DNA from: a virus
IMG/VR virus record: IMGVR_UViG_3300034283_000343
Coordinates: 1-34,323 of that record
Reading direction: 5' to 3' (one strand)
DNA length: 34,323 bases
In this document: positions 1 through 34,323 of the stretch, one piece after another
How positions within the stretch are numbered: position 1 is the first letter of the stretch
How the letters are laid out: each line of letters starts with the position of its first letter
Notes under the pieces: generated by a model
Told to the model about the DNA's origin: nothing
Seen by the model: the letters and a program-made list of their open reading frames with translations, nothing else
Database searches by the model: none
Made by a program: the position numbers and the translations under genes

Positions 1-66
1 GGCAATAGAGCGACCAATGCCAGCAGTAGAAGAGCCTCTACCTTCGGTTATATCTCTTGTTGCCAT
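1..66 (-). CDS. 5' end of an unrecognised late gene, cut by the window edge
   Basis: An ATG at 66-64 opens a frame that stays open for 22 codons to the left edge (begins MATRDITEGRGS). A good ribosome binding site, TAAGGAG, lies just upstream at about 72-78 and overlaps the stop of the 29-residue gene before it. It is the last visible gene of the minus-strand virion operon, after the fibre genes, so a tail or lysis-related role is likely, but too little is present to assign a family. Confidence 0.6.
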   Translation of the reverse strand, partial: MATRDITEGRGSSTAGIGRSIA

Positions 67-75
67 TGTTACTCC

Positions 76-165
76 TTAGATAAACTCGTTTGATTCCATA
101 ATATCTACACCAGCAAGAGCATCATGTTGATGTTCCTTGCTGCAGTTCTCACACTGCTTGCACAT
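76..165 (-). CDS. 29-residue Cys-rich micro-protein
   Basis: This small frame begins with ATG two bases after the stop of the 75-residue gene and ends with TAA inside the ribosome binding site of the next gene. It encodes MCKQCENCSKEHQHDAL and further residues, giving a CxxCxxC cluster followed by two His that could bind a metal. Tight packing between two coupled genes is the main reason to think it is translated. No family is recognised. A chance frame cannot be excluded at this length. Confidence 0.5.
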   Translation of the reverse strand: MCKQCENCSKEHQHDALAGVDIMESNEFI

Positions 166-167
166 CT

Positions 168-395
168 TTACTTGCTTAGTGCTGCAATTTCTTCAGCAGA
201 TAGTCCAAGTGCTGCTAACTTAGCCTGACCTGATGCCTTGGCTGCTGCTGCTGCTTCTTCTACTGCTAGACGTTCTGCTTCTGCTATAGCAAAGGCTGCT
301 GCATCTGCTTCACGTTGTGCAATTTCTTCTGAGGTAAGAGTTACCACAGTGGTTTCGCCTGTTTCGCAGTTAACTACGATTTTTGTATCTGTCAT
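168..395 (-). CDS. small Ala/Glu-rich helical phage protein downstream of tail fibres
   Basis: A 75-residue protein. Residues 1-22 look like a short beta segment (TKIVVNCETGETTVVTL). The rest is a long Ala/Glu-rich, probably coiled-coil helix ending in LGLSAEEIAALSK. Proteins of this shape are common next to tail fibre genes in marine and freshwater phages, and a role as fibre-associated protein or assembly helper is plausible but unproven. It is preceded by AAGGAG and follows the nine-gene fibre-tip array by 15 nt. Confidence 0.75.
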   Translation of the reverse strand: MTDTKIVVNCETGETTVVTLTSEEIAQREADAAAFAIAEAERLAVEEAAAAAKASGQAKLAALGLSAEEIAALSK

Positions 396-410
396 TGTGT
401 TGCTCCTTAG

Positions 411-914
411 TTAGTATTTACGGATGCCGTAAAGGGTTGCTGTGCTGTATTGTACAAAAGAACCACTTAATGATGTAAGTGTTATTGAATTAATTGGTGC
501 TGAATTAGCCCAAAGAGATGCTTGAAGCCAAGCATACGCCTGCGTTGCATTTGTTTCTTGAACGCTGTCATTAGAAACTACTTTAGAATTACTAGAGGCA
601 TAGTTTGAAATATAAAAACTACCAGAAGCAAATGATGATGCTGTGTAAGTAGAGTTATTATTCATTCCATAAGTATAAGCACCTCCAGTATTTCCAGTTC
701 CACCAGCCGTGCTACCATCACCATAAATTGCTTTATCTGAATAACCAGAAGAACTTCCATTAAATTTTAAAGTTAAATAATTTGTATTTGCATTAGCCCT
801 TGTTGAATAATTAACTATTAAATCAGTGTAAGTTTGAGGTATATTATTAAAATCAATAGTGGTTGCGCCACCTGAACCTACGGTTACAGTGGTAATAGGA
901 ATATAGTTTGCCAT
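411..914 (-). CDS. fibre-tip-like paralog, class C, copy 3
   Basis: 167 residues and the last gene of the array. Class C hallmarks are VGSGGATTIDF near the N terminus, the ASSFASGS segment, SNYASSNSKV, and ETNATQAYAWL before LWANSAPINSI. It ends TATLYGIRKY. Its ATG overlaps the stop of the preceding gene (TAATG). It is the same type as the genes at 1971-2489 and 3571-4074. The fold looks like an all-beta receptor-binding or decoration domain. Homologs are familiar as hypothetical proteins next to phage tail fibres; biochemical function is unknown. Confidence 0.85.
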   Translation of the reverse strand: MANYIPITTVTVGSGGATTIDFNNIPQTYTDLIVNYSTRANANTNYLTLKFNGSSSGYSDKAIYGDGSTAGGTGNTGGAYTYGMNNNSTYTASSFASGSFYISNYASSNSKVVSNDSVQETNATQAYAWLQASLWANSAPINSITLTSLSGSFVQYSTATLYGIRKY

Positions 915-1396
915 TATGCCGCCTTGATTCCGTATAGAGTAAAGGATGTTCCGCTTGCGTAGGTGGTGCTAGTCATAGTTGCAGTAATGCTAGTGATAGC
1001 AGCAGTGTTACGCCATAGCCCTATGATTGCGTGTAAATAAGCAGATGGAGTACTTGTTCTACATAACTGATTCTTGAAAGTAGTAGTGTTTGCATAGTTA
1101 GGAATCTGTACAACTAAAGTACTGTTAGTATAAAACTCACCAAGCCACATAAATGTAGAAGAAGTTTGCCTATTACTTCCTGGTGTTGTTCCAGAACCGT
1201 AGATTTGAGTAGCAGAATAGTTGGCTCCTGTGTCACCATTGAACTGCATATAAGCAGTATTGTTAGCACTAGCAGAGCCGTTAACTACTAGAACTAAATC
1301 AGTATAAGTGTTAGGAATATTTGAAAAAGTAACTGATGCTGCGGTAGCAGATAGAGTGTTAGTAGCAATAGGTATATAGGTTGATGGCAATGGCAT
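914..1396 (-). CDS. fibre-tip-like paralog, class A, copy 3
   Basis: 160 residues. Class A is marked by YTDLVLV after the IP motif, NYANTTTFK in the middle, and GLWRNTAAITSIT with the Trp-Arg pair near the C terminus. It ends TLYGIKAA. It overlaps its neighbours by one base on both sides (TAATG). Unlike copies 1 and 2, its junction with the preceding B gene is a direct overlap and not the AAGGGG-TAA-NN-ATG arrangement. I infer a virion surface protein attached to, or exchangeable with, the fibre encoded upstream. Confidence 0.85.
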   Translation of the reverse strand: MPLPSTYIPIATNTLSATAASVTFSNIPNTYTDLVLVVNGSASANNTAYMQFNGDTGANYSATQIYGSGTTPGSNRQTSSTFMWLGEFYTNSTLVVQIPNYANTTTFKNQLCRTSTPSAYLHAIIGLWRNTAAITSITATMTSTTYASGTSFTLYGIKAA

Positions 1397-1971
1397 TATG
1401 CACCTGCTCTCTTGATACCATATAGGGCAAAAGATGTGTATTGTTGAAATGTTCCAGTGTTAGGGGTTATAGAAATTGCCGTAACTGCAGCAGTGTTCAT
1501 CCATAAACCCGATACTAATTCAACACCACCCGAACCATTTGAATCTTGTCCTGCTAAACCACGCATAGTTGTGTACTTTGTTGTATCTTTGTAATCAAGA
1601 ATGTCGTATGTTCCAGTAGCAAACATAGAAGCAGTATTAGGAATACCCCAAGAAGCAACTGTATAGATTTGATTTTGAGATGTTAAACCAGCAGCACCAA
1701 CAGTAGAACCATCTGCGCTCAGGCGATGCCGAGCGTAGTTAGCACCAGTGTCAGAGTTAAATGTCCAATACAATCCTGCCAATGAAGAACCTCTAGCAAA
1801 CCATCTAATTTGTAGATGCTCATAGTCTTGCGGGATAGCACTAAAGGTTACAGTGGCTGTAGATGTGGTTAGCGTAGTAGTAGCCAAAGGAATCATTGCG
1901 CCAGGGTCTACATCACCAGGGGCTGTCAGGTTGCCTGACTTAGATTTGTACTTAAGACTGATGGCTCCCAT
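1396..1971 (-). CDS. fibre-tip-like paralog, class B, copy 3
   Basis: 191 residues. Class B proteins carry an extra N-terminal stretch of 25-30 residues, here MGAISLKYKSKSGNLTAPGD, before the shared domain. They then have YEHLQIRWFARGSS, ILDYKDTTKYTTMRGL, QDSNGSG and GLWMNTAAVTAI. It ends ALYGIKRAGA. The extra N-terminal segment is a candidate docking peptide for the fibre or for the A and C partners. TAATG overlap with the upstream class C gene. Confidence 0.85.
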   Translation of the reverse strand: MGAISLKYKSKSGNLTAPGDVDPGAMIPLATTTLTTSTATVTFSAIPQDYEHLQIRWFARGSSLAGLYWTFNSDTGANYARHRLSADGSTVGAAGLTSQNQIYTVASWGIPNTASMFATGTYDILDYKDTTKYTTMRGLAGQDSNGSGGVELVSGLWMNTAAVTAISITPNTGTFQQYTSFALYGIKRAGA

Positions 1972-2489
1972 TATACTTCCGCCTTAATGCCGTAGAGAGT
2001 GACTGTGCTGTACTGCATAATTGGATAACTTGTATTACCTGTGGCAACATTCAGAGATGTAATGGCTGCTGTGCTTGACCATGTACCTGCGTTCAAGGTT
2101 GCGTATGCCGTAGTCGCATTATTTTCGCCAGTCCCATCCATAGAAAAAGACTTGTAATTGCTAGAGGTATAGTTTGGAATATAAACAGTTGCGCTTCCAA
2201 AGGTATTGGCTTGCGTGGCTACATTTCCTTGAAGGTTTAGAATAGCAATTGCTGCGGTAGTTTGTGAATTTGCAGCAGAACCATTGCCTTGAAGTGTTCT
2301 AGTTGTGCTGTTTGTTGCATCACCATTAGGATAAATAACTAAACTTGCATATTCATTTGGTCTATCGCATTTGGCTGAAATTTCTAATTTTAAATCTGTG
2401 TAATTTTGAGGAATAGCAGAAAGCACTATCTCAGTAATGCCTCCAGAACCAACAGTATACGAGGCTAATTTGCTATATGTATATGCCAT
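1971..2489 (-). CDS. fibre-tip-like paralog, class C, copy 2
   Basis: 172 residues. It has VGSGGITEIVLSAIP, YTDLKLEISAKCDRPNEY, ANTFGSATVYIPNYTSSNYK, GENNATTAYATLNAGTW and a C-terminal QYSTVTLYGIKAEV. Of the three class C copies it is closest to the form common in other phage genomes. It starts directly after the stop of the class A gene with no spacer, and ends in a one-base overlap with the class B gene of cassette 3. Confidence 0.85.
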   Translation of the reverse strand: MAYTYSKLASYTVGSGGITEIVLSAIPQNYTDLKLEISAKCDRPNEYASLVIYPNGDATNSTTRTLQGNGSAANSQTTAAIAILNLQGNVATQANTFGSATVYIPNYTSSNYKSFSMDGTGENNATTAYATLNAGTWSSTAAITSLNVATGNTSYPIMQYSTVTLYGIKAEV

Positions 2490-2984
2490 TTAAGCCGCCA
2501 ATATTCCGTAGAGTGTGAATGTGGAACCATCTAAAAAAGTACTAGATGTTGTGTATAATGTTAGTGAATTAATAGCAGCAGTATTGCGCCATAAACCAAC
2601 TAAGGCTGTTGCTTCTGCTGCAGAATTAAAACGAGTAAGCATTGTTTTGTAAGTAGTAGTATTAGAATAATTATTAAAATTAGTTATTCCACTACCCCAA
2701 GTTCCATTTAAAGAACTTCCAGTTACATTTAAAAAAAGATACGAATTTCCTGTACTTCTTGTAGAGTATGCTGCTCCTAAGTAACCAAATACTTCCGTAT
2801 CACTATAGTTTGTTCCAGTATCTGAGTTAATTCGTAAATATATAGGACTAGAACCAGTACCTTTTGCTTGTGATACTAATACTAAATCGGTATAACCACT
2901 GGGAATACTAGAAAATGTTACTGTATCAGAACTACTAGTTAATTTGGTTGTAGCCAATGGTGTGTAAGTCATACCTGCTGCCAT
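2490..2984 (-). CDS. fibre-tip-like paralog, class A, copy 2
   Basis: 164 residues, with YTDLVLVSQAKG, INSDTGTNYSDTEVFG, NYSNTTTYKTML and LVGLWRNTAAINSLTL, ending FTLYGILAA. Its start lies two bases after the TAA of the class B gene. The ribosome binding site AAGGGG is supplied by that gene's last Lys and Gly codons, an arrangement shared with copy 1. Ser/Thr/Gly/Asn-rich beta protein, no signal peptide, consistent with a structural virion component. Confidence 0.85.
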   Translation of the reverse strand: MAAGMTYTPLATTKLTSSSDTVTFSSIPSGYTDLVLVSQAKGTGSSPIYLRINSDTGTNYSDTEVFGYLGAAYSTRSTGNSYLFLNVTGSSLNGTWGSGITNFNNYSNTTTYKTMLTRFNSAAEATALVGLWRNTAAINSLTLYTTSSTFLDGSTFTLYGILAA

Positions 2985-2986
2985 AA

Positions 2987-3571
2987 TTACCCCTTAATTC
3001 CATATAAAGCCCAGTGACTGTTAGCAACAAAATTAGGACCATTTGCTGGAACAATAGTGATGCTATTAATTGCTGTGGTACTCATCCATAAACCTGAACT
3101 AAGACGAACTTGTCCTGTTCCATTGCTGTCGTAACCATTAAGCGAACGAACAGTTTTATATTTAGAAGTGTTAGCATAATCAAGAATATCAATTACTCCA
3201 ACACCAAAAACTCCAGATGTAGATGATGCTGCTGCAACTACTGAACGAGTGTTAAATGTAATAGATGAGCCATCTGAAAATGAACCAGCGGTTGCGCCGT
3301 CACCATACAAAACATGTGCTGCATAGTTGCCAGCACTGTCAGAATTAAATCTAAGTTGAATATTATCTTCTTGATTTGCTCTGGAGGTTCGAGTAAAAAA
3401 TCTAATTTGTAAATGCTGATAGGTGCTAGGTATAGAACTAAACACTACAGTTGAAGTTGTTGTGTAAGGAGTCACGGTAGCAATAGACTCATACGAGCCA
3501 GGCATAATTACCTGATTGCCAACCTGTGTGCTTCTACTAAAGGAACCTGTCTTAAGACTTCTAATAGCCAT
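2987..3571 (-). CDS. fibre-tip-like paralog, class B, copy 2
   Basis: 194 residues. The N-terminal extension (MAIRSLKTGSFSRSTQVGNQ) precedes the core domain. The core shows YQHLQIRFFTRTSR, RFNSDSAGNYAAHVLYGDG, VIDILDYANTSKYKTVRSL, YDSNGTGQVRLSSGLW and SLYG-like WALYGIKG at the end. TAATG overlap with the class C gene of cassette 1. The extension differs in sequence from those of copies 1 and 3 but keeps a basic Ser/Lys/Gly character. Confidence 0.85.
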   Translation of the reverse strand: MAIRSLKTGSFSRSTQVGNQVIMPGSYESIATVTPYTTTSTVVFSSIPSTYQHLQIRFFTRTSRANQEDNIQLRFNSDSAGNYAAHVLYGDGATAGSFSDGSSITFNTRSVVAAASSTSGVFGVGVIDILDYANTSKYKTVRSLNGYDSNGTGQVRLSSGLWMSTTAINSITIVPANGPNFVANSHWALYGIKG

Positions 3572-4074
3572 TATAGGACTCCGTAAAGTGTAAAGGTTGA
3601 GTTGGTGGCAAATAAACCTGAACCAGGAAATACATCTAACCTACTGATTGCAGTTGTCACTGGATAAAGTCCTGCTGTTAATTGCGTTCTTACTGTTGTT
3701 GCATTGTTTTCACTAACTGCCTCAACCAAAACAGATTTAAATTTATTACTTGTGTAATCAGAAAAATAAAATTGATTACTACCAAAAGCATTAGCGGTGT
3801 AACCACTTTCTGGTTGTCTACCACCTGCTATTGCGTTTTGAGTTGTGCCCGCAGTTGATGCAACTGCAGAACCATTACCATTAAATTGTCTAAAACTATA
3901 GTTAGTTGCAGAGTCGTTATTTATTCTGACAGAAAAACCATCTTCGGCTACAGTTCCACGCGGTGAAGCATATAGAATTAAATCAGTGTACCCTTGAGGT
4001 ATTGAAAGAAATGTGACAACTGAAACTGGTGAACTTACAGTTGTATCAGCAATCTCAAATAATTGTAGCGCCAT
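3571..4074 (-). CDS. fibre-tip-like paralog, class C, copy 1
   Basis: 167 residues. Class C traits are weaker in the first strand (TTVSSPVSVVTFLSIP) but clear later: TANAFGSNQFYFSDYTSNKFK, SENNATTVRTQL, and TAGLYPVTTAISRL in place of the usual LW motif. It ends FTLYGVL. It is the most divergent class C copy, since the otherwise conserved Trp is replaced by Tyr. One-base overlaps on both sides. Confidence 0.82.
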   Translation of the reverse strand: MALQLFEIADTTVSSPVSVVTFLSIPQGYTDLILYASPRGTVAEDGFSVRINNDSATNYSFRQFNGNGSAVASTAGTTQNAIAGGRQPESGYTANAFGSNQFYFSDYTSNKFKSVLVEAVSENNATTVRTQLTAGLYPVTTAISRLDVFPGSGLFATNSTFTLYGVL

Positions 4075-4589
4075 TACTTTGCCGCCTCAATCCCGTAAAG
4101 TTTGAATGTGCAGCCCACGCTCATACTGCCACCACTTTTATGAAACACTTTAATTGCATTGATGGCAGTAGTGCTGCGCCAAAGACCTACATACATAATT
4201 GATAAGTTACCAGTAGCAGCAGAACCACTTTTAGATAAAGTTGATTTGTAGGTAGTAGTATTAGCATAATCATTTATGTGAGCAATTGTTGTTGCGTAAT
4301 CACTATTTTGTGTAGGAATATTTCCAATTGCTATAGAAGTAGAACCAGAAGTTCTTCCAGATACAACAGAAGCCCCATCGCCGTACAAATAAGTTTTAGA
4401 GTAATTAGTTGCTGTGTCAGAATTAAACTGAACCTCTAAACCTTCACCATTAGCAGCATTTGAAAGAACGCTAGTTACTAATACTAAGTCAGTGTAGGTT
4501 GCAGGTATAGAACTAAATGTTATAGATGTAGCAGTAGAACTTAAAGTGTTACTGTTAATCAAAGTGTATGTGCCTGTCTTTGCAGCCAT
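4074..4589 (-). CDS. fibre-tip-like paralog, class A, copy 1
   Basis: 171 residues, with ATYTDLVLVTSVLSN, VQFNSDTATNYSKTYLYGDG, NDYANTTTYKSTLSK and VGLWRSTTAINAIKV, ending FKLYGIEAAK. It starts two bases after the class B stop, with the AAGGGG Shine-Dalgarno made from the B gene's last codons. Length and motif order match copies 2 and 3 of the class. Confidence 0.85.
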   Translation of the reverse strand: MAAKTGTYTLINSNTLSSTATSITFSSIPATYTDLVLVTSVLSNAANGEGLEVQFNSDTATNYSKTYLYGDGASVVSGRTSGSTSIAIGNIPTQNSDYATTIAHINDYANTTTYKSTLSKSGSAATGNLSIMYVGLWRSTTAINAIKVFHKSGGSMSVGCTFKLYGIEAAK

Positions 4590-4591
4590 AG

Positions 4592-5185
4592 TTACCCCTT
4601 GATTCCGTATAATGAGATGCGTGTATATTGAGTAAACAAAGTTCCAACGCCAGGTTCAAACTGAATAGATGTAATAGGATTTGTATTCATCCACATACCA
4701 CTGCCAAATTGAAGAATACCACCAATGCCACTAGCACCAGTTCCATTCATATCTTCTCCACTAAGCAAACGAAGTGTTTTATGTTTGTTAATATTTGTAT
4801 AATCTAAAATATCTACTAAAACAACACCAAACTGTTTGCCAGTATTTTCTACATTTGTTCCAATGACTCCTATGTAATTACCATTATCATTTGCACTACC
4901 ACTAGCAGCGGCTGAACCACCATCTCCGTATATAACGTGAGAAGAGTAATTAGTAGCATAATCATTGTTACAACGAATCTCAATAGAATCTCTACAAAAG
5001 GTTGCTCTATTTGACTGAGCAAATATTCTAAGTTGTAAGTGCTTATATGTTTGCGGTATATCCGTAAACGCAATAGTGGAAACCCCGCCAGCACCAACAA
5101 GGGTGCTAGCGATAGGCTCCATAAAGTTATTCTCTAGCGCAAGGCTGATGCCAGTTGCGCCAGACTTTGCACTAGTAATTGACAT
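4592..5185 (-). CDS. fibre-tip-like paralog, class B, copy 1 (first gene of the array)
   Basis: 197 residues and the longest of the nine. The N-terminal extension is MSITSAKSGATGISLALENN. The core has YKHLQLRIFAQSNR, CNNDYATNYSSHVIYGDGGS, LVDILDYTNINKHKTLRLL, EDMNGTG and a slightly longer loop before FGSGMWMNTNPITSI. It ends ISLYGIKG. It overlaps the 108-residue tail gene by one base (TAATG), linking the array to the fibre operon. Confidence 0.85.
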   Translation of the reverse strand: MSITSAKSGATGISLALENNFMEPIASTLVGAGGVSTIAFTDIPQTYKHLQLRIFAQSNRATFCRDSIEIRCNNDYATNYSSHVIYGDGGSAAASGSANDNGNYIGVIGTNVENTGKQFGVVLVDILDYTNINKHKTLRLLSGEDMNGTGASGIGGILQFGSGMWMNTNPITSIQFEPGVGTLFTQYTRISLYGIKG

Positions 5186-5511
5186 TAGACGGAAGCCTCA
5201 TCTCCAAATGCAGAGAAGGCAAGGTTGGCTGTTGAGGCGTAGATAGTGACAACATCTGTAGTAGCAAGTGTGATACCTACTGTGATGATTGTGGTATCGG
5301 CTGCGCCGACAGTTACATCATAGGCTAGGTAGTGTTGGTTAGCCAGAGTTGCACCTGCTGGGCGTACCGCGATGCGGTAAGTAGCAGATGACGATGCTAG
5401 GTTAGCAATAGAGATAGAAGAGATTACCGCTTCCTTCGCAGAAGGAACTGTGTACAGCGTAGTGGCTGTAGTAGCAGACGGATTAGATTGACCAAGTACT
5501 TTTTTTGCCAT
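5185..5511 (-). CDS. small beta-rich tail-associated protein
   Basis: A 108-residue protein beginning MAKKVLGQSNPSATTATTLY. It has several short strands (AVISSISIANL, YRIAVRPAG, DTTIITVGI, DVVTIYAS) and the motif NQHYLAYDV. Proteins of this length and pattern are frequent beside tail fibre genes in environmental phages and are usually unnamed. It sits 4 bases after the fibre gene and is coupled to the first paralog by TAATG, so a role as adaptor between shaft and tips is a reasonable inference. Confidence 0.8.
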   Translation of the reverse strand: MAKKVLGQSNPSATTATTLYTVPSAKEAVISSISIANLASSSATYRIAVRPAGATLANQHYLAYDVTVGAADTTIITVGITLATTDVVTIYASTANLAFSAFGDEASV

Positions 5512-5515
5512 TTGA

Positions 5516-7246
5516 TTATGCTCCCATTAACATGAAGATTGAAGGTGTAGGGTCGGTTACAATTGTTGACCAAGTTGCTGCTGTGCCGTTTGTGGTTAGA
5601 TACTTTCCTGCATTACCAGTCTGTGATGGTAGTGCGTCTACTGCTCCCCAAGAGGAAACAGTTCCATTTGTTGTTAAGAACTTACCTGAGTTACCAGTCT
5701 GGCTTGGCACTACATACTGAGTTGAGTCTGTAGCAACCAAAGTCTTAGATGATGGAATAGTAGTTCCGTTAATGCTGGTAGCAGTTGCTACACCTAGCAC
5801 AGGAGTTATAAGTGTTGGAGTGTTATCCATTACGAACTTAGTACCAGTACCAGTTTGAGAAGCAATCGAAGTTGCTGCTCCTACTGAAGTAATTGGACCA
5901 GTTAAGTTAGAAGGAGCAAGAACTGTGTTGTCAATATAGTATTTAGTAGCAGCATCTTGAGCATTAGTTGGGTCACCAAGACCAGTAATCTTATTGGTTC
6001 CCATAGCAAGTGCGCCTGACATTGTGCTACCAGACTTGAGTACTACAGTGTCAGAGAAGTTTCCTGTGTCAGCAATAGCAGCGGCAATCTCATCAAGAGT
6101 ATCAAGAGTGCTAGGAGCACCAGCGACTAGGTTAGAAATTGCTGTACCTACATATGCTGTGGTTGCTACCTGAGTAGTGTTGGTACCAGCAGTAGCAGTT
6201 GGAGCAGTAGGCACACCAGTTAACGCTGGGCTTGCCAGCGGAGCATATGTACTTGCTGCTGTAGCAGTAGCCAACTTAGCGTCTAACTGAGTCTGGATAG
6301 CAGAAGTAACACCATCTAAGTATCCAAGTTCAGTAGTAGATACTGTCGCAGATGGAGCAATCTTTGTCCAAGCAATAGCAGCAGAAGCATTTACATCAGC
6401 ATCTACGATACTGTTAGTTGCGTTAATCTTGCTATAAGCAATCTGAGCAGAAGTATTAATATCTGCGTTAACAATTGTATCGTTAGCAATCATTGTGCTA
6501 GTTACAGTGCCAGTGTCACCAGCGGTAATAGCAGTACCTGAAATCTTTGTTTTATCAATTGCTGCTGATGCGTTAATATCTGCGTTTACAATAGCGCCAG
6601 TGCCAATAACTGTAGTAAGGCTTACGTTACCTGTACCATCAAAAGTAACTCCACTTGCTTCTACATCTCCAGTTAATTGGAATGTACGAGCAGTTGCTAA
6701 AGCGGTAGCAGTAGCAGCATTACCTGTTGTAGAACCAGATGAGCCAGTTACGTTACCTGTCAGGTTGCCCGTAAAAGTTCCTGCGATAGCACCAGTGCCA
6801 GTAATGGTTGGGCTAGATAATGTTGGGCTAGTTCCAAATACTAAAGAACCAGTACCTGTTTCATCAGATATAACTCCACGAAGTTGAGCAGATGTTGTTG
6901 CTGCGTGTCCTGCAAGAGTTCCCTCAGCATGTGCATTGGCTTCGTTTAAGTCACGACCAATAACCATGTGTCGAACAATTGCACCAGCAGAGTGGATTGA
7001 ACCACTACCAGCATTGTCAACGCCTCTTTCAATTGTTAAGACAGAACCAGATACTCCAGTTACATCTACAATTTCTTCAACGGCTGTATCTGGGTCAATG
7101 ACAACGGTATAAGTTTCACCACCTGTTGGTGATATTGTAGCCATCAAGTTCGATGCGCTATTTACAGTCATAGTTGTAGCAGTAGCAGTAATGCTGCTGG
7201 TTAATGTAGTTTGCTGGGAACGGGATGAGTATTTTCTAATTGTCAT
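5516..7246 (-). CDS. tail fibre (shaft) protein
   Basis: 576 residues, rich in Ala, Thr, Ser, Gly and Asn. About residues 1-110 form a distinct head domain (QQTTLTSSITATATTMTV, EEIVDVTGVSGSVLTIERG, then HMVIGRDLNEANAHAEG), probably the virion-anchoring part. The rest is repetitive fibre. IVNADINASAAI-type repeats occur three times followed by (D/Y/W)(K/S)(T/K)I. ALTGVPTAPTA and GTNTTQVATTAYV segments are typical of phage fibres. Near the C terminus SQTGN(S/A)GK(F/Y)LTTNGT occurs twice. No chaperone-type or enzymatic domain is seen. It ends with a short hydrophobic tail (SIFMLMGA), and receptor recognition may be delegated to the following paralogs. Confidence 0.88.
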   Translation of the reverse strand: MTIRKYSSRSQQTTLTSSITATATTMTVNSASNLMATISPTGGETYTVVIDPDTAVEEIVDVTGVSGSVLTIERGVDNAGSGSIHSAGAIVRHMVIGRDLNEANAHAEGTLAGHAATTSAQLRGVISDETGTGSLVFGTSPTLSSPTITGTGAIAGTFTGNLTGNVTGSSGSTTGNAATATALATARTFQLTGDVEASGVTFDGTGNVSLTTVIGTGAIVNADINASAAIDKTKISGTAITAGDTGTVTSTMIANDTIVNADINTSAQIAYSKINATNSIVDADVNASAAIAWTKIAPSATVSTTELGYLDGVTSAIQTQLDAKLATATAASTYAPLASPALTGVPTAPTATAGTNTTQVATTAYVGTAISNLVAGAPSTLDTLDEIAAAIADTGNFSDTVVLKSGSTMSGALAMGTNKITGLGDPTNAQDAATKYYIDNTVLAPSNLTGPITSVGAATSIASQTGTGTKFVMDNTPTLITPVLGVATATSINGTTIPSSKTLVATDSTQYVVPSQTGNSGKFLTTNGTVSSWGAVDALPSQTGNAGKYLTTNGTAATWSTIVTDPTPSIFMLMGA

Positions 7247-7257
7247 TTATCTGCCTA

Positions 7258-8196
7258 TCAAAGGGAGTAGTGGACGCGGATAGGATATTTGTCTTGCTGG
7301 TTTTTAATTTCTTCATTTAATCGTTGATTAAACAAAGAATAAATTTGCTTAGTAATTGATTGAGATGAACCATACGGACGCTTGGAATCAACTTCATCTG
7401 CTTGTGGGCTAACCATTGATGCACGTGCTGGGTCAAGATTAGATAACAAACGATAGGTTGCGCCAAGAACAACTAAGTCTTTGCAAGACTCTGGTAGACC
7501 AGTCTGTGTTGTAAACACTTGAGTGTTAGATGCAGCAGTGCTGCCAAAAGGAACTGGGTCAGTAGAGTAGACAACTTGAATAGTTCTACCTGAAGTAATC
7601 ATGTCGTAGATAGATATAGTTTGCTCGCTGCTAAATGCACCTGAGTTGGCATTACCATCAAAGCGGTAATTACGAACAGGTATCCATTCTTTACTTGGAC
7701 CTATTGATTCATAAGCAACGGCAAGAATAGAACGAATGTTTAGACTATCACCAGTAGCAGGTAATCTAAAGGCTGTTGTAGCAATGTTAGATGTAATTGT
7801 AGTTTTATTGGCTGCAAAGATAGATGAACCAATGGCACTAATAGTGTCATTAATAGCACGCTTAATTACAAAGCGTGGAAAGGTAGGAGCAATAGTAACT
7901 TTAGTACCTGCTGTATGTGCAGCAATAGTAGTACCTAGATAACCGCGACCATAAGGAGCGATAGTTGCAGTGTTACCAACTCGGTCATAGTTATCTACCC
8001 AAAGTAGTTCTTCATTAATTTCAATAATACCCTTGCCTACGCTGTCAGTAGATGCAAGCGATAAGTTAATAGGTGCGGCAATAGTTGAAGCGGTTGCTGG
8101 AACGTCTGCTCTAATGTGAGTAGCACGGTCTTGCTGAAGTGTGTAACCTGAAAGGTTCATTGACACTTCATCAATCATGTCTAATAATGTAGTCAT
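7258..8196 (-). CDS. virion connector-like or tail-tube-associated structural protein
   Basis: 312 residues from the ATG at 8196, which overlaps the upstream stop (TAATG). A GTG two codons earlier is possible but less likely. The N terminus (MTTLLDMIDEVSMNLSGYT) is a helix typical of head-completion or neck proteins. It is followed by a beta-rich middle (GIIEINEELLWVDNYD, ATIAPYGRGYLGTT) and a helical C-terminal half (DLVVLGATYRLLSNLDPARA). Similar proteins occur between capsid and fibre genes in environmental phages. I infer a head-to-tail connector or tail hub, without motif-level proof. Confidence 0.65.
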   Translation of the reverse strand: MTTLLDMIDEVSMNLSGYTLQQDRATHIRADVPATASTIAAPINLSLASTDSVGKGIIEINEELLWVDNYDRVGNTATIAPYGRGYLGTTIAAHTAGTKVTIAPTFPRFVIKRAINDTISAIGSSIFAANKTTITSNIATTAFRLPATGDSLNIRSILAVAYESIGPSKEWIPVRNYRFDGNANSGAFSSEQTISIYDMITSGRTIQVVYSTDPVPFGSTAASNTQVFTTQTGLPESCKDLVVLGATYRLLSNLDPARASMVSPQADEVDSKRPYGSSQSITKQIYSLFNQRLNEEIKNQQDKYPIRVHYSL

Positions 8197-8453
8197 TACC
8201 ACTTAACCTTATCTGCCCAATATGCGGCACTCATCTTGCCTTTTGAAATGTTCTTTGCATGACGTGCTTTAAATGATGCTTGACGTGCTGTTGGCTTTCT
8301 GTCACCAACAACACCCTGTTGACCAAAGCGAATAGTCTTAACCTGAGTACCCTCTTTAGCCACAACTACGTGTGATTTCTTCGGATGGTTAGGTGTGCGC
8401 TTAGGCTTGTTAAAGCCTGACACTCCTGCTCGCTTTAGTCTTGGGTCGCTCAT
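8196..8453 (-). CDS. small basic conserved phage protein (DUF6321-like)
   Basis: An 85-residue, strongly basic protein (MSDPRLKRAGVSGFNKPKRT...). It has the pattern KSHVVVAKEG, TIRFGQQG and a C-terminal SFKARHAKNISKGKMSAAYW followed by ADKVKW. I recall this pattern as the small phage family DUF6321, which lies among virion genes and has no known function. Four bases separate it from the preceding 66-residue gene. Its charge suggests nucleic acid contact inside the capsid (inference). Confidence 0.75.
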   Translation of the reverse strand: MSDPRLKRAGVSGFNKPKRTPNHPKKSHVVVAKEGTQVKTIRFGQQGVVGDRKPTARQASFKARHAKNISKGKMSAAYWADKVKW

Positions 8454-8456
8454 TTA

Positions 8457-8657
8457 TTATTTAACCTTTTTCTTTGCTGCCGCTTTCTTTGCTGCTTCTA
8501 ATGCTGCACGTAAACGAGCATCGTATTGAGCAGGAGTTTCTTTTAATATAGTAGGCTTTGGTTTAGGCTTAGGAGTTGGTTTAACTTTCCCAATGTCTTT
8601 TAAGCCAACGCGTGAGCCATCAGGCATTACTACGTTGGGTCCTTTTTTCTTTATCAT
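8457..8657 (-). CDS. small Lys/Pro/Ala-rich basic protein
   Basis: 66 residues. The N terminus is MIKKKGPNVVMPDGSRVGLK, then a Lys-Pro repeat (KPTPKPKPKP), then a helical Ala/Lys tail ending AAAKKKVK. The frame is compact within the operon, starting 4 bases after the stop of the 56-residue gene. No family recognised. The composition resembles DNA-binding or capsid-internal basic peptides. Confidence 0.7.
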   Translation of the reverse strand: MIKKKGPNVVMPDGSRVGLKDIGKVKPTPKPKPKPTILKETPAQYDARLRAALEAAKKAAAKKKVK

Positions 8658-8661
8658 GCTA

Positions 8662-8832
8662 CTACTTCTTGCCCATCTTCTTAACTGCAGCCTTCTTCTT
8701 CATACCCTTTTTCATTTCCATCATCTTCTCAGACTTGGATTCCATCTTTTCACCAGTCTTGTAGGCTGCCTTCTTTGCTGCCTTCTTACCTGCTGCTGTG
8801 TATGGGAATGTCATTTTTCCTACCTTAGGCAT
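8662..8832 (-). CDS. 56-residue Lys/Met-rich basic protein
   Basis: It starts at ATG 8832-8830, overlapping the stop of the preceding gene (TAATG), and ends with TAG at 8664-8662. The product begins MPKVGKMTFPYTAAGKKAAK, a pattern (MPKVG-x-x-x-FPYT-x-x-G) I know from many short phage proteins, then continues as a Lys/Met-rich helix. Three short basic genes thus follow one another here. Function unknown; DNA or capsid contact is inferred from charge. Confidence 0.75.
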   Translation of the reverse strand: MPKVGKMTFPYTAAGKKAAKKAAYKTGEKMESKSEKMMEMKKGMKKKAAVKKMGKK

Positions 8833-9275
8833 TACAACCCTGCTTTCTTTACTTCGTTGATTACGTTGGCGGTTTTCTTATCTATGCTTTTTGCATTTGG
8901 ATCTTTCTCAGCATTGTATGCCCGACCCAAATTCTCTGATGCTTTCTCAGCAGCAAGTATTTTTTCCATTGTTGTTCCTGATGGTTGAATACCTTGCCTA
9001 CGTGCTTCTTTATATCTTGTCAACTCACCTTCCCATTTGCGCTTAGGCATTACTGCTCTGCCGTTAGCATCTCCTGTGTTGAGTTGTAATCCTTTTGCCT
9101 TACATCCAAAGCAATCTTCGTCACACATAGTGTGATCAATTGCAATATCATCTTCATCTTTAAACGGTACATCTGATACTGCGTCACATAAAACACATCC
9201 CCATGTCTTCGCAATGAAGTCATGGTTCTCATCAAATCCCCAGTCAAGTACTTTACTAATATGACTACAGTTCAT
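8832..9275 (-). CDS. conserved phage protein with putative zinc site
   Basis: 147 residues. The N-terminal 60 residues carry Cys27-x2-Cys30, His48, Cys51, Cys55 and Cys58, a probable zinc-binding cluster. The C-terminal half is basic and helical (PKRKWEGELTRYKEARRQG). It sits between the 89-residue gene and the basic-peptide trio, and overlaps the latter by one base. The family is not named here. Its place shortly after the capsid gene suggests a head-related role. Confidence 0.75.
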   Translation of the reverse strand: MNCSHISKVLDWGFDENHDFIAKTWGCVLCDAVSDVPFKDEDDIAIDHTMCDEDCFGCKAKGLQLNTGDANGRAVMPKRKWEGELTRYKEARRQGIQPSGTTMEKILAAEKASENLGRAYNAEKDPNAKSIDKKTANVINEVKKAGL

Positions 9276-9282
9276 TTTGTCC

Positions 9283-9552
9283 CTAGTTTGCTGTAAAGTT
9301 TGCTTCCGTTACACCTACGCCACCAGCAATTAATGCTGCCTTAGTAGTTTCATCAACTATATGTTTGTTGCCACCCAGATAAACTTCTTGATTATTTCTT
9401 AAGTCTTCATCTGTTAAGTAGCGAACTTGTCTGTATGTGCCAGCATCTTTAATAATACTGATGCCACGATCTAATTTATAAAACTGAAATAAGCGGTGTC
9501 CACCCGCTGGACCTTCTCTAACTGTTGGCGGTTCAAAAATATATGTACTCAT
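9283..9552 (-). CDS. conserved small protein downstream of the capsid gene
   Basis: 89 residues (MSTYIFEPPTVREGPAGGHR...). Predicted strands alternate with a short helix (DETTKAALIAGG). Ribosome binding site AGGAC precedes the ATG. It is the first gene after the hairpin behind the capsid gene, a usual location for head-completion or decoration proteins, but no motif confirms that. Confidence 0.7.
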   Translation of the reverse strand: MSTYIFEPPTVREGPAGGHRLFQFYKLDRGISIIKDAGTYRQVRYLTDEDLRNNQEVYLGGNKHIVDETTKAALIAGGVGVTEANFTAN

Positions 9553-9570
9553 TTTGTCCTATCTTTAGAG

Positions 9571-9596
9571 AGGGACAGGGCTTTCGCCCTGCCCCT
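9571..9596 (-). terminator. stem-loop behind the major capsid gene
   Basis: On the minus strand AGGGGCAGGGC and GCCCTGTCCCT pair over 11 positions, one of them a G-U, around a GAAA tetraloop. It lies 8 bases after the capsid stop codon. There is no clear U tract, so it may act as a partial terminator or as an mRNA-stabilising 3' structure that raises capsid expression over the downstream genes. Confidence 0.7.
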
Positions 9597-9604
9597 CATT
9601 ACTA

Positions 9605-10798
9605 CTAAAGAGCAGCGATTGATGAACCAGTTTCGATTCGATACAATGCTTCTTCACGGTAGCGAGCGAAGCCAAGTACGCCGTACCAACCCATTGGGCG
9701 GTGACGCATCAACTTGTCAACTACTGGTCCGATAACTGTGTGTGGCTCTTCAGCAACGGCTTGTGCCATTGCCTGTGCACCACAGATAATTGTGTTGTAA
9801 ACACGTGTTACTGGTGTTACTGTAAGAGTGTTAGTTCCGACAGTTCCTGAGTTAGCAACATCTACTGTAAGTGTAGTGTTTGTTGCGCCAACAGAAATTG
9901 CTGTGATCTTTGCAGATGAACCAACGTTAGTACCAGAGATTTTATCTCCAACTTCAGCGCGACCGCCGAAAGCACCATTTGCTACAACGATAGTAAACGC
10001 ACCTGAAACACCGCTTACTGCTGGTGCAGTTGCTAGTGCTGTCTGATCTGCACCAGTCTTAGCGTTGTACATACGTGCTGATTCAACATAGTATGCGCCT
10101 TCGTAGTTACCGATTTCTCCTGCCCAGATACGGTCTTGTGAAGAACCATATTGGTTAGGTAGCAACCAGCCCTGTCCTGAAGAGGACTCGGCACGTAGGT
10201 CGTGTGATACTTCTGGGTGAATACCAGCCCAGTAGAGTGAACCCTTACGTCCAATAGCCTTATTGGAACGCAACTTAGCAACAGCCTTACGGATGTCTGC
10301 TGAATCAATTGTTGATGCTGCAGCAACTGTTCCTGTTGATGTTGCTGAACCACCAAAAATCTTATTGGTTCCGCCGCGCAATGTTTCCATTGCTACGGTG
10401 TCAATAGAATCTGCTAGGTTGAACGCAATAATGTTTGCGATTGCTGGGTCTACATCAGCAAGGCTGAATAGTTCCAGTGCGCGTGTTACCAATACAGAGT
10501 TTCCGTACTCGTTAAGAGTAATAGAAATGTTTGTTGGTGTTGATAGTGCTACAGCATCTGGGTCAACTGCCTCTGATAATGGTGTAGTGTTTTGAGCCAA
10601 GTCAACGTACTTCTGTAGAACTACGGTTGAACCTGGGATTGATTGACGGGCAGGTGTCTTATCTGCGACTGAACGGATTAGCGGTTCTGAACGAAGAGCA
10701 AACTCCAGCAAACGATCATACGCTTGCTGAACTAGACCTGCACCACCTGAAGTACCTCCAAGAGTGCTGGAGCCTGTACCTGTGTATGCATTAGCCAT
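9605..10798 (-). CDS. major capsid protein, probably N4-gp56 type HK97 fold
   Basis: 397 residues. After a Gly/Ser/Thr N terminus come helix AYDRLLEFALRSEPLIRSVADK and the stretch ITLNEYGNSVLVTRALELFS followed by NLADSIDTVAMETLRGG, which is typical of N4-gp56-like capsid proteins. Residues about 170-240 (AVAKLRSNKA, YWAGIHPEVSHDLRAE, IGNYEGAYYVES) match the P domain. Residues about 250-332 are a Gly/Thr/Val-rich insertion resembling an Ig-like surface domain. The C terminus VLGFARYREEALYRIETGSS completes the fold. It follows the scaffold gene and has the strongest Shine-Dalgarno in the window, as expected for the most abundant virion protein. Confidence 0.9.
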   Translation of the reverse strand: MANAYTGTGSSTLGGTSGGAGLVQQAYDRLLEFALRSEPLIRSVADKTPARQSIPGSTVVLQKYVDLAQNTTPLSEAVDPDAVALSTPTNISITLNEYGNSVLVTRALELFSLADVDPAIANIIAFNLADSIDTVAMETLRGGTNKIFGGSATSTGTVAAASTIDSADIRKAVAKLRSNKAIGRKGSLYWAGIHPEVSHDLRAESSSGQGWLLPNQYGSSQDRIWAGEIGNYEGAYYVESARMYNAKTGADQTALATAPAVSGVSGAFTIVVANGAFGGRAEVGDKISGTNVGSSAKITAISVGATNTTLTVDVANSGTVGTNTLTVTPVTRVYNTIICGAQAMAQAVAEEPHTVIGPVVDKLMRHRPMGWYGVLGFARYREEALYRIETGSSIAAL

Positions 10799-10801
10799 GT
10801 T

Positions 10802-10816
10802 TCACCTCCAAGGTGA
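10802..10816 (-). promoter_or_regulatory. strong Shine-Dalgarno of the capsid gene within a small hairpin
   Basis: On the minus strand TCACC-TTGGA-GGTGA forms a 5-bp hairpin whose 3' half contains GGAGGTGA. This is a near-perfect match to the 16S anti-SD, 3 bases before the capsid ATG context AAACATG. The hairpin could tune access of ribosomes. Confidence 0.6.
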
Positions 10817-10839
10817 GTTGTGAAATTACTATGTATTTA

Positions 10840-11319
10840 TTATTGTTGTGAGCCGTAGATCATGTTAAGAATTTCTTCTGCGGAGTCCGCATTAGCAATT
10901 TTCATTGACATGTCTTCTGCTCGGTCAGGGGTCATACCAAGTTGAGTAACCATGTCCTGCTGCCGTAAGGCTGCTCGGTTTAGTTCTTTCTCTTGATTTG
11001 CCTCAGGTTGCGTTAATCCGAACAAGTCGCCATTATCTTCAAGCCAGTTATTAACTGACTCTTCGGTAATTTCTTCCAAGTCTTTTAAGATTAAACGTTG
11101 TGCCTTTGGATTGACACCCTTTTTTTCTAGGACCTCTTTGACTGTACGCTCACGCTGCGACTTGGATAGTCCCTCAAGTTGCTCAGTGAGTTCCTTAATA
11201 CGCTTTTCATCGTTGCGCTTGGCTTTACGTAACTTTTTAAGTAAGTCACTTCCGTCCATCTGCACTTCGCTTTCGGTATCTAGGTCGTCTTCGTCTTCAT
11301 CCCAGTAGTTGTTGCTCAT
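10840..11319 (-). CDS. capsid scaffolding protein
   Basis: 159 residues from ATG 11319. A longer TTG-initiated reading at 11352 exists, but the ATG gives the acidic N terminus MSNNYWDEDEDDLDTESE usual for scaffolds. Residues about 25-60 are a charged coiled coil (LLKKLRKAKRNDEKRIKELT). The C-terminal part (QDMVTQLGMTPDRAEDMSMK) is helical. Position immediately before the capsid gene, acidity and helicity together identify it. A purine-rich AGAAGGGTGGG lies upstream of the chosen start. Confidence 0.8.
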   Translation of the reverse strand: MSNNYWDEDEDDLDTESEVQMDGSDLLKKLRKAKRNDEKRIKELTEQLEGLSKSQRERTVKEVLEKKGVNPKAQRLILKDLEEITEESVNNWLEDNGDLFGLTQPEANQEKELNRAALRQQDMVTQLGMTPDRAEDMSMKIANADSAEEILNMIYGSQQ

Positions 11320-11438
11320 AGCAACCCACCCTTCTATTCGTTTGAATCGCAAGCCTCAGGTTCCAATCGGGGAATTGGTCTGGATCTCACTGCCAGTCTT
11401 CTACGCTATGTGGGCTGGTAGGTCACATAGGATTCTAT
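11320..11438 (-). promoter_or_regulatory. 119-bp leader before the scaffold-capsid genes with a 7-bp hairpin
   Basis: This is the longest gap inside the virion operon. It holds a perfect 7-bp stem (CTATGTG at 11406-11412 with CACATAG at 11424-11430, 11-nt loop). On the minus strand TATAAAT overlaps the end of the preceding gene and could be a -10 element; no convincing -35 is visible. Its position would suit an internal promoter or processing site that boosts scaffold and capsid expression. Confidence 0.4.
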
Positions 11439-13040
11439 TTATATCTGTCCTGTTGTATTGCTCTTATAAGCACCTTGAGCATTACCTGCAGAGGCACTAA
11501 ACGAACCACGTTCTAAAGATTCTAAACGCTTACGCTTTAATCTTGCATCTTCATTCTGCTTTAAGAACTCTGCTTCACCACTTGCTTGATCATATTTAAT
11601 ACCAGCCTCATCATAAATGTTGCCGAGTTTTTGTGTGGTAGGTAGAACTTCTTTAATCTCAGAGTAACCTTTAACTGCAGCAGCCTTGTCAATGCCAAAC
11701 TTAGCAAGATCAATTGCTGATGTGATATTTGTTTCAAGACCCTGAGCAAGAGCAGCAGTGCCAATTTCAGCAGAAGTAACTTTCTCTTTCAATCTATCAA
11801 GAGTGTCTTTAGGTGCTAAGAAGTATGAAACCAAATCTGAATCTGTAAGATTAGGATAGAATTGTTTAAATAATCCTTTAGTCATTGGGTCTGCATTTAG
11901 AACACGTTCAGTTGCTAGTTCAATGCGGCTTTTAAATTCTGGTCCAGCAAGATCATTACCCATATACTTAGCAAACATTGCTTCATTTTTTGTACGATCT
12001 GTACTAAGCATGCTACCCAAACCATATGCACGCAAAGTATTTGCGTATGAATCTTCTAGTTCAAGATAGTCTGCTTCAGACATAACATTAAGTCCTGCTG
12101 CTAAACGTAAAGTGTTGCCTTGAAAACGTATATTGTATTCATCTGATTTTTTAAGAAGCAGTACAGTTTCGTTTGGACCCTTGCCAGCCCTCATGTATTC
12201 TGTAATTTTTTCAGAAAGTGAACCTAAGTTGTATGATTCAAACAAACCTTTTAGTTGCTCGAACGCATCCATGCGTGCTAGTTCTGCATCACTTACGCCA
12301 GTTAACTCTAATGGGTTATCATCAGGGTTAAGGTCAACTATCTGTTTAGTTGTGGCATCTTTTTTATTGCCACCTTCATAATTAAAACCATTATAAGAAC
12401 CAGTATAAGGTTGCCCATCAAGCAAAAGAATGCCAGTCTTAGGGTCAAATGTATACTTGCCTTCTGGCTCTACTGCAAGATTACTTGCTACGTTTGTACC
12501 TTGTTCACCAATGCCACTAATAGCGGCTCTTTCTTCAGGTGTTAGACTAGCAAATTCAACATTAGTAATATCTGTGCGATCACCGTCAGCATCTATTGCA
12601 TAGGACGAAGAGTCCATACCTGCTGCTTCAGCAACTGATGCAGCAAAGTTATCTTGCGTAGTACTAGGTGTAAATCCAGCAGCAGCATTTGCTGCTTTTG
12701 TTGCAGCAAGACTTGCTTCTGCTTCTGCTTTTGATTTCTGAGTTGCTGCAACTTCGGCTTCTGCTTCTGCTTGTAATTTTCTAGCAGCAATAACAGCAGC
12801 GTCAGAATCAATTCTTGCTTTTTTAGCAGCATCGTCTGCGGCTGCTTTATCAGCAACTACTTTATTTGCAGCAGCAATTGCTGCATCTAGTTCTGCTTTT
12901 GCTTGTATAGCAGCGGCTTGATCGCGCTTAGCATCTGGGCTATTACCACGATTGCCAGCGGCTGCAGCGGCAGCCCTGTCGTATTTAACTTGCGCTTCTT
13001 GAACTGCAAACTTGGCAGTTGTTTCTTGATCTCTTGCCAT
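11439..13040 (-). CDS. large coiled-coil internal virion protein (candidate ejection protein)
   Basis: 533 residues. The first 120 residues are an Ala/Lys/Glu-rich coiled coil (QAKAELDAAIAAANKVVADK, then AARKLQAEAEAEVAATQKSK). A middle segment (GKYTFDPKTGILLLDGQPYT) looks beta-rich. The rest is mostly helical, with a charged C terminus (EDARLKRKRLESLERGSFSA). No enzyme motif is seen. Its start overlaps the stop of the 397-residue gene (TGATG). By size, composition and neighbours I infer an internal or ejected virion protein; a tail role is possible. Confidence 0.6.
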   Translation of the reverse strand: MARDQETTAKFAVQEAQVKYDRAAAAAAGNRGNSPDAKRDQAAAIQAKAELDAAIAAANKVVADKAAADDAAKKARIDSDAAVIAARKLQAEAEAEVAATQKSKAEAEASLAATKAANAAAGFTPSTTQDNFAASVAEAAGMDSSSYAIDADGDRTDITNVEFASLTPEERAAISGIGEQGTNVASNLAVEPEGKYTFDPKTGILLLDGQPYTGSYNGFNYEGGNKKDATTKQIVDLNPDDNPLELTGVSDAELARMDAFEQLKGLFESYNLGSLSEKITEYMRAGKGPNETVLLLKKSDEYNIRFQGNTLRLAAGLNVMSEADYLELEDSYANTLRAYGLGSMLSTDRTKNEAMFAKYMGNDLAGPEFKSRIELATERVLNADPMTKGLFKQFYPNLTDSDLVSYFLAPKDTLDRLKEKVTSAEIGTAALAQGLETNITSAIDLAKFGIDKAAAVKGYSEIKEVLPTTQKLGNIYDEAGIKYDQASGEAEFLKQNEDARLKRKRLESLERGSFSASAGNAQGAYKSNTTGQI

Positions 13041-14233
13041 CAGGTCATTAATCCAAACGCTTTGAGGACGGTGCTTGCATAGTTAGCAGCAGTTTCATGT
13101 GCTGCTTTAGTCTTGCCGTAACGTGGGTCTTGATACATTTTCTTTTGGAAATCACCAAGGCTCATAAGACTTGGACCACTAATAGCCTCAAAGATATCTG
13201 CATCTTCTGATGGGTCTTTAATATTTAACTGTGGCAGTTCGAGAATCCTGCTCTTGTATTCAGCATAAGTATCAATAACATCTTTAACTGTTCCACCTGC
13301 TTGGATGTGGCTAGTCAACGGCTTAAACAATAGTGCTGCTTGTTGTTTAATCTTTTCTTTTTCAGCAGCCAGACCATCTGGAGTAAGCATGTTCTGTGCT
13401 GCGGTTAAGTAGTAACCGCTGCTCTTAGGTAATCCCATTGCTGCTGCATATACTTGCAGATCGTTAATATTCTGAGCAGCCTTGCTACCTGTAGCAAGCA
13501 GTTGATCAATATTCGCAGCACCAATAAGCGGCTTAACAATATCTGCTGCTGTGAGCAGACGCTCAGCATCGCCTAGTCTGCCACCAACTACAACCTGATC
13601 AACAATCTTACCTGTTGCATCAGTAACCGTAGTTACCTTTTGCTTAGAAGTGGTTTCTTGTTTATTGATCTTATCGTAAAAGGCTTGCTTCTCTTGATCG
13701 GTTGCACCACGACCAATTATTTCTTTAAGGTACTCATCAATCTCTACATCTGTTTCAGCCTTGGTTGACAGTACTGTAGTAGTATCTTTTTCAGTACCAG
13801 CCTTAGACTTATCAGCAGTGCTACCACCAGCATTGTAACCAGCAAGAAACGTATTGAAAGGAACAAAGTCTTTCTTATTATTGAACGCATAATTCTGTAC
13901 GTTTTGAATACCTTGAACACTAATAGCATTATCTAAACCAGCAACATAATCATTGTTATTATAGTCTTCTTGAGTAATGAAGTTAGACTTAAGCAAGGCT
14001 TTCTTTAGGGCTTCAATGCCACCATACTTTGCTTTGTACTCACTAATAAACGCTTGACGCGCATCTGCTAAAGCATTATAGATTCTATACTTAACATTTT
14101 TACCGCTACCAGTAACAAATACATATACTTCGCCAGTAGCATCTGCTACATACTTGCGACCATATGCGCTAACAATTCTATACTTAGCATCTTTACCTAG
14201 AAAGTCTGCATCACTTGCAGTTGTATCTGCCAT
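13040..14233 (-). CDS. unrecognised virion protein between the giant protein and the coiled-coil protein
   Basis: 397 residues. The N terminus holds short Tyr-rich repeats (KYRIVSAYGRKYVADATGEVY, later NVKYRIYNALADARQAF). Helical segments follow (IDEYLKEIIGRGATDQEKQA; AADIVKPLIGAANIDQLLA). It ends ETAANYASTVLKAFGLMT. Its ribosome binding site AGGAGG is formed by the Arg-Arg codons at the very end of the 1706-residue gene. No catalytic motif is visible. Likely part of the same internal protein complex as its two neighbours. Confidence 0.6.
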   Translation of the reverse strand: MADTTASDADFLGKDAKYRIVSAYGRKYVADATGEVYVFVTGSGKNVKYRIYNALADARQAFISEYKAKYGGIEALKKALLKSNFITQEDYNNNDYVAGLDNAISVQGIQNVQNYAFNNKKDFVPFNTFLAGYNAGGSTADKSKAGTEKDTTTVLSTKAETDVEIDEYLKEIIGRGATDQEKQAFYDKINKQETTSKQKVTTVTDATGKIVDQVVVGGRLGDAERLLTAADIVKPLIGAANIDQLLATGSKAAQNINDLQVYAAAMGLPKSSGYYLTAAQNMLTPDGLAAEKEKIKQQAALLFKPLTSHIQAGGTVKDVIDTYAEYKSRILELPQLNIKDPSEDADIFEAISGPSLMSLGDFQKKMYQDPRYGKTKAAHETAANYASTVLKAFGLMT

Positions 14234-17200
14234 TATGACCTCCTATTAAATGTTACATATGTATCGCGGGATAGTGTAAATAGAATGTTCTTAAAGATTG
14301 CACGGTATGCTTCAGTTACTGCTAGATCGCCTACCATTAATTCTTTTAAGTCAGCATCAATTTGATCACGGCGTGCTCTCTTTGCCTCAGAACCGCCACC
14401 TGCAAGGCGTGGGTCTTTAGTAAAGGCAACAAAGCCTTCAACCATTTGAATGGCTAGGCTCATGCGAGCACGGGTTGCTGAGTTAATATCTGTCTTAGGA
14501 TTAGCAATAATCTGCTTAACCTTTGACATCAAGTTTTGCTCATCACCAATGGTGTTACCTTCGCCTATGAGCGCACTGTTTAACAGTGGGTTAGATGACT
14601 TAAGGCTATTGCGAGCAGCAGTAGACTGAGCAATAATACGTGCTCTAGCATTAGGGTCTACTGTATTGGCAAGGATTTCTTTTTCTGAATCACCAATGTC
14701 ATAGTAAGACTGCTTGTCTTGTGCTACAAGAATATCTCGATAATAGTTTTCAAGGTCTTTGTTTTCAACAAGACCTGCTGCTTGAATCCAAGTATATGAA
14801 TCAGAAGTAAAGTCACCTACACGTGGAGCAAAAACAAAGGCTGCTTCACCATAAGTCTTAATTAAACTGCTATTAGCAATAGCCCAGTCTTTTAGTTTTT
14901 CTGTATTTTTTACTAGAACCTTAGTTTGTTTATCTGTGCGAGATACAGTATAAACAAGTTTACCTGGGTTCTTTCCAATGAATGTAGCCATTGCTAACTC
15001 ATATGGGTCTGTAATATCACCTTGATTCTTTTCAGTAATCTTATTAAGAATTTCAAAAAACTCTGGTCGTAGACCAGTAATGCCAACATTCTTTAAGTAG
15101 TCTGGAATGTCTAGGCTTTCTTGCATAGTAGGTGCAACTGGCATAATAAGACCTAAGAAAGAACGCAAGGCAACAATGTTATGTGCGCTAATTCTTAAGT
15201 TCTTTAAGTATGCAGCCTTTTCAAATTCAGTAGCATTAACATCTAGAAAGTATCCATTTGCTGCCATGTAAGACATGGCTTGTTGTGCAGCAGTTACTTC
15301 CTGACGTGACTTCTCATTAACAGGTAGCGTTGCCCACAACTTCTGTAAAGATGCTGGGATTACTGCTCTAACAATATCTATATTGTCACCAATATTGCCA
15401 AGGGCAATAGTATCTAGGCGTTCACCTACCTGCTTGGCAAAAGGATTATTTGTATAACCTAATAGGCTTTTAATACCAATAACACTTAGCCCCGCAACGG
15501 GACCAGCAAGCGTAGGCATACCAGAATCCTGTTGGAATGACGGGTTAACCATCTTTAACTTTAATGTAAAGTCATTAAATGCTGGTTGGGAATACCCAGT
15601 ATCACCAGTAAGCACACGCATTGTAGTATCGGTAGCCTTAAAGATAATCTTATCCATAGGCATTACTACATACGGGTCACCCTGATCGTCAATATGTACT
15701 TCACCACGGGCATCAAGCCCTTGATGTACTAAACGTAAACGATAAATAACACGTGGTGTTAGTTTGACTAGACGGAAGATACGGCGTTGGAAATCTTCAG
15801 TTGCTCGATAATAACGACCTACGGTACGTAGGCTAAATGCCGCATTACTGCGAATGTTAGGGTTATCAGCAAACATAAGCACTCTATCTGCTGCATCACG
15901 TGATGCTATTTCTGTATATCTCTTTGCGGATATAGCATCTACCTGCTTACGTAGATATTCTTTGCTTGACTTAGAAGCATAACGTGCTGGTTCGGCTGCA
16001 ATTTGTGCGCTATATAAACCATTAGCAAAAGTTTTTTCAAGACCAACATAAGATTCACGTAACTTAAAGTATGTAACCATAACTGCTGGTTGACGGAACA
16101 AACCGTTAACCTGTCGGTCCATGCCTTCCATTAGTTTGTTACCTAATTTACGAAATGCACCCTCTGGGTCAACAAAGGTAGGGAAATCAATATTTGTATT
16201 AATTTCACCACGTGGCTGAAAGCCATCTGTTAGTTCACGGAAGCGTTCGTAAGGAATGCTCTCTACTGCTGTAGCCCATTTGCGGTTAACAGCACGTGCA
16301 GGTAATACTTTACCAGCATCATCAACACCAAAGCCCTTTTCAAGGTCACTGTATCGGGTAAACTCAAGACGAACAGCATCCATTAACTTTTGATTATAGC
16401 CATCTGCGCTACCATGGAATACAATTTGCATATCCGCAAGCATGCGGAATACTGAATCACGTACAATGCCTACATCATCAATACCTTGCTGTGCTAAATC
16501 AGCAGTGCGGGAAGACATACCCTTAACAGCATTAACAGCAAGTTGATCTTCTACTTTCCACAACTTAAGTGTGTCATCATAGGTTAAACCAGCAGCACGG
16601 GATAGATCATCCATCGCACTTTCAAAGTTAGATTTACCTGTAACAGGATTAATCCCAACTTTTAATCCATTGTTCTGAAAGAACACAGCACCTGGGTCTA
16701 AAACTTTACCGCCAGGCAGTTTTTTAAAGTTAGGAACAAATGTAAGATACCAGTTTTCGTGGTGTGCTGCAGTTAACCAACTCTTATCTTTTAATTCTAA
16801 GTCACGTGTTGATATAGAACGTGTCTTAGAGCCACGCTTAAGTTCTAAATCATTAAGGTGTTTAGTTAATGAACTAAAATCTACATAAGAAGCCATGTTA
16901 TCTTGCGTAAATCGTGCAGATAAACCAGCCTGTGCTACAAGTGAGTTAGCGGTTGAGTTAAGCATTTCTGGTTGATGTATTAATGCCTCAACTAAGAATC
17001 GTTCAGCCTCAGGATTAATGTTTCCGCCAAAAATCTTCATGGCTTCATCACCAATGGCTTCTCTTTTTTGCAGACTTGTCAGTTCTGCCATAGAAACGCC
17101 TTTGCTATCAGCAAATTCTTTTAATAATTCAGCACGTTTTACTTTATCAATAGCATCTTGTGGTGCTTTACCAAAGATTTTCTTTAAACCAGATGAAACG

Positions 17201-19353
17201 GGACCAACTGCTGCAGCAGAACCAGTGAAAGCAGTAGTTACTTTACCCATTCTGGCACCAAGACGGAATGCAAAGTGAAATAAATCCTTGCCAGGTGCGG
17301 TAAGTGCGTACATTAGACCTTCGTCAATAGCAGAACGCATACCTAAACGTGGAAACAGGGTAAGAACTGACCACACATCTGTTACCTTGCGTGCTGTTTC
17401 ACCACCAATAGAGCCACCAATAGCATAAAAGATATTCTTTTTTGATTTAATACTATTAGCCATAGAAGCAATCTCAGCATATGGCAATGAACCAATAGCC
17501 TTTGCTTCTTGATATGGCTGTACAGTATTTAAACTTTGAGCAAGCGTTACTCCATTTTCTTGTCGTACGCTATGCAATGGTGCTGCGGCTAATGCATCAG
17601 CATTAATGTTAATGTTACGCAATACACCCTGTCCTGCTTGACCGCCATACTTTTCGCTAAGGATTTTTTCCATTAGCATTCTGCCTTCAGGCTCGCCATT
17701 AAGACCAGACTTAAACATAATTGCAGCATCAAGGTTACGCATGATGACTACTTGTTCATCTTCTGTAGAATTAATAAACTTAGTTGTCATAAACTCAGCA
17801 AGATCGCGTGGAAGAATTACGCGTGCTTTAGTAGTAAAGTTTTCTGCAGTCATAACTGCATCTGGTCCAAGTCGTACTTCTAGACCAATAGGACTGCGTG
17901 AAGCAAATAGTCCTAGTTTCTTTAAACCTTTAATTTCTGCTTGTGCATCTAGTAACACTTTTGATATAATTGGGTTAGCCATATTATCAAGAGCATCACC
18001 TGCTGTTGAAAGAGCAGTATAAATATCTTCGCCTTTAGCGTCTAACTCTTCTACACTTCTACCTGTTGATTTTAACGGACCAAGATTTTTAGCAGTTGTA
18101 GGATTAAACACACTATCAAGGTAAGAAGTAAAACCATCAGCCATACTACGGTATTTTCTAGCAACAGCAACACCGTTACGATAGTAACTAACACCATCTA
18201 CACGACCATTAAGAAGCAGTTGAACATTTTCTATATTCTCAAAATACTTTTGAGCAGTAGGTGCATCAAACAAACCGTTTTTAGCAAACTTCTCAACTGC
18301 TTCACGATTGCGATAGCCTGGGTTATCAGCAATTAATTCACGATAAGCAACAGTTTTTTCACCAGTAGTTTTTGCTTCAGCAAACTTACGTACTGCTGGA
18401 CCAAGTTGGTTATTCCATAACGTAGCAACTTCTGGTTTAGCAAATACTTCTTCTACGCCAAGTCTAAACTCACCTTGCTTAGCAGCATCTGTTATGTGGT
18501 TTGCTAAACGCTCACCAACAGTAGCGGCTTTAGTAGTACCACCAGTTATCCAAGTCATTGGGTCTACAACGATTTGATATGTAAAGTCAATAGCACCAGA
18601 AATATTTTTAGTCTTGCTGCTAACGTAGTCACCATAAAGACCACCATTAGAAAGTGGTCTGTCATCTAACATGCGTGCAATATCACGACCAGGTGAGAAC
18701 TGTGCGTACTTTGTAGCATCAAGAACTTGTTTAAATGCTGCTTCATCATTGTAGGCTTTAGTTAGTGACGCAAGAATTGCGCTATCTACTTTGCCGTATA
18801 ACTCAACAATCTCACCAGGCTTCTTGCCTGAAAGTAAACCACGTGCTACAAGCACGTCAGTTACACCAAATGTACTTTCTGCTTGCTTTAGCGCATCAGG
18901 GTTATAAAGTTCTTTACCACTCCAAGCGCGGTCCCAAACTTTCTTATTAAGAACGCTTCCCTGTCCAGTCTTTACTTGCTGTGCTACTAAGTATGGAGTA
19001 TTAATTGCACGACCATACTTACCAGCAGCGTTGTAAAGCGAAACTAAAGGACTTGCAAAACCTTTAACAACACTTTTAACCGCACCAGTTGCATAGTCCA
19101 TAAGGCTTGGGTCTTCTTGAGCATATAAAGAATCTTTAAATAAAGTTCTAAGGCTTTCCTGCTGATCTTTTCCAAGAGCACGAAATTCATTTTTAGCAGT
19201 ATCAACATTTAACTTTGAAAGTTTACGGTGCTCCTTTAAAGCAAAACTTAATTGTTCAAGTTGTAGGCGTTCAGCAGCCTTTAGTTTAGCCTGTTTAGCA
19301 GCGGCATAAATGTTTGGTGATACTTCAGCGACAACGGGATTTAGACGCTCCAT
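14233..19353 (-). CDS. 1706-residue giant virion protein (candidate internal/ejected protein)
   Basis: This one frame takes up 15 percent of the window. The protein is largely helical and charged. The N terminus is AAKQAKLKAAERLQLEQLSF, and a Gly/Ala-rich segment at about 85-115 (ATGAVKSVVKGFASPLVSLY) could contact membranes. There is no signal peptide and no repeated tape-measure heptads. I looked for peptidase, lysozyme and T7-like polymerase motifs and found none that are convincing. It follows two small genes after the portal and is coupled by TAATG to its upstream neighbour. Giant proteins of this type in tailless-tape (podovirus-like) genomes are usually packaged in the head and ejected with DNA; that role is inferred from size and context. 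Confidence 0.6.
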   Translation of the reverse strand: MERLNPVVAEVSPNIYAAAKQAKLKAAERLQLEQLSFALKEHRKLSKLNVDTAKNEFRALGKDQQESLRTLFKDSLYAQEDPSLMDYATGAVKSVVKGFASPLVSLYNAAGKYGRAINTPYLVAQQVKTGQGSVLNKKVWDRAWSGKELYNPDALKQAESTFGVTDVLVARGLLSGKKPGEIVELYGKVDSAILASLTKAYNDEAAFKQVLDATKYAQFSPGRDIARMLDDRPLSNGGLYGDYVSSKTKNISGAIDFTYQIVVDPMTWITGGTTKAATVGERLANHITDAAKQGEFRLGVEEVFAKPEVATLWNNQLGPAVRKFAEAKTTGEKTVAYRELIADNPGYRNREAVEKFAKNGLFDAPTAQKYFENIENVQLLLNGRVDGVSYYRNGVAVARKYRSMADGFTSYLDSVFNPTTAKNLGPLKSTGRSVEELDAKGEDIYTALSTAGDALDNMANPIISKVLLDAQAEIKGLKKLGLFASRSPIGLEVRLGPDAVMTAENFTTKARVILPRDLAEFMTTKFINSTEDEQVVIMRNLDAAIMFKSGLNGEPEGRMLMEKILSEKYGGQAGQGVLRNININADALAAAPLHSVRQENGVTLAQSLNTVQPYQEAKAIGSLPYAEIASMANSIKSKKNIFYAIGGSIGGETARKVTDVWSVLTLFPRLGMRSAIDEGLMYALTAPGKDLFHFAFRLGARMGKVTTAFTGSAAAVGPVSSGLKKIFGKAPQDAIDKVKRAELLKEFADSKGVSMAELTSLQKREAIGDEAMKIFGGNINPEAERFLVEALIHQPEMLNSTANSLVAQAGLSARFTQDNMASYVDFSSLTKHLNDLELKRGSKTRSISTRDLELKDKSWLTAAHHENWYLTFVPNFKKLPGGKVLDPGAVFFQNNGLKVGINPVTGKSNFESAMDDLSRAAGLTYDDTLKLWKVEDQLAVNAVKGMSSRTADLAQQGIDDVGIVRDSVFRMLADMQIVFHGSADGYNQKLMDAVRLEFTRYSDLEKGFGVDDAGKVLPARAVNRKWATAVESIPYERFRELTDGFQPRGEINTNIDFPTFVDPEGAFRKLGNKLMEGMDRQVNGLFRQPAVMVTYFKLRESYVGLEKTFANGLYSAQIAAEPARYASKSSKEYLRKQVDAISAKRYTEIASRDAADRVLMFADNPNIRSNAAFSLRTVGRYYRATEDFQRRIFRLVKLTPRVIYRLRLVHQGLDARGEVHIDDQGDPYVVMPMDKIIFKATDTTMRVLTGDTGYSQPAFNDFTLKLKMVNPSFQQDSGMPTLAGPVAGLSVIGIKSLLGYTNNPFAKQVGERLDTIALGNIGDNIDIVRAVIPASLQKLWATLPVNEKSRQEVTAAQQAMSYMAANGYFLDVNATEFEKAAYLKNLRISAHNIVALRSFLGLIMPVAPTMQESLDIPDYLKNVGITGLRPEFFEILNKITEKNQGDITDPYELAMATFIGKNPGKLVYTVSRTDKQTKVLVKNTEKLKDWAIANSSLIKTYGEAAFVFAPRVGDFTSDSYTWIQAAGLVENKDLENYYRDILVAQDKQSYYDIGDSEKEILANTVDPNARARIIAQSTAARNSLKSSNPLLNSALIGEGNTIGDEQNLMSKVKQIIANPKTDINSATRARMSLAIQMVEGFVAFTKDPRLAGGGSEAKRARRDQIDADLKELMVGDLAVTEAYRAIFKNILFTLSRDTYVTFNRRS

Positions 19354-19775
19354 TAAGAACCATAGCCATTATCGGTTAACGTTCTAAATAATAATTCAGC
19401 ATCTCCAGATGTATCAAACTGCATAATTGTTTTAAGTGTGTCCATAACATTTGGCACAGTATTTGGCATACCACGCATAAGTTCAGTTCCACCGCCAGGA
19501 CCACCGCTAATACCAGCAGTAATAGGTTCATCTGGTCGTTGTGTTGGAGCCATTAAATCTAATAGTGGTGACTTAAAAGGGTCACCTGCCATTGATGATG
19601 CACCTTGTGAATCATTAATAGATTTGTTTTCGCCATAAGGAAGACCAGTATATTCTTGAACTGGTTGTGTCATACCTTCAGTAGCACCGCCATCGGTACG
19701 TTGCGACAACGAACCTGGTCCAGATACTGGTGCAGGATTAGTTGGTTGTTGATAACCACCACGATTGTCAGCCAT
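19353..19775 (-). CDS. Gly/Pro-rich small protein between portal and giant protein
   Basis: 140 residues. The first 100 are low-complexity and probably disordered (NPAPVSGPGSLSQRTDGGAT; GISGGPGGGTELMRGM). The last 35 form a helix (NVMDTLKTIMQFDTSGDAEL). Overlaps both neighbours by one base. No family recognised. The disordered stretch with a terminal helix recalls small adaptor or scaffold-like peptides. Confidence 0.65.
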   Translation of the reverse strand: MADNRGGYQQPTNPAPVSGPGSLSQRTDGGATEGMTQPVQEYTGLPYGENKSINDSQGASSMAGDPFKSPLLDLMAPTQRPDEPITAGISGGPGGGTELMRGMPNTVPNVMDTLKTIMQFDTSGDAELLFRTLTDNGYGS

Positions 19776-20008
19776 TACTCATCCTCTTCATCTAAATATT
19801 TTTGAATATCATTTATTGTTGGGATACGCCATTCAACCCAATCAGGATAACATTCTTTGTCTGAAATAATTGAACGTGCAATAGGTTCCGAAAAGCCAGC
19901 ACGCACAAGAGATGAATGAAATTCATACAACCAAATGCAATACTGATCTAACTTTGAATAGGATTCATCAGCAACAGTTTTAACTTTTCTCTTGCGAGGT
20001 GTTGCCAT
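19775..20008 (-). CDS. small conserved protein directly after the portal gene
   Basis: 77 residues. A basic N terminus (MATPRKRKVKTVADESYSKL) is followed by a helical, Trp/Tyr-containing middle (YCIWLYEFHSSLVRAGFSEP), then CYPDWVEW and an acidic end (KYLDEEDE). AAGGAG precedes the ATG. It lies 10 bases after the portal gene. Function unknown. Confidence 0.65.
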   Translation of the reverse strand: MATPRKRKVKTVADESYSKLDQYCIWLYEFHSSLVRAGFSEPIARSIISDKECYPDWVEWRIPTINDIQKYLDEEDE

Positions 20009-20018
20009 GATCTACTCC

Positions 20019-21791
20019 TTAAATTGCTTGTTGTCTTTGAGTACTTACAGATGACCGAGCCTGTCCACCGCTAGTTAAACTAGCGAGCATTGTCTGTAAA
20101 TCTGGTCTTACTTGCATCTGCTCTGGTGTTGGAGAGCCTCCTGCTGGCATACCAGCGGGAGCAGGGGACAGTTGCTCTACCGCATTAGTCGGTTCACCAG
20201 CAGGAGGAACCTGTTGCTGCGGAGCAAAAGTTGCTTCTATTGCGTCCTCTAATGCTTGTCCCTTTTGACGAGCCTTTATCACCGCAGCAATCTTACGAAC
20301 TACATCTGAAGCGTCCTGACCTTGAGTAGCCATTTGTGGAATTGCTTGTGTATATGCCGTAAGTGAACCAAGTAGCGCAGAGCGCATTTCTTCAATTTCA
20401 ATCTTCTCTAATTCTTGTGTAACGTTTACAGTAAACGGTAGTTCTCGCATAGCCATATCTCGGCTGATGAGTTTTCCTCCAAGTGCTTGGAGCATGAAGA
20501 TAAGACCTTGCGCTGGGTTAAGACCAGCGAGCATACCGTAACGAACATCTGCAGAATAGTCCTGCTTAATATCTTTACTTGGCTTATATGTAACTTCATA
20601 AGGTGAACCTGAATCTACTCCACGAATTGTTTTTTCTTCTGGATAAATAGTTTCATCTACGTTAAAGCAAAGGCTAATAATATCCCGAAGTGCTGCAGCA
20701 AAGATTGCTTGAGCAGATTTAACCTGTGTATCAAAGGCTCCCATAAGAGCCTGTACTCCTTGACCAGTAACAATTGATGCGTCAATGTTTCCAGTACGAG
20801 ATTCAGGATAACGTGTACCAACACGTAATTCTTGGTTAAGAACGTTCTGCTCAGTAAACGCACCTTGTGGAAGAGTAAGTTCTACTCGGCGTACACCTGC
20901 TGGGTTAGCGGTACGAATAACAGAATCGCCACCTAGTTGTAGTTCTTGTACATCTTGTGGAAGTACAATAGGTGCTTGAACAGATTTTTCTGCCGCTTCC
21001 ATAGCAAGTAATGCAAATCGGTTGCGGAGTAACTGAATACCTAGTACGTCATCAAATTGTCCACGCATTTCACCATCAATAGATGGCTTACGTGCTACTA
21101 CAACCATCATCTTACCAAGTGGATTAGCAGCCTGAGAAAGAATTAAATTGTTTCTACGTGGCACATAAATTACAGATTGATCTTTGTCGTAGTAACGAAT
21201 CATTTCAACCTGAGCATTAAGGTCTTGCTTGTATCCATCTGGTCCAAGAAGTCCTCTATCATGCTCAGGGAACTGGGATACCAGTTCACCAAGTGTCAAA
21301 GAGTACCGCTTAGCAAATGCCACACAACGTCCATAGCGATCAAACTCTGGGTAAGCCCCAATTGGATTTTCTATGCGAATACGTGGCAGTTTTGCTTCAT
21401 CGTCTAATTCAATAATGAAAGGGACGAATCCATATGTTAAGTACCAGTCTGCTCCCGAGTACATCTGTACCGCAAGGTCAGAGTGCTGAAAATAGTTAGA
21501 AGCAATACGAGTACGCTTGTCCGCGAAACTGCGAGCGCGATCACTAACTTGGTTCGCTGCCGAGCAGTTGACGGCTGGTAATGGTGCCATAACTTCGGAT
21601 AAGTCACGCGCAACAATGTCAACAAAATTTGCCACGACATTAGCGTCTACACCTTCTGGAAAAAAGTTAGGATAAACTTGAGCAATTTTGCCTTTGCGTA
21701 CGGCAAGTACATCAAGGTTACGCTGGTCGCGTTCATGATTACGGTAACGCAGGGAATCAACCCGTGCCGTTACTTGCTCAATTGATAACAT
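20019..21791 (-). CDS. portal protein
   Basis: 590 residues, within the usual portal range. The N-terminal third holds helices and the wing-like segment (NFVDIVARDLSEVMAPLPAV; YLTYGFVPFIIELDDEAKLP, then RIRIENPIGAYPEFD). About residues 240-390 give the stem and helical region (LLRNRFALLAMEAAEKSVQA; GVQALMGAFDTQVKSAQAIF). The C terminus is Pro/Gln-rich and probably disordered (PQQQVPPAGEPTNAVEQL). It lies between terminase and capsid genes. The dodecameric portal forms the DNA entry channel and docks the terminase. Ribosome binding site AAAGGA. Confidence 0.85.
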   Translation of the reverse strand: MLSIEQVTARVDSLRYRNHERDQRNLDVLAVRKGKIAQVYPNFFPEGVDANVVANFVDIVARDLSEVMAPLPAVNCSAANQVSDRARSFADKRTRIASNYFQHSDLAVQMYSGADWYLTYGFVPFIIELDDEAKLPRIRIENPIGAYPEFDRYGRCVAFAKRYSLTLGELVSQFPEHDRGLLGPDGYKQDLNAQVEMIRYYDKDQSVIYVPRRNNLILSQAANPLGKMMVVVARKPSIDGEMRGQFDDVLGIQLLRNRFALLAMEAAEKSVQAPIVLPQDVQELQLGGDSVIRTANPAGVRRVELTLPQGAFTEQNVLNQELRVGTRYPESRTGNIDASIVTGQGVQALMGAFDTQVKSAQAIFAAALRDIISLCFNVDETIYPEEKTIRGVDSGSPYEVTYKPSKDIKQDYSADVRYGMLAGLNPAQGLIFMLQALGGKLISRDMAMRELPFTVNVTQELEKIEIEEMRSALLGSLTAYTQAIPQMATQGQDASDVVRKIAAVIKARQKGQALEDAIEATFAPQQQVPPAGEPTNAVEQLSPAPAGMPAGGSPTPEQMQVRPDLQTMLASLTSGGQARSSVSTQRQQAI

Positions 21792-21814
21792 TGAAATCCT
21801 TTAGTTAAAGTTAA

Positions 21815-22021
21815 TTACTTATTACCTGTGCGCTTGTTCATCTTCATGCCATTTTTAATCATTGCATTTGACTTTGCTGCAGTTGGCGCTGGTACTGTTT
21901 TCTTAACAGGTGCAGTTACTTTAGTAGCAGTCTTATTTATTTTTTGAGTATTCTTAAAGTTAACCGCTTTGTTGCCAGTTGCAGTTCCAGTAATTTTAAT
22001 TGGCTTTGGTGGTGTTTTCAT
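21815..22021 (-). CDS. small Lys/Thr-rich basic protein
   Basis: 68 residues (MKTPPKPIKITGTATGNKAV...). Almost all charged residues are Lys or Arg, with Pro/Thr/Ala-rich linkers (VTAPVKKTVPAPTAAKSNAM) and no acidic residues. It is preceded by AAGGAAAAC. It lies between terminase and portal genes, a usual place for the small terminase or head-completion genes, but the sequence resembles neither. It may be packaged with DNA. Confidence 0.6.
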   Translation of the reverse strand: MKTPPKPIKITGTATGNKAVNFKNTQKINKTATKVTAPVKKTVPAPTAAKSNAMIKNGMKMNKRTGNK

Positions 22022-22040
22022 TTGTTTTCCTTATCCGTAA

Positions 22041-22307
22041 TTAAATATTATTTTTTGCTTTTGTTACGCGGGCTTTTGCTTCACGGTTAACAACATTTTG
22101 AGCACGTGATGCTGTGCGACCACGGTCATTACTAATACGACTTGCAACAATAGGAACTAACTTCTTTTGAAGTTCCATTTTTTCTACTGGCTTTAGACCA
22201 AGGTCTTTAAGACCTGCGTTAACATACTTAATTGCAGCGCGTTCTGGATTAAGACCCGTGCTTTTCATTTTTTCTGTCTTTAATACTTTTTCTGCTTTTG
22301 ACGCCAT
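22041..22307 (-). CDS. small basic helical protein after the terminase gene
   Basis: 88 residues, helical and basic (KAEKVLKTEKMKSTGLNPER; KPVEKMELQKKLVPIVASRI; C-terminal VNREAKARVTKAKNNI). Nine bases separate it from the terminase stop. No helix-turn-helix can be assigned with confidence. Possible DNA-binding or head-assembly factor. Confidence 0.65.
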   Translation of the reverse strand: MASKAEKVLKTEKMKSTGLNPERAAIKYVNAGLKDLGLKPVEKMELQKKLVPIVASRISNDRGRTASRAQNVVNREAKARVTKAKNNI

Positions 22308-22316
22308 TTTGTTTTC

Positions 22317-24221
22317 CTATCCGTAGTTTTCTTGCCATTGCTCAGCAAACATTTCATCAAGGTTTACTGCAATGCGTTGGTCCATCTGGGCACGTGTTGC
22401 CCAGCGGTTTGATGCATACTGCGATGTTCTACTAGCAGACTGCATCAGTTCTCGGATACGAATAATCGCAAACCACATAGCCATAACGCAGTCGGTCTTA
22501 CCCTTAGTGTCAGGTTTCCACGTTAGTAGTTGCTGAGTTAAGGCTTTGATTCCTTCGCTACCTTCTGATGAAGGTAGTTCTATAATGTTGTTTTTCTGGA
22601 ACTTCTCTTCACGGACTGTGCCAAACAAGTTAGACATTGACGCAACACCGAAGGATGTGTCCCACTTGTTTTTGCCTGTAAAGTGAGCATCAAGGCGTAC
22701 GCCGTATCCAGCAAGCCAGTTTCGTAAGTCCTCATCGAGTGAGTAGGCTTTCTGGTGGGCGTTGATTTCAACTCGGAACTCTTGTGGTCTATATCGGATT
22801 GTGAGTTCTTCAATTGTTGCTCGAATCTTTTGTGGTGTTGGTTCGCCCATGTTTACGCAGTCAAGAATATAAATCTTGCCATCTGCTCTGTTATAGGTTG
22901 CTACAACAAAAGCAGCGTTACCAGCCATAGCAGGGTCAAAGCCAATTACAGTGTGACCCTCTACTTGAGGTGGATGTCCAGCAGCACCAGGTCTTAGTGG
23001 ACCTCGCTTGCGCATCCCGTTAGTTGCCCCTTGCACCAGCACGGGTGGGAAGATTGAATCTTCTTGGATGTCTTCTTGTTGATAGACGAGTGCCCACGTG
23101 CTTGGAGTAACCTCGCTCCTTCTCTTAAATAAGGCTCTGCCATCCCACTTGGGGTAGAAGCCGTTTTCTTGAGGTGTGTCATCGTCACCATCCCACGGTA
23201 CGTCTGACTCTTTCCAGAGCGTAACCCAATCTTCAGGCTTCTCACCATACTCCAGGACAGCAGGCATCCCCATGTAAGTAAAGGGAGTCCGACCCCCAGA
23301 CCAATGCTTAGGATTACGAAGTTCTTTATAAAGGTCGTTAGCAGCAATTCGTGTCCCTACTACCAGCAGTTTACCGTTTTTACCCAGACGGGTGATTACT
23401 TCTTTCTGTAACCAGTCCATCTGCTTCTCCCACTCATGGGCATTAGCAGTTGTGATGCAGTCGTCAAGAATAATCAGATCGGCACGTGCACCGTAAATCT
23501 GACCACCCATACCAAGGGCTTGGAGGGTAGGGTCTTTTTCGGAAGAATTACGCGCATCGCCACCAAGGTAGACTGTATCTGTACGCCAAGTATCTGCGTC
23601 CTGTTTCCAGCCGCCCTCAGGACCATATGCGGTCTGCAGTTTAAGCCAGCGGGGATGGGACAATCGTTGCTTGATTGCGTAGACGAACTCTCTCGCCTTA
23701 TTCAAAGTCTTAGAAACCACAATGATGCGGATGTTAGGATTGAGGGCGATGCGGTAAGTTGAGTAGTTCACCGTGATGACGGTGGACTTAGCATGCTCAG
23801 GGGGAACGTTTACCAATAGGCGGTTGTTCTCACCTGGCTCATAGATCATAGACGGGTGGAGCCAAGAAGGTTCGACACCCTCTAGTAGGTCTACCCAATC
23901 CTGATGATGGGGAAAGACTGTCTGGTCTAGAAAGGCTTTAGAAAAATCAGCAAATGGGATAGATTCTTTCTTGACACCCATCTCAGTAAAAGAATTTTTT
24001 TGACCCTCTTCTTTGGCTTCCTCAAGGAGGCGGGCGAACTCAGGGTCGCGGTTCATCCACTGACGGACGGTATCTGCCTTCTTATCCACAGATGCCATGG
24101 CAGCAGGGATAGTCCACCCAGCGCGAACCTTGTCAAGGACTTCGGACTTGGCGGCAGCCAACCCCTTTACGAGGTGGTGCTCCTTACCCTTTTGAAATCC
24201 TTTGTGCGCGGCGGTTGCCAT
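22317..24221 (-). CDS. terL: terminase large subunit with an N-terminal HTH-like extension
   Basis: 634 residues from ATG 24221, preceded by TTAGGGAC. An ATG at 24257 and a TTG at 24278 in frame are alternatives. Residues about 25-70 look like a helix-turn-helix of the small-terminase kind (VRAGWTIPAAMASVDKKADT, then VRQWMNRDPEFARLLEEA). The ATPase domain has a variant Walker A, PPEHAKST, at about 140-147 and Walker B LIILDD at about 249-254. The nuclease domain shows the acidic residues of the RNase H-like fold in IGFDPAM (Asp about 429), FRVEINAHQ (Glu about 485) and GKTDCVMAMW (Asp about 577). It cuts and packages phage DNA through the portal. No separate small terminase gene is seen, so the extension may supply that DNA-recognition role. 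Confidence 0.92.
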   Translation of the reverse strand: MATAAHKGFQKGKEHHLVKGLAAAKSEVLDKVRAGWTIPAAMASVDKKADTVRQWMNRDPEFARLLEEAKEEGQKNSFTEMGVKKESIPFADFSKAFLDQTVFPHHQDWVDLLEGVEPSWLHPSMIYEPGENNRLLVNVPPEHAKSTVITVNYSTYRIALNPNIRIIVVSKTLNKAREFVYAIKQRLSHPRWLKLQTAYGPEGGWKQDADTWRTDTVYLGGDARNSSEKDPTLQALGMGGQIYGARADLIILDDCITTANAHEWEKQMDWLQKEVITRLGKNGKLLVVGTRIAANDLYKELRNPKHWSGGRTPFTYMGMPAVLEYGEKPEDWVTLWKESDVPWDGDDDTPQENGFYPKWDGRALFKRRSEVTPSTWALVYQQEDIQEDSIFPPVLVQGATNGMRKRGPLRPGAAGHPPQVEGHTVIGFDPAMAGNAAFVVATYNRADGKIYILDCVNMGEPTPQKIRATIEELTIRYRPQEFRVEINAHQKAYSLDEDLRNWLAGYGVRLDAHFTGKNKWDTSFGVASMSNLFGTVREEKFQKNNIIELPSSEGSEGIKALTQQLLTWKPDTKGKTDCVMAMWFAIIRIRELMQSASRTSQYASNRWATRAQMDQRIAVNLDEMFAEQWQENYG

Positions 24222-24311
24222 AAGTGTCCCTAATCTTAAGTTGGTCGCGGGCTTCATCCCCACCAACACTCCACTCAAAGGAGCAGCGATAGGCAGAACA
24301 TTCCCGCCTAC

Positions 24312-24631
24312 AACAGTCTATTTGTACAGATGTTTGTACAGTTAGTGAGTAAGGCTCTAAAAAGACTTACGAACTATTTTGCTCTCTATATATACTTAAC
24401 CTGTTCAAACAGTCTAAACGAACAGTTTTTGCTAAACTATTTTTTACATACTATAAAACCGCAGGTCAGATAGTCTGTCTACCCCCCTGTAACTATACTG
24501 ACAGAATATTTTAGGTAGAGATACAATACATATAAAGACAACAGATTAATAAATATGGGGTCAAACATAGACTATAGACTGTTACAGATAGACTGAACAG
24601 TATTGCGAGTTCTGTTTGACTGTAGACTGTC
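24312..24631. repeat. cluster of an 8-nt motif (ACAGTCTA / TAGACTGT) in both orientations
   Basis: AACAGTCTA occurs at 24312-24320 and 24408-24416. Its reverse complement TAGACTGTT occurs at 24575-24583, and TAGACTGTC at 24623-24631. Near-copies such as TAGTCTGTC (about 24469-24477) and ATAGACTGAAC (about 24588-24598) fall between them. Two forward copies lie on the terminase side and two reverse copies on the early-gene side, as expected for binding sites of one regulator or initiator. Confidence 0.6.
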
Positions 24632-24656
24632 TACCTGTCTATCTCTAGGGGGCTAG

Positions 24657-24662
24657 TATAAT
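24657..24662 (+). promoter_or_regulatory. candidate -10 element of the rightward early promoter
   Basis: TATAAT at 24657-24662 is a perfect consensus -10 hexamer. No consensus -35 lies 16-18 bases upstream; a TTGACT at 24616-24621 is too far away. A transcript from here would cross the whole GC-rich non-coding island before the first early gene at 25216. Confidence 0.4.
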
Positions 24663-24690
24663 CTATCTGTAACATTAAATAGATTACTAT

Positions 24691-25215
24691 AGCCTGAGTG
24701 ACTGTATCCCAGACCCGTACCTACTGCTCTGGTCTACACCTGCTCAGCCACCACTCGCGGGCTGAGGCTAAAGCCTCATGCGCTCACAGGTTTCAGTTCG
24801 TCTGCTTCGGCTCGGTCTGCCCGCGCCTCATGCGCCGTGACGCATGGCGAATGTCGCCCGATCTGCCACCGCATCATGCTGTTTCATGAGCGGGTGTGAG
24901 CCCCCGTCCTTGCCATCGTGTAGGGGAAAGACCACCGTTTACTTTGGTATCCCCTATCATGGCGGCTCACTCGCCCTGTGCTGCTCGGCATGTCAGAAGG
25001 CATGTCGCGTCATGACTGCCTAGACGCTTCCTCTATGTGTCGTGGCACGGCAGATGCGCCGCGCAATCTGACAGGAACCTGCTTGGCTTGGCAAATCCGC
25101 CACGCAAAAGACGCGTGTCGGATTAGACCCGCGAGCGGGTGCCAAACCAGCAGAACCCTGTCTGATGCTGCTCTGCTCAGCCGAGCACACAACTACAAAG
25201 AGAAAGCAGGCAATC
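24691..25215 (+). other. GC-rich non-coding island with several hairpins (candidate structured RNA)
   Basis: About 525 bases lack a frame with protein-like composition on either strand. The sequence is much richer in G and C than its surroundings (39 of 60 at 24781-24840). Perfect short stems include TGAGGC-TAAA-GCCTCA (24763-24778), CATGCG/CGCATG (24829-24846), TAGGGG/CCCCTA with inner ACCA/TGGT (24921-24956), ACCCG-CGAG-CGGGT (25127-25140) and TGCTC-AGCC-GAGCA (25174-25187). A GCATGTC direct repeat lies near 24988-25006. It lies just downstream of a TATAAT. It could be a long 5' leader, an independent ncRNA or foreign DNA. Confidence 0.5.
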
Positions 25216-25602
25216 ATGTCACAACATGAAATCTCCTTCGACAAAGCCGAACTGGCACATGTCGAGACTCGCACCGCCAAGAGCGGGAACACCTACGCAA
25301 ACGGTATCCTAATCCTACGCGATGAGAGCGGCAAGTACGAAGCCTCACTCCGTTTCCGCTCATTCAACGCAGTAGATGCGTTGTCTGTGATCGAACGCCA
25401 GTACTTCGCCAAGCAGTCACCTAGCGCAGAGATCGCGGGTAGCGACCTTCACTTCGAAGCAGACGAAAGCACTGAAACCCGCGAACGCATAGTCGCTAAA
25501 GCGACTACTCGCCCACGAGTTAGTGTGGCTGGCTGGTTTAAGACCAGTAAGGTAGGAGAGAAATGGGATACAGTCTTCATGCTAGAGTCTGTATCTATTT
25601 AA
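25216..25602 (+). CDS. putative OB-fold, SSB-like early protein with atypical base composition
   Basis: 128 residues from ATG 25216; the open frame extends upstream, but those residues are not protein-like. The pattern is beta-rich: HVETRTAKSGNTYANGILIL then RDESGKYEASLRFRSF, a short helix (AVDALSVIERQYF), and a C-terminal pair (RPRVSVAGWFKTSKVGEKWD; FMLESVSI). The T-x-x-(S/T/G)G hairpin and the V-x-x-x-G near the end recall single-stranded-DNA-binding OB folds and parallel the protein at 26423-26767. Codons are GC-rich (35 G/C in 25261-25320), unlike later genes. It is followed at once by a strong terminator, so it is its own transcription unit. Confidence 0.6.
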   Translation: MSQHEISFDKAELAHVETRTAKSGNTYANGILILRDESGKYEASLRFRSFNAVDALSVIERQYFAKQSPSAEIAGSDLHFEADESTETRERIVAKATTRPRVSVAGWFKTSKVGEKWDTVFMLESVSI

Positions 25603-25614
25603 TAGATAGATTAA

Positions 25615-25641
25615 AACCCCCTAGAAATAGGGGGTTTTTTT
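25615..25641 (+). terminator. intrinsic terminator
   Basis: AACCCCCTA and TAGGGGGTT form a perfect 9-bp stem around a GAAA tetraloop, overlapping a run of seven T. It ends the transcript of the SSB-like gene 12 bases after its stop codon. Confidence 0.92.
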
Positions 25642-25687
25642 CTGTCTACGCTGAGGTTGGGAATAGATGTAACCCCAACGGAGAGTT

Positions 25688-25708
25688 GCGAGTCCATTAA
25701 AATACTAT
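25688..25708 (+). promoter_or_regulatory. GCGAGTCCAT...TACTAT element, copy 1 (candidate phage promoter)
   Basis: GCGAGTCCAT at 25688-25697 is followed after 5 bases by TACTAT, then AAAGGAG and the ATG at 25726. The same 10-mer with TACTAT recurs at 26842-26864 in an equivalent place. Both copies follow a terminator-like hairpin and precede a new gene group, as expected for a phage-specific promoter or operator. A 6-bp hairpin (GTTGGG/CCCAAC, 25656-25679) lies just upstream of this copy. Confidence 0.5.
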
Positions 25709-25725
25709 AAATAAAGGAGAATAAA

Positions 25726-25863
25726 ATGAATCGTGTTCAATTATTAATTAGACGTATCAGATTGGGTAAAAACTTTCATCCACTTGGTATTCGTGGTTCA
25801 GGATGGGAATGCTGTGATGGATATTATGGAAAAGAACCTAGTTGTAAGTGGGGAAACCCATGA
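25726..25863 (+). CDS. 45-residue basic protein with three Cys
   Basis: ATG is preceded by AAAGGAGAATAAA, a strong ribosome binding site. The product begins MNRVQLLIRRIRLGKNFHPL, a basic amphipathic segment, and ends with a Gly/Cys/Trp-rich part (GWECCDGYYGKEPSCKWGNP). It overlaps the next small gene by ATGA. No family recognised. It is probably expressed early under the GCGAGTCCAT element. Confidence 0.65.
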   Translation: MNRVQLLIRRIRLGKNFHPLGIRGSGWECCDGYYGKEPSCKWGNP

Positions 25864-25940
25864 GCAAAGTATATGACTGTCCAGAATGTGGTTGGGTAAC
25901 AGAGTGTTATCCAAGTTGTCGAATAAACAAAGGAGAATAA
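25860..25940 (+). CDS. 26-residue zinc-ribbon-like micro-protein
   Basis: It starts in an ATGA overlap with the previous gene. The sequence MSKVYDCPECGWVTECYPSC has a CPEC knuckle and a second Cys pair spaced three apart, enough for one zinc site. Its last codons (AAAGGAGAA) form the Shine-Dalgarno of the next gene. Very short, but the overlaps on both sides argue for translation. Confidence 0.55.
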   Translation: MSKVYDCPECGWVTECYPSCRINKGE

Positions 25941-25941
25941 A

Positions 25942-26334
25942 ATGAGCGAGTACATATCTAACGGTATAAGTATAACCAACCAATGCTATCACTGTATGCA
26001 ATTAGATAGCAAGTGCGATGAATGCCAGGACTTAGCCGATGCTAGGTCTGCTGAAATAGCACATGATCTAGTAGATGAAGGTAACCTTCAGTATCGCAAG
26101 CAATGGATGATTGTGACAGAACCAAGTAATCATGACTGGACTAACCGTGATGATGAGTTCAAGTTACCTGTAGTTATGTTACAAGATGGTGGTGTACTTG
26201 ATAATGTTTGGGAGTTAGATGATTATGCTCAGTCCCAACGTGAAACTAAGTGTCCTTGGTGTAACTTGCTTACGCCCAAGGCATTCAATGATTGTCAAGA
26301 TTGTGACAAGCCATTGGAAAGCAACGTAAGATAA
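25942..26334 (+). CDS. protein with two double-CxxC zinc modules
   Basis: 130 residues. Residues 15-28 hold CYHC and CDEC. Residues about 104-120 hold CPWC and CQDC, a zinc-ribbon-like end (CPWCNLLTPKAFNDCQDCDK). The middle is acidic with several Trp (WMIVTEPSNHDWTNRDDEF). Such paired knuckles bind nucleic acid or protein partners; no family name can be given. It starts one base after the stop of the 26-residue gene. Confidence 0.7.
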   Translation: MSEYISNGISITNQCYHCMQLDSKCDECQDLADARSAEIAHDLVDEGNLQYRKQWMIVTEPSNHDWTNRDDEFKLPVVMLQDGGVLDNVWELDDYAQSQRETKCPWCNLLTPKAFNDCQDCDKPLESNVR

Positions 26335-26342
26335 GTAACAAA

Positions 26343-26378
26343 ACAGATTGCCCTGTTGCCTACGGCAGGGCAATCTGT
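26343..26378 (+). promoter_or_regulatory. 13-bp perfect stem-loop before the SSB-like gene
   Basis: ACAGATTGCCCTG (26343-26355) and CAGGGCAATCTGT (26366-26378) pair perfectly around a 10-nt loop, TTGCCTACGG. No T run follows, so it is more likely a processing or stabilising element, an attenuator or a bidirectional stop than a simple terminator. It lies 8 bases after the upstream stop codon. Confidence 0.75.
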
Positions 26379-26422
26379 CAAAAACTAATAACAACTATAC
26401 AAAACTATACAAGGAGAAACAA

Positions 26423-26767
26423 ATGGAAAACACAGTAACACTTACTGGTAAGTTGAAGAATGTCCGTACTCATACAGGTTCTAAAGGTACTATGGTAACC
26501 GCTTGGTTTGACCAGCGTGAAGTATCTGCCTTTAGTAATGGAGAGGCTGACCGTCAAGTATATGTATGTGGTATTAATGTAGTAGCATTAGATGGTACTA
26601 CTGTAAGTGAGATACTAGGTAGTATCCGAGCAGGACAAGAACAGTCCGAGTTGGTTACTCTTAAAGGTAGATTGGCAACACGATTTGATCGCCGTCAAGA
26701 TATCTCAGAATCAGCACGTCGTGCCCCTCAATTACAGTTAGAAGTATTTGAGGTAGCAGTAAACTAA
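26423..26767 (+). CDS. putative single-stranded-DNA-binding OB-fold protein
   Basis: 114 residues from ATG 26423, with AAGGAGAAACAA upstream. It opens like an SSB (NTVTLTGKLKNVRTHTGSKG, then TMVTAWFDQRE). A variable central part follows (VCGINVVALDGTTVSEILGS), and it closes with strands (LVTLKGRLATRFD; QLQLEVFEVAVN). The TGKLKNVRT start and repeated TxKG patterns are typical of OB folds. Probably coats single-stranded DNA during replication or recombination. The gene stands alone between two long hairpins, so its mRNA may be processed to a separate, stable unit. Confidence 0.65.
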   Translation: MENTVTLTGKLKNVRTHTGSKGTMVTAWFDQREVSAFSNGEADRQVYVCGINVVALDGTTVSEILGSIRAGQEQSELVTLKGRLATRFDRRQDISESARRAPQLQLEVFEVAVN

Positions 26768-26774
26768 TAGTATA

Positions 26775-26811
26775 AAACAGGTGGCTGTTCTAGCGTGACA
26801 GCCACCTGTTT
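26775..26811 (+). terminator. 14-bp stem-loop, terminator-like
   Basis: AAACAGGTGGCTGT (26775-26788) and ACAGCCACCTGTTT (26798-26811) pair perfectly with a 9-nt loop, followed by the T-rich ATTCTATT. It starts 7 bases after the stop codon of the SSB-like gene. The A-rich left end and U-rich right end would also let it work on the opposite strand. Confidence 0.8.
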
Positions 26812-26841
26812 ATTCTATTGAGTAAAACATATCGGATAACA

Positions 26842-26864
26842 GCGAGTCCATCGTTCTATACTAT
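26842..26864 (+). promoter_or_regulatory. GCGAGTCCAT...TACTAT element, copy 2 (candidate phage promoter)
   Basis: GCGAGTCCAT at 26842-26851 is followed after 7 bases by TACTAT (26859-26864), overlapped by TATACT at 26857-26862. AAGGAGAAAC and the ATG at 26882 come next. The distance from the 10-mer to the ATG is 40 bases here and 38 at copy 1. Confidence 0.5.
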
Positions 26865-26881
26865 TATACCAAGGAGAAACA

Positions 26882-27061
26882 ATGTATATATCTTATCAAG
26901 AGTTAGTTGGTATGACAATATGTGCTGCGTTAAGTTTGTTCATGTTAGTCATGTTATTCTGGAGTAACTATTCATTACTAAAAGAAAATAGATTCTTACG
27001 TAGCCGACTAAAGTCAGTGCGTAAGCAGTGTGAACAGGAGCATGTAAGTGTACCATTCTAA
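26882..27061 (+). CDS. 59-residue single-span membrane protein
   Basis: Ribosome binding site AAGGAGAAACA. After nine polar residues comes one hydrophobic helix at about 9-28 (VGMTICAALSLFMLVMLFW). A basic, helical tail follows (LLKENRFLRSRLKSVRKQ). The positive charge after the helix predicts a cytoplasmic C terminus. It could be a small holin or spanin-like helper of the endolysin at 27686, or a superinfection factor; nothing in the sequence decides. The next gene starts within it. Confidence 0.7.
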   Translation: MYISYQELVGMTICAALSLFMLVMLFWSNYSLLKENRFLRSRLKSVRKQCEQEHVSVPF

Positions 27062-27317
27062 ACTAACTAAGCCCAAGGTATCTGATGTAAACAATTGGGA
27101 GTTGAACCCTGACATCAGCAACCAGTATGCTAAAGCATACCACGCAGACATAGACCACTTCTTTATGAAGGTAGTACCGCTAAAGCAGTACAACTTCAAG
27201 ATGAAATACTTCTATGGCGAAACAGCATGGCAAGACAGCCAACGCTATGCGCATGACATCTATTTCAAAATCATGGTAGAGGCTGACCCATGGACAACAG
27301 TAAGGGAGACAAACTAA
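27048..27317 (+). CDS. 89-residue unrecognised protein
   Basis: GTG start with AGGAG 7 bases upstream, inside the end of the membrane-protein gene (14-base overlap). Sequence rich in Tyr, Lys, Asp (NPDISNQYAKAYHADIDHFF; KMKYFYGETAWQDSQRYAHD). No transmembrane segment or Cys. It ends in a TAATG overlap with the GLDMW-family gene, so the two are probably co-translated. Confidence 0.65.
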   Translation: MYHSKLTKPKVSDVNNWELNPDISNQYAKAYHADIDHFFMKVVPLKQYNFKMKYFYGETAWQDSQRYAHDIYFKIMVEADPWTTVRETN

Positions 27318-27676
27318 TGGGACTAGATATGTGGTTGTACCGTAAAGATGTAGATGAAGTAGCATACTGGCGTAAAGAAAATGCTATTCATAACTGGTTC
27401 ATTACCAACTATGCTAATGGCGTAGACGATTGCAATTCAATAGAGATAGATCGCATTGGTCTTATTGTATTACGTGATACTTGCCTCAAAGTATTAGAAG
27501 CAAACAACGCAGAGATAGCAATGGAATTGCTACCACCAGTAGCAGGATTCTTCTTTGGTTCAGACCAGATAGATGACTGGTATTGGGAAGGCATTAAAGA
27601 TACGGCTGATAAACTAACTGCCATCATAGATGAAACTTCTGAAGATCAGATGTTTGAGTACCAAGCCTCATGGTAA
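27317..27676 (+). CDS. conserved phage protein of the MGLDM(W/Y)LY family
   Basis: 119 residues from ATG 27317; an upstream in-frame ATG at 27290 is less likely because AAGGGAG sits right before 27317. It has the family signature MGLDMWLYRKD, then VAYWRKENAIHNWF, GVDDCNSIEIDRIGL and PPVAGFFFGSDQIDDWYWEG. I know this pattern as a widespread phage and plasmid family without an established function. Acidic C terminus. Coupled to the upstream gene by TAATG. Confidence 0.75.
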   Translation: MGLDMWLYRKDVDEVAYWRKENAIHNWFITNYANGVDDCNSIEIDRIGLIVLRDTCLKVLEANNAEIAMELLPPVAGFFFGSDQIDDWYWEGIKDTADKLTAIIDETSEDQMFEYQASW

Positions 27677-27685
27677 GGAGTAACA

Positions 27686-28111
27686 ATGAAACGCTTACGC
27701 ACTATATCAATATTCACCAGCATATACTTAGGACTCTTTGGATTCTTAGGTATACACTTTAAATCATACGCACAGCATGTGCACTATGAGCCTAAGTTCA
27801 TTGACTTTGTTCCAAAGATATGGACTAAGCAATTGATTAAAGGTTATGCTATATCATACATGAAGTGGCAGTTCCCTGAATGGAATCGTGGCGAGCATAA
27901 AGCCTTGATGAAACTATGGGGTAAGGAATCAGGTTGGAATCCAGAAGCAGACAACCCTCACTCCACTGCTTATGGTGTAGCACAAGTTCTTAAGACAGAG
28001 CCTGGAACACCAGCCCCTCAACAAGTTGAGAGGGGGCTGGCGTATATCGTACATAGATATGAGAAACCATCAGTCGCTTGGTCACATCACAGAAAACATG
28101 GTTGGTACTAA
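27686..28111 (+). CDS. lytic transglycosylase-type endolysin with N-terminal signal anchor
   Basis: 141 residues. Residues 5-28 form a basic-then-hydrophobic segment (RTISIFTSIYLGLFGFLGIH) that could be a signal peptide or a signal-arrest-release anchor. The catalytic domain matches goose-type/SLT transglycosylase proteins: LMKLWGKESGWNPEADN with Glu81 as the likely catalytic acid, STAYGVAQ, then ERGLAYIVHRY and AWSHHRKHGWY at the end. It would cleave peptidoglycan glycan strands to release progeny. It lies in the early/middle block and not next to tail genes, which suits host-Sec export of an endolysin. Ribosome binding site AAGGAG. Confidence 0.82.
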   Translation: MKRLRTISIFTSIYLGLFGFLGIHFKSYAQHVHYEPKFIDFVPKIWTKQLIKGYAISYMKWQFPEWNRGEHKALMKLWGKESGWNPEADNPHSTAYGVAQVLKTEPGTPAPQQVERGLAYIVHRYEKPSVAWSHHRKHGWY

Positions 28112-28278
28112 TGAAGAATAAATATATAGTAGTATGCGGTATCATAGTTGAAGCAGACAACGATGACATAGCAAAAGAAATAGTCTATGACGCATGCAAA
28201 ATCTCTGAACTAAAAGTTCACATAGAGTATGTGCACTTAGAAGAAGGAAAAGAAAAGGGAGAAGAAACAAATGATTAG
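28111..28278 (+). CDS. 55-residue unrecognised protein
   Basis: Starts in a TAATG overlap with the endolysin gene. An in-frame GTG at 28078 exists, but it would lie within the endolysin. The product MKNKYIVVCGIIVEADNDDI... has a beta-alpha-beta look and a very acidic/basic tail (LEEGKEKGEETND). It overlaps the next gene by 8 bases, and its tail codons supply the purine-rich ribosome binding site AAAAGGGAGAAG. Function unknown. Confidence 0.6.
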   Translation: MKNKYIVVCGIIVEADNDDIAKEIVYDACKISELKVHIEYVHLEEGKEKGEETND

Positions 28279-28504
28279 TGTTCCACACACAGTTACATTC
28301 GTAACAGACTTCAATGAGAATCATCCAGCAGCACTAGAGTTAACAAAGATGGAACCTCAAGCACTAGAAGCATGGTTAGTTAAAGCACTTAAGGCAATGA
28401 TTACTAAAGAAGGATGGCTTGAGAAAGCCAATGAAGGTAGTCATTATGCAGAGATAAGACTAGCAACCAAGGAAGAAGAGAGCAATGACAACAGTAACAA
28501 CTGA
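28271..28504 (+). CDS. 77-residue acidic protein
   Basis: Sequence MISVPHTVTFVTDFNENHPA, a helix (PQALEAWLVKALKAMITKEG), then AEIRLATKEEESNDNSNN. The small alpha/beta fold is unnamed. The last 20 bases overlap the DUF932 gene, so its level may be tied to that protein. Confidence 0.6.
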   Translation: MISVPHTVTFVTDFNENHPAALELTKMEPQALEAWLVKALKAMITKEGWLEKANEGSHYAEIRLATKEEESNDNSNN

Positions 28505-29513
28505 GTATAATAACAAAGCAATCGAACGATTAAACAAAGCAGCATGGGTTAAAGCAGGCACGGCAGTAACTGCTACCTCAGCAGCAGAAGCAGCCAAGCA
28601 AGCAGGGCTTGATTGGACAGTATCTCTTACAGATTTACAGGCTGTATACACACAGCCAATTGGTACTGATGATACATTCACACACCGTATACCAGTAGAT
28701 AACAAGAAAGCAGTGCTTAAGACTATGCCTGGTTGTGATGTACCTGAGTCAGTCATTGGTGTAGTTGGTAACAAGTACAAGTTAGTTCAGAACATTGAAG
28801 TATTCAATGCGCTAGATACACTGATTGATTCAGGTGATGCACGGTATGCAGCAGCAGGTGAGATCAAAAATGGTTCACAAGTATGGATGGTACTTGAACT
28901 ACCTCATGGTGTACAAGTAGCAGACGACCCACATGTAGCCATGCTATTGGTTAAGACAGGACATGATGGTTCATCATCAGTTGTTATCAAGCCAATCATT
29001 GAGCGATTGTTCTGTGCTAATCAGATCAATGGCTTAATCAATGGTAAGAAGTACAACAACTATACCTATCGCATGACACACACGACTAACCAACAGTTAT
29101 CTATCAGTGACATCCGCAACATTACACAACTAACTTACTCAGCCATTGACGATTATCAGAACACAGCAAACAGATTGCTAAGTGTTAAGATGTCACGTGA
29201 TAAAGCAGTTGATTTCTTCAAGCGTGTATGGGCGTTGCCTTCAGAGATTGAATTAGCACCTGTTCATATGCTTAGTAAGGGACAGGCTAAGCAACGTACT
29301 ATCGCATTGAATGCACGTGAGAAAGCGTGGACAATCTATAGTGAATCACCTACACAAGAGAACATTCGTGACACAGCATTCGGTGCATGGCAAGCAGTCA
29401 TTGAATATGCTGACCACTATGGAGTCGGTGGCGCTGACCGCTTGGCAGCCGCCACCTTATCAGGACGTAATGACAAGGTAAAAACAAAGGCGTTGTCATT
29501 ACTAACCGTATAA
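28485..29513 (+). CDS. DUF932 / phage-plasmid-like protein (TIGR03299 type)
   Basis: 342 residues. After a short N-terminal region come the hallmarks of this family: AAKQAGLDWTVSLTDLQAVY, IPVDNKKAVLKTMPG, VIGVVGNKYKLVQNIEVF, LDTLIDSGDARYAAAGEIKN then GSQVWMVLELP, a KTGHDGSSSVVIKP segment, LFCANQINGLI, and in the C-terminal half AFGAWQAVIEYADHYG. DUF932 proteins are common in phages and plasmids and are thought to act in replication or recombination, but the activity is not settled. It is the largest product of the early operon. Its start lies inside the preceding gene. Confidence 0.88.
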   Translation: MTTVTTEYNNKAIERLNKAAWVKAGTAVTATSAAEAAKQAGLDWTVSLTDLQAVYTQPIGTDDTFTHRIPVDNKKAVLKTMPGCDVPESVIGVVGNKYKLVQNIEVFNALDTLIDSGDARYAAAGEIKNGSQVWMVLELPHGVQVADDPHVAMLLVKTGHDGSSSVVIKPIIERLFCANQINGLINGKKYNNYTYRMTHTTNQQLSISDIRNITQLTYSAIDDYQNTANRLLSVKMSRDKAVDFFKRVWALPSEIELAPVHMLSKGQAKQRTIALNAREKAWTIYSESPTQENIRDTAFGAWQAVIEYADHYGVGGADRLAAATLSGRNDKVKTKALSLLTV

Positions 29514-29645
29514 TATTGGCTCGCAATGATACCCGAGTAAGAGTACTGTAGTCAGTACCGCCAACTTGCAGGCAGCCTTAGTTGCACCCGAGATAGCCGA
29601 TTGCTGCGTAGGCTTTCTCACCTAAACAACAGAGAGAAGAGAGCA
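29514..29645 (+). other. 132-bp untranslated interval with small hairpins
   Basis: No frame of note. It is more GC-rich than its neighbours and contains ACCCGAG twice (29531-29537 and 29586-29592). Two 5-bp stems are visible: GTACT/AGTAC (29543-29558) and CAACT/AGTTG (29562-29584). A purine-rich AGAGAGAAGAGAG ends it as the ribosome binding site of the next gene. It could be a structured leader. No tRNA cloverleaf was found. Confidence 0.4.
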
Positions 29646-30056
29646 ATGAATACAATATCAATCACAACAGTAGATGGTACTATAAACTATACTGAATCAG
29701 AGATAATCCGTTTCATTAGTAAGGCGCGAGATCAACAAGAGAAAGCAGATAAAGTTGTTGACAAACTATACAACGTCAAGCGTCAGTTACGAGAGTTCTT
29801 TGCAAATCAAGAATGGGATAGTGGTGATGTCAGTATCAGTAAGGCGAGTGTCAATGAGTTACTTGAAGAACTCGGATGTGACAAACTCACAACCAAATAC
29901 CAAGGAACTTATACCATTACAGGAACATTCAACATCGAAGCATCTGATGAAGACGAAGCACAATCTATAATCGCAGATGAATCAGAGGTAAGTAACTACG
30001 GGGCAGAGATGTCTATTGATCAGATCGAAACCTTTGACATTGAGGAAGATGAGTAA
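29646..30056 (+). CDS. acidic protein with coiled coil, unrecognised
   Basis: 136 residues from ATG 29646. It begins MNTISITTVDGTINYTESEI, then a charged helix (SKARDQQEKADKVVDKLYNV), LLEELGCDKLTTKYQGTY, the beta segment TITGTFNIEASDEDEAQSI and a very acidic end. The architecture suggests a DNA-mimic-like or regulatory protein, though nothing proves this. It starts a run of six tightly coupled small genes. Confidence 0.65.
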   Translation: MNTISITTVDGTINYTESEIIRFISKARDQQEKADKVVDKLYNVKRQLREFFANQEWDSGDVSISKASVNELLEELGCDKLTTKYQGTYTITGTFNIEASDEDEAQSIIADESEVSNYGAEMSIDQIETFDIEEDE

Positions 30057-30220
30057 TGCCTTTAGTAGGATATGAGCAAGTAGATGCAGAGGACATGGTT
30101 CTAGCATTATCTGATGTGCTAAAACCTATGTCATCAGATGACAACCCTTGGCTATGGAATAGCCTATGGAAAACTAAAGACTTTATCGAAGGCTTAATGG
30201 CAGAAGAAAGGTTTAGTTAA
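30056..30220 (+). CDS. 54-residue acidic protein
   Basis: ATG overlaps the preceding stop (TAATG). Product MPLVGYEQVDAEDMVLALSD, then PWLWNSLWKTKDFIEGLM; Trp-rich middle, helical. It ends in another TAATG. No Cys, no membrane span. The double coupling supports a real gene. Function unknown. Confidence 0.55.
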   Translation: MPLVGYEQVDAEDMVLALSDVLKPMSSDDNPWLWNSLWKTKDFIEGLMAEERFS

Positions 30221-30390
30221 TGTTAGTTAGAATTTCAATCTATCAAGAGGTAGATACAAAAGACTTTGAGTTAGGTCTTAACACAGTTGATGAAGAGATC
30301 GCTTATCTAGTTGATCGCTTTGCTGAAGACCTTAATACATTAGCAGTTAATAATATATTAAAAGAACAAATACAAGTGGAGTATCTATGA
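30220..30390 (+). CDS. 56-residue acidic alpha/beta protein
   Basis: Starts at TAATG and ends in ATGA overlap with the next gene. Product MLVRISIYQEVDTKDFELGL then a helical stretch (EEIAYLVDRFAEDLNTLAVN). Possibly a small dimeric regulator; no motif supports a specific role. Confidence 0.5.
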   Translation: MLVRISIYQEVDTKDFELGLNTVDEEIAYLVDRFAEDLNTLAVNNILKEQIQVEYL

Positions 30391-30485
30391 CCAATATACA
30401 GTATGTAGCATTCTGTTTAGATTGTGATGAACAACTAACAGATCATGAAGCAAACTTTGAACTGCATGAATGTGAGGATGAGTAA
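30387..30485 (+). CDS. 32-residue zinc-finger-like micro-protein
   Basis: MTNIQYVAFCLDCDEQLTDH is followed by EANFELHECEDE. Cys10-x2-Cys13 with His20, His27 and Cys29 could bind one zinc ion. Start overlaps the previous gene (ATGA) and the end overlaps the next (TAATG), which supports translation despite the length. Confidence 0.5.
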   Translation: MTNIQYVAFCLDCDEQLTDHEANFELHECEDE

Positions 30486-30670
30486 TGGCTAAGTATATTA
30501 ATAAACATGGTGACACAATTGAAACTGATAACATGAAATTTACAGTAACACGTAATGGTATTGAACAACATTTTGATGTATCACATTGGGCAAAGAATGC
30601 TGAAGGTCATGTAGATGGTGACATTCGTGCAGGATATTATGTAGGTTTTAAAAAAGTAGTAGAAGAATGA
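30485..30670 (+). CDS. 61-residue unrecognised protein
   Basis: MAKYINKHGDTIETDNMKFT, VTRNGIEQHFDVSHWAKNAE, then GDIRAGYYVGFKKVVEE. Short strands dominate. TAATG overlap upstream and ATGA overlap with the winged-helix gene downstream, so it may be translated together with it. Confidence 0.6.
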   Translation: MAKYINKHGDTIETDNMKFTVTRNGIEQHFDVSHWAKNAEGHVDGDIRAGYYVGFKKVVEE

Positions 30671-31041
30671 GCACAGCATACGTTCCATACAATGGAACAG
30701 CAGGATGGTCAGGCACAGACACTAGTAAAGACCGTGCCTTATATAACTTGCGGACAGGCAAGGAATTAAACAACCAGCAAAAAGCGTTAGCACTATTAAA
30801 AGATGCCCGTCTTAACGGGCTAACATGGAAAGAACTAAGCGAACATACAGGTATGCATCACGGCACAGCAAGTGGCGTGTTGTCAGTGCTACACAAATCT
30901 GGTGCTATACTTCGTACCAACAAAGCACGTAATGGTTGTAAGATTTACTGCAGCATTGAGTATCAAGATTCAGTAGTTCATGAAGTATATAAAGAGAAGG
31001 CTAAACTTTGTCCGCATTGCGGCAATAACGTCATAGCATAG
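30667..31041 (+). CDS. winged-helix DNA-binding protein with C-terminal CPHC
   Basis: 124 residues. Residues about 36-95 form a winged helix (QQKALALLKDARLNGLTWKE, LSEHTGMHHGTASGVLSVLH, then GAILRTNKARNGCKIY). The GLTWKELSEHTGMHHGTASG part is a MarR-like recognition helix. The C-terminal end carries CPHCGN, with half of a zinc site. It may repress early genes or work in replication. The AT-rich interval with a large hairpin follows directly, and the recombination block starts after it, so the product could act there. Confidence 0.75.
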   Translation: MSTAYVPYNGTAGWSGTDTSKDRALYNLRTGKELNNQQKALALLKDARLNGLTWKELSEHTGMHHGTASGVLSVLHKSGAILRTNKARNGCKIYCSIEYQDSVVHEVYKEKAKLCPHCGNNVIA

Positions 31042-31065
31042 TTTGGACCTGTGCTATGATTCATA

Positions 31066-31130
31066 TACTAGGTAGGCGGTAGGTTTGTTCTCTCCTTGTC
31101 CTACCCCTATCTAGTATTCAACTAAGGAGA
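31066..31130 (+). promoter_or_regulatory. 17-bp bulged hairpin with anti-Shine-Dalgarno loop before the nuclease gene
   Basis: TACTAGGTAGG (31066-31076) pairs with CCTATCTAGTA (31106-31116, one G-U). After a bulged C, GGTAGG (31078-31083) pairs with CCTACC (31100-31105). The 16-nt loop contains TCTCCTT (31091-31097), the exact complement of AAGGAGA (31124-31130), which is the ribosome binding site of the gene starting at 31134. A loop-to-RBS pseudoknot could hide the start site. Just upstream, TTTGGACC...TATGAT (about 31042-31060) looks like a promoter. Confidence 0.6.
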
Positions 31131-31133
31131 AAC

Positions 31134-31907
31134 ATGGCAGCAATAGAAATAACCCGTGATAGATACGGCAGACCAATGGTAGTGCCACCGAAGGGTGGCA
31201 AAGCAATTCCATACACACGCACAACTACAGTTGCTGGTTCATTAGATGATGGCACAGCATTAGTAGCATGGAAGTTACGTATGGCAGCAGCAGGTTTAAC
31301 GTTACGTCCTGATCTATTGTTAGCAGCAAGTGCTATGAGAGATAACAAGTTAGAGATGGACAAGTTAGTTGAAGATGCAATGGAAGCAGCAGGTGCTACA
31401 GCAGCAGCAACTATAGGCACAGCCATTCATACACTAACAGAGAAGCACGACAGGGGCGAAGACCTTGGCGTGATACCACAAGATTATGTTGCAGATATAC
31501 AAGCATATGCTGATGCAACTAAAGACTTTGAGAATGTAAACATCGAACAGTTCTGCGTCTTAGATAAATACAAGATTGCAGGTACGCCCGATCGTATCGT
31601 TAGATACAAGGGCGAGTTGTTTATTTCTGATCTAAAGACTGGTAGTATTTCCTACCCAAATAAAATTGCCATGCAGTTAGCAGTGTATGCACACGGCTTG
31701 CCGTATGACCCCGCCACGGCAACCCGTGGTACTTGGGGAGATGTGAACCAAGAGAAAGGAATCATTGTCCACCTACCAGCAGGTAGTGGTAAATGTGAAC
31801 TTCACTTCGTTGACATCAAGCAAGGGTGGAAAGGTATCGAACTAGCAATGAAAGTTCGTGCTTTTCGTGACACCAAGAAAACCCTAGTAACATCTATCAA
31901 GGAGTAA
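31134..31907 (+). CDS. RecB/Cas4-like PD-(D/E)XK exonuclease
   Basis: 257 residues. The nuclease core shows His99 (GTAIHTLTEKH), then CVLDKYKIAGTPDRIV with Asp153, ISDLKTG with Asp166 and Lys168, and Q181-LAV-Y185, the QxxxY box of the RecB/Cas4/AddB nuclease group. These residues bind metal and cut DNA. The N-terminal 70 residues (YTRTTTVAGSLDD, VAWKLRMAAAGLT) are probably for substrate binding. In phages of this kind such proteins resect DNA ends for recombination and replication. The next gene, with a zinc-binding end, is its usual partner. Confidence 0.85.
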   Translation: MAAIEITRDRYGRPMVVPPKGGKAIPYTRTTTVAGSLDDGTALVAWKLRMAAAGLTLRPDLLLAASAMRDNKLEMDKLVEDAMEAAGATAAATIGTAIHTLTEKHDRGEDLGVIPQDYVADIQAYADATKDFENVNIEQFCVLDKYKIAGTPDRIVRYKGELFISDLKTGSISYPNKIAMQLAVYAHGLPYDPATATRGTWGDVNQEKGIIVHLPAGSGKCELHFVDIKQGWKGIELAMKVRAFRDTKKTLVTSIKE

Positions 31908-31910
31908 TAA

Positions 31911-32366
31911 ATGCCTAGTGCAGAAGCACCAATCAGTATCAATCTAAAAACTACAGCAGGTACGCAGATTACTTTGCGTGCTGAAACACCTGATGAGTTC
32001 ACTCAGATTACATCAGCAATCTTCCAGATTGTAGAAGCAGTCGGTGAAGTAGAAGCAGCAGTGCGCGGTAGTAATGCAGCAGTGCCACCTAACCCACAAG
32101 TAGCAGCAATTGCTACACAATTTAATGCTACACCAGTATCACCGTCAGTAGAACCACAACCATTTAATCCATCAATCAGTGCTGGTTCGCGCAACTGTCC
32201 TCACGGTACAATGACACGTATCCATGGACTAACAGGTAAGTTCGGTCCATACAAAGGATACTTCTGTCCTGCTAAACAAGGTGACATGACTAAATGCACC
32301 ACTCAATACATCAAGGCTAATCAACCTGAATGGAATAGTTTCCAAGCAGATCAAACAAAGGCATGA
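31911..32366 (+). CDS. zinc-binding partner protein of the nuclease
   Basis: 151 residues. The N-terminal half (INLKTTAGTQITLRAETPDE; ITSAIFQIVEAVGEVEAAV) is alpha/beta. A Pro/Ala linker follows. Residues 96-129 hold Cys96-Pro-His98, Cys119 and Cys129 in CPHGTMTRIHGLTGKFGPYK then GYFCPAKQGDMTKC, a pattern I associate with small zinc-binding phage proteins next to Cas4-like nucleases. The codons for its AAGGAG ribosome binding site lie in the end of the nuclease gene. A role as nucleic-acid-binding accessory is inferred. Confidence 0.7.
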   Translation: MPSAEAPISINLKTTAGTQITLRAETPDEFTQITSAIFQIVEAVGEVEAAVRGSNAAVPPNPQVAAIATQFNATPVSPSVEPQPFNPSISAGSRNCPHGTMTRIHGLTGKFGPYKGYFCPAKQGDMTKCTTQYIKANQPEWNSFQADQTKA

Positions 32367-32467
32367 GTAAAGCATGGTGTAATAACTGCGGTCATTGGGA
32401 AGTAATTTGCGAAGACTGCAGTCAACACACTAATGACAACGCATGCTTGGAGGATAACTGTAAGTGA
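32363..32467 (+). CDS. 34-residue micro-protein with six Cys
   Basis: ATGA overlap with the previous gene and GTGA overlap with the ATPase gene. The sequence MSKAWCNNCGHWEVICEDCS has two CxxC knuckles (6/9 and 16/19), then Cys28 and Cys33, so it could hold a zinc ion and little else. The double coupling suggests its level is tied to nuclease partner and helicase. Confidence 0.6.
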   Translation: MSKAWCNNCGHWEVICEDCSQHTNDNACLEDNCK

Positions 32468-33279
32468 AAACATTACGCCGTAGTATAGGCAAGCCAGAGG
32501 TGGGGGGAGAACCATTACCCCCACCTTTTCAGGCTTTCCAACGAGAAGGAATGATTCTACGCCGTGCTGAAGTAACAGTAATTGCTGGCACACCTGGTGC
32601 TGGTAAGTCTAGTATCGCATTACATATCGCAGCAAGATTAAAACAACCAACATTATACTTCTCTGCTGATACTAATGCGCATACTATGGCTATGCGTTTA
32701 CTTGCAATGAAAGCAAAGATCACTCAGGCACATGCCGAGTACATGCTTAAGACAGACCCAGCACAAGCAGAAGAACAACTACGAGAGTTCAGCAACCTAT
32801 ACTGGTCGTTTGAACCTAGCCCTACCCTCAAAGATTTAGATGAGGAAGTATCCGCATTTGAAACTATGTGGGGTAGAAGTCCAACGCTTATCGTAGTAGA
32901 TAATCTTATGGATATAGCAATAGATGGACACGAAGAGTTTGCTGGCATGCGTGCGGTTATGAAAGAACTTAAGTATCTCGCAAGAGATACCAATGCATGT
33001 GTACTAGTACTACACCATACTAAAGAAGGTGCGCAAGGATTCCCTTGTCAACCACGCGCAGCATTACAAGGTATGGTTAGTCAGATACCAGCAATGGTAC
33101 TTACAGTAGGACAGATGATGCAGGGACAAGACGCATACCTATGCGTAGCCCCAGTAAAGAATCGCTATGGTAAGGCTGACTTCACAGGCAATACCTACAT
33201 CACATTATCATTTGACCCAGCGTCTATGTACTTAGAAGATGTAGTCCGTGACTATAGACAAACGGAGATGACGGTATAG
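32464..33279 (+). CDS. RecA/DnaB-fold ATPase (replicative helicase-like)
   Basis: 271 residues, GTG start in a GTGA overlap. Walker A GTPGAGKS is at 42-49, Walker B LIVVD at 142-146. LVLHHTKEG at about 182-190 matches the DnaB/RadA motif with a catalytic/sensor His pair. The segment AALQGMVSQIPAMVLTVGQM and PVKNRYGKADF near the C terminus fit the DnaB core. It lacks the N-terminal DnaB domain and is much shorter than full DnaB (about 450 residues). It may unwind DNA or load on forks together with the primase encoded downstream; RadA-like recombination ATPase is an alternative. Confidence 0.82.
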   Translation: MKTLRRSIGKPEVGGEPLPPPFQAFQREGMILRRAEVTVIAGTPGAGKSSIALHIAARLKQPTLYFSADTNAHTMAMRLLAMKAKITQAHAEYMLKTDPAQAEEQLREFSNLYWSFEPSPTLKDLDEEVSAFETMWGRSPTLIVVDNLMDIAIDGHEEFAGMRAVMKELKYLARDTNACVLVLHHTKEGAQGFPCQPRAALQGMVSQIPAMVLTVGQMMQGQDAYLCVAPVKNRYGKADFTGNTYITLSFDPASMYLEDVVRDYRQTEMTV

Positions 33280-33281
33280 AT

Positions 33282-33395
33282 ATGTGGGAAGTTCACGAAG
33301 ATAAAGAAATATCTTTCTGGCATTGTGGTAGACCAGGATATTGGGAAGATCAAGATGTATTTTGTTCTAAATGCCAAGTAAAGATGGCAAGATGA
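33282..33395 (+). CDS. 37-residue zinc-knuckle micro-protein
   Basis: Starts 2 bases after the ATPase stop. MWEVHEDKEISFWHCGRPGY then WEDQDVFCSKCQVKMAR. His14-Cys15 and CSKC at 28-31 could bind one zinc. Ends in an ATGA overlap with the next gene. Codons are AT-rich like those of its neighbours. Confidence 0.55.
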   Translation: MWEVHEDKEISFWHCGRPGYWEDQDVFCSKCQVKMAR

Positions 33396-33529
33396 GAAAG
33401 ATCGTATTGATTCTAGAAGTAACAGATGGTGTATTGCATGAAGATTTAATTACAGAAATGAATGCAGATATACTTTGTAGATTAGAAGAAGATGATAAAA
33501 AAATTACTGGTTGGGAATGGGTATATTAA
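33392..33529 (+). CDS. 45-residue acidic protein
   Basis: MRKIVLILEVTDGVLHEDLI, TEMNADILCRLEEDDKKITG, WEWVY. One predicted strand, a helix and a Trp-rich end. ATGA overlap before and TAATG after. No family recognised. Confidence 0.55.
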   Translation: MRKIVLILEVTDGVLHEDLITEMNADILCRLEEDDKKITGWEWVY

Positions 33530-33627
33530 TGAGTAAAACACTACAAGAAAGATTAGATGAAGCAGCAAAGTTAGTGCAGCCTATCTTTGAGGATGTATTA
33601 GATGAAATAGAAGCACGTAAAGAATGA
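33529..33627 (+). CDS. 32-residue helical protein
   Basis: MSKTLQERLDEAAKLVQPIF, EDVLDEIEARKE: a single acidic amphipathic helix. TAATG overlap with the gene before, ATGA overlap with the resolvase gene after. It may be only a coupling peptide that maintains translation across the operon. Confidence 0.5.
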   Translation: MSKTLQERLDEAAKLVQPIFEDVLDEIEARKE

Positions 33628-33971
33628 GCAATCCAGCCAAAGCCAAAGGCTCGGGAGCCGAACGAGATGTGGTGAAGTATCTCAAGCAATGGTTCCCTTA
33701 TGTTGACAGGCGATTGGCTGGCGCAACCCTTGATAAAGGTGACATCTCAGGTATACCAGGAGTCACAATTGAAATCAAGAACCATGCTAAGATGAACTTG
33801 GCTGGATGGTTGGAAGAGTTAGCAACGGAGATGGCTAACGATAAAGCGTGGACAGGTGTGGTGTGGCACAAGCGGAAGGGGAAGGGAAGCCCTGAAGACT
33901 GGTACTGCACCATGCCTGGACATGTGTATGTAGATTTATTAAGGAGAGCAATTGGAGAAGCCAAGCATTGA
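33624..33971 (+). CDS. Holliday-junction-resolvase-like PD-(D/E)XK nuclease
   Basis: 115 residues. The core begins KGSGAERDVVKYLKQWFP with Glu13. DKGDISGIPGVTIEIKNH follows, where Asp40 and Glu50-x-Lys52 complete the nuclease site. A basic loop (WHKRKGKGSPEDW) and C-terminal helix DLLRRAIGEAKH follow. This arrangement is that of short phage resolvases that cut branched DNA before packaging or during recombination. Its last 20 bases overlap the primase gene. Confidence 0.8.
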   Translation: MSNPAKAKGSGAERDVVKYLKQWFPYVDRRLAGATLDKGDISGIPGVTIEIKNHAKMNLAGWLEELATEMANDKAWTGVVWHKRKGKGSPEDWYCTMPGHVYVDLLRRAIGEAKH

Positions 33972-34323
33972 GGAATACCTCAACTACATAGGCGCAGCCG
34001 TACCTCCTATGGGTAACGGCTGGCGCAAGATGAAATGTCCGTTTCATATAGATACACATGCAAGCGCAGCAGTTAACTTTGATAAGAACGCCTTTGTATG
34101 CCATGGTTGTGGTGTCAAGGGCGATACCTATTCACTCATTATGTACAAAGAAGGCGGTGATTACCGTGAGGCTGTCAAGTTCGCAACGTCAGTTCTTACT
34201 ACAGGCAACACAGAGATACGCCAGCAAGATAGATCAAGCAACAGAGTATCTATCAAGCCGTCATCTCTCGGTAGAAGAGGCAAACATCTTTCATCTGGGA
34301 GTGGTAGACGACCCTCTTCCAGG
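33952..34323 (+). CDS. CHC2 zinc-finger primase protein, cut by the window edge
   Basis: A frame without stops from a TTG at 33952 (AAGGAG 5 bases upstream) to the right edge, 124 codons. It has the primase zinc finger: MKCPFHIDTHASAAVNFDKN then AFVCHGCGVKGDTYSLIM (Cys-x2-His and Cys-x2-Cys), followed by REAVKFATSVL. After that the frame turns Ser/Arg-rich, as at the end of a short protein. CHC2 domains bind single-stranded template for primer synthesis. The TTG start is unusual but is the only one near a good ribosome binding site. Confidence 0.75.
   Translation, partial: MEKPSIEEYLNYIGAAVPPMGNGWRKMKCPFHIDTHASAAVNFDKNAFVCHGCGVKGDTYSLIMYKEGGDYREAVKFATSVLTTGNTEIRQQDRSSNRVSIKPSSLGRRGKHLSSGSGRRPSSR
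34166..34323 (+). CDS. start of a TOPRIM-type primase gene overlapping the CHC2 gene in +1 frame, partial
   Basis: In the +1 frame relative to the CHC2 gene, a GTG at 34166 (a GTG at 34157 is an alternative) opens a frame to the window edge. It reads RLSSSQRQFLLQATQRYASK, IDQATEYLSSRHLSVEEANI, then FHLGVVDDPLPG. 'YL-x-x-R-x-L-x-x-E-x-A...LGVV-x-DPLPG' is typical of the region just before the TOPRIM domain in phage primases. GGTGA 5 bases before GTG may serve as ribosome binding site. Zinc-finger and catalytic modules are thus in separate overlapping frames. Confidence 0.65.
   Translation, partial: MRLSSSQRQFLLQATQRYASKIDQATEYLSSRHLSVEEANIFHLGVVDDPLP

Follow-up and report, generated by a model that had tools for sequence, protein, structure and literature searches.

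Receptor-binding tips of phages are usually modelled as homotrimers of a single gene product, and the phage T4 gp37 tip and other receptor-binding tips are homotrimers that terminate a fibre shaft. Heterotrimeric appendages encoded by three adjacent genes are already known from the virophage DSLV2 and the mycobacteriophage Mysterious. The tripartite tail proteins of DSLV2 (QIG59353-QIG59355) were described by Chu et al. 2025, who co-expressed them and demonstrated a 1:1:1 complex by native PAGE and negative-stain EM; the complex was proposed to be a receptor-binding fibre on the virophage capsid (PMC12724248). For mycobacteriophage Mysterious, a cryo-EM preprint from 2026 describes a heterotrimer of the similar beta-sandwich proteins gp35, gp36 and gp37 that has a projecting N-terminal arm used in docking (PMC13252515). 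A literature search returned these two heterotrimer precedents only and no paper on the protein family analyzed in this study.

The window analyzed here is the whole 34,323-bp IMG/VR record IMGVR_UViG_3300034283_000343, which belongs to a freshwater phage. The original prediction had placed nine fibre-tip-like paralogs at positions 411-5185, arranged as three copies of an ordered B-A-C cassette, and all nine ORFs were found there on the minus strand, encoding proteins of 160-197 aa. Cassette 1 comprises B1 (4592..5185, 197 aa), A1 (4074..4589, 171 aa) and C1 (3571..4074, 167 aa), cassette 2 comprises B2 (2987..3571, 194 aa), A2 (2490..2984, 164 aa) and C2 (1971..2489, 172 aa), and cassette 3 comprises B3 (1396..1971, 191 aa), A3 (914..1396, 160 aa) and C3 (411..914, 167 aa); a 75-aa ORF (168-395) lies downstream of C3. 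The nine genes are separated by gaps of 0-2 nt or overlap by 1 nt at stop and start codons. Every pair of the nine proteins can be aligned, with homology throughout, and 10 columns of the alignment are invariant. As in DSLV2, three consecutive related genes, here in one orientation, encode proteins that cluster by position rather than by virus, and as in Mysterious three adjacent genes encode beta-sandwich proteins. From the sequence comparisons and structural models given below, the products of one B-A-C cassette very probably form a 1:1:1 pseudo-threefold heterotrimer capping the fibre shaft. Such a head would differ in location from the DSLV2 complex, proposed to sit on the virophage capsid, and from gp35/gp36/gp37 of Mysterious, which form a siphophage baseplate accessory arranged as a ring of six. 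The likeness to T4 gp37, a trimeric tip that ends a shaft, is a functional analogy, since gp37 is a homotrimer and no sequence relation to it was found.

The window proteins are 35-46% identical inside a class and 24-36% identical across classes. In the unrooted tree of the nine proteins, class A formed a clade with an ultrafast bootstrap of 97 and class C one with 80, and A plus C were separated from B with 99; in a tree of 353 cassettes, B and C each formed a single clade (local support 1.0 and 0.98, respectively) and A had a support of 0.81. Same-class proteins thus cluster across cassettes, as predicted, and a grouping of adjacent genes, which had been named as evidence against the arrangement, is not seen. 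The B-A-C order seen three times in the window is shared by nearly all cassettes of other phages, and this recurrence is far beyond chance. The clearest class marks, numbered by alignment column, are HLQxR and His65 in B, the Arg of LWR and Arg120 in A, and Glu124 of (E/Q)xNxT in C. Near-invariant residues at equivalent columns include His29, Gln31, Arg33, His65 and Arg118 in B, Arg120 in A, and Pro106 and Glu124 in C; column 65 holds His in B, Thr in A and Arg in C, and Arg118 of B, Arg120 of A and Glu124 of C occupy equivalent or neighbouring sites. Residues fixed differently at such sites would favour the assembly of one of each subunit over homotrimers. No Pfam family reached the cut-off in a scan of seven cassette proteins, whereas the DSLV2 proteins carry a PF07484 collar domain and a T4 gp37-like fold. 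PHROG 3145 and 31512 gave partial weak matches to one protein each (E 9e-4 and 5e-3).

IMG/VR was scanned with alignments of classes B, A and C, three alignments from other members and the major capsid protein of the window, and an iterated profile yielded 1,502 members in 453 loci (numbered L below), 350 of which were non-redundant. Cluster sizes were counted for the 218 complete clusters, that is, those away from contig or locus ends, and 215 of them contained exactly three, six or nine genes (190, 21 and 4, respectively), which bears out the expectation that related phages carry arrays in multiples of three. Two of the exceptions, L043 and L288, are solitary single-gene fibre ends, and in the third, L106, a triplet is preceded by a 974-aa collagen-repeat fibre with this domain at its C-terminal end. 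Because any one array scan relied on the motifs of a single class, sets lacking a member would have been picked up, and no missed paralogs were seen on checking the neighbours of the arrays. Flanking genes with a similar terminal motif were considered as extra paralogs and dropped, as they look like shafts or unrelated ORFs.

Within cassettes, the genes are coupled by overlaps or by gaps of at most 12 nt in about 90% of cases. On a tree with 1,059 tips (353 cassettes), the position label changed six times, against a mean of about 503 for shuffled labels. A freely broken order in relatives, which would have counted against the prediction, was not encountered; the order is broken in one of about 350 loci, L211, and one slot each in L043 and L220 is filled by another class. 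In both cassettes of L211 (3386-6670), the first gene encodes an A-class core with an N-terminal extension and the second a B-class core that lacks one, so that the extension stayed with the first position and not with the class when the A and B cores were swapped. Overall, a stretch of 12 or more residues lies ahead of the domain in 98% of B proteins, 5% of A proteins and 7% of C proteins, which upholds the N-terminal extension as a class B trait. Long C-terminal extensions, nearly all of them glycine-rich, were found in 69 C, 49 A and 0 B proteins of the 353 cassettes. They are carried by both the A and the C protein of L236 (6198-8800), where PF21722 occurs in the A protein. We picture B as the putative anchor subunit, whose N-terminal extension would act as a docking tag present once per trimer, and A and C as subunits that may bear optional distal glycine-rich extensions.

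Two phages isolated on Ca. Planktophila, E7 and F5 (PMC10202952), carry one cassette each, that of F5 running off the end of the record, and the host of the window phage is therefore probably also an actinobacterium. A search of genome contigs found no relatives and so gave no evidence of prophages. Between the head genes of the window, a 1706-aa protein (14233-19353) has no PHROG match, and the sole relative found for it in the phage collection is in Planktophila phage E7 (28% identity over 41%).

The original prediction had also proposed duplication of a three-gene unit. The three-gene unit was confirmed, but its duplication within this array was not, as the nearest neighbour lies in another phage for 71 of the 73 cassettes of multi-cassette arrays, and recent in-array duplication was rejected on these grounds. 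Identity among the three cassettes of the window is 42-45%, against 54-60% with cassettes of other phages; the divergent cassettes thus either joined by accretion or have been distinct since ancient times. Of 65 pairs of distinct cassettes that reach 85% identity or more in some slot, 51 drop below 65% in another slot, with none in between, which indicates that single subunits are exchanged inside their slot; metagenome assembly could be the source of some of these mosaics. The solitary domains (three sequences) group together apart from A, B and C with a support of 0.94. The family probably goes back to a homotrimeric fibre end encoded by one gene, which underwent a single triplication before the family spread.

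The array follows a gene for a fibre shaft protein (5516..7246, minus strand, 576 aa) that ends in TDPTPSIFMLMGA and matches several 'tail fiber protein' PHROGs (best E 3e-22), and shaft homologues that end in the same way lie ahead of the arrays in L009, L176, L173, L010 and L102. Between the shaft gene and cassette 1 lies a gene for a 108-aa protein (5185..5511, minus strand) that matches phrog_1276 (E 4e-9) and phrog_693 'tail fiber protein' (E 3e-5). A homologue was found upstream of 54 of 222 arrays, and the protein is proposed to be an adaptor. Upstream of the shaft, a conserved 314-aa protein of phrog_7578 (7258..8202, minus strand) is syntenic in relatives. Three relatives, L252, L253 and L256, have a major capsid protein closely related to that of the window and a homologous shaft followed by quite different tips, which together with the position of the array after the shaft gene marks the array products as putative fibre-tip proteins. 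The tip of L252 (13549-16350) is a 157-aa protein ending YIYGIKVS, that of L253 (14316-17868) a 408-aa Gly_rich_2/fn3 protein, and that of L256 (14238-17722) a 531-aa protein; the domain type of the glycine-rich extensions in L236 is the one that serves as the alternative single-gene tip in L253. Such replacement of tip genes among close relatives, and the passage of alleles between phages, could suggest that the nine genes supply interchangeable tips, of which one at a time is used for host-range switching. This is hardly credible, since the classes are not interchangeable, with six slot changes in the whole tree, the genes form one tight, co-oriented unit, and the N-terminal extension is carried almost exclusively by B.

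Association of the three subunits was analyzed by mean-field direct coupling analysis (DCA) of 335 concatenated cassettes, counting inter-protein couplings above z=6. The native pairing gave 26 such couplings, compared with 6 for partners from close relatives and 0-2 for random partners. They come from B-A, A-C and C-B pairs alike, although C and B are not neighbours inside a cassette, and many of them fall on the first residues and on the LYGI region, as would fit a subunit contact near the base of the domain. A control with mispaired nearest relatives retained a B-A maximum z of 11.7, and the couplings partly reflect shared ancestry. When couplings trained on single-cassette arrays were applied to two-cassette arrays, they favoured the native over the swapped partner in 49 of 78 comparisons, a modest matching overall (63%) that fell below half for A-C; co-inheritance could be an alternative or contributing source of it. 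With slot-wise exchange as frequent as described above, the fit between individual alleles would be loose.

In L094, the B, A and C genes lie in one frame, and the DNA was read with stops as glycine to give a single B-A-C chain. AlphaFold2 modelled this read-through chain with a pTM of 0.78 and a mean pLDDT of 79 from 27 aligned rows, which consisted of full and A-C fusions only; the B part had 8 rows. A pTM this high would not be expected if the three domains, of about 175 aa each, had been placed independently, and the association of the subunits in the model could be imposed by their fusion into one chain. Modelled alone, B2 of the window gave a pLDDT of 89 and a beta-sandwich after residue 26. 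Rows not recognised as exact locus proteins were omitted from the B alignments. A fold search of solved structures in the PDB gave no match at E<0.001, the best being weakly galectin-like with a TM of at most 0.35 by query length, and a lectin identity was dropped as too weakly matched. No PDB chain was matched by sequence or profile search either, and homology to gp35-37 of Mysterious, whose entry may or may not be in the searched copy, was accordingly not detected by profile or at fold E<0.001. Among predicted viral proteins, 114 match the fold at E<0.001, including Stf-repeat and collagen-repeat fibre proteins; from uncultured phages, the single-gene fibre ends BFVD A0A6J7WNA6 (Stf repeat) and A0A6J5MEG8 (collagen repeat) share the same predicted domain with L106 and, each being encoded by one gene, are presumably homotrimeric.

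These fibre ends raise the question of whether B, A and C instead form separate homotrimers, stacked in series or placed at different parts of the fibre. The single-gene fibres in L106 and L288, presumably homotrimeric, agree with such an arrangement, as does the exchange of subunits singly, and T4-type long fibres, which are built of successive different proteins, offer a parallel. It is nevertheless improbable, because the couplings join all three pairs, C with B included, the fused-chain model has a high pTM, complete triplet clusters occur in multiples of three, with the exception of L106, and each class has fixed, differing and often charged residues at equivalent sites. The predicted heterotrimeric tip is best supported, on the strength of the couplings for all pairs and the fused-chain pTM of 0.78, and each B-A-C cassette would then encode one receptor-binding head of three paralogous beta-sandwich subunits at the end of the shaft.

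The N-terminal extensions of B differ among the cassettes of an array. In the window, B1 begins with tag 1 (5123..5185, minus strand; MSITSAKSGATGISLALENNF), which is conserved at the first position in 5/5 compared three-cassette arrays, and B2 and B3 begin with tag 2 (3500..3571, minus strand; MAIRSLKTGSFSRSTQVGNQVIMP) and tag 3 (1903..1971, minus strand; MGAISLKYKSKSGNLTAPGDVDP), which are likewise conserved by position; tag 2 is ill-defined in the B2 model, with a pLDDT of 54-74. Tags 1 and 3 also occur in L249, which is cut by the contig end and has the same three tags as the window. In five three-cassette arrays, the extensions are 82% identical at the same ordinal versus 31% at different ordinals, while the B domains are 47% versus 42% identical in the same comparison. 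Two-cassette arrays mostly have a different pair of tags. The shaft endings track the tag sets, FMLMGA occurring with the tags of the window and IFMMMGA or IMMMMGA with others. The C-terminal shaft peptides FMLMGA, FMMMGA, IMMMMGA and IMGAY were also seen to covary with the type of small gene that follows and with the B tag sets. This covariation is a candidate docking code, in which the B tags may serve as docking addresses whose partner would be the shaft end or the 108-aa protein.

Phages with two or three cassettes, such as that of the window, would carry a corresponding number of different heads on the virion, each of which, having its own conserved B tag, would probably have its own docking site. 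In a different outcome, the heterotrimer would still form, and cassettes 1-3 would be redundant copies competing for one docking site. The three tags do share a loose pattern (a small residue, Ile, Ser-Leu/Ala-Lys), and L102 has tags 1 and 2 only; this outcome is unlikely all the same, given the identity of the tags by ordinal set against that of the domains. An addressed system, in which up to three different heterotrimeric heads occupy their own docking sites and B, A and C alleles are reassorted slot by slot, is a tentative proposal that we rate at somewhat less than an even chance. No earlier description of multi-cassette addressing or of slot-wise exchange was found, and the accessible account of DSLV2 reports neither multi-cassette arrays nor position-specific tags. 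The predicted widening of host range is plausible.

The family, which has no solved structure or Pfam name and is present in hundreds of viral contigs, apparently represents an obligate three-gene heterotrimer with an apparent division of labour among its three subunits. In host-range prediction and phage annotation, the unit would have to be the cassette and not the gene. The tags and the slot-wise exchange offer a testable route by which aquatic phages may combine specificities, and if the addressed tip system is true, receptor specificity would be set by combinations rather than by individual tip proteins.

Follow-up and report, generated by a model that had tools for sequence, protein, structure and literature searches.

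What is the GC-rich, apparently gene-free island at positions 24691-25215 of this viral genome? The window, by which we mean the whole 34,323-nt stretch that was analysed (IMG/VR record IMGVR_UViG_3300034283_000343), had been read in an earlier note as carrying a candidate structured RNA there, a non-coding region of short hairpins just downstream of a TATAAT. The elementary observations behind that reading were accurate. The GC counts were exact (39 of 60 at 24781-24840, 20 of 60 at 24541-24600), and the island has 59.2% GC against 41.9% for the window. Mechanical ORFs of up to 83-90 aa overlap it and nothing points to a protein, as had been said. The stems go beyond chance, since 24681-25216 folds with z-scores of -5.5 (+ strand) and -6.3 (- strand) and none of 100 dinucleotide shuffles was as stable. 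The note recognized no known class, and neither did we: Rfam 15, including GOLLD and ROOL, gave no match at gathering thresholds for the window and 12 related loci, and none credible below them. There are no tRNA genes in the window. The TATAAT was correctly placed at 24657-24662 (+), within the feature described below; a promoter role for it is unsupported, and a consensus scan called no promoter here.

When the window was searched with its own island, an inverted match to 25140-25588 was found (E = 2e-10). The island aligns with the leader, the entire coding sequence (25216-25602, + strand) and part of the terminator-like hairpin of the adjoining gene, so that the feature is an imperfect palindrome of about 1 kb, at about 24639-25638, and the GC-rich island is its 5' side. 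The reverse complement of 24639-25093 is 67% identical to 25140-25630 over 517 alignment columns. In a Smith-Waterman scan the palindrome scored 662 against a window median of 106, and no second palindrome of comparable size was present in the window. The island is thus largely the reverse complement of the downstream gene, and the true feature has about double the reported length. Positions 24691-25215 comprise the 5' arm of the palindrome, its tip and the gene leader. Most pairing partners of the island lie outside it, in the coding sequence, and it is not self-contained. What stands is a large, structured, covarying element of no Rfam class; what falls is the self-contained non-coding RNA. 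The short hairpins reported earlier belong to a gene-length rod, as local alternatives to it, as its side branches or as its tip.

The rod has three parts, all given on the + strand. The 5' arm (24639-25093) is non-coding, has no conserved reading frame and includes most of the reported island; its limits come from the reverse-complement alignment and the palindrome score. The tip (25094-25139) has at least one short hairpin in the minimum-free-energy (MFE) fold, and its sequence differs among relatives. The 3' arm (25140-25630) contains the gene leader, the complete coding sequence and part of the terminator-like hairpin. A side hairpin, TGAGGCTAAAGCCTCA (24763-24778), projects from the 5' arm and roughly faces another, TAGTCGCTAAAGCGACTA (25490-25507), which lies within the coding sequence at the codons V-A-K-A-T. 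Side hairpins occur at the place equivalent to the former in the folds of other clades, and the latter shows compensatory changes in its pairs, at alignment columns 968-974/979-985. We also observed that the rod tip (alignment A6 columns 545-605) is swapped between relatives as short hairpin modules; the window and relative L022, for example, have one type, and L005, L015 and L016 have another.

Relatives of the gene product were collected by IMG/VR searches, from 99% down to about 37% protein identity. The palindrome was found in 50 of 50 sequences with enough upstream DNA, namely the window and 49 IMG/VR loci; L010 (only 238 nt) and the partial L020 and L064 were left out. Because several contigs are near-identical, these represent perhaps 10-15 independent lineages. 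Across the 50 sequences, 43-85% of the coding nucleotides are paired to the upstream arm. Synteny is common to all 20 relatives checked: the terminase gene on the - strand, a gap, the rod with its gene, and a homologue of the gene at 25942, followed in most of them by a homologue of the gene at 26423. Smith-Waterman scans of 18 relatives revealed no second palindrome at their loci. Terminase and capsid of these uncultured phages resemble those of Streptomyces phages. By terminase, the nearest named relatives are ct2KA10 and, more distantly, Streptomyces phage ZooBear, and both lack the gene and the palindrome. A phage database gave no match to the locus DNA or to three family proteins. A scan of GTDB genomes returned a single 33% match in a MAG, without the palindrome, which we did not count as a family member.

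The covariation check that the earlier note had proposed was run on these homologues, and its outcome favours structure. RNAalifold predicted 260 pairs in an 11-sequence alignment, 72 of them with both sides changed and the pair retained. Between the arm and the coding sequence there were 76 double-change cells, a count of sequences and not of events; shuffles averaged 23 (maximum 36). With the partners slid by 1-3 columns the count fell to 2-12, a lenient control because the sequences tested had also served to derive the structure. Third codon positions account for 44 of the 76. Where coding bases differ, 76 cells are compensated, 18 are retained by G-U and 33 are broken. L017 and L019 differ by 21 double changes from one Watson-Crick pair to another. 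The number of pair types, one covariation measure, was not above shuffles (58 against 60.5). Whole rods fold with z-scores of -18 to -33, and arms alone with -1.8 to -8.5. A comparison of own with cross pairing is free of the weakness of deriving structure from the same sequences. The pairing of every 5' arm is far stronger with the gene beside it than with the genes of diverged relatives; in L012, for example, the arm makes 261 pairs with the L012 gene and no more than 88 with any other gene. The upstream regions of L012 and L013 have only a 55-60-nt BLAST match in common with that of the window. The palindrome is almost certainly real, conserved and maintained with compensatory change.

The enclosed gene encodes a 128-aa protein whose frame is conserved in relatives. 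Its dN/dS of 0.06-0.31 (11 pairs) indicates that the protein is under purifying selection. The AlphaFold model of the window protein was poor, and we used the 101-aa homologue L043, modelled from a 28-sequence alignment led by this short homologue. The predicted structure (pLDDT 88.9) has the order β1-β2-β3-α-β4-β5, and the PDB structures most similar to it are SSBs from bacteria and mitochondria, and PriB (Foldseek best E 1.1e-4, TM about 0.65). No SSB sequence-family match was found in Pfam, PHROGs or PDB sequences, and PHROGs gave one weak match of unknown function (L012, E 0.0012). The protein is predicted from this model to be an SSB-like nucleic-acid binder with an OB fold. A second small gene of the block, at 26423-26767 (+), has by eye an SSB-like sequence pattern and no Pfam or PHROG match. 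A strong short palindrome on its 3' side (26766-26819) is probably a terminator. At the other end of the window, nine consecutive genes on the - strand (411-5185, about 160-197 aa) show by eye the recurring motifs IP-x-TYTDL, FNSDTGANYS and LYGIK; they read as a tandem array of diverged paralogues, which perhaps encode tail-tip or receptor-binding proteins.

We then considered what the rod may do. In the predicted rod, the putative ribosome-binding site and start codon (25202-25219, +) are base-paired with the 5' arm. In the window, opening positions -18 to +8 is predicted to cost 17.7 kcal/mol in the full rod and 8.0 kcal/mol without the 5' arm. The same holds in 14 of 14 lineages, with predicted costs of 18-36 kcal/mol in the full + strand rod and 3-18 kcal/mol without the arm; nine other window genes cost 2.9-12.7 kcal/mol. 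By these predicted energies, the upstream sequence sequesters the ribosome site. The base of the rod is formed by a terminator-like hairpin with a T run (25613-25641, +), whose stem is present in most relatives and covaries; a simple search did not find it in L067 and L050. Consensus terminator and promoter scans of this part of the window were not above shuffled expectation, and the terminator-like call therefore rests on conservation. Complementarity beyond this hairpin is not significant in most genomes, as would suit an RNA unit; in some clades it extends a few bases past the T run, which speaks against one. An AT-rich block, CTCTATATATACTTAA..GTTCAAACAG..AAACGAAC (24379-24426, strand not assigned), which lies in the gap that separates the terminase from the rod, is kept in alignments of three otherwise diverged clades. 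It is likely a candidate divergent promoter or operator; the consensus scan lent a promoter role no statistical support.

The architecture is well supported, and from it we infer a function. Selection would act on a single-stranded molecule, and the most likely candidate is a + transcript that covers both arms as far as the terminator-like hairpin. This transcript would fold into an often-interrupted rod, with the ribosome site, the start codon and the larger part of the coding sequence paired to the 5' arm. The full-length RNA would be poorly translated at equilibrium, and protein may be made only before the rod forms, as in nascent RNA, or once it has been opened. Opening could occur by RNA processing or through single-strand binding by the encoded protein itself. 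The rod would then act as a brake on expression, and possibly also protect the RNA. The predicted burial of the ribosome site in all 14 lineages leads us to favour an mRNA locked in a rod. We give control of the enclosed gene by the + strand rod a probability of roughly 0.5, and the acting molecule is probably RNA.

The main rival places the function in DNA, as a single-strand hairpin or duplex cruciform that serves as a replication origin or packaging site near the replication or packaging region, with an SSB-like gene nested in it. The mismatches of the rod are strand-asymmetric. On the + strand they are mostly A.C and C.T, not G.U and A.G, and these read as G.U and G.A on the - strand. The excess of A.C over G.T is seen in most lineages, not all. 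At face value this asymmetry fits the minus strand, and single-stranded DNA would satisfy it as well as RNA. Capped helices on the + strand could give the same pattern, since G.U would count as paired. A test of A.C placement was compatible with either + RNA with capped helices or - strand pairing. As a separate observation, mismatched G is scarce on the + strand of the rods, at about 11% of mismatched bases within the coding part. The location also suits a DNA element, as the locus separates divergent gene blocks and sits at a turn in GC skew, beside the terminase, which is the first gene of the Streptomyces phage ZooBear record; the predicted SSB/PriB-like fold of the protein would fit too. 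However, gene orientation explains the GC-skew turn as well. The outer edge of the palindrome falls mostly at a terminator-like hairpin, and all the lineages tested are predicted to bury the ribosome site, both of which are more natural for RNA. We consider a DNA-level element possible and rather doubtful.

An RNA from the minus strand, antisense to the gene, could instead be the folded functional molecule. The change of A.C and C.T into G.U and G.A on that strand speaks for it, as do the placement of A.C mismatches within long runs and the lower MFE of the - strand, which is predicted to fold more stably than the + strand in most lineages. This advantage in stability is missing in L017, L019, L029-L031 and L028, however. 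The consensus scan supported no candidate promoter on the - strand, and the genes to the right lie on the + strand. A minus-strand RNA is therefore improbable in our estimate.

The palindrome might also have no function at all, being an old inverted gene duplication whose arms stay alike through gene conversion or template switching. The latter is a known generator of compensatory changes (PMC8794818) and a possible source of single compensations here. Such copying should nevertheless yield long perfect tracts, and the rods have short ones. In 11 genomes the longest perfect run is 9-13 bp, whereas neutral-decay simulations of the same genomes, matched for the numbers of mismatches and gaps, gave means of 14-22 bp. 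The runs are shorter than this expectation in 8 of 11 lineages (P ≤ 0.03; the window 0.26, L014 0.08, L028 0.12). About 19% mismatches and 40-66 gaps remain in every lineage. Unpaired positions also coincide in part between lineages: 55 coding positions are shared by the window and L012 against 33 expected and, weakly, 35 by the window and L019 against 27 expected, with no significant coincidence between L012 and L019. Retention of the palindrome in all members would be unexpected absent selection. We regard a passive origin as quite improbable.

An RNA replicon of the viroid, HDV or Obelisk type, taken up by the DNA phage genome or released from it, would share the gross shape of a rod of about 1 kb with one ORF; it is very improbable given the fixed syntenic locus in DNA phage genomes, the predicted β OB fold in place of Oblin and the lack of any Rfam match, ribozymes included. 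Least credible of all is an independent structured non-coding RNA confined to 24691-25215, since the island alone does fold better than shuffles and arms alone reach the z-scores given above, but pairing with the coding arm is far stronger in the whole rods and the covariation runs between arm and coding sequence.

With control by the + strand rod as the preferred reading, we compared the locus with known systems. In the open-access literature that we searched, we found nothing similar to a gene-length hairpin in phages, nor any account of a DNA virus in which a whole gene is kept complementary to an arm upstream of it. A coding sequence held by non-coding pairing along most of its length through wide divergence is likewise absent from Rfam and from the literature searched. 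Tentatively, we propose a new kind of element in which a phage gene forms one arm of a kilobase rod, as RNA or single-stranded DNA, that acts with the encoded OB-fold protein while the coding sequence co-evolves with its non-coding partner along most of its length. Rod and protein might, for example, work jointly as a ribonucleoprotein, or the rod might be an origin that lies within the gene for the protein that binds it. The locus suggests that uncultured phages have a mode of gene control, or a DNA or RNA element, not known before. Ordinary annotation misses such features, since it takes one half for a gene and the other for an empty spacer.

In the MS2 maturation gene, a 5' leader buries the ribosome-binding site. 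The rod gene resembles such leaders in the predicted burial of the site by upstream sequence, and differs in that its leader pairs with most of the coding sequence, beyond the start region. The protein is alike in predicted fold to the OB-fold SSB and PriB proteins of bacteria, mitochondria and phages, with the SSB sequence match absent. GOLLD, ROOL and OLE are large, elaborately folded RNAs, the former two from phages (PMC12286853); unlike in these, the partner arm here is coding and no Rfam match exists. Obelisks and hepatitis delta virus are rod-like RNA replicons of at least about 1 kb with an ORF (PMC13096302, PMC6832723). They share with our locus a rod-like fold of about 1 kb or longer that contains an ORF, whereas the phage rod sits at a fixed DNA locus and encodes an SSB-like protein, not Oblin or delta-antigen; the helical globule of Oblin-1 contrasts with the predicted β1-β2-β3-α-β4-β5 fold. 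Mitochondrial genes of Nematomorpha contain perfect coding palindromes of up to 284 bp, with both arms in one gene (PMC6649704). As in the phages, long inverted repeats over coding sequence are kept there together with protein function; the phage repeat, in contrast, is imperfect, about 1 kb long, non-coding in one arm and found in DNA phages. These mitochondrial coding palindromes and the rod-like RNA replicons are the nearest cases to the rod gene, which offers a natural laboratory for the conflict between coding and structure.
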